64,000 nt of DNA from Thermoleptolyngbya sichuanensis A183 (GTDB taxonomy: Bacteria > Cyanobacteriota > Cyanobacteriia > Elainellales > Elainellaceae). The stretch spans positions 124,001 through 188,000 of the forward strand of contig NZ_CP053661.1 in the NCBI RefSeq assembly GCF_013177315.1, in the 5' to 3' direction. The translations under genes were made by a program, and so were the position numbers. Positions 1 through 64,000 of the stretch are shown here, one piece after another (positions within the stretch are counted from its first letter, which is position 1; each line of letters opens with the position of its first letter). Under the pieces are notes generated by a model that saw only the letters and a program-made list of their open reading frames with translations, did not search any database and was not told the origin of the DNA.

Positions 1-225
1 GGGAATATATTGATACTCGCGGTTTTGTAGCACCACCAGCACAAAACTGCCGCGCACCACCAGAAGCTGGTCGGTCTGGAAGTGGTGGACGAATAAATCA
101 TCAATCATGCCCGCCGGAATACTGACCAGCATCGTTTCATTGCTGGACTGGGGGGTATAAAACTCAGCCATGCCGCCCTTGATCGAGGTCAACGGGCGAA
201 TTTCAACGCGACCTTTCAGACCCAT
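1..225 (-). CDS. Cupin-like / dTDP-4-dehydrorhamnose 3,5-epimerase-like protein, 3' end outside window
   Basis: The ATG is at 225 and the frame stays open to the window edge, giving 75 N-terminal residues. The segment is beta-rich and contains SIPAGMIDDLFVHHFQTDQL followed by VVRGSFVLVVLQNREY, which looks like one half of a double-stranded beta-helix (cupin). Similar cyanobacterial proteins are often annotated as dTDP-4-dehydrorhamnose 3,5-epimerase, but no catalytic residues are visible in this part, so enzyme activity is unproven. It is co-directional with pgi, 221 bp downstream of the pgi stop. Confidence 0.6.
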   Translation of the reverse strand, partial: MGLKGRVEIRPLTSIKGGMAEFYTPQSSNETMLVSIPAGMIDDLFVHHFQTDQLLVVRGSFVLVVLQNREYQYIP

Positions 226-357
226 ATCAGCACCTCATCTGTGAGCGTACAGTTTTAGCCTATACGTCCACTATAAAAAGATTGTTACTGAAATGGCAAA
301 ACTGGCACGTTTCGTGATAGAAAACCTCTTCTTTTTTACCAGGCGTGATCCTGCATA

Positions 358-392
358 GGCAGGGGCAGAGCGCCAAACTCCCCACCCCTGCC
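358..392. other. Inverted repeat between pgi and the epimerase-like gene
   Basis: GGCAGGGG (358-365) pairs perfectly with CCCCTGCC (385-392) around a 19-nt loop. It lies 55 bp past the pgi stop, where a terminator would be expected. No T-run follows on the minus strand, so it is not a standard intrinsic terminator. Confidence 0.35.
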
Positions 393-446
393 AAACGGGT
401 TGATCTGTCGCACCGATCGCGCCGGAGACTCAAGCCACAAACCCGA

Positions 447-2036
447 CTAGCGGCCAGAAACCGTCAGGCTGCTGGGCTTGCCCAGATCTCCGGCCAGCGT
501 AATGCCGCGACTATTGGCGCTGAGATGGCGGACGATGAGATAAACCGTTTCTACCTGGTCAGATGCGCCGATCTTGTCCGCCAGTTCTGCCAGCGAGAGG
601 GGTTGCCCGGTGGCCTTGAGGGTAGCGACGATTTGCCGCTGCAACTCCAGCACCGAGGCCGCTGCCTTTTTGCCTGCTTCTACACCGGGCTGGTGGTAGG
701 CGTTGATATTCACCAGCGAGGCATAGAGGCTAACGGCCCGCTCGTATAGCGCGATCAGTGCGCCGACGATGCGCGGCGTGACTTGGGGAACCGTCACCGT
801 GATCGAGTCGCGCTGGTTTTCGTAGAGCGCCTGACGAGTGCCTTGTAGCAGCCCCGATAGAAAATCGCCGCTGGTGGCTCCGGGTTCCACCTCGATCGAG
901 TCGCCCTGGCGATCGCCCAGCACCTCAATAAACGTGACAAAGAAATTGGGCACACCCTCCCGAAGCTGCTGCACATAGGCGTGTTGGTCAGTAGATCCCT
1001 TGTTGCCGTAGACCGCAATGCCCTGATAGACCTTATTGCCGTCGAGATCGGTTTCTTTGCCCAGCGACTCCATCACCAGCTGCTGCAAATAGCGTGAAAA
1101 CAGCAGCAGGCTGTCTTTGTAGGGCAGCATCACCATGTCTTTTTCGCCCTTGCCGTTGCCCGCGTAATACCAGCACAGCGCTAGGAGGGCGGCAGGATTG
1201 TTGCGAAGATCGGGGACGCGGGTGGCTTCGTCCATTTCCTTTGCGCCGTCCAGCATGGCCTGGATATCAATACCTTGCAGCGCCGCAGGCAGCAAGCCCA
1301 CGCTGGAGAGTTCGGAGGTGCGACCGCCCACCCAGTCTTGCATGGGAAAAGTGGCCAGCCAGCCCTCGGACTTGGCAATGCCATCCATCTTGCTACCGGG
1401 CATGGTGACAGCGACGGCATGTTGCCCAAAGTTTAGCCCGTGCTTTTCGTAAAACTGCTTGACTTCCAACATGCCATTGCGGGTTTCGGGCGTGCCGCCG
1501 GATTTGCTGGTAACCAGAACCAGCGTGCTGTTCAGCCGGTCTTTGAGCCGATTTAGCACGCGATCCATGCCTGCGGGGTCGGTGTTGTCAATGAAGTGAA
1601 TTTTGAGCGGCGCGGGTTCTGGGCCGAGCGCTTCGGCGACAAACTGCGGACCGAGGGCAGATCCACCGATGCCGACCGATAGCAGGTCGGTAAATTTCGT
1701 GGCTTGGGGCGGGCGAATTTCGCCTGCATGAATTTTGGCAACAAACTCTTTGATGCTGGCCAGGGTATCCACGATTTCGGCTTTGATCTCCGGACTGGGC
1801 GAGAGGTCGGGGTTTCGCAGCCAGTAGTGGCCGACCATGCGGTTTTCGTCGGGGTTGGCGATCGCCCCTGCTTCCAGCGCCGCCACGTCCTTAAACGCTT
1901 TCTCAAACTTGGGTTTCATGCGCTCCACAAAGTCATCGGCAAAGCGCATCCGGCTAATATCGAGATACAGACCCAGCCCTTCATGAAAGTAAAGCCAGTC
2001 TTGATAGCGTTGCCAGAGTGCAGTGGCATCCATCAT
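447..2036 (-). CDS. pgi: Glucose-6-phosphate isomerase
   Basis: Interconverts glucose-6-phosphate and fructose-6-phosphate in the cytosol, linking glycolysis, the oxidative pentose phosphate pathway and glycogen metabolism. The 529-residue protein matches cyanobacterial Pgi throughout. It begins with [15 protein letters not shown] and carries the sugar-phosphate region [18 protein letters not shown], the segment [15 protein letters not shown], and [18 protein letters not shown]. The frame is open to an ATG at 2054, but the ATG at 2036 has AAAGGG eight bases upstream and matches the family start. It is monocistronic by spacing; upstream is the divergent DnaJ-pentapeptide gene. Confidence 0.95.
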
Positions 2037-2401
2037 TGTTTTTACCCTTTGCATTCATCACCCCACAGTTTAGCGGCCCGGTTTGCAAGACAGATGAAGC
2101 TTTGGACACGTCAATTATTTAGATTTCCCGTAGCTCGGATGAGTTTTTGCGGGGTCTTGCTTAGAGTTGCTGTAGAGGCGCGGGATGGGGACGACGGGCG
2201 ATCGCCCCGATCAACTGATCCCAACAAACGGCTCAACCCAACTCATGGCAATCGAGGCGGCGATTTTGGGCGCAGCGCAGACCAACCCCCATTCGGCCGC
2301 CGCCATCGGCAATCAGTCGGCGATCAACCGGCGATCAATCTATGATGCAGAGAGGATTTCCGCCATCCTCGCGCCCCTGGGGAAATGATATGGTGTTCTA
2401 G
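2037..2401. other. Intergenic region between divergent pgi and DnaJ-pentapeptide genes
   Basis: It must hold the promoters of both flanking genes. GATCG/CGATC motifs are dense, including a repeated CGGCGATCAA near 2320-2338. No convincing -35/-10 pair, RNA or small gene was seen. Confidence 0.4.
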
Positions 2402-3415
2402 ATGAAAGACCTCGAACACTACTACCGAGTCCTGGATTTGGAGCCTGGTGCGTCCCTCGAAGAGGTGAACCAGGCTTACAAAGACTTGGTGTTTGTATGG
2501 CATCCCGATCGAATTCCGACTGATAACGAGCGACTGCATCAGAAGGCGCAGGAAAAGATTAAGGAAATTAACCAGGCGCGCGATCGCCTCCGCACCTTTT
2601 TGAAATCCGACGCTGGATCAAGCGCTGCCGCCAGCCCATCGGCTCAATCCACCAGCAGCGCTCGTCCAGAGCCATCCCGCCCCTCCTATTCCCGCGCCCG
2701 CTATCGCCCGCCCGCCCGCCCCGGATACGCCCAAGGCTCCACTTATAAAGGTGCATCCGACCCCAGTTCTTCCTATCGCGGCGCAGGCTATCCCGGTAGC
2801 GCGTACTCAAGCTATCCCGGTGCTGGGTCGTCTGGCTCCAGTTATTCCGAATCCACCTATTCTCACTCCACAGCCAGAGGAACGGCTGGCCCATCAGGAC
2901 ACCACTCCACGCGGCCGCCCAGCGGGAATGGCAACAGCGCCCACGCCTCCGGCAATAGCCACACCAGCCACACGCATCCAGGCAATTCCCACAGCAGCCA
3001 CACCAGCCCGCCTCCGCCGGAACCGCCGCCCCGTCCCCCCCGTCGCCAAGACCCCGACCTCAGCGGCAGTGACCTGAGCGGGCGCGATCTGCGCGAAAAA
3101 GACCTGAGCGGACGCAACCTGAGCAATGCCAACCTCAGCGATGCCAACCTTAGCGATGCCTTTTTGCACCGCGTTAACCTGAACCATGCCAACTTGGAGC
3201 GGGCTAACCTGTTTCGCGCCAATTTGCTAGAAGCCGATCTCAGTCACGCCAACCTGCAAGATGCCAACCTGATTGGCGCAGACCTCAGCGGGGCAGACCT
3301 GCGCGGCGCAAACCTGCGCGGGGCCCGCATGGGCGTGAAGGATCGGATCATGGTGAAGATGACGGGGGCATACCTCAGTGGGGCAATCATGCCGGATGGA
3401 GAGGTTCATGCCTGA
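2402..3415 (+). CDS. J-domain protein with C-terminal pentapeptide repeats
   Basis: Residues 1-68 form a J domain with the HPD tripeptide at 34-36 (VWHPDR), the element that stimulates the ATPase of DnaK-type Hsp70 chaperones. Residues about 70-215 are low complexity, rich in Ser, Tyr, Gly, Pro and His. Residues about 218-325 are pentapeptide repeats of the A(D/N)LXX type (for example LSDANLSDAFLHRVNLNHAN), predicted to fold as a right-handed quadrilateral beta-helix. There is no zinc-finger or DnaJ C-terminal client domain. The likely role is recruiting Hsp70 to a partner bound by the helix; the partner is unknown. Confidence 0.85.
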   Translation: MKDLEHYYRVLDLEPGASLEEVNQAYKDLVFVWHPDRIPTDNERLHQKAQEKIKEINQARDRLRTFLKSDAGSSAAASPSAQSTSSARPEPSRPSYSRARYRPPARPGYAQGSTYKGASDPSSSYRGAGYPGSAYSSYPGAGSSGSSYSESTYSHSTARGTAGPSGHHSTRPPSGNGNSAHASGNSHTSHTHPGNSHSSHTSPPPPEPPPRPPRRQDPDLSGSDLSGRDLREKDLSGRNLSNANLSDANLSDAFLHRVNLNHANLERANLFRANLLEADLSHANLQDANLIGADLSGADLRGANLRGARMGVKDRIMVKMTGAYLSGAIMPDGEVHA

Positions 3416-3461
3416 CGGGGGGCTAGATTCGGAGAACATCGCGCCCTCACTCTCCCTCTAC

Positions 3462-4871
3462 TCACTCTCTCTCTACCAGCACCAAATAGCCCACCAAGTC
3501 TGAGGGAGACGCTGCGCCACTCGCCTGGGTCAGGGCTTGCAAAATAGCAGGCATATCGGCCTGTTGCAGATTGCCGGATTCGTCGTATTGCTCCAGGGCG
3601 GAGAGGCAGCCAATCGCAGGACTCCAGCCATAGCTATGGGGGAAGCGGGCGCTGTTGGCAAAAAAGGCGGGGTCTTCGCCGGAGCCGTGGATGCGAAAGA
3701 GTCCCCGACCCATGCGCCCGGCCCAATAGCTTTGGTAAATCGGGAAATAATTGCGCCAGGACGGGGGCAGCAGGGCGCGATATTGGGCGATCGCCCCCAC
3801 GGTTCCCGGCTGTCCTGGCAAGAATTCCCGCACGCCGGCCTCATGGGGCACGTACAGATTCACGCGGGGAAACTGCCCGTAGGCGCGGAAGGTGTCAGCA
3901 CTGGGCGATCGCACGCCTTCAATCCGATAAATGCCCTGGGGTGTGTCGCCCCGCGTCAGGTTCCAGCGTAGCCCGTGGAGCGATCGCCGCAGCAGTGGCA
4001 CTGACCATCGCGTCCCGTCTGCCCGTTCCACAAACGCTCCTGTCCAGTCTTTGACCGTCAGTTGACACAGGGCCGTGCGATCGCGCGGACACAAGACATA
4101 GGCGTGCATCTGGTTGGGCGCAATTTGCCAGTCCAGCAAATCTTGCAGCGGCGGCAGGGCCGGCGGCGCATCCAGTGCTGCCACGTCGCGCAGGGTCGTT
4201 TCCAAAAGCGGCTCCTGCTGCCAGGTGGAGAAGCGCTGCCGGACGCGATCGCCCCACTGCCGACGATCTGCCGGATGGTCTGTAGCCTGCGCCAGAGCCG
4301 AGAGGGCGATCGCTACCCAGCGGGGGTTCTCGCTGCGCTCTAGGACTTGCTGAAACTGTGCTGCAATTTGCGGAGACGAGGTTTCGCCGAGCAAGCGCTG
4401 CGTCCCCACCTGAAGCGCCATTTCCACCACCGACCGCTGCGCCGACGAAAACCCCAGCTCATCGGGCGAATAGGCAAACTCTAGCAGCCGCGCGATGGCC
4501 GCATCGATCGATTCATCGGCCGGTTCCAAGATTGCTGTCGCCCACAGCAGCCCGCGCCAGTGGACGACCGTCTCCTCCGTCAGGGGATATTGCGCTAGGT
4601 CATAGTGTTCTGGACGAATTTTGTCCTGCTGTTCTTGGCGGAATGCCTGACGTGCGGCGGCGGTGGCCTGCGGCTGGCGGGTTCCGGCAAGGGCAGCCGT
4701 AGCCATGCCGACACTGAGCAGCACCCCCACAGCCAGCACTCGCCCAGCCCAAAACGCCAAAGCAACAGGCTGAACGGCTGTCTGGAACGGGTAGGGCGAT
4801 CGCCCATGCGTTAAACGGTTCGCTAAACTGCTGGAATTCACTGAGAAGAAAACTATCGAAACATCAGGCAC
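3462..4871 (-). CDS. Exported YkuD-like (degenerate L,D-transpeptidase-like) protein
   Basis: The protein is 469 residues from a GTG start at 4871. The open frame continues upstream into chlB, but the GTG has AGGGA nine bases before it and lies 50 bp past the chlB stop. A hydrophobic segment ending MATAALAG suggests a signal peptide or N-terminal anchor. The middle is alpha-helical without a recognised domain. Near the C-terminus LFRIHGSG followed by GWSPAIGCLSALE recalls the HG...SHGC signature of YkuD L,D-transpeptidases, but the His before the Gly-Cys is replaced by Ile. Activity on peptidoglycan is therefore uncertain. It is co-directional with chlB. Confidence 0.6.
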   Translation of the reverse strand: MPDVSIVFFSVNSSSLANRLTHGRSPYPFQTAVQPVALAFWAGRVLAVGVLLSVGMATAALAGTRQPQATAAARQAFRQEQQDKIRPEHYDLAQYPLTEETVVHWRGLLWATAILEPADESIDAAIARLLEFAYSPDELGFSSAQRSVVEMALQVGTQRLLGETSSPQIAAQFQQVLERSENPRWVAIALSALAQATDHPADRRQWGDRVRQRFSTWQQEPLLETTLRDVAALDAPPALPPLQDLLDWQIAPNQMHAYVLCPRDRTALCQLTVKDWTGAFVERADGTRWSVPLLRRSLHGLRWNLTRGDTPQGIYRIEGVRSPSADTFRAYGQFPRVNLYVPHEAGVREFLPGQPGTVGAIAQYRALLPPSWRNYFPIYQSYWAGRMGRGLFRIHGSGEDPAFFANSARFPHSYGWSPAIGCLSALEQYDESGNLQQADMPAILQALTQASGAASPSDLVGYLVLVERE

Positions 4872-4920
4872 ATCACTGTCCCTGCAAATCTTAGCAAACC
4901 CGCATTTCAGCGGTCTCGCT

Positions 4921-6447
4921 CTATGCGCCGACGGCTTCTTTGGCCGCGTAGAGGACTTCGGCGGTGATAGTTTCAATCCCGCGATCGCGGGCAAATTTTT
5001 CGGTGTTGCGCTTCACCTTGCCGCGCACAAAGCCGGGAATGCGGTTCAGTTCTGCTAGACCATCCTTGCTCCACGCCAGATCAGAATCCGCCGAAACGCC
5101 CTTCGTAATGACCTCTTTGGTATCGTGCCCGCCAAAGATTTCCAGCAGGTGATCTTCCATGCCCAGCGTGAAGGAGTTGTAGATCAAATCCGCGATCTGA
5201 TTCGTCCCTTCGTACCCCATAAATGGTTTATAGCCGATGGGGAAATTCTGGATATGAATCGGCGCGGCGATTACCCCACAGGGGATATCCAGCCGTTTGC
5301 CGACGTGGCGCTCCATTTGCGTACCAAAGATGGCAGCGGGTTCCAACCGGGCGATCGCATCTCCAATTGCACCATTGTCATCGCTGATCAAAATCTCATC
5401 GCAGTAGCCGCGCACCTGTTCACGAAACCATTCAGCATCGTATTTGCAATAGGTTCCCGCCAGCACCACACGAATGCCCATTTCCCGCGCCAGGATCTTG
5501 GTAATCGCCGCTGCGTGAGTGTTGTCGCCAAACACGACCGCCTTTTTACCCGTTAGGTTTTGACAGTCAATCGAGCGCGAAAACCAGGCCGCTTGCGAGA
5601 CGAACAGCGTCTGGTCTTGAATGAACGATTCATAGTCTACGTTTGCGCCCTGCTGGTTCAAAATGATTTGAATTGCTCGAATACAGCGAGCTGTTTCCAC
5701 CACACCCATTGGCGTAATGTCTACAAAGGGCATTTCAAATTCAGCTTGCAAATACTCCGCAGTCATGCGCCCCAGTTCGCGATAGGGAACCAGGTTAAAC
5801 CAAGCGCGGGGCAGGTTCTTTAGCTCATGCACCGATGCGCCTTCAGGAATGACCGCGTTGACCTGAATGCCCAGGTCACCCATCAGTTTTTTCAGTTCGC
5901 GACAGTCGTGCTGATTGTGAAATCCCAGCGTGGAAATACCGATGATATTGACGGATGGCTCCGTCGTTTTATCCGTCCGCAAATCATCTTTTTTGCGGGC
6001 CTTTTCAATGTAAAACTGCACGATTTGATGCAGCGTGCGATCGCCCGCTTGCAGTTCATTCACCCGGTAATGATTCACATCTGCCAGCAGCACATTGCTT
6101 TTCGCCTCTAGCTGCGCCCGCTCGACAAAGTTCTGCAAATCTTCTTGCAAAATGCTGGACGTGCAGGTGGGTGTCAGCACGATTAGATCGGGGCGTTCTT
6201 CTTTGTCTTTGCGCGTGATATTGTCTACTACTTTTTCCTGCGAACCGCGTGCCAAAACGTTGCGATCCACAATACTCGCCGTGACAGGCGTGAAGTCTCG
6301 CTCCCGTTCCAGCATCGATCGCATCACGTTGAAATAGTCGTCCCCCAACGGCGCGTGCATAATGGCGTGGACGTTCTTGAAGGAACTGGCTACCCGCAAT
6401 GTGCCAATGTGGGCTGGGCCAGCGTACATCCAGTAGGCAAGTTTCAT
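4921..6447 (-). CDS. chlB: Light-independent protochlorophyllide reductase subunit B
   Basis: ChlB is one of the two catalytic NB-protein subunits of the nitrogenase-like dark-operative protochlorophyllide oxidoreductase, which reduces protochlorophyllide to chlorophyllide without light. The 508-residue sequence matches the family from [20 protein letters not shown] to its end. It includes [12 protein letters not shown], typical of nitrogenase-like cluster- and substrate-binding regions, and a conserved C-terminal DPOR domain. chlL and chlN are not adjacent, as is common in cyanobacteria where chlB sits apart. The oxygen sensitivity of DPOR fits with the separate light-dependent enzyme at 31.6 kb. 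Confidence 0.96.
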
Positions 6448-6820
6448 AGGGGTTTGGAGTTGGGGACAAGGAGGCGCAGCAAGCCCAGATGTAGAGCGGG
6501 CACTGGCTCCGTTTACGATATTCGATTGTCGCAGAGGATGGGGAACCCGGGGTGCGGGCTGTAACGGACGGAAATGTGGGGTTTAGCCAGAGAGCGATCG
6601 CCCAATCTCTTGCCTGGTCGATGTTGTGGCGATCGCCCTCCACCCATGTCCCTGCACCTACCGCAATGATTCTTGAGATTTCGTCATAACCTGCAAGCTC
6701 TGAAACCTGACCCCCGGCACAGGGCAGACAAATGCGCTTGGGGCCTCAACGAGATCAACGAGATTGCTGAAGAGAACCACTGGCTAAACCTGCGTCAGGT
6801 ATTGGATGTGGGGCTTGAGC
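6448..6820. other. Intergenic region upstream of chlB
   Basis: These 373 bp between the chlB start and the DUF429 stop should hold the chlB promoter. HIP1-type GCGATCGC sites are present near 6595 and 6630. No reliable promoter, operator or small gene was recognised. Confidence 0.4.
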
Positions 6821-7591
6821 TTATCCCACTGGCATGGCCGCTCCTGCATGGCTTGACGGGTCAGCAGCGGGGGCAGGAACGACAATGTAGCCCTGAGTGC
6901 GATCGCCCAACACCCAGTTTCTCGCATCGCCCCAATACCACCAGTGGGCGGCAATGTAGGCACACACAATGCTGTCGAGCATGTCTTCTACGGCCTTCAA
7001 GTCCACACCGCGCATGGGAATATCGGGCAGGGTTTGATCGGGCATAAAATGCAGCGCCGGGGTCAGGACAGGCAGCACGGTCAGGACATAATGCCGCAGT
7101 TTAGCGAGTTCGGCACGACGTTCGGCAACAGTGCCCTTTTTATATTTCAAAATGCGCGACAGCCCAAACAAATGCACCATCGCTGGGTGCGGGAAAGATT
7201 CGATTTGAAAGCGGATGGGAGCCTGGGGCTGAATCGTCGGGGCGTGGGCAAAGCCGCGAGCCTCCAGGCTGAGGCCAAGCTGCACTGTGCGCTGGGCAAA
7301 CGGGAGTCCCAGATTGGCCGGATAGCAGCCCGCGTGATAGCGTCCAAAGTGCTTGTGGGCCAGGCGATCGGGGAGGCGCATTCCGGTGGCATTGGGAATT
7401 AGCGTGGGCGCATCAACTGCCACCCCCGCAGGCTCTTCTGGCGACACGCAGGCATCGATCCAGGCCAACAAGTCGGGAATATCGGCAAGACGGGTGAGAT
7501 CCTTCAGCCACAGAGCGTTGTCCTGAAAAACCAAGCAACAAAGACCACTGGGCTGAGAAGTCCAGCCAAAATCGATGCCAAGAAACTTCAT
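6821..7591 (-). CDS. DUF429 domain protein
   Basis: The protein has 256 residues. It opens with MKFLGIDFGWTSQPSGLCCL, a glycine-rich first strand reminiscent of RNase H-like/actin-like folds, followed by VAVDAPTLIPN. Later blocks include HFGRYHAGCYPAN, FQIESFPHPAMV and LKAVEDMLDSIVCAYIAAHW. These acidic residues (D7, D60, the distal E and D) fit the arrangement expected for a metal-dependent RNase H-like fold. This is the standard full-length form of the widespread DUF429 family, whose biochemical role is not established. It is convergent with nothing and stands alone. Confidence 0.75.
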   Translation of the reverse strand: MKFLGIDFGWTSQPSGLCCLVFQDNALWLKDLTRLADIPDLLAWIDACVSPEEPAGVAVDAPTLIPNATGMRLPDRLAHKHFGRYHAGCYPANLGLPFAQRTVQLGLSLEARGFAHAPTIQPQAPIRFQIESFPHPAMVHLFGLSRILKYKKGTVAERRAELAKLRHYVLTVLPVLTPALHFMPDQTLPDIPMRGVDLKAVEDMLDSIVCAYIAAHWWYWGDARNWVLGDRTQGYIVVPAPAADPSSHAGAAMPVG

Positions 7592-7625
7592 AAGTAGATA
7601 GACCAGATTAAAAAACAGACCCTGA

Positions 7626-7660
7626 ACCCTGCGCCGCCCGCTGCGCGGGCGGCGCAGGGT
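7626..7660. other. Perfect 16-bp stem, 3-nt loop hairpin
   Basis: ACCCTGCGCCGCCCGC (7626-7641) is exactly complementary to 7645-7660, with TGC as loop. It lies between the divergent DUF429 and zinc-ribbon genes. TTTTTT follows on the minus strand about 14 nt beyond the stem, and CTTTGGGTTTT follows on the plus strand. No annotated gene ends here on either strand, so it is either a terminator of an unannotated short transcript or an attenuator upstream of the DUF429 gene. Confidence 0.6.
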
Positions 7661-7755
7661 CTTTGGGTTTTATGTTTATTTATTAATGTCCACCTATTTA
7701 GTAAGGATTTAGAAGGGATTTACGTAATTTTGATATCCCAGGCTGATATTTATTT

Positions 7756-7825
7756 GCATCACTCAAGCTGCATCACTCAGGCTGCATCACTCAGGGTGTA
7801 TGACTCAAGTTGCATAGCTAAGTTT
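7756..7825. repeat. Tandem array, 14-bp unit
   Basis: About five units of consensus GCATCACTCAAGCT start at 7756, 7770, 7784, 7798 and 7812. The first three are nearly identical and the last two diverged. It occupies the promoter-side DNA of the zinc-ribbon gene. Confidence 0.8.
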
Positions 7826-7934
7826 GGACGACCAGTAGGTTTCTGTAGCTAAAAGCCCTGGCTCCCTACTTGGTTCCTTAAATTTGGTTCCTTAAATATT
7901 GACTGCTCCTGCCCCCACCCTAAGGAGACTCCTC

Positions 7935-8195
7935 ATGGCTGAAATTGTTGAGTGCCCAAGCTGCGGCAAAAAGACGGTAGTCCTGGCTGGCCCCAATCTC
8001 TACCAGTGTCTCTCTTGTGACTTCAAGCGTGACCTTTCAACCCCCAAAGATCCCTCGCCCAACAACGACTTTCCCTGGATTTGGATCACGCTTATTATTC
8101 TGATGCTCATGTCTTACTTCCAGCCCATCTTGCGGGATAACCGCCCGGTTCAACAGACGCGCCGAGTCGCACCATCTTCAATGCTTTATTTTTGA
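7935..8195 (+). CDS. Small zinc-ribbon membrane protein
   Basis: An 86-residue protein with two CxxC pairs, CPSC (7-10) and CLSC (25-28), forming a short zinc ribbon, followed by a single hydrophobic segment at about 46-62 (FPWIWITLIILMLMSYF) and a basic tail. The ATG at 7935 is chosen because AAGGAG lies eight bases upstream; an earlier in-frame start has no such site. It is likely an integral membrane protein with a cytoplasmic metal-binding head. The function is unknown; similar small proteins occur across cyanobacteria. Confidence 0.75.
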   Translation: MAEIVECPSCGKKTVVLAGPNLYQCLSCDFKRDLSTPKDPSPNNDFPWIWITLIILMLMSYFQPILRDNRPVQQTRRVAPSSMLYF

Positions 8196-8201
8196 AGATT
8201 T

Positions 8202-8291
8202 AGGAATTACGCACTAGGGCGGTTTCTCGCGGGCTTTGTCTACAAGAAACCACCCAAAATCCAGAAAGCTTGTCGTAAATGCGTAAGTCCT
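8202..8291 (+). repeat. 90-bp palindromic element, copy A
   Basis: Ends are AGGAATTACGCA and TGCGTAAGTCCT, terminal inverted repeats with one mismatch. It starts six bases past the zinc-ribbon gene stop. The internal hairpin is partly decayed compared with copies B-D. The 3' third (AAAATCCAGAAAGCTTGTCG) aligns with the other copies. Confidence 0.85.
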
Positions 8292-8331
8292 GGCATTTTT
8301 GAAGCAGACGCTTGGGGCGTAATCGATTGCG

Positions 8332-9234
8332 CTACCCGGTGGGCAGTGTTTGCCGCAGGTACAGTTGCAGCGCTGCCCGCCACACCAGGTAACCCTGCGA
8401 ATTGAGATGCAAACCGTCCGTGCTGAGGAACATCTTAAGGTTGCCCTGGGCGTTGGCAAAGAGCGGATACAGATCGAGATAATAGGCTCCTTCAGACTGG
8501 GCGATCGCCGCGAGTTGTTGATTGAGCGCCCGAATGCGGCTGTTGGGTAAGGCTAGGAGGCGATCGCGCCCTTCCCAAGTCGCCTGCTCTGCGGCATGGG
8601 GCAGGATGGACTGCACCAACACCTGCGTTCCAGGGTGGGTGTGGCGCAGATAGCGCACAATATCTCGATAGTGGGACAGGATGGCTGCATCGTCTGCGCC
8701 CCAGATTAAATCGTTGATGCCGATCATCACCACGATAGTTTGGGGCTGCACAGGATCGAGGAGATGGAGGCGTGCCCGCAGCCGATCGGTAGTGTCCCCC
8801 GAAATGCCCTGATTAATCCAGTTGCGCTCTGGCGGCAGCAGGTCGGGCGGAAACCATAGACTGATGGAATCGCCCAGCAGCACGGCCAGCCGCTCTGGTG
8901 GATTTTCGGCGGCGGCGATCGCCTCTTGCTGCAACAGGTCAACCCACTGCTGATAGTTCAGCAGGTGGCGCGTTCCGGTCTGGGTAGCGGGTGGGGGCGC
9001 AGCTTGTGGGGTCTGGGGCAACGCCTGGGACAGGGCGCTGGGCGCGAGGCGAGTGTGGTGATGCCGCAGCAGGGTTCCCGTAAGCAGGGTCAGCATCACG
9101 GCATTGGCTATCAGGGAAGCCCGCACAATTGGCGGCTGCGATCGCCACTTTGCCCGCAGTTGCCGCAGCCGAGCTTGCAGCCGGGCCCAATAGGGCGCGA
9201 GGTAGATTGCAAACTGAAGAGAGCGATCGCGCAT
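8332..9234 (-). CDS. SGNH/GDSL-type esterase, membrane anchored
   Basis: The 300-residue protein has an N-terminal positively charged stretch, a transmembrane helix at about 39-56 (ASLIANAVMLTLLTGTLL), a Pro/Ala linker and a C-terminal SGNH hydrolase domain. All four family blocks are visible: GDSIS (catalytic Ser), GISGDTTD (Gly), GINDL (Asn), and DGLHLN near the end (catalytic Asp and His). It likely hydrolyses an ester of a lipid, acetylated glycan or lysophospholipid at the periplasmic face; the substrate is not evident. It is convergent with the zinc-ribbon gene across repeat copy A. Confidence 0.85.
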   Translation of the reverse strand: MRDRSLQFAIYLAPYWARLQARLRQLRAKWRSQPPIVRASLIANAVMLTLLTGTLLRHHHTRLAPSALSQALPQTPQAAPPPATQTGTRHLLNYQQWVDLLQQEAIAAAENPPERLAVLLGDSISLWFPPDLLPPERNWINQGISGDTTDRLRARLHLLDPVQPQTIVVMIGINDLIWGADDAAILSHYRDIVRYLRHTHPGTQVLVQSILPHAAEQATWEGRDRLLALPNSRIRALNQQLAAIAQSEGAYYLDLYPLFANAQGNLKMFLSTDGLHLNSQGYLVWRAALQLYLRQTLPTG

Positions 9235-9375
9235 CGGTCTTATCTCTCAGTCCTTTTTGCTCAGGGTTGAAAGCCGGATGTAAAAAGCGGCAAGCCTGAT
9301 CAAGCATCAAGACTCACCGCTTATGATACTGAATCTCTTCTAGTTCTGAGGGAACCCAAGACAGAAAGTCAGCGA

Positions 9376-10980
9376 TTAGTTCGGATTACCCGCAATGCCC
9401 GTGGAGGTGCTGCTGGTGGTGTAGACACCCGAAGGAGCGCCCGTCGCATCTTTCACAAAGCCAGCGTAGGCTTCCATGCCGTGCTCGCCAATGTCCAGAC
9501 CCACCAGTTCTTCTTCAGCAGTCACTCGAATACCCATCAGAGCCTTGAGCGCATACCAGAAGATGGTAGACAGGACGGTGATGATCAATCCACAGAGCAG
9601 CGTACCGCCAAGCTGAATGCCAAACTGGGTCAAGCCGCCGCCATAGAACAGACCCGCCAGCGGACCTTCGCCATCACCATACAGCGTACCGTCGGGCCCT
9701 TTGGCGAACAGACCCACTGCCAGCGTACCCCACAGACCGTTCACTAGGTGAACCGAGGTTGCGCCCACCGGGTCATCAATTCGGATGCGGTCGAAGAAGC
9801 CGACAGCCAGCACCACCAGGATGCCGCCGATCAGTCCGATGATGGCCGCAGCGCCCGCAGTAACCCAGGCGCAAGGGGCGGTGATTGCCACCAGACCGGC
9901 CAGAATGCCGTTGATCGTCATAGACAGATCAGGCTTGCCCAGTAGAGACCAAGCCGTGAAGGTCGCCGCCACGCCACCAAAGGCAGCCGCGATGTTCGTG
10001 GTCAGCGCGATGTGGGCGATCGCCGAACCGTCGCCAACCCCCATCGTCGAACCGGGGTTGAAGCCAAACCAGCCCAGCCACAGGATCAAGCAGCCCAGCG
10101 TGGCAATGCTCATGTTGTGACCCGGCAGGGCATTGGGAGTACCGTCCTCGTTGTACTTGCCAAGACGGGGCCCAAGGATAGCAGCACCCATCAGCGCAGC
10201 CCAGCCACCCACGGCGTGCACCACCGTCGAACCGGCAAAATCCCAGAAGCCAGCATTGCCCAGCAAACCGCCACCCCAGACCATGTGGCCCGTGATGGGG
10301 TAAGCAAGACCCACCAGCAGCAGACTGAAGAGCATGAAGTCAATGAACTTGATGCGCTCAGCAACCGCCCCAGATACGATCGTTGCGGCAGTTCCAGCGA
10401 ACACCAGCTGGAAGAAAAACTTGGCAGCCAGCGGCACGCCCGCCCAGCTAATGGCGCTGTACACGCCTTCGTAGGCATCACCGGTTGCAGGGCTATTGTC
10501 TGCGCCAGAGAGGAAGAAGGGCGCAGCCGTACCAAAGAAGGGGTTGCCATCGCTGAACATCAGACCCCAGCCGATGAACCAGTAGGCAATCGTAGACAAA
10601 GCGAACACGATTAGGTTCTTGGAAAGGATATTAACAGCGTTCTTTTGGCGGCAAAAGCCCGTTTCTAACATCCCGAAGCCTGCGTTCATAAAGAACACGA
10701 GCACCCCTGCCAGCACCACCCAGAGGGTGTCCAGCCCGACCCGCAGTTCGTCTGTGGTTGCAGCCAGAGACTCGACCGTGGGTGCATCCTGGGCGACCGC
10801 AGCCGTGCTGCTAACCAGCAGGATCAGCGCCACCAAGGGAATGCAGGCTTGCCAGGTTGGAGAGAGAGAATTGATGGTCGCCCGGGGGCGCTCTAAAAGC
10901 ATTTTGGCGATCGCAGACAGACCGCGCCGATCGATCAGCGGCTGCCGTCTGTTTCGCTTTCTGAGAACTAATCTAGACAT
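9376..10980 (-). CDS. amt: Ammonium transporter (Amt family)
   Basis: An integral membrane ammonium channel/transporter of 534 residues with about eleven hydrophobic helices after a cleavable or uncleaved signal region ([13 protein letters not shown]). Diagnostic blocks are [25 protein letters not shown], the central [13 protein letters not shown] and GWFGFNPGS. The C-terminal cytosolic segment ([15 protein letters not shown]) is the conserved regulatory tail seen in Amt1-type proteins that interact with PII. The ATG at 10980 is preferred over the upstream in-frame start at 11082 because AAGGAA precedes it. An NtcA-type site lies 268 bp upstream. Confidence 0.93.
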
Positions 10981-11385
10981 TGGTGGACGTTCCTTGAACG
11001 TAGATAAACTAATGACGCGGCTCAAAACTGACACCGCATCCCCAGATCGAAGAGGAGGGTAATAGACCAGCCCAGATTTCAAGAGCCAGGTCAGCTTGGC
11101 AGATTATATGATCGCCACCGCTCCAAGCAATTGCATCTGTGGCAAAAGATGCCAGCAGACTCAAAGCCATAGGCAAAAGCCTATGGAAACTTGGCGCAGG
11201 GCGTGAATCAATTAATACAGATTCCACCAATGAAGAGAAAGTAAATCTGTATCCTGAATTACAAAACCAGATCTTCGACCCAAATCCCCCTACAGGTGGG
11301 ATCAGGGAAAGCCTACCCCGCAGAGCCTACAGCACTTTGCGCTAGAGCAGAACTGGGCGTTTAAGGGACTCACACCATAAGAGAC
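10981..11385. other. Intergenic region carrying the amt promoter
   Basis: A 405-bp stretch between the desulfurase stop and the amt ATG. It holds the NtcA-type palindrome at 11248-11263. Apart from a short inverted repeat around CATAGGCAAAAGCCTATG (11167-11184), no other element was recognised. Confidence 0.5.
11248..11263 (-). promoter_or_regulatory. Putative NtcA binding site upstream of amt
   Basis: TGTATCCTGAATTACA matches the NtcA consensus GTA-N8-TAC including flanking T and A. NtcA is the cyanobacterial CRP-family nitrogen regulator that activates ammonium transporters under nitrogen limitation. On the minus strand a weak TGGAAT-like -10 lies 22 bases after the box, the usual spacing for NtcA-activated promoters. 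The long distance to the ATG implies a leader of over 200 nt. Confidence 0.6.
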
Positions 11386-12558
11386 TCACACTACAGACTG
11401 CTGCAAGCCTTGTCCGTCCGCCAGACGATCCAGGATTTGCCGGAGGGCGATCGCCGTCCAGTCGATATCGGCTTCGGTCGTATAGCGTCCCAAGGTGAGC
11501 CGAATGCCGCCTGTGGCCTGGCGATCGCCCAGTCCCATCGCCCGCAGCACAGGGCTGGGCTGGAGCTTGCCGCTGTTGCAAGCAGAGCCAGCGCTAATGC
11601 CAATACCCGCCAGGTTCATTTGGCGCACCAGGGTTCGACCCGTCAGGGCTTGTCCGTCGGCATGGCGCAGGCAAAAGCTGACGTGGTGGGGCAGTCGATG
11701 CAGGCGATCGCCCGTGGGGATGAGGTCTGGCACATCGGCCAACTGGTCAACCAGGCGATCGCGCAGGGAGACCAGCCGGGGCGTTTCGCTGGGTAGCTCG
11801 CGGGCAGCCAGTTCTGCGGCCATGCCAAATCCGGCGATCGCGCCCACAGCCTGGGTTCCCGACCGTAGTCCCTGCTCTTGGCCGCCGCCGCCCAAAAGCG
11901 GAGCCAGCGCCACGCCGGGCCGTACATACAAAGCCCCCACACCCTGGGGCCCATAGAGCTTGTGGCTGGACAGCGAGAGCAGATCTACAGGCAACCGCTG
12001 CACATCTAGCGGCAGCCGCCCCGCCACCTGCACCGCGTCGGTATGAAACCGTGCGCCATGATCGCGGGCGATCTGTCCTAGCACTTCGATCGGCTGGAGC
12101 GTCCCGATTTCACTCTGTCCGTAAATGATCGAAACCAGAACTGTGTTGGGTCGCAGGGCTGTCTGCAAGTCGGCCGGATCGACCCGCCCTTGGCGGTTGA
12201 CCGGAAGCCACGTCACCTGCCAGCCCTGGCGCTCCAACTGGCGGGCTGGTTCCGTGACGGCCGAATGCTCGACGCTGGACACGATCAAATGCTGGGGCGC
12301 GGAATATTGACGTGCTATGCCACAGAGAGCCAGGTTATCAGACTCGGTGCCGCCGGAGGTAAACACAATGCTGTCAGGCGGTGCGTTGATCAGGGCAGCG
12401 ACCTGGGCGCGGGCCAGTTCCAGGGCTTCGGTGGCCCGCTGCCCCCACTGATGCAGACTGGAGGGATTGCCCCACTGCTGAGTCAAAACGGCGTGCCAGC
12501 GGGCGATCGCCTCTGGGCGGGTGGGCGTGGTGGCGCTGTAGTCCAGATAAATCTGCAT
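11386..12558 (-). CDS. Cysteine desulfurase, NifS/IscS type
   Basis: A PLP-dependent enzyme that removes sulfur from cysteine for Fe-S clusters and thiolated tRNA. It has 390 residues. The PLP lysine is K200 in SSHKLYGPQG, the cofactor histidine lies in SSVEHSAV, and the persulfide-forming Cys is C327 in SAGSACNSG. The block usually read as NNEIG is GQSEIGTLQP here, a variant seen in one cyanobacterial subgroup. No iscU, nifU or tRNA-thiolase gene is adjacent, so it probably supplies a general housekeeping pool. The start codon ATG (MQIYLDYSATTPT) matches the family. Confidence 0.92.
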   Translation of the reverse strand: MQIYLDYSATTPTRPEAIARWHAVLTQQWGNPSSLHQWGQRATEALELARAQVAALINAPPDSIVFTSGGTESDNLALCGIARQYSAPQHLIVSSVEHSAVTEPARQLERQGWQVTWLPVNRQGRVDPADLQTALRPNTVLVSIIYGQSEIGTLQPIEVLGQIARDHGARFHTDAVQVAGRLPLDVQRLPVDLLSLSSHKLYGPQGVGALYVRPGVALAPLLGGGGQEQGLRSGTQAVGAIAGFGMAAELAARELPSETPRLVSLRDRLVDQLADVPDLIPTGDRLHRLPHHVSFCLRHADGQALTGRTLVRQMNLAGIGISAGSACNSGKLQPSPVLRAMGLGDRQATGGIRLTLGRYTTEADIDWTAIALRQILDRLADGQGLQQSVV

Positions 12559-12650
12559 CGAGCATTCCCCGCAAACTCCATTTCTCAGGATATCGCGCCC
12601 CGATGGCAGCAGCGGAACATCCCTGTTCTAGCTCGATGTTCTAGCTCGAT

Positions 12651-12781
12651 CTCAACCCGTCCCGTCTCAACTCGTGCCGTCTCAACTCGTGCCGTCTCAA
12701 CTCGTGCCGTCTCAACCCGTCCCGTCTCAACTCGTGCCGTCTCAACTCGTGCCGTCTCAACTCGTGCCGTCTCAACCCGTA
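12651..12781. repeat. Tandem array, 15-bp unit with 60-bp higher-order period
   Basis: Eight complete units and a partial ninth. One variant, CTCAACCCGTCCCGT, begins at 12651 and 12711; each is followed by three copies of CTCAACTCGTGCCGT, giving two 60-bp blocks. The array lies between the divergent desulfurase and TIR-WD40 genes, 163 bp before the latter. Because the unit is a multiple of three it keeps several frames open, producing spurious ORFs. Confidence 0.9.
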
Positions 12782-12943
12782 CTGATGGAGTAGCTTGTTT
12801 TTCCATGCAAATATAAAAAATGCCAACAACTCGCTCGATCTCCCAAACTGCCCGGTAGGATAGAACCATTCTGGGGTTGCCCATCGCGTCCCTACGGTTT
12901 TCCCAAACGGTTTCCCCCACCGCTTCTTTAAGTTGCATCTACC

Positions 12944-15900
12944 ATGAGCGATTCGGCATCCGGGTCTGCTGCTGCATTCTCTGCGCCTTCTCTTCCTGAC
13001 AACATCACAGGCATTCGCATGGCGGATGTGCTGCTGCTGCCTGACGAACAGCAGTCGGTGGTGCGGTGGCTGCTGCGCCATAATGTTGTGTCTCTGAGCG
13101 AAACGGCTGCTCACTTTCAGCAGACCGAAGCTGAGATGCAGGCGTTTTTGCTGCCGCTATTGGAAAAGCGCATTGTCCGCCAGGTGGAGCAGGATGGGGC
13201 GATCGCCTATGAGGTGAAACTGGCACACAAATCCAACCGCCGGATGCCCAGGGACATCTGGAAAATCCTGGACATGTCCAGCGAAACGGCAAATGTCTTT
13301 GTGTCCTATTCCCGTCGCAACAGGCCCTTTGTGCAAACGCTGGTGCAGGCGCTCCAAAAGCGAGGGCGCGAGGTCTGGGTTGATTGGGACAGCATTCCGT
13401 CGGGAGCGGACTGGTGGGAAGAAATTAAGCTGGGCATTGAGGTCGCCGACACCATGATCTTTGTCCTCAGCCCAGAGTCGGCGGCTTCGGAGGTGTGTGG
13501 CCGCGAGCTAGAACATGCCCTGCAACATCAGAAGCGTCTGCTGCCTGTGGTTTGCAAAGACGTTGACCCGGCGCTGGTGCATCCCGAACTGGGCAAAATC
13601 AACTGGATTTTTTTGCGAGATACGGACAATTTTGAAGTTGGGTTTCGCAGCCTGGTGTCGGCGCTGGATGCCGATTTGTCTTATGTGCGAACCCACACGC
13701 GGCTGCTGGTGCGGGCAACGGAATGGAACGCACGCGGCAAGGATCGCAGCCTACTGCTGCGGGGCAGCGAAATTCAGGAGGCTCGGCGCTGGCTGGCTGA
13801 GGGCGAACACAAGGAACCCCAGGCGCTGCAAGTGCAGAAGGAATACATCTGGGCTTCCTACAACGAAGAGATGGATCATCAGCAGGAGGAACTGGCGGAG
13901 CAAAAGCAGATCCTCCGGCAGCAGCGATTGCTGACCCAGACGATCGCAGCGGCAGGAGCAATGGCGATCGCCCTTGGGATCGTGTCCTTCAGCCTGTATC
14001 GCTCGGCGGAAAGCAACCGCAGCCTTGCGGAACGGGAGCGACTGACGGCGCTGACGGAGGCTTCGGGGGCGCTGTATGGCTCGGGGCAAACCTTTGAGGC
14101 GCTGGTGAAGGCCGTAGAAGCAGGGTTTACGCTGAACACCCTAAAGCGGAGAGAACAGGCGCAGAATCCAGACGTGCGATCGCGCGTGTTGTCTTCGTTG
14201 CAGCAGGCGATCTACTGGGTGCATGAGCGCAACCAACTGCGGGGACACGCCGGAGCCGTGTGGCAGGCCGCCCTCAGCCCCGATGAACAGCGGCTCGCCT
14301 CTGCCAGCGCCGACGGCACGGTTCGCCTATGGCAGATGGATGGAACGCCTGTGCAAACGCTGGCAGGCGACACCTCCCAGGCGCTCAGCGTTGTCGTGCT
14401 GCCTCACGAACGAATTGTCAGCGCCCATGACGACGGTAGCCTCTGGTTTCGCAAGCCCAACGGCACGGGGATTCGCCAGTTTGCCCACAGTCAGGCGGTC
14501 AATGCGCTGAGCGCCGCGCCCAATGGAGGGGCGATCGCCGCCGCCAGCGAAGACGGCACGGTGAGCTTGTGGGATGAAGCGGGTCGGCGCTTGGGCACGC
14601 TGCCCAGCCAGAACACACCCGTCCGCATCATCGCTCATAGCCCCGATGGAAAAATCCTGGCAACGGGCAGCGCCGATGGAATGATCCGCCTCTGGCAGAC
14701 GGATGGAACCCGCTGGAAGACCATTCCCAGCGGCGATTTGGCAGTGACCAGTCTAGCCTTCAGTCCCAACGGGCAAATCCTGGCTGCCAGCCGGCTGGAT
14801 GGGCAGGTGCGGCTGTGGCGGCTGGACGGCACGCCCGTCCACACCTTCCAGGGGCATTCTTCGCCAATCTATAGCCTGGTATTTAGCCCAACAGACGATT
14901 TGCTGGCCACTGCGAGCGCCGACAAGACGATCAAGCTCTGGCGACTGGACGGTACGCTGCTGTCTACGCTGGGCGGCCACACCTCCCAGGTTCACAGCCT
15001 CCGCTTCAGCCGCGATGGCAAGACGCTGATTTCTGGCAGTGGCGATCGCACGCTGCGGCTGTGGCGGGTAAATCACACGCTGCTGAACCAACTGTATGAC
15101 CACACCGAGCGGGTGTATGATGTGGACTTTTCCCCCGACGGCGACCTGATTGCCTCCGCCAGTGGCGATCGCACGGTGCGTCTGTGGAACCGAAACGGCC
15201 AGTTGCAAAAGACTCTGGCCGTCCATACCGCCGCCGTGCGCGGCGTGGCCTTCAGCGCCGATAATCAAACCCTGGCTTCGGCCAGCGCCGATCGCACGGT
15301 AAAGCTCTGGAACCGAAACGGCGACCTGTTGCAAACCCTGACTGGCCACACCGCCGCCGTGAACGAAGTTGCCTTTTCACCCAGCCGCGACCAGCTTGCC
15401 TCCGCCAGCGACGATGGCCTGGTGCGCCTCTGGCAGCGCGACGGCCGCCTTGTGAACACGCTCCAGGGGCATCGCGGCAGCGTTCTCAGCGTGGACTATA
15501 GCCGCGACGGGCAGATGCTTGCTACAGCCGGCACCGATAAGGTGGTCATTCTGTGGACGGCAGAGGGTCGCAAACTCCGCACGCTGCGCGGCCACAGCGG
15601 CAAGGTGTATCACGCCAGCTTTAGCCCCGATGGACGGGCGATCGCCACCGCCAGCTACGACAACACGGTCAAGCTCTGGACACCCGACGGCACGCTGCTG
15701 GTCACGCTGGAAGGGCACAGCGATGGCGTGCTGCATGTCGGCTTTAGCCCCGATGGGCAAACCCTAACGACCGCCAGCTACGACGGCACGATCAAACTCT
15801 GGACGCTGGAGGGCAAACTTATCAGCACGCTGCGCGGCCACCGCGACGGGGTCAATACTGCCGTCTATAGTCCCGATGGGCAGACCCTCGCCACCGCCAG

Positions 15901-16048
15901 CAACGACCACACGATTTTGCTGTGGACGCTGACCCAGATGAATGACCTAGAACATTTGCTGAACCTGGGGTGTGACCTACTGCAAGACTATCGTCACAGT
16001 CTGCCTGTGCTGGAGCAAGGCCGATTGGCAGAGTGTGATGGGACTTAG
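12944..16048 (+). CDS. wHTH-TIR-transmembrane-WD40 repeat protein
   Basis: A 1034-residue multidomain protein. Residues about 25-92 look like a winged-helix module. Residues about 116-242 are a TIR domain: VFVSYSRR strand, the BB-loop region DSIPSGADWWEE, and SEVCGRELE, where E188 is the candidate catalytic glutamate of NAD-cleaving TIRs. A coiled segment (305-330) precedes one transmembrane helix (331-352). Residues about 431-1010 hold 14 WD40 repeats by count of terminal L-W pairs, enough for two seven-bladed propellers. The likely role is a membrane-tethered sensor whose propeller controls TIR activity, by analogy to bacterial TIR immunity or stress proteins. It is not in an operon. The stop codon lies inside repeat copy B. 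Confidence 0.88.
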   Translation: MSDSASGSAAAFSAPSLPDNITGIRMADVLLLPDEQQSVVRWLLRHNVVSLSETAAHFQQTEAEMQAFLLPLLEKRIVRQVEQDGAIAYEVKLAHKSNRRMPRDIWKILDMSSETANVFVSYSRRNRPFVQTLVQALQKRGREVWVDWDSIPSGADWWEEIKLGIEVADTMIFVLSPESAASEVCGRELEHALQHQKRLLPVVCKDVDPALVHPELGKINWIFLRDTDNFEVGFRSLVSALDADLSYVRTHTRLLVRATEWNARGKDRSLLLRGSEIQEARRWLAEGEHKEPQALQVQKEYIWASYNEEMDHQQEELAEQKQILRQQRLLTQTIAAAGAMAIALGIVSFSLYRSAESNRSLAERERLTALTEASGALYGSGQTFEALVKAVEAGFTLNTLKRREQAQNPDVRSRVLSSLQQAIYWVHERNQLRGHAGAVWQAALSPDEQRLASASADGTVRLWQMDGTPVQTLAGDTSQALSVVVLPHERIVSAHDDGSLWFRKPNGTGIRQFAHSQAVNALSAAPNGGAIAAASEDGTVSLWDEAGRRLGTLPSQNTPVRIIAHSPDGKILATGSADGMIRLWQTDGTRWKTIPSGDLAVTSLAFSPNGQILAASRLDGQVRLWRLDGTPVHTFQGHSSPIYSLVFSPTDDLLATASADKTIKLWRLDGTLLSTLGGHTSQVHSLRFSRDGKTLISGSGDRTLRLWRVNHTLLNQLYDHTERVYDVDFSPDGDLIASASGDRTVRLWNRNGQLQKTLAVHTAAVRGVAFSADNQTLASASADRTVKLWNRNGDLLQTLTGHTAAVNEVAFSPSRDQLASASDDGLVRLWQRDGRLVNTLQGHRGSVLSVDYSRDGQMLATAGTDKVVILWTAEGRKLRTLRGHSGKVYHASFSPDGRAIATASYDNTVKLWTPDGTLLVTLEGHSDGVLHVGFSPDGQTLTTASYDGTIKLWTLEGKLISTLRGHRDGVNTAVYSPDGQTLATASNDHTILLWTLTQMNDLEHLLNLGCDLLQDYRHSLPVLEQGRLAECDGT

Positions 16049-16129
16049 GCAGTTGGACGATTTCTCATGGGCGCAGGCCGCGAGAAATCGTCCAAAACCC
16101 AAAGAGCTTATCGCAAGTGCGTAAGTCCT
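16040..16129 (+). repeat. 90-bp palindromic element, copy B
   Basis: Ends are GGGACTTAGGCA and TGCGTAAGTCCT. The internal arms TTGGACGATTTCTC and GAGAAATCGTCCAA form a hairpin. The TAG at 16046-16048 that ends the TIR-WD40 gene is inside the left terminus, so the last residues (Gly-Thr) are element-derived. Confidence 0.9.
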
Positions 16130-16229
16130 GTGTGAATCAAGGGAATGAGGAGGTAAAGCAATGAGCCATAGGGGGCGATAATTTGGAGAGCCGCTTTTCC
16201 CTAAACTCCTGACTCCCAAACCTCTGACC

Positions 16230-16727
16230 ATGCCCGTCTACACCCTGGCTGAATTGCAGCAGGCGATCGCCCAAAATCCTGACCAATGGCGACCGCTGGT
16301 GTTTACCAATGGCTGCTTTGACCTGATTCATGCGGGACATGTGCGCTACTTGCAGGCGGCGGCAACTCAGGGGCGGTCGCTCGTCGTGGGGCTAAATAGC
16401 GATGCCTCGGTGCAGCGCATCAAGCCTGCCAAACCCGGACAGCCGCCGCGTCCCATCGTGCCCACAGCCCAGCGGGCCGAGGTGTTGGCAGCGCTGAAAC
16501 CTGTGGACGGCGTGGTGGTGTTTGAGGAACCCACGGCGATCGCCCTGATATCGGCCCTCCAGCCTGATATCTATGTTAAAGGCGGCGATTACACGGTCGC
16601 AACGCTGCCGGAAGCGCCCACAGTCCAGGCCTACGGCGGGCGAATCGAGCTGATTCAAGTAGAAGTGCCCAGTTCCACCACGGCGATCATTCAGCGCATT
16701 CTGGCAGGCGCAGCCAGCAAAGAGTAG
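16230..16727 (+). CDS. rfaE2: D-glycero-beta-D-manno-heptose 1-phosphate adenylyltransferase
   Basis: A nucleotidyltransferase of 165 residues that activates heptose-1-phosphate with ATP to ADP-heptose for lipopolysaccharide core synthesis. The nucleotide-binding signature TNGCFDLIHAGHVRYL (with HxGH) is near the N-terminus, and VYKGGDYTVA-like KGGDY and the C-terminal STTAIIQRI match the RfaE2/HldE C-terminal domain. The kinase half (HldE N-domain) is absent, so this is the standalone form. It sits between two 90-bp element copies, with no operon partners visible. Confidence 0.88.
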   Translation: MPVYTLAELQQAIAQNPDQWRPLVFTNGCFDLIHAGHVRYLQAAATQGRSLVVGLNSDASVQRIKPAKPGQPPRPIVPTAQRAEVLAALKPVDGVVVFEEPTAIALISALQPDIYVKGGDYTVATLPEAPTVQAYGGRIELIQVEVPSSTTAIIQRILAGAASKE

Positions 16728-16743
16728 AGGTGGAGATTAAAGT

Positions 16744-16833
16744 AGGACTTACGCAGTTGGGCAATTTCTTATGGGCACAGGCCGCGAGAAATTGCCCAAA
16801 ATCCAGAAAGCTGATGGCAAGTGCGTAAGTCCT
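16744..16833 (+). repeat. 90-bp palindromic element, copy C
   Basis: Ends are AGGACTTACGCA and TGCGTAAGTCCT, a perfect 12-bp terminal inverted repeat. The internal arms TTGGGCAATTTCTT and GAGAAATTGCCCAA show compensatory differences from copy B. It begins 17 bases past the rfaE2 stop. Confidence 0.92.
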
Positions 16834-16894
16834 GTAAAGGTTAAAATGAGGAATCGCGTAAAACTCGCGCTTTTGCTCGGTGCTGCTGCAAATC

Positions 16895-17659
16895 ATGGAT
16901 AACGTGCAAGCCAATCTGTCACAATCTCCGCTGGATATCACCGCTTCGTCCGAGCCTGGCGCGTCTGACTTCATTCCCGATTTCCTCGCCCGCCTCCAGT
17001 CTGAAAACGAGAAGACCCAGTTGCAGTTGCTCCAAGACATTGCCGCCCAAGGCGACTCCGGGCTGACGGTGCTAATGCGGGTGCTGCAAGACCGCCAGGG
17101 CAGCAAACCGGGGCCGCTGGAAGGCAAGGCCGTGCAGATTTTGGCCGCTGCTGAATCTCCCAAAGCGCAGGAGTTTTTGCAGACCCAGTTTCCTCAGGGG
17201 CTAGTGCCTGGGCGATCGCAGCGCGGCATAGACTATTCCCCGCTGCAAACGCTGCTAGTTCAGCAAGACTTTCAGGCGGCCGATCGCCTGACGTTAGAGA
17301 AACTGTGCGAACTGGCGGGGCCGGCTGCCGTGCAGCGCCGCTGGATTTATTTCACCGAAGTCGATGACTTTCCCATCGAGGATTTGCAGACCATCAACAC
17401 GCTCTGGCTCGTCTATTCCGAAGGCAAGTTTGGCTTTTCGGTGCAGCGCGATCTGTGGCTTAGCGTGGGCAAAAACTGGGATCGGCTCTGGCCGCTGATT
17501 GGCTGGAAGTCGGGGAATAACTGGACACGCTATCCGGGCGGCTTTACCTGGAGTTTGACGGCTCCCCGTGGTCATCTGCCCCTGTCCAATCAACTCCGGG
17601 GCGTACGCACGATGGCCTCGCTGATGGCACATCCAGCGTGGACCGCGCAGGAGAAGTGA
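16895..17659 (+). CDS. GUN4 domain protein
   Basis: The C-terminal half (about residues 110-245) is a GUN4 domain: DYSPLQTLLVQQDFQAADRL, LEKLCELAG, then IDDFP-like VDDFPIEDLQTINTLW and GWKSGNNWTRYPGGFTWSL. GUN4 proteins bind protoporphyrin IX and Mg-protoporphyrin and stimulate Mg-chelatase at the first step of chlorophyll synthesis. The N-terminal 80 residues form the helical bundle typical of cyanobacterial GUN4. The protein has 254 residues from the ATG at 16895; a GTG at 16880 is also possible. Family paralogs exist, so this may be the main GUN4 or a relative. Confidence 0.88.
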   Translation: MDNVQANLSQSPLDITASSEPGASDFIPDFLARLQSENEKTQLQLLQDIAAQGDSGLTVLMRVLQDRQGSKPGPLEGKAVQILAAAESPKAQEFLQTQFPQGLVPGRSQRGIDYSPLQTLLVQQDFQAADRLTLEKLCELAGPAAVQRRWIYFTEVDDFPIEDLQTINTLWLVYSEGKFGFSVQRDLWLSVGKNWDRLWPLIGWKSGNNWTRYPGGFTWSLTAPRGHLPLSNQLRGVRTMASLMAHPAWTAQEK

Positions 17660-17727
17660 GGCTGATTTTGAATTTTGGATTGGGGATTTTGGATTGGCGA
17701 TTTTGGGTTGCACGAGGTGCTGACGGT

Positions 17728-18897
17728 CTATTGCTGAAGCTGGACAAGTAGCGGTTTGTCTGGCTGGATGATTCGGCCAGTGGTCGATTCGCCTGGGCGA
17801 CTTCCGCTGGAGACTGCATCTTGCCAGAGGAGCCAGCGGCTTTGGGGCGGCAGGCTGTTGCAGTGCTGGAAGGACGGGGTGAGCCAGAGGCAGGGAGATT
17901 GCGTAGGCGGGTGATTGGGGGAGGGTTCACCGGGCTGCACGGCGGCAAGGGCTTCTAGCACGAGGCGATCGCCCCGCAGACTCCCCGTTCCGGCAGTCCA
18001 CAGGCTGACGGTCATGCTCTGGCGCAGCGCATAGGCATAGAGCGAGGCGGCCGCGATCACGGCCTGTTCAAAAGCATCGGGCTGCCAGAGGGCGGCGCTG
18101 TCCAGCACAATTACAACTTCCTGTCCACCTGTGAAGCGCTCCAGTTCTCGTAGCCGCAATTCGCCGTAGCGGGCGCTGGTGCGCCAGTGAATCAGCCGAG
18201 TCGGGTCGCCCCAGCGGTAGGGACGCAATGTCCGCGTCACGCCTTCGGTCGCCATCTGGGCGCGGCGCTGGCTTTCGGTGGTGTGGCTGAGGTCTTGCCC
18301 CATTTCGTCGATCAGGGGGCACTGGCTGAGGGGCAGCACGGTCGGGTAGACCACGGCCGAGGCATTGACTAAGTGCGATCGCCGTCCCCAAAACAAGCCC
18401 AGCGGTGTGGCAGTCCGTAAATCCACCCCATCCCAGCGATACACGCCCCGTCGGTCTGCGGTGCGGCTGTAGACCCAGCGATAGGTCTGGCCGGGCGCTA
18501 GCGACTCGATGACGGTCGTTTCTGCTGGGCCCAGTTCTGGCGGCGGGCGATCGCACACCTGCAACAGCGTTTTTGCCTGTCGTCCAGTGTTTTCAACGGC
18601 CAGTTCTAAGTTCAAAGCATCGCCTACATTGACGGGTTCAATCGGCATTCGGCGAACCGCCAGCGCCCGCAGCGATCGCCCCGGCAGCAGCGCCCCCAGC
18701 ACCAGCAGCGCCCCCATCAGCCCGCTGGTAGCATAGAGCCAGCCCGCCATCGTATTCGTCGCTGCGCCAAAGAAAAATAGAGCCAGCCCAAGGGCGACCC
18801 AGCCACCATAGGACGGCGCGACCCAGCGCGTCTCCAGTCGGTTTGCCAGGGTTGCCCCCAGCCGCCGAATCCCAAACCGTTTAATGCCTAGCCTCAT
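17728..18897 (-). CDS. DUF58 domain membrane protein
   Basis: A 389-residue protein with two hydrophobic segments near the N-terminus (about 30-48 and 55-72, ending LLPGRSLRALAVRRM), a beta-rich middle, and the DUF58 core YRWGDPTRLIHWRTSARYGELRLRELE at about 228-256. A following VIVLDSAALW resembles the first strand of a von Willebrand A fold. DUF58 proteins often pair with MoxR ATPases and may handle protein assembly, but no MoxR gene is adjacent here. It lies five bases after the stop of the cysteine-cluster gene, so the two are co-transcribed. Confidence 0.82.
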   Translation of the reverse strand: MRLGIKRFGIRRLGATLANRLETRWVAPSYGGWVALGLALFFFGAATNTMAGWLYATSGLMGALLVLGALLPGRSLRALAVRRMPIEPVNVGDALNLELAVENTGRQAKTLLQVCDRPPPELGPAETTVIESLAPGQTYRWVYSRTADRRGVYRWDGVDLRTATPLGLFWGRRSHLVNASAVVYPTVLPLSQCPLIDEMGQDLSHTTESQRRAQMATEGVTRTLRPYRWGDPTRLIHWRTSARYGELRLRELERFTGGQEVVIVLDSAALWQPDAFEQAVIAAASLYAYALRQSMTVSLWTAGTGSLRGDRLVLEALAAVQPGEPSPNHPPTQSPCLWLTPSFQHCNSLPPQSRWLLWQDAVSSGSRPGESTTGRIIQPDKPLLVQLQQ

Positions 18898-18902
18898 AGT
18901 TC

Positions 18903-19253
18903 TTATATGCCCACTTCTCGGTCAAAGCGCAGCATCTCTAGACTGCGATCGCCATACACGCCCTCAATCTGCTGGCGGCAACAGTCGATTGCAAAATCAT
19001 TTAGCTCCTCTGGCTCAATGCCAAACAAATCCTGGAACACGGCTGGCTCTACTCGGCAAAAGCGGGGGCGCTTCTCGTAAATGGTGCATTCCCGCGAGTC
19101 TGGCTCGAAGTGAATGCACCAGCCGTCGGGGCCAATCAAGCTCAGGTATTCCGCCAGTTCTGGCGGCGACAGATATTCTTCCAGATCAGGACGCTCTGCT
19201 GGGTCAAGGTGGCAGCAAGCCCCACACTGTTTCACGCAACGCCAGGTTGCCAT
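18903..19253 (-). CDS. YkgJ family cysteine-cluster protein
   Basis: A 116-residue protein with the pattern CVKQCGACCHLDP at 6-18, later C46, C55, C66 and CC91-92. These conserved cysteines likely bind zinc or an Fe-S cluster. The blocks YEKRPRFCRVEP and DFAIDCCRQQIE are typical of the family. The biochemical role is unknown. It is the first gene of a two-gene operon with the DUF58 protein, with a five-base gap. Confidence 0.82.
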   Translation of the reverse strand: MATWRCVKQCGACCHLDPAERPDLEEYLSPPELAEYLSLIGPDGWCIHFEPDSRECTIYEKRPRFCRVEPAVFQDLFGIEPEELNDFAIDCCRQQIEGVYGDRSLEMLRFDREVGI

Positions 19254-19673
19254 AGCCTTTCAACTCCCAAGTGCGATCGCCCCTTCCAAAGTGCCCAGAA
19301 ATACCTAGATATGCGCCGCGTGGCTCTATCAGCGCAGACAGCCCCATCGACGGAAAACCCAGACCAAAAACTCAGGGGAAAGTTTTGTAACGTTTTTTAA
19401 TTATTCTGATGCAGCTTCGCGGGGCGATCGCCACACGGCTCTGCCAAACCAATTCGGGCGGGGCAATTTCTGGAAATCCTGAAGGGAAAAGCGTTTAGCC
19501 GAACCGGCTCCATCTCTTCATGACGCGCTAGAACTCCCCACTGCCCAACTATCCCAGACAACTACCGGATTTTTGTTAACTTTCTGAGAATCGGGTTCCC
19601 CACACAGGTAAAATGGGCGAAGACATTTGACTTAACTAAACCTAACCTAAATTTCGCGGCACGTGAGGGCGCA
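19254..19673. other. Intergenic region upstream of psb30
   Basis: A 420-bp divergent spacer that should hold promoters for the cysteine-cluster operon and psb30. TAAAAT at 19609-19614 is a possible -10 for psb30, but there is no good -35 at 17 bp. No other feature was seen. Confidence 0.35.
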
Positions 19674-19805
19674 ATGGATTTGATTAGCAATCTGGTTGGC
19701 AATGTTAACTGGGAAGCCATTGTTCAGTTGACTCTGGTAGGTATGATCATGATTGCCGGGCCAGTGGTGATTTTTCTGCTGGCTTTTCGCGGCGGCGACC
19801 TGTAA
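19674..19805 (+). CDS. psb30: Photosystem II reaction centre protein Psb30 (Ycf12)
   Basis: A 43-residue single-helix membrane protein: MDLISNLVGNVNWEAIVQLT begins it and it ends AFRGGDL. The last half (IAGPVVIFLLAFRGGDL) is the hallmark of Psb30/Ycf12, a small subunit at the periphery of Photosystem II near cytochrome b559 and PsbJ, which stabilises the complex under high light. GTGAGGGCGCA precedes the ATG and gives a weak ribosome site. It is too short for most gene finders and stands alone between cysteine-cluster and prs genes. Confidence 0.93.
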   Translation: MDLISNLVGNVNWEAIVQLTLVGMIMIAGPVVIFLLAFRGGDL

Positions 19806-20230
19806 TCTCTCCGTAGCTTGAAGTAGTTGACAAGCGTTTACGCTGACGAGAGTTTACACACTGCCCGGATTCAATTGCTATCATGAGAGACTGAGGGCGA
19901 TCGCCATCTTTAGGTGCATTGCCTCAGTTTTCTCACTTTTTGCTTCGCGTATTTGCTTTTCATAGTTTTTGCCCGGTTAAAGCCTCACTGGGTTTTGTTT
20001 CGATTAGCTTAGAGTGTACGGGTCGTTTCGGAAACCTGTCGTTTCGGAGACATCCGGACGTCTCCGAGTTTCAGTGTTTTCTCTACTTTTTCACTCTGAC
20101 CGTTTCTTTCTTTAAGGCTATATTTGGCAGTTTTACATTTTCCAGTATTTATTAATTTCCCTGGAAATCTGAGCGGCTGTTGTCAAATTGGAATGATAAG
20201 ATTGCGGTGACTATTTCCCGAGGAACTGTT
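19806..20230. other. Intergenic region upstream of prs
   Basis: A 425-bp stretch. It holds a hairpin, TCGGAGAC (20044-20051) with GTCTCCGA (20060-20067), just after two direct copies of GTCGTTTCGGA. A short T-rich tract follows. This could be a terminator for psb30 read-through or a leader element of prs. No additional gene is credible. Confidence 0.4.
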
Positions 20231-21223
20231 GTGATCCGCTCGGCAGCTTTGTCTCTTCAGCCTCCTCTGCCTCAAATTGCCGACAACAGCCGCCTCAGGC
20301 TGTTTTCGGGTTCTGCCAATGTCCCCCTCTCCCAAGAGGTGGCCCGCTATCTTGGCATGGACTTGGGGCCGATGGTTCGTAAGCGGTTCGCAGATGGTGA
20401 GCTATACGTCCAAATTCAAGAGTCCATTCGCGGGTGCGACGTTTACCTAATGCAGCCCACCTGCTGCCCAGTGAACGACCACCTGATGGAACTGTTGATT
20501 ATGATTGACGCCTGCCATCGGGCGTCCGCCCGCCAGATTACGGCGGTGATTCCCTACTACGGCTACGCTCGCGCAGATCGGAAAACTGCCGGCCGCGAAT
20601 CGATTACAGCCAAGCTCGTGGCCAACCTGATTACTCAGGCAGGCGCGGATAGGGTGTTGGCGATGGATTTGCACTCGGCCCAGATTCAAGGCTATTTCGA
20701 CATTCCGTTTGATCATGTCTACGGTTCGCCTGTGTTGATTGAGTACATCGCCAACAAGCAACTGTCGGACATTGTGGTAGTGTCGCCCGACGTAGGCGGT
20801 GTGGCCCGCGCCCGCGCCTTCGCCAAAAAGCTAGATGACGCACCGCTGGCCATCATCGACAAGCGCCGCCAGGCCCACAACGTGGCCGAAGTGATGAACG
20901 TGATTGGCGACGTGGCCGGCAAAACGGCTGTGCTGGTGGACGATATGATCGACACCGCTGGCACGATTTGCGAAGGGGCGAAGATTTTGCGGGAACAGGG
21001 CGCACGCCAGGTCTACGCCTGCGCGACCCACGCCGTCTTCTCGCCGCCTGCCACTGAGCGCCTCTCCAGTGGGTTGTTTGAAGAGGTGATCGTTACGAAC
21101 AGCATCCCTGTGCCCGAAGATCACCGCTTTGAACAACTCACGGTGCTGTCGGTGGCAAACATCATTGGCGAAACAATTTGGCGCATCCACGAAGACAGCT
21201 CAGTGAGCAGCATGTTCCGCTAG
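20231..21223 (+). CDS. prs: Ribose-phosphate pyrophosphokinase
   Basis: Transfers pyrophosphate from ATP to ribose-5-phosphate to make PRPP for nucleotides, histidine and tryptophan. The family blocks RLRLFSGSANVPLSQEVARY, KRFADGELYVQIQESIRGCD, the ATP-loop region PYYGYARADRKT, DLHSAQIQGYF and the PRPP-binding VLVDDMIDTAGTI are all present. The frame is open from a TTG at 20180, but the GTG at 20231 has GAGGAA eight bases upstream and gives the N-terminus VIRSAALSL typical of cyanobacterial Prs (330 residues). A strong terminator follows. Confidence 0.95.
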   Translation: MIRSAALSLQPPLPQIADNSRLRLFSGSANVPLSQEVARYLGMDLGPMVRKRFADGELYVQIQESIRGCDVYLMQPTCCPVNDHLMELLIMIDACHRASARQITAVIPYYGYARADRKTAGRESITAKLVANLITQAGADRVLAMDLHSAQIQGYFDIPFDHVYGSPVLIEYIANKQLSDIVVVSPDVGGVARARAFAKKLDDAPLAIIDKRRQAHNVAEVMNVIGDVAGKTAVLVDDMIDTAGTICEGAKILREQGARQVYACATHAVFSPPATERLSSGLFEEVIVTNSIPVPEDHRFEQLTVLSVANIIGETIWRIHEDSSVSSMFR

Positions 21224-21281
21224 ATCTGTTATAAGGCTCTGTCGCAGGCATCTAGTCGGAGCTTGTTCTCAATTTTTTCAG

Positions 21282-21322
21282 AGATGGCGAGGTGAGGTTT
21301 TGCTCGATCGCCATCTTTTTTT
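21282..21322 (+). terminator. Intrinsic terminator of prs
   Basis: AGATGGCGA (21282-21290) pairs with TCGCCATCT (21308-21316) as a 9-bp stem with a 17-nt loop, followed directly by TTTTTTT. Confidence 0.8.
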
Positions 21323-21516
21323 GGCTCTCTGGGTTACCGGGCTGGTCGCGTTGGCGCGGAGCGTTTGGGCTTGTTGGGCAAATCTGTTGCGCCAAGTTGC
21401 TAGGAAACTCGTAGAATTTCACCAGTCCGCTGAATGTGAAACGCTGAGCGCAGTCGCTAGAGAATTCTATTCAGACCTATATTTCACCTATCTTTCAATA
21501 TCTCAAGCGTGATCCC

Positions 21517-21867
21517 ATGACCGAGCCAGCAGATACTCTGTTTCTCAAAATTATTCGCCGCGAAATTCCTGCGGACATTGTGTACGAGGATGACTTGGCG
21601 ATCGCCTTCAAAGACATCAACCCCCAGGCTCCTGTCCACATTCTCGTTGTGCCCAAAAAGCCAATTCCCTGCCTGGCCGACGCAATTCCCGAAGATCATC
21701 GCATTCTGGGGCATTTGCTGATGACAGTGAAGCGGGTCGCAGAGCAGGTGGGACTAGAGAACGGCTATCGTGTCGTGATCAACACCAAAACCGATGGCGG
21801 GCAAACGGTCGATCACCTGCATCTCCATCTGCTGGGCGGTCGCGCTTTGGCCTGGCCGCCGGGTTGA
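21517..21867 (+). CDS. HIT family (histidine triad) nucleotide-binding protein
   Basis: A 116-residue HinT-type protein. The C-terminal triad DHLHLHLLGG provides the catalytic histidines that hydrolyse purine nucleoside phosphoramidates and related adducts. N-terminal TLFLKIIRREIPADIVYEDD and FKDINPQAPVHILVVPKKP match the family. It is cytosolic. The ATG at 21517 is preceded by weak AG-rich sequence. A 15-bp tandem array follows the stop within 15 bp. Confidence 0.92.
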   Translation: MTEPADTLFLKIIRREIPADIVYEDDLAIAFKDINPQAPVHILVVPKKPIPCLADAIPEDHRILGHLLMTVKRVAEQVGLENGYRVVINTKTDGGQTVDHLHLHLLGGRALAWPPG

Positions 21868-21881
21868 GGGGTGTTGTCCTA

Positions 21882-21986
21882 GTTTGCGGCTGCTTGGTTT
21901 GCGGCTGCTTGGTTTGCGGCTGTTTAGTTTGCGGCTGTTTAGTTTGCGGCTGCTTAGTCTGCGGCTGTTTAGTCTGCGGCTGCTTT
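21882..21986. repeat. Tandem array, 15-bp unit
   Basis: Seven contiguous units of consensus GTTTGCGGCTGCTTA from 21882, with C/T exchanges at two positions. It starts 15 bp beyond the HIT gene stop and ends 107 bp before the next ATG. Confidence 0.9.
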
Positions 21987-22093
21987 GAAGGGCGATCGCA
22001 CGGCTGGATCTAAAGAAACCCCGTAACTCCCTTGCCGATTTGAGGATAAGCCTTAGGATCTAGAAAAATCGTTTCGCCTTAAGATAAGCCCTA

Positions 22094-22480
22094 ATGAATA
22101 CCGACAAACTCAGCTTTCTGGACGAAAATCAATCGGTTGCTTCCGTTGTTACCAAGCTGCATGAGTATTTCAAAAACTCCTACTCTCGCTGTAAGGTGAA
22201 GCGCAGCCAGTGCCTGAGCCAGCTAGAAGCGGCAACTGGAGAGAAGGAACAGGCAATTTTGCAAGACCTGGAAAAAATTGACCAGGAAATGGCGCTGTTT
22301 GGTGTGCTGAATGACGCGCTCTCGATTGCAGACCGCGTGGTGCATTCCAAAACAATGTCGAGTGCGCTTGGGCTGGACAGCGAAATTTATCAGATCCACC
22401 ACGAAACAGAAGAAGAACAGCGGGCGGAGTGGAATTTGGCAGAATATCGAATTTCGCAGCAGCGGCAGACGCAGCAGTAA
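22094..22480 (+). CDS. Conserved helical protein of unknown function
   Basis: A 128-residue, mostly alpha-helical, charged protein (for example KVKRSQCLSQLEAATGEKEQ then ILQDLEKIDQEMALFGVLND) with a Gln-rich tail. No enzymatic motif or membrane segment is visible. Its TAA overlaps the ATG of the phosphatase gene by one base, so the two are translationally coupled. The function is not recognised. Confidence 0.7.
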   Translation: MNTDKLSFLDENQSVASVVTKLHEYFKNSYSRCKVKRSQCLSQLEAATGEKEQAILQDLEKIDQEMALFGVLNDALSIADRVVHSKTMSSALGLDSEIYQIHHETEEEQRAEWNLAEYRISQQRQTQQ

Positions 22481-23115
22481 TGGGACTCACGCTTTACTTC
22501 CTGCGGCATGGGGAAACGCCCTATAGCCAGACCGGCCGATACTGCGGCGAGATCGATGCCGAGCTAACGACCGAAGGACATCAAATGGCAGCGGCCTTTG
22601 CGGCGGCCTATTCTAGTGTGCCCTGGGATGCGGTTTACGTCAGCCCAATGAAGCGCACGATTGCGACGGCTACGCCGCTGTGTCAGGCGGTGGGGCTAGA
22701 GATGCAGCTACGCGACGGGCTAAAGGAAATTCGCTATGGCAAATGGGAAGACCAGTCGCCAGAATTCGTTAAGGAACACTATCTCGAAGATTACATCCGC
22801 TGGATGACTGAACCCGCCTGGAACCCACCAACAGGCGGCGAAACGGCAGTGGAAATTGCCAGCCGCGCTTCACTGGTGGTGGCCGAGATCGAGGAAAAAC
22901 ACCCAACGGGCACCGTGCTGCTGGTGTCGCACAAGGCGACGATTCGGATTTTGCTCTGCACACTGCTGGGCATTGACCTGGGGCGCTATCGCGATCGCCT
23001 CAATGCTTACGCTGGGTCGGTCAGCATTGTGAAGTTTGGCGACCACGGGCCGATGCTGGAGGTGTTGGGCGATCGCACGTATATGGGCGACCTGCGGCAT
23101 CGCACCGGGACTTAG
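22480..23115 (+). CDS. Histidine phosphatase family protein
   Basis: A 211-residue phosphoglycerate-mutase-like enzyme. The phosphohistidine motif LRHGETPYSQTGRYCG is at the N-terminus and the second histidine is in VLLVSHKATIRILLC near residue 155. PVSPMKRTIATATPL-like VSPMKRTIATA carries the conserved Arg. It probably dephosphorylates a small phosphoester; cyanobacterial relatives include 2-phosphosugar and cobalamin-pathway phosphatases, but the substrate is not evident here. The start is the ATG that overlaps the stop of the upstream gene (TAATG). Confidence 0.88.
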   Translation: MGLTLYFLRHGETPYSQTGRYCGEIDAELTTEGHQMAAAFAAAYSSVPWDAVYVSPMKRTIATATPLCQAVGLEMQLRDGLKEIRYGKWEDQSPEFVKEHYLEDYIRWMTEPAWNPPTGGETAVEIASRASLVVAEIEEKHPTGTVLLVSHKATIRILLCTLLGIDLGRYRDRLNAYAGSVSIVKFGDHGPMLEVLGDRTYMGDLRHRTGT

Positions 23116-23121
23116 CAGCAG

Positions 23122-23907
23122 TCACGCCTCTGAACCAGACAGCGAGACGGCGGCGGCGATCTGCTGCATGTGGCGAATGGGGTCATAGTCGCGATCGCCC
23201 ACCAGCACAAATCGAGCCAGGCCGCCCCGTGCTAAAACCTCTTCTCCTTCTGGCTCGTCGGCCATTTGCACCAGCAGACTGCGGAGGCGGGTACGGAGCG
23301 CAGCAGGAACCGTAGTAGACACCAGCCAAGGCGGACTGGGGCTGGGGCCAAGCGTGTCAATCACGCGAATCTGACGCTGCAAAGATGAATCTTCGCGCAG
23401 CGCGTGTTCTAGCACCGTGCTGTCGATCGCCGACGCATCCACGTCACCGCTCAAGATCTGCTGGAGCGAATTCTGGTGTGCGCCCGACTCGACCACGCTG
23501 CCAAAAAAGCCGCTGCGCTCTTCTAGCATGGCTAGGTGGTAGCGCGTCAGGATATAGCCAGAGTGCGATCGCGGTTCGTTGTAGGCCCAGCGTGCGCCGC
23601 GCAGATCCGTAAACTGCTGAAATGGGCGATCGCGCCGCACCACTACGTCTGAAAAATAAATCGGACGATTTTGGTAGCGATCGCCCCGCATCACAGGCGC
23701 GGCCAGCAGTTCAATCTGCGGATTTGGCTGATCGACCTTTTGCACATAGGGCAGACCGCAAATCCAGCAGACCTGAATTTCGCCTCGGTCAAAGCGCTCC
23801 TCCCGCTGTTGCCAGGGAATTTGGTCAATAAACTCGGTCGGCAGTTCGAGTTTTCGTTCTGCATAGGCCGCAATCTCTGCCATGACAGGCAGCGTGTTAT
23901 CAGCCAT
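23122..23907 (-). CDS. PhnD/SsuA-like substrate-binding protein
   Basis: A periplasmic-binding-like protein of 261 residues from the ATG at 23907 (MADNTLPVMAEIAAYAERK). Blocks such as VCWICGLPYVQKVDQ, VVVRRDRPFQQFTDLRGARWAYNEPRSHSGY and LSGDVDASAIDSTVLEHAL match PhnD-type phosphonate/phosphite ABC receptors. There is no signal peptide and no ABC permease or ATPase nearby, so it may be cytosolic or an orphan receptor. The preceding frame up to 23997 has no ribosome site. It is co-directional with the metalloprotease gene. Confidence 0.75.
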   Translation of the reverse strand: MADNTLPVMAEIAAYAERKLELPTEFIDQIPWQQREERFDRGEIQVCWICGLPYVQKVDQPNPQIELLAAPVMRGDRYQNRPIYFSDVVVRRDRPFQQFTDLRGARWAYNEPRSHSGYILTRYHLAMLEERSGFFGSVVESGAHQNSLQQILSGDVDASAIDSTVLEHALREDSSLQRQIRVIDTLGPSPSPPWLVSTTVPAALRTRLRSLLVQMADEPEGEEVLARGGLARFVLVGDRDYDPIRHMQQIAAAVSLSGSEA

Positions 23908-24063
23908 ACAAGAGGTGAATTTTAAGAGGCCAGTTCCAGACTGATCTGGTCGATGATCCATACGTGTAGCCGAACAAGCTCGAAGGGCGATCGCCATCTC
24001 CCAGCCCTAAAAGGACTAAGAAAAGACCAATCTACCAGACTTGCTCCAGCAGACAACATGCCG

Positions 24064-25299
24064 CTATGCCAGTCCCCTGGCCGCACCCGCATCCACCAAA
24101 CAGCCGCTACAGCCACAGCGCCCATACGATAGCAACCGTTGACCCAGTGCCCTATTCACGGGTGCGCCTCTGCGCCGCGTTGCCTGTCTCGCAAACTGGG
24201 CTGCCTGCGTGCTGAGGGGGTTCACGCTGGCATTGCCATAGGACACCGTATGGCCCAAATCATTCAGCACCGCGATATCCAAAACCGTTGCCCGCTTACG
24301 CTGGCCTCGCTGGGCAAACGGGGTCATCAAGGGTTCTCCCACGCCGCCAAAGGTGTAGTCATTGCGAATGTGCTCAGAACTGTCCAACGGCAGGGCATTG
24401 CCGCCGTTCTGCGCTCTCGTATTCGACCCACCAAAGCCGCTGCTGGTCATGAGCCGACTGAAGGCGCGACTGGTGCCAAACCCCAGGACATGGGCAATTT
24501 CATGCAGCGCGGTCGAGAAAAAATCCTGCTGATTTTTAGGAACATCGCTGGTGCTGTCGAGCGTGCGGTCAAAATACCAGTCTGTGGTGAGGTTAAACGC
24601 CATCGAGCCAATCCACGGCTGGAACACACTGCCCTCGTACCGACTCTCACCCACAAAGTAGCCCGACGGCCCCGACAGCGCCAGGGTTGTGCCGCCCAGT
24701 TGCCGCGCCCCGACAAAGATGGTCAAATCATCAATCGGGCGATCGGTCACAAAGGTTCGCACGGTTCCCCCCGTGGCCGGATTTCGGACGTTCGGCGTGC
24801 GTTTCCCCGTGGGCACATCAGGAAACTCACTCCGGATAATCGTAGACCAGACCTCTGCCGCTGCCTCTAGCACGGCTCGCCGCAGCGGGGTAAACCAACC
24901 CCTCGTGTCAAAGCGATAGTCGATTTCAATTTTGAAGTCGCTGGTCTTTAGCGGCGCAGCCGACAGCGTAAGCTTGTAGTTTGTCCGCTGGTTTGCCTGA
25001 TTGGGCACTACGCGAATAAAGTAGGTGCCTGCCGTCAGGGTGTCACGGATCACTTCTGGGCGCTTCCCCTTTCGAGCCGACTGGAGCAGGGTTTTGCCCT
25101 GGTCATCCAGCAGAGCAACATCTGCATTTGCCGTTAGCTCCGACAGATTCAGCGAAAACTGGCTGGCTCGCAGCACTCGAAATCGGTAGAAATCCAGATC
25201 CTTGCCGCCTACGAAATCGCGAAAGGACTTGGGCGTTTCTGATAGGCGAATACGCCGCGCAGCGTTTAATGTGTTTCCAGCGCGATCGGGAGGAGTCAT
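24064..25299 (-). CDS. PPC domain plus metzincin-like metalloprotease
   Basis: A 411-residue protein. Residues about 8-112 resemble a bacterial pre-peptidase C-terminal (PPC) domain (GGKDLDFYRFRVLRASQFSL, LTAGTYFIRVVPNQANQ). The catalytic domain holds zinc motif HEIAHVLGFG at 266-275. The usual third ligand ten residues on is Thr, but H310 (SSEHIRNDYTFG) and the Met-turn M325 (EPLMTPF) give a leishmanolysin-like arrangement. No signal peptide is visible, although PPC proteins are usually secreted. The stop of the VOC gene is 27 bases upstream, so the two may be co-transcribed. Confidence 0.72.
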   Translation of the reverse strand: MTPPDRAGNTLNAARRIRLSETPKSFRDFVGGKDLDFYRFRVLRASQFSLNLSELTANADVALLDDQGKTLLQSARKGKRPEVIRDTLTAGTYFIRVVPNQANQRTNYKLTLSAAPLKTSDFKIEIDYRFDTRGWFTPLRRAVLEAAAEVWSTIIRSEFPDVPTGKRTPNVRNPATGGTVRTFVTDRPIDDLTIFVGARQLGGTTLALSGPSGYFVGESRYEGSVFQPWIGSMAFNLTTDWYFDRTLDSTSDVPKNQQDFFSTALHEIAHVLGFGTSRAFSRLMTSSGFGGSNTRAQNGGNALPLDSSEHIRNDYTFGGVGEPLMTPFAQRGQRKRATVLDIAVLNDLGHTVSYGNASVNPLSTQAAQFARQATRRRGAPVNRALGQRLLSYGRCGCSGCLVDAGAARGLA

Positions 25300-25326
25300 A
25301 GCGTGTATACCCAGTTGGCGGACTTG

Positions 25327-25941
25327 CTAGTTTGCCACTTCGGACATCTCAAAAATTCGACCGTCCCAGTCTTTCACCAAAAAGTTCAGCGGCTTGTCGC
25401 TGCGAATTTTGTACTGCGCGCCCCGACTCTGAATTCGCAACAGCATTTGCTCCAGACAGTCGTGATCAAAGCAGACATGGCGCTGGCGGTTCTTTTCGCC
25501 CAGGCTTGCGCCCGTAATCACATGAAGTTGGGTCTTTTTGCGGAGTTGATACCACAGTCCGTCGGGATTGCTGAGCGAAGGGCTGGTGGAATAGCCTGTG
25601 GTGCCCGATAGATAGAGCGGGTCTAACCCAGCCCCGCCAATGGTCTGCTCGTAGTTGTAGTAGTAATGCAGCGGCACATCGGCGGCGGGCAAATCCAGCA
25701 CCTCTTCATAGAAACGCCGCGCTAGCTCTAGATCCGACACCATAATGGTGTAAACCTTGGGGGCGCTGGAAAGAAACATCCACATGGCTCCGGCGTAGGC
25801 AACCAGCAGCATCACCATCACGCCCTGAGTAGACAACAGCCCATCGATTGGGATCGCCAGGAAGAGAGAGAAAAGCTGGGTAAATAGAAGCTTGGTGAAC
25901 AGAGGGTCTGCTAGTGAAGCGGTCATTAGAGGGAGAGCCAT
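25327..25941 (-). CDS. Membrane-anchored VOC/glyoxalase-like protein
   Basis: Residues about 1-55 contain two hydrophobic stretches (LFTQLFSLFLAIPIDGLL and GVMVMLLVAYAGAMWMFL). The rest is a vicinal-oxygen-chelate domain beginning KVYTIMVSDLELARRFYEEV and ending NFLVKDWDGRIFEMSEVAN. Metal ligands are possible at the histidine in RQRHVCFDHD and the terminal Glu. The start is uncertain: ATGs occur at 25947, 25941 and 25926, none with a clear ribosome site, and the region is inside a 38-bp direct duplication. The substrate is unknown. Confidence 0.6.
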   Translation of the reverse strand: MALPLMTASLADPLFTKLLFTQLFSLFLAIPIDGLLSTQGVMVMLLVAYAGAMWMFLSSAPKVYTIMVSDLELARRFYEEVLDLPAADVPLHYYYNYEQTIGGAGLDPLYLSGTTGYSTSPSLSNPDGLWYQLRKKTQLHVITGASLGEKNRQRHVCFDHDCLEQMLLRIQSRGAQYKIRSDKPLNFLVKDWDGRIFEMSEVAN

Positions 25942-26041
25942 GAGCATCTGCACAGTAGAGCGAGCGCTAGAAGAACGAAGCACGAAGCACGAAAAGGGAA
26001 GCCAGAGCCATGAGCATCTGCACAGTAGAGCGAGCGCTAGA
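25934..26041. repeat. 38-bp direct duplication over the VOC gene start
   Basis: AGAGCCATGAGCATCTGCAC and its 18 following bases occur identically at 25934-25971 and 26004-26041, 70 bp apart. The first copy holds the candidate ATG codons of the VOC gene; the second lies in the leader. Confidence 0.85.
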
Positions 26042-26185
26042 GGGGCTGGGTGGGCACGATTACTGACTCCAGTGTACCAAGAACGTCTGGGTCATCAAGG
26101 CCGGCGATGCAGCTTGAGATGGGAGGGGGGAGGCGGGGCGATCGCCCTTCCTGCTTCATTGGGCGCATCCCAGTGCTGCAAGTTT

Positions 26186-26280
26186 GCCCTCATCCCCCAG
26201 CCCCTTCTCCCAAAAAGGGAGAAGGGGAGCCAGATTGGAAGTCCCTCTCCCAAAGTGGGAGAGGAATTTAGGGTGAGGGC
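26186..26280. repeat. Dispersed double-hairpin repeat (CCCTCATCCCC... type)
   Basis: It is bounded by GCCCTCA and TGAGGGC, with two internal hairpins: CCCCTTCTCCC-A5-GGGAGAAGGGG and CCTCTCCCA-AAG-TGGGAGAGG. The pattern is known as a common repeat of filamentous cyanobacteria. Confidence 0.8.
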
Positions 26281-26340
26281 TACAAAAGTGGGATACACCC
26301 GTTCCATTTCCCGAATTCTCCCAATTGGCACAATGAATAA

Positions 26341-26400
26341 ACATGCTGGAAGCCCTGCGAAGGCTTGACGGGCAATCCAAAACCGGAAATCCAAAATCGA
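26341..26400 (+). repeat. Dispersed ~60-bp repeat, copy 1
   Basis: It shares ACAT..CTGG.AGCCC, then CTTGACGGGCAATCC-like sequence and GAAATCCAAAATCGAG with 33678-33740. Confidence 0.6.
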
Positions 26401-26447
26401 GAATTGATGCTTGATTGCCGCTTAATTAACACTTGGATGCTTCCGAG

Positions 26448-27101
26448 ATGTTTCCGACATTGGCACAAACATGGACACAAAGCAATCTGACCCTGAGCAA
26501 CATCGTTGCCCTATTTTCAGCAATGGTGGTTCTGGCAGCCATTCCCAGCATCAGCGTCCTCACAGTCTCCACGCGGGCGGCCAGCCTTGGGTTTCTGCAT
26601 GGCGTGTTGACGGCGGCGGGCATCGTGGTGGGTGATCTCCTGTTTATTGCGATCGCCCTTTGGGGACTCTCATTTCTATCCAGCGCCTTGGGCAGCCTGG
26701 TGTTTCTGATCAAATACCTGGGCGGAGCCTATCTAATCTGGCTGGGCCTTCGGCTATTTCGCGCCAGAGAGCAACCTGTGGAAGCGCAGTCCATCTCTCA
26801 CTCATCAAGAGTCTCCAGTTTTCTAACCGGGCTGCTGATTACCCTGGCCGATCAAAAGGCAACACTGTTTTACCTCGGCTTTTTCCCTGCGTTTCTGGAT
26901 ATGTCTCAGGTGTCCTATGTCGATGCAGGCGTGATTATGCTGGTGGCGATCGCCGCTGTCGGGGGTGTAAAGGTCATCTACGCGCTGCTGGCAGACCAAA
27001 CCCGGTTCCTCCTGGGCGGGGGGCTCAGCACTCGGCTGAATGCGATCGCCGGTGGTGTGATGGTGGCAGTTGGGCTATTGCTGATTCTCACTGCGGCATA
27101 A
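26448..27101 (+). CDS. LysE/RhtB family exporter
   Basis: An inner-membrane amino acid or metabolite exporter of 217 residues with five or six hydrophobic helices. The N-terminal IPSISVLTVSTRAASLGFLH and the following GVLTAAGIVVGDLLF, then YLIWLGLRLFRA, match the LysE/RhtB family (usual consensus PGPxxxxV is altered to IPSISVLTV). FLTGLLITLADQKATLFYLGFFPAF is the fourth helix region. The start is the ATG at 26448; a TTG at 26433 is possible. It is convergent with the glutaredoxin-like gene, eight bases apart. Confidence 0.8.
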   Translation: MFPTLAQTWTQSNLTLSNIVALFSAMVVLAAIPSISVLTVSTRAASLGFLHGVLTAAGIVVGDLLFIAIALWGLSFLSSALGSLVFLIKYLGGAYLIWLGLRLFRAREQPVEAQSISHSSRVSSFLTGLLITLADQKATLFYLGFFPAFLDMSQVSYVDAGVIMLVAIAAVGGVKVIYALLADQTRFLLGGGLSTRLNAIAGGVMVAVGLLLILTAA

Positions 27102-27109
27102 GGCGACCG

Positions 27110-27391
27110 TCACGCTGCGGCCAGCGCCTTTTGCAGCAGCGCCTCCAGTTGCGCCACGCCGGCCCGGGGCGAGAGGCGGGGCAGCGGAATCAGGGCGGGC
27201 GGGGAATCGGGGCGATCGCGCTGCCAAATTAGTACCGGAATCTCATATTGATAGGCCTGAAACCAGTCGTCGCGAGTGGTGATGTCGCGAATTTCCAGAT
27301 CGATAGAAACGCTTTGCACCTGCGTCAGCTTTTCTTGAAGCCCCTCGCACAAGTGGCATCCGGGCTTGCTGTAGAGAATGAGCTTCATCAT
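27110..27391 (-). CDS. Glutaredoxin-like thiol protein
   Basis: A 93-residue thioredoxin-fold protein. The redox motif is CHLC in SKPGCHLCEGLQEK, close to the N-terminus. VLIWQRDRPD and the cis-Pro context (EIPVLIW) follow the DUF836/glutaredoxin-like family pattern. It would reduce disulfides or monitor thiols in the cytosol. Two adjacent ATGs (27391 and 27388) are possible starts; the longer in-frame extension to 27418 lacks support. It is divergent from cysH. Confidence 0.8.
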   Translation of the reverse strand: MMKLILYSKPGCHLCEGLQEKLTQVQSVSIDLEIRDITTRDDWFQAYQYEIPVLIWQRDRPDSPPALIPLPRLSPRAGVAQLEALLQKALAAA

Positions 27392-27504
27392 AAACCCCTG
27401 ATTCTTCTCAATCCCCATTTCCCCATCGGCTTATGCGCCTTTTATCGTAAAATATACTCATTGAGATTTTCCCAACTGGCAACCTCAACCCTTAAACACG
27501 CATT

Positions 27505-28236
27505 ATGACTCAATCCGTAGACGCTCCGGCGCAGACGCAGCCGTTCGACCTAGACGCGCTCAATCAGCAGTTTGACACCGCTCATCCCAAAGACATCCTC
27601 GCCTGGAGCGTGGAAAACATCCCCACCGGCCTCGTGCAAACCAGCGCTTTTAACGTAGATGACCTGGTGCTAACAGATATTCTCTACAAGCAAATCAAGC
27701 CTGCTCAGCCCGTTCCTGTGCTGTTTTTGGACACGCTTCACCACTTTCCTCAAACGCTGGAACTGGTTGCCAAAGCCAAAGATTTGTACGCCCTCAACCT
27801 CCAGGTCTACAAAATTCAGGACGTAGACACCCGCGAAGCCTTTGCCGCAAAGTACGGCAAGGCGCTGTGGGATAGCGACATCCTCAGGTTTCACGACCTG
27901 ACCAAAATCGAGCCACTCCAGCGCGGACTGAGCGAACTCAACACCGTCGCCTGGATCACCGGCCGCCGCCGCGACCAGGCCAGCACCCGCGCCGATATGC
28001 CCGTGTTTGAGCTGGATAAGCAGGGCCGCCTCAAGATCAACCCCCTAGCGTCGTGGACACGCAAAGATAGCTGGGCCTACGTCGCGGAACACAGCATGAT
28101 TTACAACCCGCTGCACGATCAGGGGTATCCCAGCATTGGCGACGAGCCAATCACCACCCCCGTCGGCGAAGGCGAAGACGAGCGGGCTGGTCGCTGGCGC
28201 GGTACGGGCAAAACCGAGTGCGGCATTCACATCTAG
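27505..28236 (+). CDS. cysH: Phosphoadenylyl-sulfate reductase
   Basis: Reduces PAPS to sulfite with thioredoxin or glutaredoxin in assimilatory sulfate reduction. The 243-residue protein has the core VPVLFLDTLHHFPQTLELV, the RRRDQASTRADMPVFE loop and the C-terminal catalytic ECGIHI. The paired-cysteine (CC...CxxC) Fe-S motif of APS reductases is absent, so this is the PAPS-using, cluster-free type. It stands alone. A terminator follows 59 bp after the stop. Confidence 0.93.
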   Translation: MTQSVDAPAQTQPFDLDALNQQFDTAHPKDILAWSVENIPTGLVQTSAFNVDDLVLTDILYKQIKPAQPVPVLFLDTLHHFPQTLELVAKAKDLYALNLQVYKIQDVDTREAFAAKYGKALWDSDILRFHDLTKIEPLQRGLSELNTVAWITGRRRDQASTRADMPVFELDKQGRLKINPLASWTRKDSWAYVAEHSMIYNPLHDQGYPSIGDEPITTPVGEGEDERAGRWRGTGKTECGIHI

Positions 28237-28294
28237 GGTTTCATATCTCGGCTCAAGTCTGGGTTCAACAAACTTTTCCCGTTCGCTACGGTGT

Positions 28295-28323
28295 AGAGGC
28301 GTGCAGTTGTGCGCCTCTTTTTC
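28295..28323 (+). terminator. Intrinsic terminator of cysH
   Basis: AGAGGCG (28295-28301) pairs with CGCCTCT (28312-28318) and is followed by TTTTT. Confidence 0.75.
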
Positions 28324-28358
28324 GTTTCTGTTTTCATCCCTGCCGAGCCTCCCTGCTT

Positions 28359-29351
28359 ATGACGCTGATTACCGTTCGCCCTGAAGGACTCTATTGCGAA
28401 GCGGGCGACTTTTTTATCGACCCGTGGCGACCAGTAGACACAGCACTGATTACCCACGCCCATTCCGATCATGCGCGATCGGGGTCAGCCCGATACATTG
28501 CAACCGATGTGTCCGCAGGCGTGTTGAAAAAGCGGCTGGGCGAGAGCATTCAGCTTCAGGGCGTGGCCTACGGTGAGCCGCTAAAACTGGGGGAAACTTG
28601 GGTGTCATTTCATGCGGCGGGGCATGTGCTGGGTTCAGCGCAGATCCGCGTGGAGCATCAGGGTGAAGTGTGGGTCGTTTCGGGCGACTATAAGCGTGAT
28701 GCAGACCCGACCTGTGCGCCGTTTGAGGTGGTGGAGTGCGATCGCTTTATTACCGAAGCAACCTTTGGGTTGCCAATTTACAACTGGCAAAGCGGAGCAG
28801 AGGTGTGCAGGCAAGTTTACGACTGGTGGCAAAGCGACTTGGAACGTCCCTCGCTTCTGTTTTGCTATGCCTTTGGCAAAGCACAGCGAATTCTGAGTGA
28901 ACTGCGAAATTTCTGCGATCGCCCTGTCTATGTACACGGTGCCATTCACGCACTGACGGAGATTTATCGCAGCCTCGGAATTCCAATGGTGCAAACGATT
29001 CCCACCTCCGAGATGCCCCGCAGCTACAAGTTTCAGGGTGACTTGGTGCTGTCGCCGCCGTCGGGCCATCGCTCAAGCTGGATGAAGCGGTTTCAGCATC
29101 CGCAGACTGCCTTTGCGTCTGGCTGGATGGCGGTGCGCGGCGCACGACGCAGACGCGGCTATGAACGTGGATTCGTCCTTTCAGATCATGCTGATTGGAA
29201 TGGACTTGTGAATACAGTGCGTCAAACTAAGGCAAAAACTGTTTACGTGACTCATGGGCAGACAGATGTATTGTCCCGCTACCTAAAAGAAGAACAGAAT
29301 GTGGACGCGATGCCGCTTAAGACGCTGTTCGAGGGAGAAGGTGATATTTGA
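28359..29351 (+). CDS. MBL-fold exonuclease of the ligase-associated type
   Basis: A 330-residue metallo-beta-lactamase fold nuclease. The zinc motif HAHSDHARSG is near residue 32. AAGHVLGSAQIRVE, SGDYKRDADPTC, and the C-terminal FVLSDHADWNGLV and VYVTHGQTDVLSRYL match the ligase-associated DNA exonuclease group with a beta-CASP-like second half. In other bacteria these genes pair with an ATP-dependent DNA ligase and a helicase; no ligase is near here. The ATG at 28359 is chosen because the frame upstream runs into the cysH terminator. Confidence 0.85.
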   Translation: MTLITVRPEGLYCEAGDFFIDPWRPVDTALITHAHSDHARSGSARYIATDVSAGVLKKRLGESIQLQGVAYGEPLKLGETWVSFHAAGHVLGSAQIRVEHQGEVWVVSGDYKRDADPTCAPFEVVECDRFITEATFGLPIYNWQSGAEVCRQVYDWWQSDLERPSLLFCYAFGKAQRILSELRNFCDRPVYVHGAIHALTEIYRSLGIPMVQTIPTSEMPRSYKFQGDLVLSPPSGHRSSWMKRFQHPQTAFASGWMAVRGARRRRGYERGFVLSDHADWNGLVNTVRQTKAKTVYVTHGQTDVLSRYLKEEQNVDAMPLKTLFEGEGDI

Positions 29352-29381
29352 ATTGAACGTAAATGAATTCGTAAGCCAACT

Positions 29382-30377
29382 TTAGAGCTTGCGGGCATAG
29401 AGCGTGTAACGCCGGATGGAATGGGCATAACGGCTGCTCAGGTTGCGAGAATTGTTGTCGTCATGCATGAGGGCGTGAATGGCACGACGATAGCCGAGAT
29501 CATGGGCGATCGCCTGCACTCGCGCCACCAGCACGTTGCCCAATCCTGCATAACGGCGACCGGGTAGCACTGCTACGGTTTTGATAATCACCGTATCCAC
29601 CGTTTTGCCGCGCTGCGCCTGGAGCAAATCGGGCACGGCAAACAAAAAACCCACCAGTTGCGACTCCTGCTCTGCCAGCAGCACCAGTTCTGGCTGCACG
29701 TAGGGACGCACTTGGCGATACTGCGTCAGAAATTCTGCTTGGGAAATCGGGCTGTAGAGAAAGTTGCGCTGAAACGCCACCAGCGATAGGGCATGAATTC
29801 GCTCTAGCTCTGCGTCAAACTGGTCGAGTGCCAGCGGACGAATCTTCACGCCTGCCGCGTCCAACCGCTGCTGTACGGCTGTCAGTCGCGGATCGACCTG
29901 GGTTAAGTCCGTCGCCAGCGCTGAGGAATAGTGTGCGATCGCCCCAAAGCCCGCCGCCTCAAACTGCCCGCACCATTCATCAGGATTGTCTGGCTCTAGG
30001 AAAAACGGCGGCTCCGTGCCGCGATCGCTCAGCAGCCGATAGCGCCGCCAGGTGTTGCCGTCGATGGGGGCGATCGCCAAGGTGCAGCCCTGGGCCGCCA
30101 GTTCCCCTGCGGCGTGTCCCAGCAAGCTTGCTGCGGCAAGCCCATCCGCTACGGCGTAATGCCCAATTAAGCCCAGCCGTTCGCCCGGATACTCTGGCAC
30201 CGATCGCCACCACAGCGAGCAATAGCCCGCAATCGCCTCGCCCCGCAGCAAAACCCAGTGGGCATCCAGCTGATGTAGCTCAAACATCCGCGCCTCCAAT
30301 AGCGGAAAACCGCCCTGAGTCGCCAGGGAAGCCAGTTCAGCAGAATTGTTAACCTGGATGTAACGTTCTGTAAGCAT
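29382..30377 (-). CDS. GNAT family N-acetyltransferase
   Basis: A 331-residue protein. Residues about 200-325 form a GNAT domain with VLLAEQESQLVGFLFAVPD and the acetyl-CoA loop-like RRYAGLGNVLVARVQAIA, followed by AIHALMHDDNNSRNLS. The first half resembles a second, degenerate GNAT fold (YCSLWWRSVPEY, LIGHYAVADGLAAASLLGHA). The in-frame GTG at 30395 is less likely than the ATG at 30377. The substrate is unknown. It is divergent from the small membrane protein gene. Confidence 0.75.
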   Translation of the reverse strand: MLTERYIQVNNSAELASLATQGGFPLLEARMFELHQLDAHWVLLRGEAIAGYCSLWWRSVPEYPGERLGLIGHYAVADGLAAASLLGHAAGELAAQGCTLAIAPIDGNTWRRYRLLSDRGTEPPFFLEPDNPDEWCGQFEAAGFGAIAHYSSALATDLTQVDPRLTAVQQRLDAAGVKIRPLALDQFDAELERIHALSLVAFQRNFLYSPISQAEFLTQYRQVRPYVQPELVLLAEQESQLVGFLFAVPDLLQAQRGKTVDTVIIKTVAVLPGRRYAGLGNVLVARVQAIAHDLGYRRAIHALMHDDNNSRNLSSRYAHSIRRYTLYARKL

Positions 30378-30456
30378 GGTGTGAGGGCGTGCCACGACCG
30401 ATCGGCAGCAAATCTGGCGCTGTCTCTGTCATAGCTTTAATATCGCAACTTGAGAA

Positions 30457-30741
30457 ATGCTGGAACCAATTATTTACCTGGCGTTGTTTGGGCTGGCGGG
30501 ATGGGCGATCGCCCAACTGGTGCGCTGGCTGGCGACGGGGAGGCGGCCCCGCTCGTTGCATGGAAAACCCGCCGGGGGTGTCAAGCCTGTTCTAGAAAAG
30601 CGACTGGTGCGACTGCTGAATGGCGATCGCGCCGCTGCCCATCGCCTGGTGGAATCTGTCCAGCAGCGCTATCCTGACCGTCCAACTGCCTGGTGCTGGG
30701 AGAAGGCGATTTTTGACCTAGAGCGCGATCGCTTCCGCTAG
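30457..30741 (+). CDS. Small membrane protein of unknown function
   Basis: A 94-residue protein with one N-terminal hydrophobic helix (MLEPIIYLALFGLAGWAIAQ), a basic stretch (RWLATGRRPRS), and a helical tail with R-L-V-E and TAWCWEKAIFDLERDRF. The tail resembles that of cyanobacterial small single-pass proteins. It ends 28 bases before the response regulator gene, in the same direction, and may share its transcript. The function is not recognised. Confidence 0.65.
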   Translation: MLEPIIYLALFGLAGWAIAQLVRWLATGRRPRSLHGKPAGGVKPVLEKRLVRLLNGDRAAAHRLVESVQQRYPDRPTAWCWEKAIFDLERDRFR

Positions 30742-30769
30742 CCCCTAGTCCCTGGCATAAAATACTTCC

Positions 30770-31459
30770 ATGCAAATTCTCTTAGTAGACGACGAAATCG
30801 AACTCACCGAGCCGCTGACCCACGTCCTCAAGCGCGAAGGCTACGCGGTCGATGTGGCGCACGATGGGGCAGAGGGGGGAACCCTGGCAACGCAGGGCAG
30901 CTACGACCTGCTGATTTTGGACTGGATGCTGCCCCACCAGAGCGGGCTAGAAATCTGTCAGTCGCTCCGCGCCAAGGGCGACACCACGCCCGTCTTATTT
31001 CTCACGGCCAAAGACACGATCGATGACCGCGTTGCTGGGCTGGATGCAGGCGCAGACGACTATCTAGTCAAGCCGTTTGAGCTACGAGAGTTGCTGGCGC
31101 GGGTGCGGGCGCTGCTGCGGCGGCCCCCTAGCCTGGAACCCAGCGTGCCAGTCCGATCTGCCGCTCGCCTCGCCGTTGGGGATCTGGAGCTAGATTTGGA
31201 CAATCAGGTAGCCTATCGTCGGGGACGCACCATCGAGCTATCGGAAAAAGAAAGCCAACTGCTGGACTACCTCATGCGGCATCCCAATCAACTGCTGACC
31301 CATGCCCAAATCCATGAGCAGGTGTGGGGCGATGCCGAGAAAATCAGCAGCAATGTACTAGCGGCGCAAATTCGCCTGCTCCGCCGCAAGATCGAAGGCA
31401 AGGGCGAAAGCACGCTGATTCATACGGTGTATGGGAAGGGGTATCGGTTTGGAGAATAG
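30770..31459 (+). CDS. OmpR-family response regulator (RppA-like)
   Basis: A 229-residue two-component regulator. The receiver domain (1-120) has the acidic pair D7/D8, phosphorylated Asp D51 (LILDWMLP), T79/K101 (DYLVKPFELRELLARV). The C-terminal winged-helix DNA-binding domain ends ESTLIHTVYGKGYRFGE. It most resembles cyanobacterial RppA/NrsR, linked elsewhere to redox or metal responses. No partner histidine kinase gene is adjacent on either side. Confidence 0.88.
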   Translation: MQILLVDDEIELTEPLTHVLKREGYAVDVAHDGAEGGTLATQGSYDLLILDWMLPHQSGLEICQSLRAKGDTTPVLFLTAKDTIDDRVAGLDAGADDYLVKPFELRELLARVRALLRRPPSLEPSVPVRSAARLAVGDLELDLDNQVAYRRGRTIELSEKESQLLDYLMRHPNQLLTHAQIHEQVWGDAEKISSNVLAAQIRLLRRKIEGKGESTLIHTVYGKGYRFGE

Positions 31460-31512
31460 GGCAGGGAGCGCGGGGCGATCGCCCCCAGTTCTCGCCTTCT
31501 GTTTAGGCTTTG

Positions 31513-31552
31513 AATAACTCAACATTTCGCGTAATAACTCAACATTTCGTGG
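31513..31552. repeat. Direct repeat, 20-bp unit, two copies
   Basis: AATAACTCAACATTTCG with three further bases occurs at 31513 and 31533, differing only at the ends. It lies 67 bp upstream of the por ATG and might be a regulator site pair. Confidence 0.65.
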
Positions 31553-31606
31553 CTCAACGGTGTGCAATCATCATGAATCATGGAGACACATCACAGCGCA
31601 CCGTAA

Positions 31607-32584
<978 letters not shown>

Positions 32585-32953
32585 CGACCTGGCTATCCTG
32601 TATGCCAAACGATACTCCCTTTGCGTAAAAGTTCTCTGAGGACGTACATTGTTGCTCGATGTCGCCGCGCGTCTTTCGGCAGGCAAACTCCTCCTCGAAC
32701 AGGTCGGCTCTTGCAATCGAATTAGGCTCTACAGTCTGAATAAAAGCTGTAGAGCCTGTTTTATGGTAATCGAAGTGTTGCACAACACCCAAAATCCCGA
32801 TCCCTCGTGGCAAAATTTACCTGAATCAATCGGCGCAGCCAAGCGCTCGATATGAACAGAGTTTACATGCATCAGCAGAATAGTTTGATGCATTCTGCTA
32901 TTCAGCACCCCATTCAGCAACCCGCTGAATTTGTTTTACACCGAGGCAAAAAG
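32585..32953. other. Intergenic region between por and the Gln/Ala-rich protein gene
   Basis: A 369-bp stretch that holds the por terminator at 32724-32763. An upstream in-frame ATG for the next gene exists at 32852 but is not supported. Nothing else was recognised. Confidence 0.4.
32724..32763 (+). terminator. Intrinsic terminator downstream of por
   Basis: AGGCTCTACAG (32724-32734) is perfectly complementary to CTGTAGAGCCT (32747-32757), 12-nt loop, followed by GTTTTA. It lies 140 bp after the por stop. Confidence 0.75.
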
Positions 32954-33478
32954 ATGAGTCTTATCTTTGACGTTTTAAGCGCGATCAACAACCCCAACCA
33001 GCAAGCCAGCGTTAGTTCGCTGGGTTCCATTGTCAATACTGTCTCTCAACTTGCAGGGAACCAGGGTCTCAATCCTGCGACGACCCAGAGTGCCTTCTCT
33101 GTGGTGGGCAACCTAGCTCGTACTGCGCTGAAGCAGCAGCAAACCACCGCAGGGATGGGAGGCTTGGAAAGCATGATCGGTCAACTCGCGGGTAGTTCCG
33201 CTAGCGGTGCAGCGCTACAATCCCTGATTCCTGCCGGACTACAGCAACAGGCCATCCAGACTATTTCCTCTACAACTGGCATTAGCCCCACCATTGTCCA
33301 GGGAATGCTGCCAGGGCTGATTACGGCTGCGATGGGGATGCTGAACCTGGGCGCACCCAAACCTGGCACCCGTGGCGGCAACCCCCTGCTGGCTGCTTTC
33401 CTCGGTGGCGACGAAAAATCGACCGACCTCGGCGAAACACTGAAATTTGCCAGCCGTTTCCTGAATCCGCCTCGTTAG
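32954..33478 (+). CDS. Conserved low-complexity protein, DUF937-like
   Basis: A 174-residue protein rich in Ser, Ala, Gln and Leu with short helices: IFDVLSAINNPNQQASVSSL, IVNTVSQLAGNQGLNPA, GMGGLESMIGQLAG, TGISPTIVQGMLPGLI. The pattern is like DUF937 family proteins. There is no signal peptide. The start ATG at 32954 follows GAGG eight bases upstream; the longer frame to 32852 is not supported. The function is unknown. Confidence 0.7.
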   Translation: MSLIFDVLSAINNPNQQASVSSLGSIVNTVSQLAGNQGLNPATTQSAFSVVGNLARTALKQQQTTAGMGGLESMIGQLAGSSASGAALQSLIPAGLQQQAIQTISSTTGISPTIVQGMLPGLITAAMGMLNLGAPKPGTRGGNPLLAAFLGGDEKSTDLGETLKFASRFLNPPR

Positions 33479-33513
33479 GTTTTAGCGTCTAGTTCCACGG
33501 GTTTGACAGTCAG

Positions 33514-33556
33514 CTTCCTGGAGATTTGCAACGCAAGAATCTTCAGGAAGTCTTTT
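33514..33556 (+). terminator. Intrinsic terminator of the DUF937-like gene
   Basis: CTTCCTGGAGATT (33514-33526) pairs with AATCTTCAGGAAG (33538-33550), one G-U pair, 11-nt loop, followed by TCTTTTT. Confidence 0.75.
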
Positions 33557-33677
33557 TATGGGTTTGTTTTATCAGTAAGAAAAGGAGTGGAAAAATCGAC
33601 AGGTTGCAGATCTGCTGAACCGACGGTTTTCTGGTCTGATAGCGTCTGACATCACTTCTCTAGATGACGCTACGAAT

Positions 33678-33740
33678 GACATTTCTGGCAGCCCCACCAA
33701 CGCCTGACTAGCAATCCAAAATCCAAAATCCAAAATCGAG
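33678..33740 (+). repeat. Dispersed ~60-bp repeat, copy 2
   Basis: Starts ACATTTCTGGCAGCCCC and ends with three ATCCAAA-type units. It shares most positions with 26341-26400 and lies one base before element copy D. Confidence 0.6.
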
Positions 33741-33741
33741 C

Positions 33742-33831
33742 AGGACTTACGCACTTGCGATAAGCTCTTTGGGTTTTGGACGATTTATCGCGGGCTGCGC
33801 CCGCGAGAAATCGTCCAACTGCGTAAATCCT
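33742..33831 (-). repeat. 90-bp palindromic element, copy D (inverted)
   Basis: Reverse-complemented relative to copies A-C. Its ends are AGGACTTACGCA and TGCGTAAATCCT. The inner arms TTGGACGATTTATCGCGGGC and GCCCGCGAGAAATCGTCCAA form the longest hairpin of the four copies. Confidence 0.92.
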
Positions 33832-34154
33832 GTCGAGAATCAATTAGGATGTAACGCCTATGTCACCAAAAGTTCACGAATCCTTGCAGAAAGTTTCAGG
33901 AATTATACGGAGGTTCTGTGTAGTTTCCTCGTAGACGGACAACTGCTGAATGTCTGATGCAGCGGAACTTTTATGGATTCCGTATCGTCAGCTATCAGGG
34001 GTGCGCTGCTATTTCAGGTGAAAGAGAATTTTCCGTACTTTCAACCTGACACTACTTTGAGCTTTGAGAGACATTAGCAGGTGAAAAGGCGGATAACGCA
34101 GTTCTAACGGTACATCACACCCTGGCACTGACTGAAATACACCACGAGGATGTC

Positions 34155-34940
34155 ATGAACATGCGCTCTTCTACAGGTCGGCAAGAAAAAGCGAACAATG
34201 CAGATCGGTCGCGCAAGAGTCTTAGCACGACTGCCCGGCCAACCCTTAGAGTGCAGAAGCGCTGGCAGCCCAGAGCGCGACGAGTAGACACGGCGATCGC
34301 CCCTCGTGCTGCGGCTCCCCTCAGCCACACCGAGTTGGAAACAGCGCTCCGCCAAGAAGCCCTCCAGGCTGCCCAGCGCGGCGATCATCAAGAGGCGATC
34401 GCCCTGTTCACCATTATTCTGGAGCAAAACCCCAGCAGCGCCCGTGACTATAACAATCGCGGCCTGGTTTACTTTCAAAGCGGGGACATGGAGCGGGCGA
34501 TCGCCGACTACAATCAAGCGCTCGCGCTAGATTCCACCCTCGACAGCGTGTATAACAATCGTGCCAACTACTACGCCGCTCAGGGCAAGTTTCTAGAAGC
34601 CATCCTGGACTACGACGCAGCCCTTGATCTGAACCCAACTAACGTCCGCGCCTGGCTCAATCAGGGCATTACGCTGCGTGAGCTAGAAATGCACGATCGC
34701 GCTCTAGAATGCTTTGACTTTGCGCTGCGGCTGGGTCGTCTGGAAGCCCACATCTACGCCGAACGGGGCCGCACACATCACCTCTGGGGCGACTGGAACG
34801 CTGCCCTGGCAGACTATCAGCGAGCAAGTGAGCGGCTATTGCTGCCCAATACGGCCACGCCCGGTGGAGCCGCTCGACTGCGCCTTCAGATCGAAGTCTG
34901 GAGAGATGAACTGCTTGCGCCGCTGGAATCGGAGCCATAA
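34155..34940 (+). CDS. TPR repeat protein
   Basis: A 261-residue protein with at least four tetratricopeptide repeats from about residue 58 (TELETALRQEALQAAQRGDH, then ARDYNNRGLVYFQSGDMERA, DSVYNNRANYYAAQGKFLEA, VRAWLNQGITLRELEMHDRA). The N-terminal 55 residues are basic and likely disordered. TPR proteins mediate protein-protein contacts. No partner is indicated by the neighbours. ATGs at 34155 and 34161 are both possible. Confidence 0.85.
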   Translation: MNMRSSTGRQEKANNADRSRKSLSTTARPTLRVQKRWQPRARRVDTAIAPRAAAPLSHTELETALRQEALQAAQRGDHQEAIALFTIILEQNPSSARDYNNRGLVYFQSGDMERAIADYNQALALDSTLDSVYNNRANYYAAQGKFLEAILDYDAALDLNPTNVRAWLNQGITLRELEMHDRALECFDFALRLGRLEAHIYAERGRTHHLWGDWNAALADYQRASERLLLPNTATPGGAARLRLQIEVWRDELLAPLESEP

Positions 34941-35118
34941 GCCAAATCTGGCTTACCCAAATGCAGCCGAAAGCCAGATTGCTGCAAACGGTGAATTACT
35001 GCAAATAGCGCGAATAAAACTGCGAAACTGGCTCAAAATTATAGAAAACTCTCGGAACCTATCCTGAAGTCGCAAATATCAGGGTGAATACTACTACAGA
35101 TACGCTACTCAAAATAGG

Positions 35119-35574
35119 CTACTCCAGAAGAACGTGGGTTAGATGGTGAACCAGGGCGCGAAGTCCAAGAACATAGCTAAACGCGCCAAACCCGCTGATC
35201 TGTCCAACTGCAACGGGTGCAATGTAGGAATGATGCCGAAAGGACTCTCGCCGATAGACGTTGCTTAGATGAACCTCGACCGTGGGCAGCGCTACAGCGG
35301 CGATCGCGTCTCGAATGGCAATGCTGGTGTGGGTATACGCTCCGGGATTAATCAGCAATCCATCCTGAACACCTATCGCCCCATGAATCGCATCGATCAA
35401 AGCGCCTTCATGGTTAGACTGAAACGACTCTAGCCGAACACCAAGCTGAACTGCTGCATCCTGCAATGACTGATTAATGCTATCGAGAGTCTCCCGTCCG
35501 TAAATCCCCGGCTCTCTGTGTCCCAGCAGGTTCAGATTTGGGCCATGCAAGACCAGGATGCTCAGATTGGACAC
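35119..35574 (-). CDS. aroQ: Type II 3-dehydroquinate dehydratase
   Basis: Third enzyme of the shikimate pathway, making 3-dehydroshikimate; this dodecameric type II form uses a flexible loop. The 151-residue sequence has the hallmarks [21 protein letters not shown] at the N-terminus (catalytic Tyr), [31 protein letters not shown] and [17 protein letters not shown] (catalytic His region). It is monocistronic. Confidence 0.95.
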
Positions 35575-35779
35575 AAAAAATTGCTAGAACTACAAATCAA
35601 ACGCAATTACGCACAGGGCTTTCTAGGGCAATCGAACCTAAACAGCACGACTGCTAGAAGCATCAGGCTAAACAGATGTCTAGTACAAACCTATCTACTC
35701 ACATTGCTTGTACTCGACCCAAAGACCATTGCCAACGTCAACAGATCTTCAGGGTCGAAACACACTGCTCGAAAGCAAC

Positions 35780-35917
35780 TTAGCGGCGACGGCTGCGGTC
35801 ATCGACTGGAATGGGAATAGGTTCTGGCTCTGGCTGAACGTCTGGACCCAGCAGCGCTTCCACTAGCTTGCGTGCCCACTCTTTAAGCTTTTCCAAAACC
35901 TTATCGATATAATCCAT
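35780..35917 (-). CDS. Conserved 45-residue cyanobacterial peptide
   Basis: The peptide MDYIDKVLEKLKEWARKLVE begins it, then ALLGPDVQPEPEPIPIPVDD and RSRRR. The N-terminal half is an amphipathic helix; the C-terminal half is acidic/proline-rich and ends with a basic cluster. AAGGAG precedes the ATG by 12 bases. Related peptides of this shape occur in other cyanobacteria. Function is unknown; it may bind a membrane or a larger partner. Upstream of the start is a 398-bp gap. Confidence 0.75.
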   Translation of the reverse strand: MDYIDKVLEKLKEWARKLVEALLGPDVQPEPEPIPIPVDDRSRRR

Positions 35918-36315
35918 TGACTCAGACTGCTCCTTGATGCAGACCTAGATCGTAGTCTTGCTCGAGAGAATTCCAGACTGTTTGTTACGTCAGTTACAAC
36001 GTATATTTACTATGACTCATCCAAGCGGAAGTTGACAAGGGCAGTGAACTCTAAGAGTGCAAATCTGACAGCCTCAGTTCAGAAGCCCAAAACTCAGACT
36101 GCGCCTGTCTACTCGGTCACAGAGCCGGAACAACAGAAGTGGAATCGTAAGCTGTTACATAAAATCATAACCAAATGGCCAGAATTATCAACCCTGAAAC
36201 AGAGACCTACAGGTGCATGGATCTGCGTCTCTGCTCCAGAAAGGGGCTAGAGAGTTGGGGCGATCGCCCCTGATTCTGGCCACTGCCCAGCTTGTAGAGA
36301 TGTCCGGCCCGCTGG
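35918..36315. other. 398-bp intergenic region
   Basis: It separates the 45-residue peptide gene from the GAF kinase-like gene stop. An open frame at 36032-36250 looks random in composition. No regulatory element was recognised. Confidence 0.4.
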
Positions 36316-37737
36316 CTACTCCAGTTCGCCTAGCTCAGCAGACTGCGGAACGCTAACCACATATCGATAGCCCGTTTCAGCCGAGCCCTGGATGTTGATC
36401 GTGCCCCCGTGTAGTTCTGCAAGCTGGCGGCTGAGCATCAGCCCTAGGCTCTGGCGGAGCATGTTCTGCGGGGGCAAGCCATCAGCAGTGTCGCTTTGAG
36501 AGAGCGCAGACTTTTGGGAGTCGCCTGCGGACCAGCCGTAGGACGACGCATGGGCTTGAGACAACTCGGCTGGGGCCAGCATTTGCCCTGTATAGAGGTC
36601 GGCGGCCGGGAGTCCTTCACCAAGCCAGGGATGCGAAGTCCACACAGTGATGGTCAGAGCAGACTGCTTACGAGAAATGTGAACCCGAATAATGCTCTCA
36701 GTGCTGGCAGATTGAATCACGCTGAACACCAGGTGATAGAGTATCTGACGCATTTTTTCTTTGTCGAGCATCCAAATGCGGTTGCCCGGTTCGACCGTCA
36801 GCCGAATTCGCTGTTCTCGCCGTTGCGCGACCTGTTGGAGGGTGCTAAACGCCTGTTGACACAGCATTTCTATGTCGATTGGTGCCAGGTTTAGGACGCA
36901 GTTTGTGTCGTTGAGTGCGCCCAGTTCTAGAATTTCATTGATTAGCGAGAGCAAAGTTTGACCGCTGTTGTGGACAATTGCCAGATACTCTTTCTGCTTT
37001 TCTGTCAGCGGGCCATAGATTTCACGGTTGAGGACGCTGGCCATGCCCAGGATTGACGTGAGGGGGGTGCGGAGTTCCTGAGCCATTTGGGCGATCAGAT
37101 CTGCCTTGATCGAGGTGGTGGGCGACGCGGCGATCGCCCCTCTGGGGGCTTTCATCATGGGCTGGGGCGATCGCCGCAGCAGGTGGTTGCGCTCGTATTC
37201 GCTCATACTCCACCGGGCGACTAGCTCCAGCAGCTCCACCTCGCGAGTCGAAAAATCACGCGGCTGCAAGCTCAAGACAGCTAGCGTGCCGACGCACTGA
37301 CCATTGGACGCGATCAGGGGAGCGCTGAGGTAGGCGCGAATGCCGTAATGCCGCACGAGCAGGCTGTCCGCAAAATCGGGATGGGCCGAAGCATCGTTCA
37401 GCACAAGAACCTGGCGGCTCTCAACGACATGACGACATAGCGCATCGGCGCGAGGAAGTTGGCGGGTTGTCGCCAGTTCGTTCATCAGCCCAATCCGCGA
37501 TAGCCCAACCGCAGATTTGAACCACTGGCGCTGCTGATCCATCAGCCCAAGCACACAAATTCGAGCATCCAAAAGATGGGCGGCCGTTTGAGTCGCTTCT
37601 TCAAAAATCGGCACACTCTCAGCATCCATTAACCCAAGGTCGTTCAGGGTCTTAAGGCGCTGCTCTTCAATACTCTTTTCGACACTGTGCGCTGGCTCTC
37701 CATTCTGGGAGAACAAATCCTGATCTGGGCTAGGCAT
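36316..37737 (-). CDS. GAF domain histidine-kinase-like protein, catalytically degenerate
   Basis: The protein has 473 residues from the ATG at 37737 (GAGGG just upstream; 37758 is alternative). Residues about 40-175 form a GAF domain. The dimerisation region reads IAQMAQELRTPLTSILGMAS, in which the phosphoacceptor His of the H-box is Gln (Q220). In the ATPase part the N-box reads RQILYHLVFSVIQSA, lacking the conserved Asn. The DxGxG position is WTSHPWLGEGLP, and the G2 box is SLGLMLSRQLAELHGG. The fold is kept but phosphotransfer residues are missing, so it is more likely a scaffold or ligand-sensing regulator than an active kinase. Confidence 0.82.
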   Translation of the reverse strand: MPSPDQDLFSQNGEPAHSVEKSIEEQRLKTLNDLGLMDAESVPIFEEATQTAAHLLDARICVLGLMDQQRQWFKSAVGLSRIGLMNELATTRQLPRADALCRHVVESRQVLVLNDASAHPDFADSLLVRHYGIRAYLSAPLIASNGQCVGTLAVLSLQPRDFSTREVELLELVARWSMSEYERNHLLRRSPQPMMKAPRGAIAASPTTSIKADLIAQMAQELRTPLTSILGMASVLNREIYGPLTEKQKEYLAIVHNSGQTLLSLINEILELGALNDTNCVLNLAPIDIEMLCQQAFSTLQQVAQRREQRIRLTVEPGNRIWMLDKEKMRQILYHLVFSVIQSASTESIIRVHISRKQSALTITVWTSHPWLGEGLPAADLYTGQMLAPAELSQAHASSYGWSAGDSQKSALSQSDTADGLPPQNMLRQSLGLMLSRQLAELHGGTINIQGSAETGYRYVVSVPQSAELGELE

Positions 37738-38452
37738 CGCGACCCTCTTCCTTAACATATCCTCTGGTTAGCCGTCTCTTTTAAGGATGCAAAAGTCTTC
37801 AATACACCTAGAGTTCCCTAACTTTAATTTCAACAAACATTGACAGAAATGAGACTTGCACTAGGCTCGTGCTAGCAATTTCTTTATCAACTACCAGGTT
37901 AAAAATGAGGATGAAACATCAAGAATAGTCGAAAAAAATGGAGCGATCGCCGCAAAAACACGCAGGACAAACCCCATTCAACGTCTCCACGGTTGCAATC
38001 AATTCCTCACAGTCTCTTTATCAAAAACGCGGGCAGACAGAAAAAACAGGATCATCCAAATATTTTTCTAATACAACCAAATTGCCCGGATGCGCTGGGA
38101 AACCGTGGATGAGCAGACCAGCGTTGGAAACCAGCAGGCGCGGTCTACTGTCTACTTCCCAATCAAGTCCACAGCACGTCCACAGCACGTCTACATCAAG
38201 TCTGCAGATGTCTCAGGAAGCGTCATTGGGGGTTCTGCGCTAGGAGGTTCGCCAGTAGGCTCTTTAGCCTCCCGGTTCCCTATTTTCAGTTCAGCAGCGT
38301 GATCCAAACTGGATCAGCTTGTTGTCCAGTTGCTCAACGTTCGTTCAGGTTTTTTATTCAGCACTGTGCGATCGCCCCCTCTGTGGCGGCGGAGGACGAT
38401 GCTTCGGCACCAAGGCTGAGCAACGAGACGCGACTGAACTTGCGACTGAATT
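37738..38452. other. 715-bp intergenic region
   Basis: The region between the kinase-like gene and the small ferredoxin-fold gene carries a GCGATCGC site near 37943 and a short GATCCA/TGGATC hairpin near 38303. Open frames here lack codon bias or recognisable motifs. No RNA gene was recognised. Confidence 0.4.
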
Positions 38453-38692
38453 TTACTGAATTTTAGAGTGGGGCGGCGACAGATGAAACGTCTGGGCAGA
38501 TTCTACATGCTCAACCCCGGGCACCCGACGAAGCGCAGGCAGGTCGCCAGAGGGGCAGGAACCCGTGACGATTCCCACCTGATCCATCACCTGATCAATC
38601 TTCATGCCGTGTTCTTGCAGGTCTTCGGCAACTTCCAGGAGGCGATCGAGGTGATCGTCTGCGACGGAAACGGTCACTTGAACATTTGCCAT
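38453..38692 (-). CDS. Small conserved alpha/beta protein
   Basis: A 79-residue protein starting MANVQVTVSVADDHLDRLLE, with VMDQVGIVTGSCPSGDLPAL and VPGVEHVESAQTFHLSPP. The beta-alpha-beta-beta-alpha-beta pattern is like ACT or inhibitor I9/ferredoxin-like folds. Homologs in cyanobacteria carry a misleading aldolase annotation; no aldolase residues are present. It may be a small protease-inhibitor-like or regulatory protein. A tandem repeat array lies just upstream of the start. Confidence 0.72.
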   Translation of the reverse strand: MANVQVTVSVADDHLDRLLEVAEDLQEHGMKIDQVMDQVGIVTGSCPSGDLPALRRVPGVEHVESAQTFHLSPPHSKIQ

Positions 38693-38725
38693 ATTAGTTT
38701 TGATGGATAAAGAAAACGTCGAAAC

Positions 38726-38824
38726 TTCATCTCAAAGACATCTCATCATCAAAGACATCTCATCTCAAAGACATCAAAGACATCTCATCTCAAAGACATC
38801 TCATCTCAAAGACATCTCATCTTG
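38726..38824. repeat. Tandem array, mainly 16-bp unit
   Basis: Imperfect repeats of ACATCTCATCTCAAAG with shortened units between. It lies between two divergent short regions, upstream of the small alpha/beta protein start. Confidence 0.8.
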
Positions 38825-38891
38825 AGTAGATGATTTAGATTTTAGGGCGATCGCTTGCTCCCTTGTCTCTTCCTTCAGAAGAATACATCTG

Positions 38892-39911
38892 CTACTGGTG
38901 CGGTGAATTGACCCGCGTGCCATCCGGCAACCAGGCGATCGCCCGTGCCGCTTCCGGGAACGGACTGCGTCGCTGTCCCCAACTCCGGGCCGCCGCGCAA
39001 AACAAATCTAGCAGGGTATCGAGCAATCGATCCCACGGCTCCTGTCTTCTTATGGCATGGGGCGCGACGATTGGAAGTTCTTTGAGGAGCCACCGAGCCA
39101 GACGAGTTGCCGCGTCTTGCCAGGTCAGCGATCGCATCAGGGCTGAGCCATGTAGCTCATGCAGGTGGGCATCGGAACGGCCGTAGCGCTGCCACTGTTT
39201 CCAGAGCGCAGGCAGCGTAGCGCGATGCCGATGGCGGGCGATCGCCCCTTCTGCCAGGCGAAGTTCCCACTGCCCTGTCTGCAAAATTCGCCAGCACAAG
39301 TCTGCATCGCCGCCGCTGGTTAGATAGGGGCGAAACAGCCCAACGGCTTCGAGGGGCGATCGCCGCACGGCCAGGTTGGCCGTCTGTCCGTAGGGCAGAA
39401 ATCTGTGAGCCAGCGTGTGTCGCTGCGACAGAAACTCTCGGCGGGCAGCGTACCGCTCCAGCCAAGTGGCAGGTTTCAGAGGCAGCACTTCTCCCGCCAC
39501 CAGCCCGACCTGCGGCTCCGCAAAGGGCTGCACCAAATTCCGCAGCCAGTCTGGGTTCGGACGACAATCAACATCGGTGAAGGCAATGATCTCGCAGGGG
39601 GTGTCGCCCGACAGCGCTGCCACAATACCCGCATTGCGGGCGGCGTAGGCACTTTGAATGTCTGAAACAGTGAGCGGGCGCAGCGTCAGGCCGAGCGATT
39701 GGAACTGCATGGCGGCAGTTTGGAGTAAATCGGGCGTGCGATCGCCACTCCTGTTGTCGATCAAGACATATTGAATGCGTTCTCGTGGGTAGGTTTGCTG
39801 AGACAGACAGGACAATAGCTCAGGTAAATCTGCTGCTCCGTTCAGGATTGGAATCACCACTCCGACTCGCGGATATTGATCGAAAGATGGCTCCTCCCGC
39901 AAAAGTTCCAC
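38892..39911 (-). CDS. Glycosyltransferase family 2
   Basis: A 339-residue GT-A fold enzyme. The nucleotide-sugar region VGVVIPILNGAADLPELLS, the DNRSGDRTPDLL loop, the metal-binding DVDCRP (ITAFTDVDCRPNPDWL-type DxD) and LTSGGDADLCWRI match family 2. The C-terminal segment (residues 250-320) is helical. It may act in polysaccharide synthesis, but acceptor and donor are not evident. It stands alone. Confidence 0.82.
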   Translation of the reverse strand: MELLREEPSFDQYPRVGVVIPILNGAADLPELLSCLSQQTYPRERIQYVLIDNRSGDRTPDLLQTAAMQFQSLGLTLRPLTVSDIQSAYAARNAGIVAALSGDTPCEIIAFTDVDCRPNPDWLRNLVQPFAEPQVGLVAGEVLPLKPATWLERYAARREFLSQRHTLAHRFLPYGQTANLAVRRSPLEAVGLFRPYLTSGGDADLCWRILQTGQWELRLAEGAIARHRHRATLPALWKQWQRYGRSDAHLHELHGSALMRSLTWQDAATRLARWLLKELPIVAPHAIRRQEPWDRLLDTLLDLFCAAARSWGQRRSPFPEAARAIAWLPDGTRVNSPHQ

Positions 39912-40455
39912 TTTTTTTCAGAAGTTTAAGGTGTCTAAAGTATTACGATACGGTGTGCAAGGGATTGTCAGAATATTTCACAAATTATGACTGAATTCTC
40001 TTTAAAAACTGAGAGAATGCCGAGGCGCATTGGTTACTCCTAATCCTTTGTGAGTCAGATCACAGGCTTTGTGTTTCGTTCAATACAGACTCAATAAAAA
40101 AACTAAAGCTTAAAAATTCTGACAACTTTTGGCGTTAAACTTTAGAGTATTAAGAGCATTAAATATTGGTCAATTGTCAGAAGTGTTGAACGCAATGTTA
40201 GCAGGGCAAGTTCATAGCTGAATCCAGTACAAAAGATCTATAATTCTGCCTGTAATGACCTACTTATTGCTTCCATTCTCAATAATCCGCCTCTTGAGAG
40301 TGCTTTTTGTAAAGTTTTACCATCAAGATTCAACACTTCTGGTCAATTGTTTAAGAATTACTTGTTTTTACAAGGTTTCTTTGGGATTCTCGTAAACCTA
40401 TCTGTTCTTATATCTGTTCTTAGAAACTCCATATATTTCAGAAGGGGGAAAGGCG
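39912..40455. other. AT-rich 544-bp intergenic island
   Basis: Clearly more AT-rich than neighbours and free of GCGATCGC. It contains long inverted repeat arms at 40178 and 40329. No gene is supported. Confidence 0.5.
40178..40341. repeat. 13-bp inverted repeat pair
   Basis: CAGAAGTGTTGAA (40178-40190) and TTCAACACTTCTG (40329-40341) are perfect reverse complements 138 bp apart. GGTCAATTGT precedes the left arm and follows the right arm in the same orientation. Confidence 0.65.
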
Positions 40456-41013
40456 ATGAATGCTATTTGTCGATGGAGTCCACAAAACAAAACAAGCTTC
40501 CGGGATTTGTGGTCACCTGTACGGTTCTCTCTGGTTGCCGCCAGCGTGCTGACGCTGGTGATAGGCGCTGCTAATCGGGCGATCGCCAATCCAGAGCTAG
40601 CCCCAAGCGCTACTGATGCTGACGATATTGAAGAGATCAACACCTCCATCACGCAGGACTATATGCCTGCAATCATCTACTTGCCCGATCCCAACACCCA
40701 AGAACTCGTGCCGCAATCGGTGCTGGTGACAGCCGATGAACCCGTAGCGGGTGCTGTCACCCAAATTGTCGAGTCCTATGAAGGGCAAGATGTTGGTATC
40801 ACGGGCTACGAAGTCAACGTAAACGAAGCGGCAAAAGAAGCCGAAATCAACTTCGCAGTCAACAATCCTCGTGGCGGGCGAGCCTTTCAAAGCCTCAGCA
40901 GCGCCAATCAGTATTGCTTGTTTGAAGCCATTCGAGAAACCCTGTTGACTCAGCCTTCCTACGGAATTCAGCAGGTCATTTTTCAGGCCAATAGCGTTGA
41001 CTTTGATATTTAG
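40456..41013 (+). CDS. Exported GerM-like domain protein
   Basis: A 185-residue protein with an N-terminal hydrophobic signal segment (FSLVAASVLTLVIGAANRAIA). The rest resembles a GerMN/sporulation-type domain: VPQSVLVTADEPVAGAVTQI, GYEVNVNEAAKEAEINFAVN and SLSSANQYCLFEAIRETLLT. Such domains occur in bacterial envelope lipoproteins, here likely in the periplasm. The long AT-rich upstream region should hold its promoter. The function is unknown. Confidence 0.7.
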   Translation: MNAICRWSPQNKTSFRDLWSPVRFSLVAASVLTLVIGAANRAIANPELAPSATDADDIEEINTSITQDYMPAIIYLPDPNTQELVPQSVLVTADEPVAGAVTQIVESYEGQDVGITGYEVNVNEAAKEAEINFAVNNPRGGRAFQSLSSANQYCLFEAIRETLLTQPSYGIQQVIFQANSVDFDI

Positions 41014-41319
41014 TCCCTGGTCTATGGAAGAACAACAGGCTTCACGGTGCTTTGTGTCGAGCAGTCAAGTGCTGAGATTCAGAATCCAGGGGCGATCGCC
41101 CTACTAAAGCTCCAGTTCAAGATTTACTTGACAGTTTATCCTTGCCTACATCTGCTAGGACATCTACTCTCACGTTTTCCCAAAATCCTCCTAGAGGGTG
41201 TTCTAAGAAACATTCATCAAGCGATACAGTAATTATGCAGTAGGAGTCATGCAGTTGTTATGCTGGTTTCGGTAGTTTGGCTCTAGGTGCATCCCCACCA
41301 TTGAGAGGTACTGGTCATC
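41014..41319. other. 306-bp intergenic region
   Basis: It contains one GCGATCGC site near 41092. No promoter, repeat or small gene was recognised. Confidence 0.35.
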
Positions 41320-41592
41320 TTGTCAGAGTCATCTGAGAACGAAAGAGATCAATTTTTTTACCCGATCGGGCGCTATCGGGGAGACTTCTCCCCTCAAAAA
41401 CTAGCGTTCAATGCCAATCTTCAAGAGTTTGCCCAGCGTATTGGGATCATTTGCAGCCTGGAGACGGGCGGCAAAATTTCACCCGACGAAGCCTATGACC
41501 AGATCAAGGCTCTTTGGAAACAGCTCAAGGCTTCAAAATCAGCCCTGATTGACACGCTTCAAGACCGGCCTGAGTTGCCGCCTGAAGAGTAG
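41320..41592 (+). CDS. Conserved small cyanobacterial protein
   Basis: A 90-residue protein from a TTG start (no in-frame ATG is available). FFYPIGRYRGDFSPQKLAFN and LQEFAQRIGIICSLETGGKI, then DEAYDQIKALWKQLKASKSA, are recognisable in cyanobacterial proteins of similar size. There is no membrane segment. The function is unknown. The last codons and the stop are inside a 30-bp direct duplication. Confidence 0.7.
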   Translation: MSESSENERDQFFYPIGRYRGDFSPQKLAFNANLQEFAQRIGIICSLETGGKISPDEAYDQIKALWKQLKASKSALIDTLQDRPELPPEE

Positions 41593-41677
41593 CGATTGAG
41601 ACAGGATGACTGTCTGGACGGGTTTAACGGTTAGGGCAGACGGACGTGTTGCCGCCTGAAGGGTAGCGATTGAGGCA
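41574..41677. repeat. 30-bp near-identical direct repeat at the 3' end of the small gene
   Basis: GTTGCCGCCTGAAG and the next 16 bases occur at 41574-41603 and 41648-41677 with two mismatches. The first copy holds the last codons and stop of the small protein gene. Confidence 0.8.
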
Positions 41678-41791
41678 AAATTAGGAAATTGATCTGCATT
41701 GCAAACTGGGCAGGACGTTTTGGGCAGGGCCAGGTTTGCGTGAAACCCGACTCTGCCCGGAGGCATCCTAACCCTTCTCGTTCCCGTCCTC

Positions 41792-42175
41792 TCAGCCCCT
41801 CACACCCTGGACACAGACGCTTGCCTGCCAGAGTTGATAAATTAGGCGCTCGATTGCAGCAGGCAATGCAATCAGAAAAACGCCTTCGTGAGCATAGGGA
41901 CTGGACGACAGCCAGCTTCCGTAGAGTGTAATTTCAACCCAGTCTGCATCGGCCATAGCCAGGGCGATCGCCCCAGAGTGTTGCTTCAGCAGCTGTTGGA
42001 GTTGCGCCAACTGGGGCAAGTGAGCCGCCAGCAGAAAACTAGCGGAGTTTGGCGTGACGTGCAGCGTTTCGCCGCAGCGCAGGGCCAGCGTCACCCGTTG
42101 GGCGATCGCCGTTTCGATGGGCGTAGACAGAACCTCTATATAAACCTCGGCATCGGTATAGGTAAGCTTTAGCAT
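41792..42175 (-). CDS. Conserved cyanobacterial protein of unknown function
   Basis: A 127-residue soluble protein: MLKLTYTDAEVYIEVLSTPI, then AQRVTLALRCGETLHVTPN, LAQLQQLLKQHSGAIAL and PAAIERLIYQLWQA near the end. It has the length and pattern of a cyanobacteria-wide hypothetical family (alr0857-like). No catalytic motif is seen. It is convergent with the preceding small gene; a run of 11-bp repeats lies upstream. Confidence 0.68.
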   Translation of the reverse strand: MLKLTYTDAEVYIEVLSTPIETAIAQRVTLALRCGETLHVTPNSASFLLAAHLPQLAQLQQLLKQHSGAIALAMADADWVEITLYGSWLSSSPYAHEGVFLIALPAAIERLIYQLWQASVCVQGVRG

Positions 42176-42236
42176 GACAAACGCTGTTCCTTCAAAGAGA
42201 TGCGGTTAGCGTGCGGAAGGTTCGAGTTCGCGGCAA

Positions 42237-42269
42237 GTGGCAAAAAAGTGGCAAAAAAGTGGCAAAAAA
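42237..42269. repeat. Tandem array, 11-bp unit
   Basis: Three exact copies of GTGGCAAAAAA at 42237, 42248 and 42259. The third merges with the T-run (minus strand) of the adjacent terminator. Confidence 0.85.
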
Positions 42270-42300
42270 GAAACCCCGCTTCTGGCAGTCAGGAGCGGGG
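42262..42300 (-). terminator. Minus-strand intrinsic terminator
   Basis: On the minus strand CCCCGCT is followed by a short inner stem and AGCGGGG, then TTTCTTTTTT. It would end a minus-strand transcript coming from above 42300, i.e. the weak ORF at 42328-42744. Confidence 0.7.
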
Positions 42301-42327
42301 GACTAGGGAAACCAAGTCGCTTTGCCT

Positions 42328-42744
42328 TTAGGTGGATGACAGGATGACCCTGCACCTCCCGCTCAGATTGAGTTGTGTTGCAATTCGGCCCAAGATAGCC
42401 AGGGCAGCATTAAAAGATCCGAACTGAAATCCGGTGTGAAGCGCAGTGGGCAAGGGCGATCGCATTCCGATGGCGCAAACGGCTGCATCGAAATCGGGAT
42501 TGGGTTTCGCGCCAGGGCGAACGAGCAAGCAATCCGAACGATCGAAACAAGAGGAGAGATCAATCCCTTGAACCCCAAAGCCCGTTCCATCGCCCTTGCG
42601 CCGCCCCAAATCGCAGCCCACCAGCAGCGCCGCGCCAAAATGCTGCCATCCTTCAAGCAGAAACAGCCCGACAAATTGCGCCCGTCCGTCTTGGAACGGG
42701 TCAATCCGCGTGCTGTAAAGGATGGACAGAGCGAGGCTTAACAT
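42328..42744 (-). CDS. Possible short gene ending at a terminator (weak)
   Basis: A 138-residue open frame, MLSLALSILYSTRIDPFQDG onwards, with FVGLFLLEGWQHFGAALLVG. It contains no recognised domain. In its favour, a strong terminator sits 28 bases after the stop on the same strand, and the ATG follows right after a 15-bp tandem array. Against it, ORFs in two other frames cover the same DNA and no homology is recognised. It may be a gene relic. Confidence 0.3.
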   Translation of the reverse strand: MLSLALSILYSTRIDPFQDGRAQFVGLFLLEGWQHFGAALLVGCDLGRRKGDGTGFGVQGIDLSSCFDRSDCLLVRPGAKPNPDFDAAVCAIGMRSPLPTALHTGFQFGSFNAALAILGRIATQLNLSGRCRVILSST

Positions 42745-43091
42745 GGGGGTTGCAAATACTGGAGTCGCAAATACTAGGGTTGCAAATACTGGAGTAGCAA
42801 AGGCGGGCAAAAGGGCTGCGAGAAAGCTGGAAAGCGCTGCGAAGCAGGAAGACGATAAAGTGAGAGGACTCAGGAACCAGAGGGGTAGAAACTGGGGCTG
42901 GTATGCAGAAGCGTGTGCTATGAGAAGAGAAAAAAGCGGCGACAAAATTACCAATATTACAGTTGTAGTATAGTCGCATTGCTTTGGCAAGCCAATAGCC
43001 GACGCTTTCTTTATCTGGCGACCTCACTCAAAATACGCAAGATTCCGGAGTGATTTACAAAACTTTGGATTTGTGATTCGGAACGATGGGG
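42745..43091. other. 347-bp intergenic region with tandem array
   Basis: It holds the 15-bp array at 42749-42808. The rest up to 43091 shows an AT-rich stretch near 42950 (TTACCAATATTACAGTTGTA) that may be promoter DNA. No gene was recognised. Confidence 0.4.
42749..42808. repeat. Tandem array, 15-bp unit
   Basis: Four units of consensus GTTGCAAATACTGGA, starting at 42749, 42764, 42779 and 42794, the last divergent. Confidence 0.85.
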
Positions 43092-43511
43092 CTAAGCGTC
43101 GGGCGCGGCCATCAAACGAGAGACCTCGGCGTGCATCAGCGCGATCTCCGGATCTCGCTGAATCGCCCGAAAATAGCCCTTTTCTAGCTCTGTGCCAAAT
43201 TCTGAAGGCTGCATTAGCACCCGTGCCCGGTTAAACAGTTCATCCACTTGCTCCATCGAGACGGGCTTTTTAGATAGCACCACATCATCAATTTGCACCA
43301 CAAATTGCGAAATGGGGCGCAGCCAGCTAAACCAGCCGTCGTCCTCGATTACCAGCTTAAAAAACTCCGTATTTGAGCGAATCGGGCCGTGAAATTCCTC
43401 ATAAATGCCGCGCTCCGATTCCAGTAGGGCTTTGTGAATCCGCAAAATCGCTAATCGAAGCTGACGAAGCCGTTGCAATTCAGACTCAAGGGAAGGGCGA
43501 GAAGAAGACAT
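43092..43511 (-). CDS. Conserved soluble protein of unknown function
   Basis: A 139-residue protein: ELQRLRQLRLAILRIHKALL, then GIYEEFHGPIRSNTEFFKLV, IEDDGWFSWLRPISQFVVQID and VSMEQVDELFNRARVLMQ. It is highly charged and helical, with no membrane segment or known motif. Similar proteins exist widely in bacteria as unnamed hypotheticals. It lies just downstream of the alpha/beta hydrolase gene on the same strand (83 bp apart) and may be co-expressed. Confidence 0.7.
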   Translation of the reverse strand: MSSSRPSLESELQRLRQLRLAILRIHKALLESERGIYEEFHGPIRSNTEFFKLVIEDDGWFSWLRPISQFVVQIDDVVLSKKPVSMEQVDELFNRARVLMQPSEFGTELEKGYFRAIQRDPEIALMHAEVSRLMAAPDA

Positions 43512-43594
43512 CAGAAGTTAACCACGGAAACCGAATCACAAACCAGGATGCAGTGCCTAGACGATGGAGCGACCTGTCAAGACAACTTCACCCT

Positions 43595-44530
43595 TCATCC
43601 CATCATCGCATCCTCTCCGATTCCCAAGACCCAATCTTTGATCAGCGCGTTTACCTGTTCCGGCACTTCGTCATGGGGACAATGCCCCGCATTCAGGTAA
43701 TGCTCTGTCAGGTTGGGATAATGTTGGCGGAAGCGGGCCCCCCGGCTGCGGGCATTCATCCACGGATCGCCCTCACCCCATAGCATCAGCAATGGACACT
43801 GCATTTGGCTTAGCAGCACGTCATTTTTTTCGCCACGAGGAGACTTGAACACAGCGGCGAATACGGCGGGTGCGCCCGGATCGCAAGAGGGGCGATAGAT
43901 GTCCTCAACCAACTGGTCGGTGACGGCGCTGCGGTCGAGATAGACCTTTTCCAGGGTTTTGCGAATGACGGATTTTTGCCGGACGTATTGAAACAGCAGA
44001 AAACTGGGGAGCGGCTGCAACAAGAGCGATCGCACGATGTCTCCCAACCACTGCTGTACCAGGTTGGGCTGGGTCGTTTGCGCTGTTTCGGTAAAGGCTC
44101 CAGCGCAGTTCAACAGCACCAGCCCGGCGGCGGATTGTGACCGCTGCGCCGCCACACACAGCGACGCATAGCCGCCCAGCGAGTTGCCCGCCAGCACTAC
44201 AGGTCGCCGAATTACCTCGATAATAAAGTCGTGCAACTGGTCGCGCCAGAGGTCGCCGCTGTAGACGATATCCGGCTTTTGCGATCGCCCAAAGCCCAGC
44301 AGATCGATCGCCCACACTTCAAAGTCGGCGCTTAGCCCAGCCACATTCTTGCGCCAGTGGTCTGTAGACGCGCCAAAGCCATGCACCAGCAGCAAGGGCG
44401 GGCGATTCGCCAGGCCATCCCTGTGGGAATCGCCCCGTCGTTCTCCTGCGCGGACGTAGTAAATGGAATAGCCGCGCCAGTTCCAGTAGGCTCCCACCGC
44501 AGGGGCGATCGCAGTTTGCATGAGACCCAT
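43595..44530 (-). CDS. Alpha/beta hydrolase
   Basis: A 311-residue hydrolase. PLLLVHGFGASTDHWRKNV gives the oxyanion hole region, AGNSLGGYASLC the nucleophile elbow (Ser in GNSLGG), and HCPHDEVPEQ the catalytic His. FEVWAIDLLGFGRSQKP is typical of the haloalkane dehalogenase/epoxide hydrolase-like group, as found in many cyanobacteria. The substrate is unknown. ATG at 44530 or 44521. Confidence 0.88.
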   Translation of the reverse strand: MGLMQTAIAPAVGAYWNWRGYSIYYVRAGERRGDSHRDGLANRPPLLLVHGFGASTDHWRKNVAGLSADFEVWAIDLLGFGRSQKPDIVYSGDLWRDQLHDFIIEVIRRPVVLAGNSLGGYASLCVAAQRSQSAAGLVLLNCAGAFTETAQTTQPNLVQQWLGDIVRSLLLQPLPSFLLFQYVRQKSVIRKTLEKVYLDRSAVTDQLVEDIYRPSCDPGAPAVFAAVFKSPRGEKNDVLLSQMQCPLLMLWGEGDPWMNARSRGARFRQHYPNLTEHYLNAGHCPHDEVPEQVNALIKDWVLGIGEDAMMG

Positions 44531-44623
44531 GTGTAAAGGAATGTAAACATTCTAGCGTTACCCCTGGGTTGACTCAAGCACGGTGGAGGGGACGGAGAGC
44601 AGCGCTGCACCGACCCCTGACGC

Positions 44624-45436
44624 CTATTCCGCTGGAGCAATCGGCGTGAGGACGATTTCCTCTTCGGATTCGCCCAGTTCCAGCACCTCCAGCAGTTCCA
44701 TCCAGGCGTTTAGCACGTCGAGATTGTCGGGATCTTCGCGGCGCAAGTTGCCCAAAAGGGTCAGCGCGTCGTACCAGATGCCGTTCTCTGCGTACAGGGC
44801 TGCCCGGTCGAGCGGCGAGGCGCGGTCGATTTCGCTGGTGAGTTCGGCATCCAGCGCAGTCCGCTGAATCCAGCCTTCTACGAATACAACCTCGCCGCCG
44901 CAGCGAGTCTGGAAGTTCCACCGATACATGCGCCCGATTTCCAGGGCTGGCGCAGTTTCGGGGAGGGAAATTCCGATAATGCCGGGTTGATTGCTCAGAA
45001 CAATGTCTTGTTTTCGGTAAATAATGCGGCGCTGATCGTCAAACAGCACAAATTCCGCTGGCTCATCGCTGGTCAGGGCGTAGGGAACGTAGAACCAGAA
45101 GGTGGGATGGGCGGCGGCAGTGAGGGCCCAGACGCTGGTGTACTCTCTGCCGTTGCGCCCAACCTCACGAGTGGACGGAACCAGGGCCGCTAGGGACTGG
45201 CATAGGGGCAGGTCGCCGCCACCTCGGCTGGCTCCGCCAAAGGGTCGCCCAGCGGGTGCGCCTGCTTCGGGCGGCAGCGGGGCCCGATAGCGATGACCAC
45301 CGCCCCCGATTGCCCGGTCTGCACCAGGTGCGTCGCCAGCCGATTCATAGCGCTGCGCCACGGCCGGAGCAGCGGACAAAACCAGAACCGCAGCAGCAAT
45401 CGCCGCAGACTTTAACCAAAACTTAGATGCATTCAT
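44624..45436 (-). CDS. DUF928 secreted protein
   Basis: A 270-residue protein with a signal peptide (FWLKSAAIAAAVLVLSAAPAVAQ). The DUF928 core is visible: TREVGRNGREYTSVWALTAA, HPTFWFYVPYALTSDEPAEF, the VLFDDQRRIIYRKQDIVLSN strand, PGIIGISLPETAPALEIG and MYRWNFQTRCGGEVVFVEGW. DUF928 proteins are cyanobacterial periplasmic/outer-envelope proteins of unknown role. The gene follows the CHAT-CHASE2 gene by 208 bp on the same strand. Confidence 0.85.
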   Translation of the reverse strand: MNASKFWLKSAAIAAAVLVLSAAPAVAQRYESAGDAPGADRAIGGGGHRYRAPLPPEAGAPAGRPFGGASRGGGDLPLCQSLAALVPSTREVGRNGREYTSVWALTAAAHPTFWFYVPYALTSDEPAEFVLFDDQRRIIYRKQDIVLSNQPGIIGISLPETAPALEIGRMYRWNFQTRCGGEVVFVEGWIQRTALDAELTSEIDRASPLDRAALYAENGIWYDALTLLGNLRREDPDNLDVLNAWMELLEVLELGESEEEIVLTPIAPAE

Positions 45437-45644
45437 GTCGGTGACCTCAACTCAAGGGGGCTAGTGGGGAGGCACGCAAATACAGGGGTTTGGGGGATGT
45501 GCAACCTCGCTAGAGGCTCCTGATTCTTCCCACAATATTCACTTCAGGAAATCTCTGCTCTTTTACGCAGCAAGACGAAAAGAGCGGGCTGGAGTTTCCT
45601 GACACTGGGTTTGGAGTCTTGGGAAGACTGGACTTTGCAGCCCT

Positions 45645-48284
45645 TTATTTGAACCGCTGACCGCGAGTCATGATCAGGATGAGATTGACGAAAAACAGGA
45701 GCGTCAGTTGCACTAGACGGTAGCGGTAGATCGTGACCAGGATGGCGCTGAGGCCAAAGGTCAAAACGGCCGGAACCAGCGGTATCCAGCCGCCCCAGAG
45801 AATTAGAATTCCCTGAGCGATCGCCCCCAACAGCAGCAGCCCCAGGGCGATCGCCCCTAATAACCGCCAGGGCGCTTTGAACAGCAGCACCAGCAGCCCG
45901 CCCAGCGCCGCCCACCCTCCAATCCACAGCATTTCTAGCCCGTGGGGCAACGTCCACAGCAGCGGCCGCTCGTTGAAAGCGGCACTAAGCAACTGGCTGG
46001 TCATCTGAGCCTGCACCAGTACCCCGTCCATTGTGGAAGCGATGGGCGTTCTCCAGATATCGGTCGATTGCTGCGGATCATGCGGAATGTATCCAACGAT
46101 AACCACGCGATCCTGAAACAGATCCGGCTGCACGCGCTCACTCAGCACATCGCTGATTTTCACCTGCCTAAATGGACTGTCGTACAGCGGGCGCACGGTG
46201 CGGTAGTTGAGCAAGACCTGCGCCCCGCGATAGTCAAAATTGGGGGCTTTATAGCCGCCCGATCGCCGTCGCAAGAGCGGATAGGTGCGATCGCCCAGCT
46301 TCAGCACCTCCGGCGTAATTTCTACGGGAATCTGCTCGGCTTCTAGATACCGACTGGCAAGCAGCGTGCTGAATGCAAAGTCGGGTAGGCAGCCTGTTTC
46401 GTCCGACAGTTCTTCGCGCATGGCCAGCAGGTGGCGGCGCACCATTCCAGGCTGGGACTGCGGCTGGCTCGATGGGGATACGGCAGCACTCGCAACTGGA
46501 CGGGGGGCGATTCCCCCAGGGATCGCTTCGCGAATCGCCCGCGCTTCTGCATTGATCTGGTGAACCTTCCGCTCTTTTTTGTCCTCAACAAAATCTGAAA
46601 ACCCCAGCCGAGTTGCCGCAATGTCTGCTGGGGGAGCAATGCCGCCCTCGCCCCGCACGGGCACTTTGCAAACGCCGATGACCTTTGGATTTTCGCGAAA
46701 CTGCTGAGCCAGCGACGCAGCTTCGGGTTTGATCGGCAGGTCACGATATAGGTCGATGCCGATTAACCGGGCACCGCTCTTGTCCAAGATTTCAATCAGG
46801 CGGTTCAGGTTCGCGTTCGATACCGAATACCAGTAGGGGCCAGACTGCTGCCCAAGGTCTTGCCGCTCTTGTTCGTCAATCGTGACAATCAGCAGGCGCG
46901 GGTCTTGTTCTTGCTCGGCGGGGCGCAGGCGCAGCATCTGGTCGTAGGTGGCGAGTTCGACAGGTTGCAGCCAGCCGAGCGATCGCCCCCCGATGACCAC
47001 TCCTGCTGCCAACGCGCTAAGGGCGATCGCCATTGGTACGCGGCGCAGCCCCCGGCGCAGGCGGCGCTGCCAGACTTCGCGGCGATGCAGGCGGCGGCGG
47101 TGCAGGCGAGTAGCGGCGGCAGGAGGGGGACTGGGCGACTCTGCGGGTTTGGACAATCGCCCTAGGAGGGACTGCCAGGTGGGCGGGCGCTCTGCCGGGT
47201 TTTGGCAAATGACGGGCAGCCAGGTGGCGCAGAGAAACTCGTTTTCCAAGACCTGGAGTTGCTCTCGCGCCCGCCGCACCGAGAGATAGAGCGACTCGCC
47301 CCGCACAAACGTTCGCAGGAAACTGGTGAGAAATTCCTGCGCCACCCGGTCGGGCACAGGTTCCCGCATCACCACCATTTGGGGAATGTGCAGGTCGGCT
47401 AGGGCGCGGGCCAGCCCCAGCCCATCGCAGGAGTTGAAAATCGCCAGCTTGAGTCCCTGGGTGGCGGCGTTTCGCAGGGCATAATGCAACTCTTCAATCG
47501 TCAGGGAATCGCTGGGGTTGATGGCGATGCGCCCGGTGTCGCCGCCTGCTGGGTCTGTGGCCAGTTCGGTGGAACTGTGCCCCGCAAAAAACAGAATGTC
47601 CCACGGCTGATCCCAGAGGCGATCGCTCAGTTCTTTGCGGTCGGGTTCTACCAGAAAGGTCACGTCGGCCTGGGGTGACAGGTGCATCAGCAGCGTGCGA
47701 TCGCCCTGCACGTCGATGCCCGCGCTGTTGCCCAAAATCGCCAAAATTCGTACCTTGCCCTTGGGCTTGGGCGGTTGCATCACCCGCTGATAGGTGGGGG
47801 CGCTGAGGGCAATTTCCAGGTGGGAATGCTGCTCAAATAGCTCTAGCAGATGCCACGGCAGCCGTTGCAGCAGCCGATCTTCCGTCTGCACAATCAGCCG
47901 CACGGTGTCAGTCGGCGACAGCGCTGCAAACCAAGTTTCGCGCACCCGCCGAAAGGATTCTGCCCGTAGCCACTCATTCAGGCGATCGCGCAATAGCCGG
48001 GCCGCCTGCTGACACGCCGCTCGACTCGCCGACCGCGACACATTTTTGATTTGATGGTCGGGCGCATTCAGCCGTGTGGCAATGCCCAACTGTCGATAGG
48101 CCATTTGCCATTGTTGATATAACGCCACCACCTCCGGCGCGGGCGGCAGTTTCCCCACCACCTCGGTTGTCAGTTGCATCGCCAGCCCTGAGGCCGCGTC
48201 TGTCTCTTCGCCGACCTGGAGCGTCGCCGGAAACCCCTGCTCAAAGCTGCCTTCACCAAATCGCAGCGTTACTAATTTGTCCAC
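45645..48284 (-). CDS. CHAT protease domain fused to CHASE2 sensor
   Basis: An 879-residue protein from a GTG start four bases past the DUF1822 stop. Residues about 100-362 form a CHAT domain with catalytic His236 in FFAGHSS and Cys286 in FNSCDGLGLA, the caspase-like dyad. After a basic Pro/Arg linker, a transmembrane segment (about 418-435) precedes the periplasmic CHASE2 domain (about 440-780: ELATYDQMLRLRPAEQEQD, VTIDEQER, VLLNYR, FQDRVVIVGYI). Three hydrophobic helices (about 787-870) end it. The layout puts the protease in the cytoplasm and the sensor outside, unlike canonical CHASE2 kinases and cyclases. Confidence 0.9.
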   Translation of the reverse strand: MDKLVTLRFGEGSFEQGFPATLQVGEETDAASGLAMQLTTEVVGKLPPAPEVVALYQQWQMAYRQLGIATRLNAPDHQIKNVSRSASRAACQQAARLLRDRLNEWLRAESFRRVRETWFAALSPTDTVRLIVQTEDRLLQRLPWHLLELFEQHSHLEIALSAPTYQRVMQPPKPKGKVRILAILGNSAGIDVQGDRTLLMHLSPQADVTFLVEPDRKELSDRLWDQPWDILFFAGHSSTELATDPAGGDTGRIAINPSDSLTIEELHYALRNAATQGLKLAIFNSCDGLGLARALADLHIPQMVVMREPVPDRVAQEFLTSFLRTFVRGESLYLSVRRAREQLQVLENEFLCATWLPVICQNPAERPPTWQSLLGRLSKPAESPSPPPAAATRLHRRRLHRREVWQRRLRRGLRRVPMAIALSALAAGVVIGGRSLGWLQPVELATYDQMLRLRPAEQEQDPRLLIVTIDEQERQDLGQQSGPYWYSVSNANLNRLIEILDKSGARLIGIDLYRDLPIKPEAASLAQQFRENPKVIGVCKVPVRGEGGIAPPADIAATRLGFSDFVEDKKERKVHQINAEARAIREAIPGGIAPRPVASAAVSPSSQPQSQPGMVRRHLLAMREELSDETGCLPDFAFSTLLASRYLEAEQIPVEITPEVLKLGDRTYPLLRRRSGGYKAPNFDYRGAQVLLNYRTVRPLYDSPFRQVKISDVLSERVQPDLFQDRVVIVGYIPHDPQQSTDIWRTPIASTMDGVLVQAQMTSQLLSAAFNERPLLWTLPHGLEMLWIGGWAALGGLLVLLFKAPWRLLGAIALGLLLLGAIAQGILILWGGWIPLVPAVLTFGLSAILVTIYRYRLVQLTLLFFVNLILIMTRGQRFK

Positions 48285-48288
48285 GGCT

Positions 48289-49257
48289 CTAAATCAAAAA
48301 TGCTTCTGTTGCGGTCGTGTCACCCAAGGCAACTTGCACCCCAAAGGTTTCGCCAGAGACTCCGCTAAATTGCAGTTGCAGATAGTCTTCGAGCGTGGTG
48401 GACTGAGCCTCTAAAAAAACAGTGCCCGACTCGTCCAGAATGCGGAGATATACGTTTGGCGGCAGGCTGGAAGTGCCAGGACTGGGATAAAGCTGGACGC
48501 AAATATCGGTTTGTCCAGGCTGTGTGGTGCTGAGGCTAAGTTCCATGACCAGCGGCAGCGAAACGCCCACCTCCACCAGCTTGGCGCGACGCACAGCGGC
48601 ATTGCTAAGCTGCCGAAAGGCATAGGCGGGGCTGAGCTGCTCTGGACTCAGGACGGCATCCACTGCGCTCCAGCCTGCGTCGATCGCCCCTTGCAGCCAT
48701 CGTCCCAACTGGTTGAGACTGACTCCTGCCCGTGCCAGCGTCGTAGCAACCAGGGGATGCAGCAGCCGATCAAGATGATCCATCAAATCTTCAGGGGGCT
48801 GGAGATGAGCAGGATGCAGCGCTGGTGGGCCGTCGTCCCCTGGTTCCAGGGTGGGGGTAAAGCCCAGAATGGAGGCCTCGCGCTGAGATGCGTCAATGTG
48901 AACCGCGACATACCCGATGCGATCGCCCCACACTTCGGGCGGCACTGGGCAGGGCGCGGATACATTTTGAACAGGGCGGCATTCCAGTCGGCCCGCACCA
49001 ATGACTTCCAAATCGGCAACGTCGGCCGTAAGACGGGCGATCGCATTCCAGCTATCTCCCCGCTCCAAGTCGGTGTCGATACCCATCATTTGTAAATAAT
49101 CATTGACCACCCACACCGCCAGCGTATTGTGACGCACCTGTTCGGCTTTGGCCGGAGTTGGCTGCTGGCTGGCAAACTGTTGGGCAAGCTGTCGGGCCGC
49201 CTGCGGCAGGGGCAGCGTTAATGCGAAATCGTCAATCTCGGCGGTGTTGTATGTCAT
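48289..49257 (-). CDS. DUF1822 family protein
   Basis: A 322-residue cytosolic protein with blocks AEIDDFALTLPLPQAARQLA, QVRHNTLAVWVVNDYLQMMG, VLSPEQLSPAYAFRQLSNAA and VRRAKLVEVGVSLPLVMELS. DUF1822 is a cyanobacteria-restricted family of unknown function that repeatedly occurs beside CHAT-CHASE2 and sigma-like genes. Its start is 27 bases after the sigma-like gene stop and its end is four bases before the CHAT-CHASE2 start, so the three are one operon. Confidence 0.9.
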   Translation of the reverse strand: MTYNTAEIDDFALTLPLPQAARQLAQQFASQQPTPAKAEQVRHNTLAVWVVNDYLQMMGIDTDLERGDSWNAIARLTADVADLEVIGAGRLECRPVQNVSAPCPVPPEVWGDRIGYVAVHIDASQREASILGFTPTLEPGDDGPPALHPAHLQPPEDLMDHLDRLLHPLVATTLARAGVSLNQLGRWLQGAIDAGWSAVDAVLSPEQLSPAYAFRQLSNAAVRRAKLVEVGVSLPLVMELSLSTTQPGQTDICVQLYPSPGTSSLPPNVYLRILDESGTVFLEAQSTTLEDYLQLQFSGVSGETFGVQVALGDTTATEAFLI

Positions 49258-49284
49258 AGGGTCAGTCCTCGGGCAAGTCCTCCT

Positions 49285-49923
49285 CTACAGATATCCCTCG
49301 GACTCGCCAAATTTACGCAGCCGGGGCAAACACTGCCGCTGGTAAAAACTACTCAGTGTGGAAATGGGCAGCCCAAACTCGGCTGAGATCTCTTCCCAGC
49401 TTGCTTCTGGCGGCAGCCGTCGCAGCAACAGCGCCTGACAGTTCACCTCCGGTCGCCCCTTGATGTGGGTTTTCACCAAATCGCCACTGCCGTCCGCTTC
49501 TACCCAGTCCCGCACGTCTTGCAAAATAGGCGGCACGTCGGGATTAGCCGCCAGGTTATCCACCGGATCAATCAGTTCCCCTGTCTCGCCAGAGCGTGAG
49601 GCCATACCCCGGACAGCGGCCCGCCGAGTTTCCTGCTCTCGACCTTGAATGTAAAAATCTTGCAGCCGCCGCTTCAGATAGGCGCTCAACCAGGTCACCA
49701 CGCTGCTCTGAGTGGGGTCGTATTTGCGGCCGGTCGTGGCTTCGCAGACGTTTTGGCAGAAATATACCCAGGTCTGCTGGAGCGCATCTTCGTAATAGGC
49801 GACATTCTCCCGCCACAGCTTGCGCGATGCCAGCCGGATCACCTTGGTCAAGGCCCGCTGACGCTGGGGGCTGCCAGGCGGGTGGCGACAGGCTTCGATG
49901 ACCAGTTCTTGCAGTTCGTCCAT
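49285..49923 (-). CDS. Sigma-70-like regulator
   Basis: A 212-residue protein with sigma-region-2-like LWRENVAYYEDALQQTWVYF and VVTWLSAYLKRRLQDFYIQG, and a C-terminal region-4-like HTH: CQALLLRRLPPEASWEEISA then EFGLPISTLSSFYQRQCLPR. It is shorter than a primary sigma factor. The start is ATG at 49923 (MDELQELVIEACRHP); the frame extends to a TTG at 49959. It likely directs or modulates transcription in response to the downstream CHAT-CHASE2 protein. First gene of the operon. Confidence 0.82.
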   Translation of the reverse strand: MDELQELVIEACRHPPGSPQRQRALTKVIRLASRKLWRENVAYYEDALQQTWVYFCQNVCEATTGRKYDPTQSSVVTWLSAYLKRRLQDFYIQGREQETRRAAVRGMASRSGETGELIDPVDNLAANPDVPPILQDVRDWVEADGSGDLVKTHIKGRPEVNCQALLLRRLPPEASWEEISAEFGLPISTLSSFYQRQCLPRLRKFGESEGYL

Positions 49924-50113
49924 CTCCGGGATCGGGGTTAAGGGCAGGGGCAGCAGCAAAAAAAGCGAAGCCCAGCAGGTTCACAAGTTGGCACATAGGA
50001 ACAACAGCCCGTTGTAGACGCACCTAACCGATGAACCCACTACATAGGATGCTTTACTCGTATCACAGTTCTGAACGCGATAAAGTTCCAAATTCTATAG
50101 AGTTTGTTGCAGT

Positions 50114-50875
50114 TCACTCTCGGTTTTCTGGCGATCGCGCTCCGATGAAATCATCCTGAGCAGTAGACCCTGATTCCTGACGACCCAACTGGGCGATCGC
50201 CCCCATTAACCGCTCGACCAGCCCCAAATCCTTGTCGCCGGGGGAACGCTCCACGCCGCTGGAGAGGTCGATTCCGTAGGGATGGGCTGCTCTTAGAGCG
50301 TGCTGCACGTTGTCGGGCGTGAGGCCGCCAGCCAGCAACCAAGGACAGCCAGGGTCAAAGTCCCGCAGCATTGCCCAGTCGAGGGTTGCGCCTGTGCCGC
50401 CGTAGAGGTGGGGATGGTAGGCATCGAGCAAGAGTGTGTCAATGTGGGGCGCGTAGCGGTGGGCCAGGTCGAGCGTCGCAGCATCGCGCACCCGCAGCGC
50501 TTTGATGAGTTCGATGTGGGGCAAGGCCTCGCGCACCCGCTGGCAGCCGTCTGGCGATTCGTTGCCATGCAGTTGAACAGCCGTGAGTTGGGCGATCGCC
50601 ACCACCTGCTGGATCTCTTCTAGGGGCGCATCCACAAACACGCCGACCCGATCCACCAGGGCTTCTGGCGGCAGCGCCTCGACGATTGCCCGAATTTGGG
50701 CTGGAGCCACATAGCGGGGTGACGCAGCCACGCAGATAAAGCCCAGGGCCGAAACGCCGAGTTGGGCGATCGCCCGTCCCTGGGCAGGCTGCGTAATGCC
50801 GCAGATTTTGACCCGCAGCGGCGCGGATCGCGCTAGGGAAAACTCAGCAAAAACGGACTCGGCGGGACTCTGCAT
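50114..50875 (-). CDS. trpF: Phosphoribosylanthranilate isomerase
   Basis: Third committed step of tryptophan synthesis, converting PRA to CdRP. The 253-residue TIM barrel shows VKICGITQPAQGRAIAQLGV, RVGVFVDAPLEEIQQVVAI, TAVQLHGNESPDGCQRV, LLLDAYHPHLYGGTGATLDW, LLAGGLTPDNV and GIDLSSGVERSPGDKDL. ATG at 50875 is preferred; the longer frame to 50947 has no support. The rest of the trp pathway is not nearby. Confidence 0.92.
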   Translation of the reverse strand: MQSPAESVFAEFSLARSAPLRVKICGITQPAQGRAIAQLGVSALGFICVAASPRYVAPAQIRAIVEALPPEALVDRVGVFVDAPLEEIQQVVAIAQLTAVQLHGNESPDGCQRVREALPHIELIKALRVRDAATLDLAHRYAPHIDTLLLDAYHPHLYGGTGATLDWAMLRDFDPGCPWLLAGGLTPDNVQHALRAAHPYGIDLSSGVERSPGDKDLGLVERLMGAIAQLGRQESGSTAQDDFIGARSPENRE

Positions 50876-50981
50876 AGTGTCTCTGCATAGTTTTGTATCG
50901 GTATTGCCCAGAACTGTTAACTCTTTCAACAAATTGTGTTTCGTCAAACCTGCCTCTCTAAAATCAGGAATGATTTTGCAC

Positions 50982-51021
50982 TGCGTCTTGAGCGTTGCGT
51001 CTTGAGCGTAGTGCTTGAGAT
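50982..51021. repeat. Tandem array, 14-bp unit
   Basis: Two exact TGCGTCTTGAGCGT units (50982, 50996) and one degenerate partial unit, directly upstream of the psaK ribosome site. Confidence 0.75.
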
Positions 51022-51051
51022 CGGCGAGTTCAAAAAAGGGGAGATTTTACA

Positions 51052-51327
51052 TTGTTTCACGTTGCGTTTCACACTGCACTCATCGCTACGGCGACAACGG
51101 CCCCCTGGTCGATTAACACCGCAATTGTCATGACGGCGGCGAATCTGTTTGCGATCGCCATCGGCTATTACGCCATCCAAAAGCGCGGCGTTGGTCCGGC
51201 GCTGCCCGTCGAGCTACCCGCCATGTTTACGGGCTTTGGCTTGCCAGAACTGCTGGCCACCATGAGCTTTGGCCACCTGCTGGGGGCTGGGTTTGTGCTA
51301 GGCCTGTCGAATGCTGGGCTGCTCTAG
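51052..51327 (+). CDS. psaK: Photosystem I subunit PsaK
   Basis: A 91-residue PSI peripheral antenna subunit with two transmembrane helices (AIVMTAANLFAIAIGYYAI and LLATMSFGHLLGAGFVLGLS) and the ALPVELPAMFTGFGLPELLA linker typical of PsaK. The start is a TTG at 51052 because no ATG is in frame and AGGGGAG lies eight bases before it. In cyanobacteria PsaK binds chlorophyll, connects PSI to phycobilisome energy and can be remodelled in high light. No other PSI genes are adjacent. Confidence 0.9.
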   Translation: MFHVAFHTALIATATTAPWSINTAIVMTAANLFAIAIGYYAIQKRGVGPALPVELPAMFTGFGLPELLATMSFGHLLGAGFVLGLSNAGLL

Positions 51328-51781
51328 CGCTGGGCCGCTCTAGTGCCCAAAAGTTCTACGGGCAGGAAACAAGGCGGCCCCGTTCAGGGAACATTCGCCG
51401 CCAGGGTTCTGCCCGTCCTCGGCCCGTATTTTTAGGACTTGATATTCTAGGACTTGATATCAGAAGCCATCCTCCAGGCTCATCTGTTTGCCAGGTCAGC
51501 CTAGTAGAATGAGAGCAAGCCTGACGGAACTGGCGCAAGTCTTAGCGGTTTATCGCAGTTGCAGAGAGTTGAACCAGAGAGCTGGATCAACGAGTTGGAT
51601 CAACGCCTGAAAGCTTTGCTGACTTGTCTCAAACTTGCTTTCAGCCTGAATCTCATCTACTCCTCTCGCACAAGTGCTGCGGAGTCTTCACTCCCATCCC
51701 CTGCTATCAGCGTTAACGGTCTCCCAGGCAATGTCTTATCAGGCGGTGGGTTTTGCCGCCCCAATGCAGCCAGGAGGGCAG

Positions 51782-53002
51782 ATGAGGGCAGGTTGGCGAG
51801 TTGGCTCGATTTTTGGCATTCCACTGCTGGTTGACTCCTCATGGTTCCTGATCTTGGGGCTGTTTACCTATTCCAACAGCCTGATGTTGCAGCAAAGCCC
51901 AGGCTATCCAGCGGGTGTTGCCTGGATTACGGGACTTGGGCTGGCGCTGGCGCTGTTTGGGTCGGTGCTGCTGCATGAGTTGGGCCATAGCCTGACGGCG
52001 CGATCGCAGGGCATCGGGGTCAACTCCATCACGCTGTTTCTCTTTGGCGGCATTGCGTCCATCGACCGGGAATCCAAAACACCAGGGCAGATGTTTCAGG
52101 TGGCGATCGCCGGGCCAGCCGTCAGCTTCGCGCTATTTCTGCTGCTGGCTGGGGCAGCCCAAGTACTTCCCACGGATACCCCCCTGCACCTCATTGCCAC
52201 ACGGCTTTCTGCCATCAACCTGGTGCTGGCGCTGTTTAACCTGATTCCGGGTCTGCCGCTGGATGGTGGGCAAGTGCTGAAGGCGGCGGTATGGAAGCTG
52301 ACGGGCAGCCGCATCCAGGGAATGCGCTGGGCCGCCCGATCGGGACAGGCGCTGGGCTGGTTTGGCATTGCGCTGGCGGTAATGGCCTACATCCAGTCTC
52401 CCGCAGGCAGCATTAACGCCATCTGGCTGGGGCTAATCGCCTGGTTTATTTTGAGCAATGCCCGCGCCTACAGCCGCGTTTCGGATGTGCAGGAGGCTGT
52501 GGGCAAGCTGACGGCGGCGGACGCGATGACCCACGAGTTTCGCGTGGTCGATGCCGACCTCAGCCTGGAACGCTTTATCAGCGATTATGTGCAGCAGGAG
52601 GAAGCCTATCCACCGGCTTTCTATGCTGCGTCGGAGGGGCGCTATCGGGGTCAGGTCTTGGTCGAAGATGTGCAGCAGATCGAGCGCAGCCAGTGGAATC
52701 AGACGCTTCAAGAGATAGCTCATCCGCTTACAGAAATCCCTAGCGTTGCAGAAGCATCGCCCCTGTCAGATGCTATCAGCAAACTGGAAACCGAGACTTT
52801 GAAGCGGATTACAGTCCTCTCTCCGGCCGGAGCAGTGGCAGGCGTGCTAGATCGGGGCGACATTGTGCGAGCAGTAGCCAAGCAGTTGAATGTGCCTGTG
52901 CCCGATGCGCTGATCACTCGCATTAAAGAGGAAGGCGTGTATCCGCCGGGGCTGCCGCTGCCTGCGATCGCCACTTCGCTCAATGAAGACCGAAACGGTT
53001 AA
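51782..53002 (+). CDS. Site-2 protease (M50) with C-terminal CBS region
   Basis: A 406-residue membrane metalloprotease. After GWRVGSIFGIPLLVDSSWFL, helices carry the zinc motif HELGH (VLLHELGHSLTAR) and the distal NLIPGLPLDGGQVLKA with third-ligand Asp. A cytosolic tail (about 245-400) shows two CBS-like segments (TAADAMTHEFRVVDAD..., VLDRGDIVRAVAKQLN). Such intramembrane proteases cut anti-sigma or signalling proteins, and CBS domains sense nucleotides. The ATG at 51782 is chosen for the AGGAGG four bases before it; the frame also opens at 51674. Confidence 0.86.
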   Translation: MRAGWRVGSIFGIPLLVDSSWFLILGLFTYSNSLMLQQSPGYPAGVAWITGLGLALALFGSVLLHELGHSLTARSQGIGVNSITLFLFGGIASIDRESKTPGQMFQVAIAGPAVSFALFLLLAGAAQVLPTDTPLHLIATRLSAINLVLALFNLIPGLPLDGGQVLKAAVWKLTGSRIQGMRWAARSGQALGWFGIALAVMAYIQSPAGSINAIWLGLIAWFILSNARAYSRVSDVQEAVGKLTAADAMTHEFRVVDADLSLERFISDYVQQEEAYPPAFYAASEGRYRGQVLVEDVQQIERSQWNQTLQEIAHPLTEIPSVAEASPLSDAISKLETETLKRITVLSPAGAVAGVLDRGDIVRAVAKQLNVPVPDALITRIKEEGVYPPGLPLPAIATSLNEDRNG

Positions 53003-53414
53003 AAAAATCGTAACCAATAGAAACATACGGGTTCACTATCCCTGATTTAGCAGCATCCCGCAGCATCGCTCAGAAAACCGCAGACTCTCCTGTGGCGTAA
53101 TGAGTATGGCGATCGCCGCAGGTGTTGCTATATTAGTCTGTTGATACGGGTTGTCTAACGGAAACGTGCGATCGCCAGACTTGTGGCTACAGCGTTTGGC
53201 CAGCTTGTCTGTAGGTTGCTTCTACCGCTCTGTTATTACGGCACTCTCTTACACAGTTAGGTGCGCGATGTCCTCAAGAGAGCAAGGGTTTCGCAGCGTC
53301 TTGTCTAGCACACTAGCTTTAAGAAAGTTGTAGATAATTAACAGGTTTGTTACGCCTTTGCAGGTTCGTTTTGTTTTCCATTTTGTTTTCCATTGTTGAG
53401 CGAGTCATCGTTGC
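53003..53414. other. 412-bp intergenic region
   Basis: Between the site-2 protease and FHA genes. GCGATCGC-type sites occur near 53108 and 53169. The last 60 bp repeat the phrase TTTTGTTTTCCATT twice. No promoter or gene is clear. Confidence 0.4.
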
Positions 53415-53984
53415 ATGTCAGCATCGCACCCCAATCACCTGATCATCATCGAAGACAATAAGGGACGGCGAGAGTACGCACTAGAGGGCGATCGTTATTC
53501 CGTTGGTCGAGACCCAGCCTGCGACATTCGGCTAGTTTCTCCCTTTGTTTCGAGACATCACGCCACGCTGGTTCGCATGACGGATGACCAAGGTGGCTAC
53601 TACTATCGCATCGTAGACGGTAATGGTAGGAGTAAGCCTAGCGCCAATGGACTACTCATCAATGGCAAAAAGCTTGCTGCTCACGACCTCGAAAATCAGG
53701 ACAAGGTGGTGTTTGGACCCCAGGTTCAAGCTATCTACTACATGCTGAAGCGCGAGAATGTGGCAACTGTGCCGCCTGACGAGTTCGATATTACGCTGAT
53801 CAGCCCCAATATGATCGACGAAGAGGGTGAAGGCGGTGCAGGCGCGGTAGTGTTCCCCGAAGACTTGGAAGACGACGAGCTAGAAGACAACGAAGACGAC
53901 GAACTAGAAGACGACGAGCTAGAAGACGAACTGGAAACAGATGCGAGGTTTTCTTCAAGCTCCCGTCTGGCGGTCGAAGAGTAG
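53415..53984 (+). CDS. FHA domain protein with acidic tail
   Basis: A 189-residue protein. Residues about 8-115 form an FHA phosphothreonine-binding domain: YSVGRDPACDIRLVSPFVSR (Gly-Arg, Ser and His of the recognition site) and NGLLINGKKLAAHDL. Residues 128-175 are acidic repeats (DDELEDNEDDELEDDELEDE) likely disordered. It would bind phosphorylated partners. It ends 10 bases before the purU start, in the same direction, so the two are co-expressed. Confidence 0.85.
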   Translation: MSASHPNHLIIIEDNKGRREYALEGDRYSVGRDPACDIRLVSPFVSRHHATLVRMTDDQGGYYYRIVDGNGRSKPSANGLLINGKKLAAHDLENQDKVVFGPQVQAIYYMLKRENVATVPPDEFDITLISPNMIDEEGEGGAGAVVFPEDLEDDELEDNEDDELEDDELEDELETDARFSSSSRLAVEE

Positions 53985-53994
53985 TGCGGGATTC

Positions 53995-54849
53995 ATGACC
54001 AACCCCACTGCTATCCTTCTGGTTTCTTGCCCCGACCAGCCTGGTCTCGTTGCCAAGGTTGCCAACTTTATCTATGCCAATGGCGGCAACATCATCCATG
54101 CCGATCAGCACACGGATGCTTCCGCGGGGCTGTTTCTCATGCGGATCGAGTGGCAACTGGATGGCTTCAACCTGCCGCGAGAAGTGATTGGCGTGGCCTG
54201 GAAGGCGATCGCCCAACCGCTCAATGCCCAGTGGGAACTGCATTTTTCCGATGAAACGCCCCGCATTGCCATCTGGGTCAGCAAACAAGATCACTGCCTG
54301 TTTGACCTAATCTGGCGACAGCGGGCCGGCGAGTTTGCCGCAGAGATCCCGCTAATCATCAGCAATCATCCGAACCTGGGGGCGATCGCCCAGCAGTTTG
54401 GCATCGACTATCACCTCATCCCCATCACCCCCGACACCAAACCCCAGCAAGAAGCCAAGCAGCTTGAGCTACTGCGCCACCACCGCATCGATCTCGTCGT
54501 CCTGGCAAAATACATGCAGGTCTTAAGCGCCGATTTCATCGCCCAGTTTCCCCGCGTGATCAACATTCATCACTCCTTCCTGCCGGCCTTTGCCGGAGCC
54601 AACCCCTACCAGCGAGCCTACGAACGCGGCGTAAAAATCATCGGCGCAACAGCCCACTACGTCACCCAAGACCTAGACGAAGGCCCCATCATTGAGCAAG
54701 ACGTGGTGCGCGTCAGCCACCGCGACCAAGTCACAGACCTCATCCGCAAAGGCAAAGACCTGGAACGCATCGTCCTCGCCCGCGCCGTCCGCTATCACCT
54801 GCAAAACCGCGTTCTTGTCTACGGCAACCGCACCGTCGTCTTCGCCTAG
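53995..54849 (+). CDS. purU: Formyltetrahydrofolate deformylase
   Basis: Hydrolyses 10-formyl-THF to formate and THF, balancing one-carbon units. The 284-residue protein has an N-terminal ACT domain (LLVSCPDQPGLVAKVANFIY, GGNIIHADQHTD) and a C-terminal formyltransferase-like domain with AIWVSKQDHCLFDLIWR, VINIHHSFLPAFAGANPYQR, GVKIIGATAHYVTQDLDEGP and IEQDVVRVSHRD. Start is the ATG at 53995, ten bases after the FHA stop. Confidence 0.93.
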   Translation: MTNPTAILLVSCPDQPGLVAKVANFIYANGGNIIHADQHTDASAGLFLMRIEWQLDGFNLPREVIGVAWKAIAQPLNAQWELHFSDETPRIAIWVSKQDHCLFDLIWRQRAGEFAAEIPLIISNHPNLGAIAQQFGIDYHLIPITPDTKPQQEAKQLELLRHHRIDLVVLAKYMQVLSADFIAQFPRVINIHHSFLPAFAGANPYQRAYERGVKIIGATAHYVTQDLDEGPIIEQDVVRVSHRDQVTDLIRKGKDLERIVLARAVRYHLQNRVLVYGNRTVVFA

Positions 54850-54870
54850 TCCTTCCTGCTTCATCTCCAT

Positions 54871-54915
54871 TTCTCTGCCTTCAAGTTCTCTGTCTTCAAG
54901 TTCTCTGTCTTCAAA
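54871..54915. repeat. Tandem array, 15-bp unit
   Basis: Three units of TTCTCTGTCTTCAAG at 54871, 54886 and 54901. They fill most of the 80 bp between purU and wecB. Confidence 0.85.
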
Positions 54916-54929
54916 TCCCAACCCCGCCA

Positions 54930-56048
54930 ATGCCCCACCGCATCTGTATTATCCTTGGCACTCGCCCCGAAGCCATCAAGCTGGCCCCGGTGATTCAGCG
55001 GTTTCGGGCCAACCCCGCCTTTGACACCCAGGTCGTGCTGACCGGGCAGCACCGAGAAATGGTGGATCAGGTGATGCAGTTGTTTCACCTGACGGCCAAT
55101 CGCGATCTTGCCATCATGCAGCCCCAGCAAAGCCTGACCGACATCACCTGTCTCAGCCTGCGCGGGCTAGAGGCGCTGTTTGCCGAACTCAATCCCCAAA
55201 TGGTGCTGGTGCAGGGCGACACAACAACGGCCTTCGCGGCGGCTCTGGCAGCGTTTTATCAAAAAATTCCAGTGGGCCATGTCGAAGCAGGACTCCGCAC
55301 AGACAACTTATTTAACCCCTTCCCGGAGGAAGCAAACCGCCGCCTCATTTCCCAAATTGCCCAGCTTAACTTTGCGCCCACAGAACTCGCCGTGCAGCAT
55401 CTCCAGCAGTCGGGCGTAACGGGCGAGATTCACAAAACAGGCAACACTGTGATCGACGCGCTGCTGACCGTAGCCGCCCGCCATCCCGACTGTCCAGTTC
55501 CCAATCTGAATTGGGATCACTATCGCGTCTTGCTGGCAACGGTGCATCGCCGAGAAAACTGGGGTGCGCCACTCCAGGACATTGCACAGGGATTTCTGGC
55601 AGTGCTGGACAAATTTCCCGACACGGCGCTGCTGCTGCCGCTGCACCGCAACCCAACTGTGCGAGAACCACTGACGGCGCTGCTGGGCGAGCATCCCCGT
55701 GTCTATCTGACAGAACCCCTAGACTATGCAGAACTGGTGGGGGCGATCCAGCGCTGCTATTTGCTGCTGACGGATTCCGGCGGTATTCAGGAGGAGGCCC
55801 CCAGTTTGGGCAAGCCGGTGCTGGTGCTGCGGGAAACCACCGAGCGCCCCGAAGCCGTGACTGCCGGAACAGCGCGGCTAATTGGCACGCGGCCGGATGA
55901 TATCCTGGCGGCGGCCGCCAGCCTGCTAGGCAGTGCCGATGCCTACAGTGCCATGGCCAATGCGGTCAATCCTTTTGGGGACGGGCGGGCCGCTGAGCGG
56001 ATCGAAGCCATCGTGCAGGACTACTTTCGTAGAACGACTGTCGCGTAG
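54930..56048 (+). CDS. wecB: UDP-N-acetylglucosamine 2-epimerase (non-hydrolysing)
   Basis: Interconverts UDP-GlcNAc and UDP-ManNAc for surface polysaccharides. The 372-residue protein has IILGTRPEAIKLAPVI, TGQHREMVDQVM, QGDTTTAFAAALAAFY, HVEAGLRTDNLFNPFPEEAN, VHRRENWGAPLQD, LTDSGGIQEEAPSLGKPVLV and REITTERPEAV-type RETTERPEAVTAGTARLIG, all standard. It follows purU by 80 bp with a tandem repeat between. Confidence 0.94.
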   Translation: MPHRICIILGTRPEAIKLAPVIQRFRANPAFDTQVVLTGQHREMVDQVMQLFHLTANRDLAIMQPQQSLTDITCLSLRGLEALFAELNPQMVLVQGDTTTAFAAALAAFYQKIPVGHVEAGLRTDNLFNPFPEEANRRLISQIAQLNFAPTELAVQHLQQSGVTGEIHKTGNTVIDALLTVAARHPDCPVPNLNWDHYRVLLATVHRRENWGAPLQDIAQGFLAVLDKFPDTALLLPLHRNPTVREPLTALLGEHPRVYLTEPLDYAELVGAIQRCYLLLTDSGGIQEEAPSLGKPVLVLRETTERPEAVTAGTARLIGTRPDDILAAAASLLGSADAYSAMANAVNPFGDGRAAERIEAIVQDYFRRTTVA

Positions 56049-56225
56049 AGCAGCCTGTCTAGGAGTTGAATCTGAACCGTTGAAATTTGAACCGTTGAAT
56101 CAATTTTCGCAGGCATAGGGCGCAAAAATCCCTCGGCAGGAAATTTTCAATCGAAAATCATTCAACGACAGAAGTCCTGCCCGATTAGGATGGAAGGAAG
56201 ATTGCGCTTTTTTCCCGATTCCTCC

Positions 56226-57329
56226 ATGGCCTCTCGCTTTCGCTTTGCTGTCATCAGCGATCCCCATATCGCGCTGCCCCACACCATTTGGGACAATCCC
56301 CATCGGTTTCATCTGGTGGAAGTCAGCGTTCCGGCGCTGGAGCAAGTTTTGGCAGCGCTGGCAACAGCCGATCTGGATTTTTTGCTGCTGCCGGGTGATC
56401 TAACCCAGCATGGGGAATGGGAAAACCACCAGTGGCTTGTGCAGCGGCTGGGGCAATTGCCCTATCCGGTTTACGTCGTGCCGGGAAACCACGACATCAT
56501 TGCGCGGGATGCGGAGAAACGGGCGATTGGGCTGTCTGATTTTCCTCAGCTTTATCAGCCGTTTGGGTACACGGGCGATCGCCCCTATTACGCCCGCGAG
56601 ATTTTGCCGGGAGTACGGCTGATTGGGCTGAACTCGATCGCCTTTGATGAAAACGGTGTACAGCTACCAACGGGCTGGCTGGATGAGGCACAGTTGCGCT
56701 GGCTGGCAGAAACGCTGGACACAGTGGGCGATGATCTGGTGCTGGTAATGGTGCATCACAACGTGCTGGAGCATTTGCCGGGCCAGGCTCGCCACGGGAT
56801 GGGCCAGCGCTATATGCTGCAAAATGCGGCTGATTTGTTGGGGATCTTAGAGCCTGCGGGAGTGCGGCTGATTTTCACGGGGCATCTGCATGTGCAAGAC
56901 GTGGCGCAGCACCGAGAGTTTTGCGAAATCACCACCGGTTCGCTGGTCAGCTATCCCCATCCCTATCGGGTGCTGGTGGCAACTCAGAACGACCAGGGAT
57001 TTTGGCAAATTGAGGTAGACACGACTCGCGTCGAAGCTGTATCTGGCTGGGACGACTTGCAGACCTATTCGCGAAACTGGATGGGCGATCGCTCTTTTTC
57101 TTTTATGCATCGCCTGCTGACGCTGCCGCCCTTAGCGCTAGCCGATGCCGAAGCCAGGGCAATCGCCCCCCACCTGCGCCATTTCTGGGCAGACATTGCT
57201 CAAGGCGATGCCTGGTTCGACTTTCACCACCTGCCGCCTGCGGTTTGTCAGTTTCTCCACCGCTTTAGCGCATTGGATGCCAGCGGAAACTATTGCCCAA
57301 TTGATAACCAAACCCTGCTGCGAATTTGA
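56226..57329 (+). CDS. Metallophosphoesterase (CpdA-like)
   Basis: A 367-residue calcineurin-like phosphoesterase. The metal-binding blocks are VISDPHIALP, LLLPGDLTQHGEWEN, VVPGNHDI, MVHHNVLEHL and GHLHVQDVAQH. It resembles the cyclic-nucleotide phosphodiesterase (CpdA)/class III group, plus a C-terminal extension of about 80 residues found in cyanobacteria. The ATG at 56226 is preferred to 56190 because the family start follows it; no clear ribosome site is present. It is convergent with the RNase gene, 21 bases between stops. Confidence 0.85.
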   Translation: MASRFRFAVISDPHIALPHTIWDNPHRFHLVEVSVPALEQVLAALATADLDFLLLPGDLTQHGEWENHQWLVQRLGQLPYPVYVVPGNHDIIARDAEKRAIGLSDFPQLYQPFGYTGDRPYYAREILPGVRLIGLNSIAFDENGVQLPTGWLDEAQLRWLAETLDTVGDDLVLVMVHHNVLEHLPGQARHGMGQRYMLQNAADLLGILEPAGVRLIFTGHLHVQDVAQHREFCEITTGSLVSYPHPYRVLVATQNDQGFWQIEVDTTRVEAVSGWDDLQTYSRNWMGDRSFSFMHRLLTLPPLALADAEARAIAPHLRHFWADIAQGDAWFDFHHLPPAVCQFLHRFSALDASGNYCPIDNQTLLRI

Positions 57330-57350
57330 GCCATTCTTTCGCCTAGGAAA

Positions 57351-59393
57351 TCAAGAGGCAGCCTGGGGAACGGCCTGATCGATTTCCACGAACTGGATCA
57401 GGTCGCGGCGCGGATCGACATAGGACACTTTCACATCGAGGCGATCGCCCACTTCCACGGTTCGGCTAAAGCGCATCGCCATCTCCAGTCCCAAATCTTC
57501 TAGCAGCACCAGCCCAAAGTTTTCATGCTCCCGCAGCCAGCGCAGCACCAGCGCCGGCCAGACTTCGTTTGCATTGCGCCGCAGGTATTCCAGGCTCCAG
57601 TAACGATTTGTCTGGCGCTCGACCTGCACCATTTCGTAAGTCGTGGAGCCGATGCCTTGCAGCAGTTCCGTCATTTCCTCTGGCGAAAAGGGCAGCGGAT
57701 CGCCCTGCAAATGCGCCTTGATCTGAAAGTGAGCCAGCAAGTCGGCGTAGCGGCGAATTGGCGACGTCACCTGCACATAGACATCCAGCCCCAGACCCGC
57801 GTGGCGGATCGGAGTCACGCCCATTTCACTGCGCTTCATGCAGCGACGAACCGCACAGCCCCGCACTGGCCCTGGTGGCAACAGCATTAATTCCTCTTCA
57901 GGCGGGAGTTCGGGCTGTTCCTGCCCCCGAAACGGCAGCGGCAGGCCATGCGCCTCGCCATAGCGCCCAGCCACCTCGCCCGCCAGGATCATCATTTCTG
58001 ACACCAGAATTCGAGAAGCGGATTCTTCAAACACGTCAATCCGAATTTCGTCGTCTTCAGTCACTTTGATGGACGATTCTGGCATTTGAATGCTGATCGC
58101 GCCCTGCTGCATCCGCCAGCGCTGCCGCTGACTTGCCGTTTGAAACAAAATTTCTAGCTCCGGCTCTGCCTGGATGCCCAGTTGCAGCATCTCATCTACG
58201 TCGTCGTAGGTCAGGCGATAGGTGGGCTTGATGAGCGTCGGGTGCATCTCGTAGGACTGGATTGCGCCATCCGCATCCACCAACACCCCAAAGCTAAAGG
58301 CATGACACAACTGCCCCTGCACCAAGCTCATCGGCCCGGTGGCCAGTTCTGGCGGAAACATGGGGGTCATACCCGTCGGCAAATACAGCGTAATGCAGCG
58401 CCGCCGCGCTTCCAAATCGAGCGCGTCGCCAGGTGTGAGCCAGCGGCTAGGGTCGGCAATGTGAACCCAGATGCGGTGCTGCCCGTCGGGCAAAAACTCG
58501 ACGCTCAGACCATCGTCGATTTCCCGCGTGCTTTCGTCGTCAATGGTATAGACCTTGAGGTGAGTCAGGTCTAGGCGATCGCGGCTAGAGTCGGCGGGCG
58601 GGTCAATAAGACAGCGTTGGGCCACTTCAAGGACTCGGCTAGGGAACTGGATCGGAATCTGGCTGCGCCGCAGAAACAAATTCTCGTGAGGATGCCAGAG
58701 CCGCAGATCCACCAAAAGCTGAAAGGCTTCTTCCGGTGTTTCAGGACGACCCAGCGCCGATAAAACCTCCAGCGCCGGGGTACGGTGGCTGGCTTCTTCT
58801 CCTAGCGTAGCAAACCGCTCCAAGGCTTCTAGCCAGGGGCGATCGCCCGCTGCCCATTCCAGCGATTCGCCCGCCAAAACCTGGCGCAATCTTGCCAAAA
58901 AACCTTCCCACTCCTGCTGCCGCTGGAGCGTGACCGAAAGCTGATGCTTGAGTTCCTTTACCTGCGCTGCGGGACGCGGCTCGTAGCGATCGCCCTTCTG
59001 CTTGAAATAGAGGCGATCGTCCGACAGCAGACAGTGGGCAGCATACTGCAAGGGGGGGCTGTCATCGGAAAACAGCAGCCGCGCCATTCCCGCTGGGTCA
59101 ACCGTTTCCCCATCCTCTATCAGCAATTCCCACGCCACTTCCAGGCTGTCGGGATCAAGGTAGGGCTGCACCTCTTTCAGAAAGGCGCTAATTTCAGACG
59201 GCTTATAGGTTTGATTCGCAACGGTGTAAGTGATGTCGCGGGGATGCAGCGTATGAGCCTGGCCTCGTTCATCGATCACCACCCACAGCTTTTTTCCCTC
59301 CGGGCGATCGACCACAGCCAAGCGACGCGGACGAGTAGCCCCCGCTCCGCCCTCGCTGCTCGGCCGAAATTCAACTAATGTTCCCTTGTCCAT
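57351..59393 (-). CDS. RNase II/R-family 3'-5' exoribonuclease
   Basis: A 680-residue exoribonuclease. The central RNB catalytic region has TIDDESTREIDDGLSVEFLP (metal-binding acidic residues), VHIADPSRWLTPGDALDLEA, TLYLPTGMTPMFPPELATG, and ITSPIRRYADLLAHFQIKAH-type TSPIRRYADLLAH. A C-terminal S1-like beta segment ends it. The N-terminal 190 residues replace the usual cold-shock domains. It lies 140 bp after rpsR on the same strand, an arrangement common in cyanobacteria, so likely in one operon with rpmG and rpsR. Confidence 0.9.
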   Translation of the reverse strand: MDKGTLVEFRPSSEGGAGATRPRRLAVVDRPEGKKLWVVIDERGQAHTLHPRDITYTVANQTYKPSEISAFLKEVQPYLDPDSLEVAWELLIEDGETVDPAGMARLLFSDDSPPLQYAAHCLLSDDRLYFKQKGDRYEPRPAAQVKELKHQLSVTLQRQQEWEGFLARLRQVLAGESLEWAAGDRPWLEALERFATLGEEASHRTPALEVLSALGRPETPEEAFQLLVDLRLWHPHENLFLRRSQIPIQFPSRVLEVAQRCLIDPPADSSRDRLDLTHLKVYTIDDESTREIDDGLSVEFLPDGQHRIWVHIADPSRWLTPGDALDLEARRRCITLYLPTGMTPMFPPELATGPMSLVQGQLCHAFSFGVLVDADGAIQSYEMHPTLIKPTYRLTYDDVDEMLQLGIQAEPELEILFQTASQRQRWRMQQGAISIQMPESSIKVTEDDEIRIDVFEESASRILVSEMMILAGEVAGRYGEAHGLPLPFRGQEQPELPPEEELMLLPPGPVRGCAVRRCMKRSEMGVTPIRHAGLGLDVYVQVTSPIRRYADLLAHFQIKAHLQGDPLPFSPEEMTELLQGIGSTTYEMVQVERQTNRYWSLEYLRRNANEVWPALVLRWLREHENFGLVLLEDLGLEMAMRFSRTVEVGDRLDVKVSYVDPRRDLIQFVEIDQAVPQAAS

Positions 59394-59532
59394 AGCGCCG
59401 TGGAATCAGGGGATGACGATGTTAAGGTGCGATCCAGTGTCTACGGGAAAGTATCCTGGGCAGCCCCAGTCAGGCCTCAATGACATAGCCTCAATGACAT
59501 AGCTTGAGGGCGATCGCCCAAAGCCGAAACGC

Positions 59533-59748
59533 CTAGCCTTCCTGGTTCACAAACGGCAGCAGCGCCAGCAGCCGGGCCCGCTTGATGGACTGAGTGAGGT
59601 CGCGCTGTTGCTTTGCCGTTAGCCCGGTGATGCGACGGGGCAAAATCTTGCCGCGCTCGGTGATGAACTTACGCAGCAGTTCTACATCTTTATAGTCGAT
59701 GGGATCTCCGGGCTTGATGGGAGACACGCGACGGCGGTAGTAGGTCAT
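59533..59748 (-). CDS. rpsR: 30S ribosomal protein S18
   Basis: A 71-residue protein binding 16S rRNA in the small subunit platform. [20 protein letters not shown] and [20 protein letters not shown] match bacterial S18, with [11 protein letters not shown] near the C-terminus. It is the second gene after rpmG, 48 bases apart, followed by the RNase gene. Confidence 0.96.
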
Positions 59749-59795
59749 AGGAATTGGGATTCGGAGTTGTAGATAGTAAATAGAAGAGAGGGAGA

Positions 59796-59984
59796 CTACT
59801 TAATCTCTTTGTGAACCGTGTGCTTGTTGCAATGCGGACAAAACTTATTCAGCTCGATCCGATTGGTGGTGTTCCGACGGTTCTTAGTGGTGGTGTAGCG
59901 TGACACTCCGGGCGATCGCTTGTCCGGATTGGTGCGGCACTCAGTACACTCCAGCGTAATAATGACACGAACGCCCTTAGCCAT
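59796..59984 (-). CDS. rpmG: 50S ribosomal protein L33
   Basis: A 62-residue large-subunit protein (usual length 64). [20 protein letters not shown] and [19 protein letters not shown] retain both CxxC pairs of the zinc-binding (C+) type. It is the first gene of the rpmG-rpsR-RNase operon. Confidence 0.96.
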
Positions 59985-60210
59985 AGCGAGTCCAGTCCTG
60001 CTGAGTCAGTAATTAAACACAAACCCTTATTTTTTCATATCAAGGGCAAGATCGACAACTCTTTAGCGAGAACCGGACAAGAATTTTTGAGAGCCGAACC
60101 CAGAATTTGCCGAACCTGACCTGTCCTCGGCGTGCTGGTAAATGGTGTAGCTTAAGCATCACCGGGTTTACCAAACCTGGAACCCTAAACCTGCACCTCC
60201 CTCAATCTTC

Positions 60211-61476
60211 ATGCTGCCTGTCCTCGAAGCCGAAACACGAATTCTCAGCCTGACGCACCCTCTAAATCCTCAAGATGACCTAGAGTGGGTGCTGCTATCG
60301 GCCGCAGCAGGGCGCATTCTGGCGCAACCCGTCAGCAGCCAGCTTGATTTTCCCCATTGGGACAATTCGGCAATGGATGGCTATGCCGTGCGGCAGGCAG
60401 ATGTGGCCACCAGTTGCCCTGATGCGCCAACTGCTCTGACGGTGGTGGAGGAGATCCCAGCAGGATATCAGCCACAGCAGACTATCCAGCCGGGGCAAGC
60501 GGCGCGAATTTTGACCGGGGCCATGATGCCGCCGGGAGCAGATGCAGTGGTGATGCAGGAAGAAACGCAGCGAGAGGGCGATCGCGTCTACATTCTCTCT
60601 GCACCCACACAGCAGCAGTTTGTTCGCCGTCGGGGCGAGTTTTATCGGGCGGGCGATCGCCTCTTGCCTGCGGGAGTTCGGCTGGGGGCAGCAGAAATCG
60701 CCGTGCTGGCGGCGGCCCAGTGTGTAACGATTCCGGTCTATCGACGGCTACGGGTGGCCATTTTGTCTACGGGTGACGAACTGGTGTCGCCCGACCAGCC
60801 ACTCCGTCCGGGGCAAATTGTCGATTCCAACCAGTATGCGCTGGCGGCGCTGGTGGCCGAAGCCGGAGCCGAACCGCTGATGCTGGGGATCGTGCCCGAC
60901 CAGCCAGACGCTTTGCAAACGGCGATCGCCCAGGCGGTGTCCACGGCCGATGTGGTGCTGTCTTCCGGCGGCGTGTCGGTGGGCGACTATGACTATGTGG
61001 ATCGCCTGCTAGAAGCTCTCGGAGCCAAGATCCACATCCGGGCGATCGCCATCAAACCCGGCAAGCCCCTCACTTTTGCAACGTTTAAAGCTTCCCAATC
61101 CCATCCTCCGACGGCCTACTTTGGCTTGCCGGGGAATCCGGTGTCTGCGCTGGTCACCTTTTGGCGGTTTGTGCTGCCTGCACTGCGGAAACGGGCGGGG
61201 CTGTCGGCAGGTTGGGGGCCGGCGTGGATCTGGGGGCGATCGCCTCACGACTTGAACGCAGATGGTAAGCGCGAAACCTATCTCTGGGGGACGCTGCGTG
61301 TGACAGAAGAAGGTCATGAGTTTTCCCAATCACCTGGCAGCTTTAGTTCTGGAAATCTCATCAATCTGGCCCAGACCAACGCCCTGGCACAGGTGCCTGT
61401 GGGACAAACCCGGATTCTCGCAGGCACTCCAATTCGGCTGATGCAGACGGGTGGAGGGGCGATCGCCTTTCCCTGA
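60211..61476 (+). CDS. moeA: Molybdopterin molybdotransferase
   Basis: Inserts molybdate into molybdopterin to make molybdenum cofactor for nitrate reductase and similar enzymes. The 421-residue protein has DFPHWDNSAMDGYAVRQADV, RILTGAMMPPGADAVVMQEE, STGDELVSPDQPLRPGQIVD, SSGGVSVGDYDYVDRLLEAL, KPGKPLTFATFKAS and GLPGNPVSALVTFWRFVLPA. The domain order is standard. It stands alone, 226 bp after the rpmG promoter side. Confidence 0.95.
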   Translation: MLPVLEAETRILSLTHPLNPQDDLEWVLLSAAAGRILAQPVSSQLDFPHWDNSAMDGYAVRQADVATSCPDAPTALTVVEEIPAGYQPQQTIQPGQAARILTGAMMPPGADAVVMQEETQREGDRVYILSAPTQQQFVRRRGEFYRAGDRLLPAGVRLGAAEIAVLAAAQCVTIPVYRRLRVAILSTGDELVSPDQPLRPGQIVDSNQYALAALVAEAGAEPLMLGIVPDQPDALQTAIAQAVSTADVVLSSGGVSVGDYDYVDRLLEALGAKIHIRAIAIKPGKPLTFATFKASQSHPPTAYFGLPGNPVSALVTFWRFVLPALRKRAGLSAGWGPAWIWGRSPHDLNADGKRETYLWGTLRVTEEGHEFSQSPGSFSSGNLINLAQTNALAQVPVGQTRILAGTPIRLMQTGGGAIAFP

Positions 61477-62139
61477 GCCACGTCAGCAGATCCAGCCCTT
61501 GGCGGAGCAGAAAGTATTTCCAAAAAGGAAACAGAATTCCCCTAATCTGTTTTCAGCCGTGCTTTCCGTCATCCGGAGTGCCAGATCCCAATTCCGCACA
61601 TTGGCGGAGCAGGTTACGCTTTTTCCCCGGCCGGTTCAAACGGTAAAGCTCGTTACGCTGGAGTCACCCCTGAGGAAAATTCAAAACATATCTGGCACAT
61701 TCCGCCATCTATGGCTAGAGTATTGATCTGAATCGGAATATCCAAGTTTCTGAATCAGACTTTAGCAACACCCTTGGGTGGGGCTTATCAGATTTCTATG
61801 ACCAAAGTGGGGTTGAGGCGTACAAGTTTTGTGAGAAAGGCTACAATCAGGGAGTCTTGCAGTTAAAGTCTTGCAACTCAAGTCTTGCAGCTTAAGATTC
61901 CTGAGTTTGTTGCTAAGCCTCAACTAAGGCAAATTGGGAATGGGCAGGTTTGGGAAAGGCGCGTGCCGTAGGGCAGCAGAATCTGGAATTCATTGGCCTT
62001 CTCCCTCGGTTTCCTCCATTGCTTAGGTCTAGATGGATTGCTAGTTTGTCTAGAAACCGTCACTATTTCATTTCATTCATTACCTTCTGGCTTGACCAGT
62101 TTTTTTGACCTTTGACATAAGGAGCATGAGGAGCGCGGC
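61477..62139. other. Long leader region upstream of sigA
   Basis: A 663-bp stretch without genes that should carry the sigA promoter(s). A 14-bp tandem repeat lies at 61853-61894. GTTACGCT occurs twice near 61612 and 61653. No clear -10/-35 pair was identified. Confidence 0.45.
61853..61894. repeat. Tandem array, 14-bp unit
   Basis: Three units of consensus AGTCTTGCAGTTAA at 61853, 61867 and 61881, within the sigA leader. Confidence 0.8.
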
Positions 62140-63270
62140 ATGACCCAGGCGAATGACGTACTCGAAACTGTTGACCCAACCGAGACTGATTTTGAATTCG
62201 TCGATGAGGGTGACGACGGGCGTGAGGATGTCTTTGATATCCAGCCGGAAGATGAAGCTGAGGAAGACGACGAGAAGCCAGCAAAGGGCCGCTCTCGCCG
62301 CCGAACTCAAGTCAAGAAGAAGCACTACACCGAAGACTCCATTCGTCTCTATCTTCAAGAAATTGGCCGCATTCGCCTGCTGCGGGCTGATGAGGAGATT
62401 GAGCTAGCTCGGAAGATTGCAGATTTGCTGGAGCTAGAGCGCGTTCGGGAGCGGCTAGTGCAGGACTTGGCCCGCGAACCCAAGCACGCCGAGTGGGCAA
62501 GTGCTGTTGAGATGGAGTTGCCTGCATTCCGTCATCGTCTTCACGTTGGACGGCGTGCTAAGGACAAGATGGTGCAGTCCAACCTGCGACTGGTGGTGTC
62601 CATCGCCAAGAAGTATATGAACCGGGGCCTGTCTTTCCAGGACTTGATTCAGGAAGGCAGTTTGGGTCTGATTCGGGCGGCTGAAAAGTTTGACCACGAA
62701 AAGGGCTATAAGTTCTCGACCTACGCCACCTGGTGGATTCGTCAGGCCATTACGCGGGCGATCGCCGACCAGTCTCGCACCATCCGCCTTCCGGTTCACC
62801 TCTACGAAACGATTTCTCGCATCAAGAAGACAACCAAGCTGCTGTCTCAGGAAATGGGCCGCAAGCCAACTGAAGAAGAAATCGCTACTCGTATGGAAAT
62901 GACCATCGAGAAGCTGCGGTTCATTGCTAAGTCTGCTCAACTGCCGATTTCGCTGGAAACGCCGATTGGTAAAGAGGAAGATTCTCGCTTGGGTGACTTT
63001 ATCGAATCGGACGGCGAAACGCCTGAAGATCAGGTTTCCAAGAGCCTGCTGCGGGAAGATTTGGAAGGTGTGCTAAGTACCCTCAGCCCGCGTGAGCGTG
63101 ACGTGCTGCGTCTGCGCTACGGCTTGGATGACGGTCGCATGAAGACGCTGGAAGAGATCGGGCAGATCTTCAACGTAACCCGTGAGCGGATTCGTCAGAT
63201 CGAGGCAAAGGCCCTCCGCAAGCTGCGTCACCCCAACCGCAACAGCGTGCTGAAGGAATATATTCGCTAG
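62140..63270 (+). CDS. sigA: Primary sigma factor SigA (RpoD group 1)
   Basis: The housekeeping sigma factor of RNA polymerase. The 376-residue protein has an acidic N-terminal region (residues 1-50), region 1.2 ([20 protein letters not shown]), region 2 ([40 protein letters not shown]), region 3 ([20 protein letters not shown]) and region 4 ([40 protein letters not shown]). All group 1 features are intact. GAGGAG precedes the ATG. Tandem repeats and a terminator follow the stop. Confidence 0.96.
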
Positions 63271-63312
63271 GCAGTGTCTTAAAACTTTCTAGGTCGTTGA
63301 TTGCCTTGAGTC

Positions 63313-63399
63313 GATCCCCCTGAATCCCCCTTAAAAAGGGGGACTTCCAGAGTGGTTCGACCAGGCTCTCCCTTTTTAGAGGTGCTGAGGGGGGCGATC
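63313..63399. repeat. GATCCCCC double-hairpin repeat, copy 1
   Basis: Starts GATCCCCCTGAATCCCCC and has a TTAAAAA-loop hairpin of CCCCC and GGGGG arms. It is less perfect than copy 2 and shares its last GATC with the start of that copy. Confidence 0.8.
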
Positions 63400-63481
63400 C
63401 CCCTAAATCCCCCTTATTAAGGGGGACTTCTGGAGTGGTTCGGCTCGGTTCCCCCCTTTTTAAGGGGGGCTAGGGGGGATC
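63396..63481. repeat. GATCCCCC double-hairpin repeat, copy 2
   Basis: GATCCCCCTAAATCCCCC begins it and GGGGGGCTAGGGGGGATC ends it. It contains the CCCCCTTATTAAGGGGG hairpin and a second CCCCCC/GGGGGG hairpin. It is a known type of dispersed cyanobacterial repeat. Confidence 0.85.
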
Positions 63482-63556
63482 GAAGGGATTTAAAGCGCGC
63501 CCTAAGATCATCCGCGCCTTGTCGGTGAGCCGAGGCGCTGAAGAACTAATATGCAA

Positions 63557-63588
63557 GGGCTGACATCATCGTGTCGGCTCTTTTTTTG
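63557..63588 (+). terminator. Intrinsic terminator downstream of sigA
   Basis: AGGGCTGACA (63557-63566) pairs with TGTCGGCTCT (63573-63582) with two G-U pairs and a 6-nt loop, then TTTTTTT. Confidence 0.8.
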
Positions 63589-63746
63589 CTTTTTTGTCGT
63601 TCGGCAAACAGAGTCTAGGGTCGGGAAAGCTGGGTAAATGAGTGCTGGACTGACCATCCGAGCATAGGATAGATCCAGGATTTACGCGCTGCGTCGATTC
63701 TGAACCCATCGTTTGTTTTTTCAGATCTCTGTTTTTTCAGATCTCC

Positions 63747-64000
63747 ATGCAAGTTTACGTTTTGCTATTCAACGCCGGAACGGAGAATGAGGGTATCCAC
63801 ACGCTCAAAATCCAGGAGGGCGATCGCAACGTGGTGCTGATGTTTGAGTCGGAAGACGACGCGACGCGCTACGGGCTGATGTTAGAAGCGCAGGATTTCC
63901 TCAGTCCAGCGGTGGAATGCTTTGAGTCGGAAGAAATCGAGGAATTCTGCGAAGGGGCGCATTACGAATGTGTGCTAGTTCCCGAAGGGACGCTGGCGCT
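63747..64000 (+). CDS. DUF3110 domain protein, 3' end outside window
   Basis: The ATG at 63747 opens a frame to the window edge, at least 84 residues: MQVYVLLFNAGTENEGIHTL, then GDRNVVLMFESEDDATRYGL and MLEAQDFLSPAVECFESEEI. The pattern is DUF3110, a cyanobacterial/plastid family of unknown function with acidic stretches. CTGTTTTTTCAGATCTCC precedes the ATG without a clear ribosome site. Confidence 0.75.
   Translation, partial: MQVYVLLFNAGTENEGIHTLKIQEGDRNVVLMFESEDDATRYGLMLEAQDFLSPAVECFESEEIEEFCEGAHYECVLVPEGTLA

Follow-up and report, generated by a model that had tools for sequence, protein, structure and literature searches.

A conserved cyanobacterial gene cluster encoding a CHAT-CHASE2 membrane protease, DUF1822 and DUF928 proteins and a sigma-like protein: a candidate receptor-protease switch

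The window, a 64,000-nucleotide stretch of the genome of Thermoleptolyngbya sichuanensis A183, contains four genes on the minus strand in the order sigma-like, DUF1822, CHAT-CHASE2 and DUF928, with intergenic gaps of 27, 4 and 208 bp. The coordinates and the Pfam matches agree with the four genes and spacings given in the initial annotation:

49285..49959, minus strand: gene for a putative divergent ECF-type sigma factor (predicted fold, structure matches)
48289..49257, minus strand: DUF1822 protein, proposed anti-sigma-like partner and substrate (Pfam E 1.6e-67; predicted model)
45645..48284, minus strand: one membrane protein with a GTG start, combining an EACC2-like N-terminus, a CHAT protease and a CHASE2 sensor
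44624..45436, minus strand: DUF928 protein, proposed extracytoplasmic partner of CHASE2 (Pfam E 9.5e-52)

The cluster is bounded by ordinary genes, since trpF lies upstream and a gene for an alpha/beta hydrolase downstream. Scans for regulatory sites were at or below shuffle level, with 2 promoter-like sites (shuffle mean 1.8) and 4 terminator-like sites (5.5 in shuffles). None of the PADLOC models matched any of the four proteins at E 0.01, and identity with a catalogued defence system is thus unsupported.

The first gene was characterized mainly through the predicted structure of its product (mean pLDDT 82.7), in which two domains can be recognized:

49624..49932, minus strand: sigma region 2-like domain, approximately residues 10-112 (predicted model and structure comparison)
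49288..49530, minus strand: sigma region 4-like domain, approximately residues 144-224 (predicted model; alignable to the C-terminal region of HetZ-family proteins)

Nearly all of the 50 structure matches listed for this model are, by title, sigma factors or sigma-bound transcription complexes. Comparison with 1or7_B gave Z 10.3 with an rmsd of 18.5, the domains being set differently; region 2 superposes on E. coli sigma-E (4lup_A; Z 9.5, 2.0 A over 86 residues) and region 4 on SigR (5fgm; Z 6.5, 2.4 A over 65 residues), Z scores under ~13 being of a size that can be common for helical folds. Foldseek ranked 1or7_A first (E 3.5e-3), with no match at E 0.001 or better. When the alignment of this family was compared with the PDB, the best matches were ECF sigma factors, weakly (SigK, E 0.026; SigE, E 0.065). 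The protein itself matched no sigma family in Pfam and reached at best 14.7 bits against the NCBIfam sigma models (cut-off 226). Among its long relatives, a match to the sigma70-ECF model was obtained at 1.5e-33, and one to the NCBIfam CASP-sigma model at 1.7e-8 (34.7 bits, below the cut-off of 100), the general sigma model scoring far higher. The modelled fold resembles two-domain sigma factors and makes a divergent sigma factor of the ECF type the most likely identity of the protein. The true start of the gene may be the in-frame ATG at 49923, not the TTG at 49959, because some relatives, such as L195, begin at about that point.

The DUF1822 protein, which has no membrane helix by hydropathy, gave only chance-level matches when compared by sequence with the PDB. 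A model built from 44 sequences (mean pLDDT 89.3, pTM 0.67) predicts an N-terminal alpha/beta domain, then a helical linker and then a C-terminal Ig-like beta sandwich, with a lower-confidence stretch at residues 211-220 (mean pLDDT 68). Foldseek and VIA returned generic beta-sandwich matches to the C-terminal part (best Z 8.1, Ig-like), lists from which the absence of other families is uninformative. Kaur et al. 2021 label DUF1822 a TPR protein (PMC8195603); we reject this label, as Pfam gave no TPR match and the predicted fold combines alpha/beta and beta-sandwich parts. Two features bear on the argument below:

48292..48594, minus strand: Ig-like beta-sandwich domain of DUF1822, residues 222-322 (predicted model)
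48613..48615, minus strand: Arg215 codon, proposed cleavage site (conservation; alignment with a PatU arginine)

Position 215 is arginine in 76 and lysine in 4 of 82 sequences, between variable flanks. The arginine was kept in 28 of the 31 DUF1822 genes with a CHAT neighbour and in 10 of the 11 without one; being equally kept in both, it may have a structural role or be cleaved in trans.

The third gene encodes the protease, whose parts are as follows:

47910..48284, minus strand: constant N-terminal region, residues 1-125, presumably EACC2 of Kaur et al. (16-sequence alignment)
47241..47909, minus strand: CHAT domain, a caspase-like protease, residues 126-348, location presumably cytoplasmic (Pfam E 1.8e-14)
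47577..47579, minus strand: catalytic His236 codon (conservation)
47427..47429, minus strand: catalytic Cys286 codon (conservation)
46977..47048, minus strand: first membrane helix, approximately residues 413-436 (hydropathy)
45894..47006, minus strand: CHASE2 sensor domain, predicted extracytoplasmic, residues 427-797 with membrane flanks included (Pfam E 1.4e-51)
45660..45938, minus strand: C-terminal membrane helices, approximately residues 783-875 (hydropathy)

The match to the CHAT peptidase family PF12770 (54.3 bits) lies above the cut-off of 24. Comparison of the whole protein with the PDB found no sequence relative. In the N-terminal region, K3, P47, W59 and Y63 are nearly invariant and W105 invariant among 16 aligned sequences; from the text of PMC8195603, these 125 residues are presumably the published EACC2 domain. 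His236 lies in a GHS motif and Cys286 in an NSCDG motif, and both are invariant in 16 of 16 aligned sequences, the window's included, which bears out the intact dyad of the initial annotation. That annotation had named loss of the dyad in homologs as evidence against its proposal; among CHAT genes found solely as direct followers of DUF1822, the dyad was kept in 30 of 31. L059, the sole exception, is a 140-residue fragment. For a larger sample, public genomes were scanned with the 16 aligned proteases and 80 loci were taken, the best 80 of 561 confirmed relatives; L187, whose protease frame runs off its contig, was left out, and 79 loci were readable. All 79 of these relatives from the best 80 of 561 keep the dyad, a count that is partly so by construction because the search patterns were taken from the same two motifs.

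Hydropathy places a membrane helix at approximately residues 413-436, preceded by a very basic stretch, and a cluster of helices at 783-875. From these helices and the basic stretch, CHASE2 is predicted to lie outside and CHAT inside, the same topology as first proposed. The C-terminal sensor part varies while CHAT stays: ten scanned relatives of the protease carry CHASE2, Peripla_BP_6, nSTAND1/WD40, TPR or pentapeptide sequences, nSTAND1 being present in two of the ten.

DUF928, the product of the last gene, starts with a signal-peptide-like hydrophobic core at residues 8-26; no sequence relative was found in the PDB. Its gene lies directly downstream of the CHAT-CHASE2 gene in 72 of the 79 loci (from the best 80 of 561) and second in 1. 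Across ten genomes, 28 of 55 DUF928 genes are at most 3 kb from one of 74 CHASE2 domains and 27 are not, a count that leaves out one of 56 DUF928 matches, which fell below the cut-off. DUF928 goes with CHASE2, and not simply with CHAT, and the linkage and the signal-peptide-like start together suggest that the periplasmic component of the initial annotation is probably an exported partner of CHASE2.

The conservation of the neighbourhood was analysed from two sides. A phylum-wide search for DUF1822 gave a match in 130 of 194 genomes, and 41 regions including the window, with 44 DUF1822 genes, were sampled; the sample is non-random, as the regions were chosen among the matches listed. A sigma-like gene is located directly upstream, on the same strand, of 38 of the 44 DUF1822 genes (23 of short and 15 of long type), and a CHAT gene directly downstream of 31. 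When seven of the long sigma-like proteins were scanned, four were above cut-off for Pfam sigma regions, a fifth, L066, had an NCBIfam sigma70-ECF match below cut-off, and L045 and L065 had no Pfam sigma match; the rest are linked by blastp, the L045/L053/L061 subgroup only weakly.

Starting from the protease, DUF1822 is directly upstream in 57 of the 79 loci from the best 80 of 561 and within three genes in 8 more (65 of 79 in all), whereas 13 have a protease without DUF1822 and 1 more, incomplete, was not judgeable. In the same set from the best 80 of 561, 65 loci have DUF1822 near the protease; a sigma-like gene adjoining DUF1822 was recognized in 43 of these, and in 20 of them no sigma-like gene was recognized anywhere, some of these loci being incomplete. 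The linkage in the 44-gene and 79-locus samples rules out a chance or strain-specific neighbourhood; restriction to this strain, which the initial annotation had raised against itself, does not hold, with DUF1822 upstream and DUF928 downstream of the protease at the frequencies given.

A system of this kind has been described. Kaur et al. 2021 report a constant module of EACC2 and caspase with variable C-termini including CHASE2, and with genes for an ECF sigma factor and DUF1822 in most of its TRADD-N-independent neighbourhoods (PMC8195603). The caspase-like domain, the CHASE2 C-terminus and the DUF1822 neighbour, together with a presumed counterpart of the constant N-terminus and a putative ECF sigma factor, are found in the present cluster, which belongs to the described kind. 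The suggestion made there is self-cleavage together with sigma-mediated transcription, not cleavage of DUF1822, and a mention of DUF928 was not found in the parts of that article used here (PMC8195603). The claim of the initial annotation that the pathway was undescribed is consequently unsupported, while its neighbourhood, dyad, predicted topology, probable DUF928 partner and, on the modelled fold, sigma factor are supported. What is new is the lead provided by the HetF-PatU-HetZ link and the predicted cut site; among the papers searched, none named both CHASE2 and a CHAT domain.

In Anabaena, patU lies behind hetZ and is split into patU5 and patU3, and PatU3 is reported to interact with HetZ but not with HetZ missing its C-terminal part (PMC7377430). 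PatU3 is cleaved by the CHAT protease HetF (PMC12288457), whose architecture is CHAT-TM-TPR (PMC8406250), and inhibits differentiation (PMC7377430, PMC12288457). The order of hetZ and patU resembles that of the present cluster, where the gene for DUF1822, the proposed substrate of the CHAT protease, directly follows the sigma-like gene. HetF and the window-type CHAT domains share LPW, GHS, NSCxG and the glutamate in MxE (25/26 and 10/10). Five further CHAT domains of the window's genome (L001-L005) carry TH(G/A) and (S/T)AC instead, with tryptophan at the MxE position; a nearby aspartate, 312, occurs in all three groups. A tree separates HetF and the window type from L001-L005 (100/100), with a midpoint root and long branches flagged as possibly misleading. 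The window protease is not HetF itself, since it scored 19.2 bits against NF045509 (cut-off 1200) and has CHASE2 where HetF has TPR; by sequence, it is related to HetF in the CHAT domain only. HetF also differs in being encoded elsewhere than hetZ and patU.

HetZ was located in nine loci by a model of HetZ relatives; two of them were tested against the NCBIfam HetZ equivalog model and passed. All nine can be aligned, and the first is 68-93% identical to the remaining eight. A PatU-like gene overlaps or directly follows HetZ in all nine, including that of the window's genome. For profile comparisons, an 85% redundancy filter reduced the DUF1822 rows from 111 to 82, sigma from 43 to 36, long sigma from 35 to 27 and PatU from 58 to 44. 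With hhalign, 16 HetZ-family sequences aligned with the 36 sigma relatives at E 1.1e-6 over 121 C-terminal columns; the true HetZ rows alone gave a weaker E of 0.005. HetZ differs from the window protein in that it is not annotated as a sigma factor and its sigma-70 region 4 matches are mostly below cut-off.

The 44 PatU rows aligned with the 82 DUF1822 rows at E 0.0021 (probability 13.5%, score 31.6); the alignment is collinear over 207 columns and extends to the C-terminus of both families. Among 60 column-shuffled controls the highest score was 23.0, over 20 columns; the reversed profile scored 15.1, and the best of eight other neighbour families 21.0. In the converse comparison, with DUF1822 as query, PatU came at E 0.004 over just 80 columns, the next family scoring 18.5. 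One-way profile searches linking the two families yielded no convincing match (best E 0.016, calculated for a database size of 1,000), and Pfam DUF1822 did not match the three PatU proteins scanned, so that the link is a profile-profile one. A relationship between PatU and DUF1822 is suggestive on these alignments. In them, Arg215 is aligned with a PatU arginine kept in 43 of 44 sequences, both lying within a variable stretch; the latter is Arg117 of the 258-residue form in L114. In work by Xing et al. from 2022, HetF reportedly cuts PatU3 after Arg117. The aligned PatU arginine may correspond to that cut site, the Arg117 numbering used here being that of the 258-residue L114 form.

These comparisons lead us to propose a mechanism in which the membrane receptor-protease cuts DUF1822 and frees the sigma factor, a proposal that we judge to have about an even chance of being correct. 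It is modelled on the cleavage by HetF of PatU3, the inhibitor of HetZ. It joins the gene order, its conservation, the intact dyad and the near-invariant Arg215, which are observed, with a predicted protease topology, sigma-like fold and DUF1822 architecture. DUF1822 would bind the ECF-type sigma factor encoded just upstream and keep it inactive. From the architecture, CHASE2 and the exported DUF928 would read an extracytoplasmic signal, and the cytoplasmic CHAT domain would become activated. CHAT would then cut DUF1822 at Arg215, in a variable, lower-confidence and presumably exposed loop, and so detach the C-terminal beta sandwich from the alpha/beta domain and linker that precede it. The sigma factor would thereby be freed and its genes turned on.

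Published precedents lend weight to the cleavage of DUF1822, namely HetF-PatU3-HetZ (PMC12288457, PMC7377430) and Csx29-Csx30-CASP-sigma (PMC10028731), and DUF1822, not the sigma factor, is the favoured substrate. In the latter system, Craspase, the TPR-CHAT protease Csx29 is reported to cleave Csx30, an inhibitor of CASP-sigma (PMC10028731), so that one locus encodes an ECF-type sigma factor, the inhibitor that is cleaved and the CHAT protease. By contrast, Craspase is activated by an RNA-guided complex rather than by a membrane sensor, and no likeness between Csx30 and DUF1822 appeared among the searches made. Systems of the RseA/sigma-E type use DegS, RseP and similar proteases. There the anti-sigma factor sits in the membrane, whereas the window cluster has sensor and protease in one protein and a DUF1822 without membrane helix. 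Common to both would be an envelope signal leading to anti-sigma cleavage (in part PMC10028731).

Cleavage of DUF1822 is favoured by the gene linkage, the dyad, the sigma-like model and the exchangeable sensor, and further by the CHAT motifs shared with HetF, the HetZ-sigma and PatU-DUF1822 alignments and the precedents. It is weakened by the faintness of the PatU-DUF1822 link, by the drop in the HetZ-sigma alignment with true HetZ rows alone, by loci without a recognized sigma-like gene or DUF1822, and by the conservation of Arg215 independently of CHAT.

The last of these points would fit a protease that mainly cuts itself, the freed cytoplasmic fragment acting elsewhere and DUF1822 and the sigma factor forming an unproteolysed transcriptional arm. 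Kaur et al. propose such autopeptidase activation (PMC8195603), and CHAT occurs with DUF928 but without DUF1822 in 13 of 79 loci from the best 80 of 561. However, the reported substrate of the related HetF is a separate protein, PatU3 (PMC12288457), and DUF1822 directly precedes the protease in 57 of those 79 loci; we consider self-cutting an unlikely main activity.

The present results would allow either polarity of the switch, and DUF1822 might instead assist the sigma factor, as a positive partner or as a scaffold, while CHAT-CHASE2 would end the response by binding or degrading it. In accord with this arrangement, a sigma-like gene immediately precedes 11 of the 13 DUF1822 genes that no CHAT gene directly follows. 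Since PatU3 inhibits differentiation in the closest studied system (PMC7377430, PMC12288457) and Csx30 inhibits its sigma factor (PMC10028731), we regard a positive role as rather improbable. A module for cell death or phage defence, whose protease would kill or arrest cells with the sigma factor as an accessory, is more doubtful still. In its favour, conflict-system domains led to the discovery of the EACC2 systems, TRADD-N partners or STAND sensors accompany some of these (PMC8195603), and two protease relatives carry nSTAND1, but PADLOC matched none of the four window proteins at E 0.01 and the pairing of CHASE2 with DUF928 points to an outside signal.

We also advance a wider reading, tentatively and at somewhat less than even confidence. 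The HetF-PatU-HetZ switch would be a specialized member of a broad cyanobacterial family composed of a sensor-CHAT protease, a DUF1822 anti-sigma factor and a sigma factor. The inhibitor would be cut after a near-invariant arginine (Arg215 or its PatU counterpart), and exchanged sensors (CHASE2 with DUF928, periplasmic binding protein, STAND and others) would couple different signals to the same release of sigma. Were this true, a family that we found described only in silico would become a tractable class of sigma-controlling receptor-proteases, each consisting of one protein, and the HetF-PatU3-HetZ heterocyst circuit would gain an evolutionary source and a mechanism. The roles of DUF1822 and DUF928 would be explained, in parallel to the Craspase sigma switch, and changing the single residue Arg215 should block the pathway.

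The genome of T. sichuanensis A183 contains three DUF1822/CHAT pairs, each behind a sigma-like or long gene. Two of the pairs have CHASE2 and one a periplasmic-binding domain; L045, the upstream partner in one of them, is weakly sigma-like.

In a group of related loci (L205, L206, L207, L219, L220, L223, L225, L226, L235, L239, L247, L257 and L261), the CHAT-CHASE2 membrane protein and DUF928 are present and DUF1822 is absent. Among the genes scanned upstream of such DUF1822-less loci, four cases of secretion- or transport-type genes were found, encoding a TPS domain, RTX repeats, an ABC transporter and HlyD. These upstream genes suggest that the CHAT-CHASE2 sensor-protease has been put to another use at loci devoid of DUF1822. 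The N-terminal half of DUF1822 also occurs embedded in larger frames of 525–1313 residues in five genomes from a different family of the same phylum (L264–L268).

The arrangement around the sigma gene also varies. At loci L188 and L193, one sigma gene is flanked by two diverging DUF1822 genes, and at L046 whole sets are paired:

L046 3645-13942, divergent: two DUF1822/CHAT/DUF928 sets pointing outward from a stretch that holds just one sigma gene.

A longer-type homologue of the sigma-like protein matched, below cut-off, NCBIfam's CASP-sigma model for the sigma factor of type III-E CRISPR systems; this model ranked second, the top one being general sigma70-ECF.

L218 4480-5685, minus strand: long sigma relative, type III-E CRISPR sigma model match 1.7e-8.

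The genome carrying the window also contains hetZ-patU and a HetF-like gene (L118 and L130), the HetF-like gene scoring 746.5 bits with the NCBIfam HetF model, under its 1200-bit cut-off. Near the sigma cluster lies a putative site-2 protease, recognized from its translation alone:

Window 51674-53002, plus strand: open frame resembling a site-2 protease with CBS domains.
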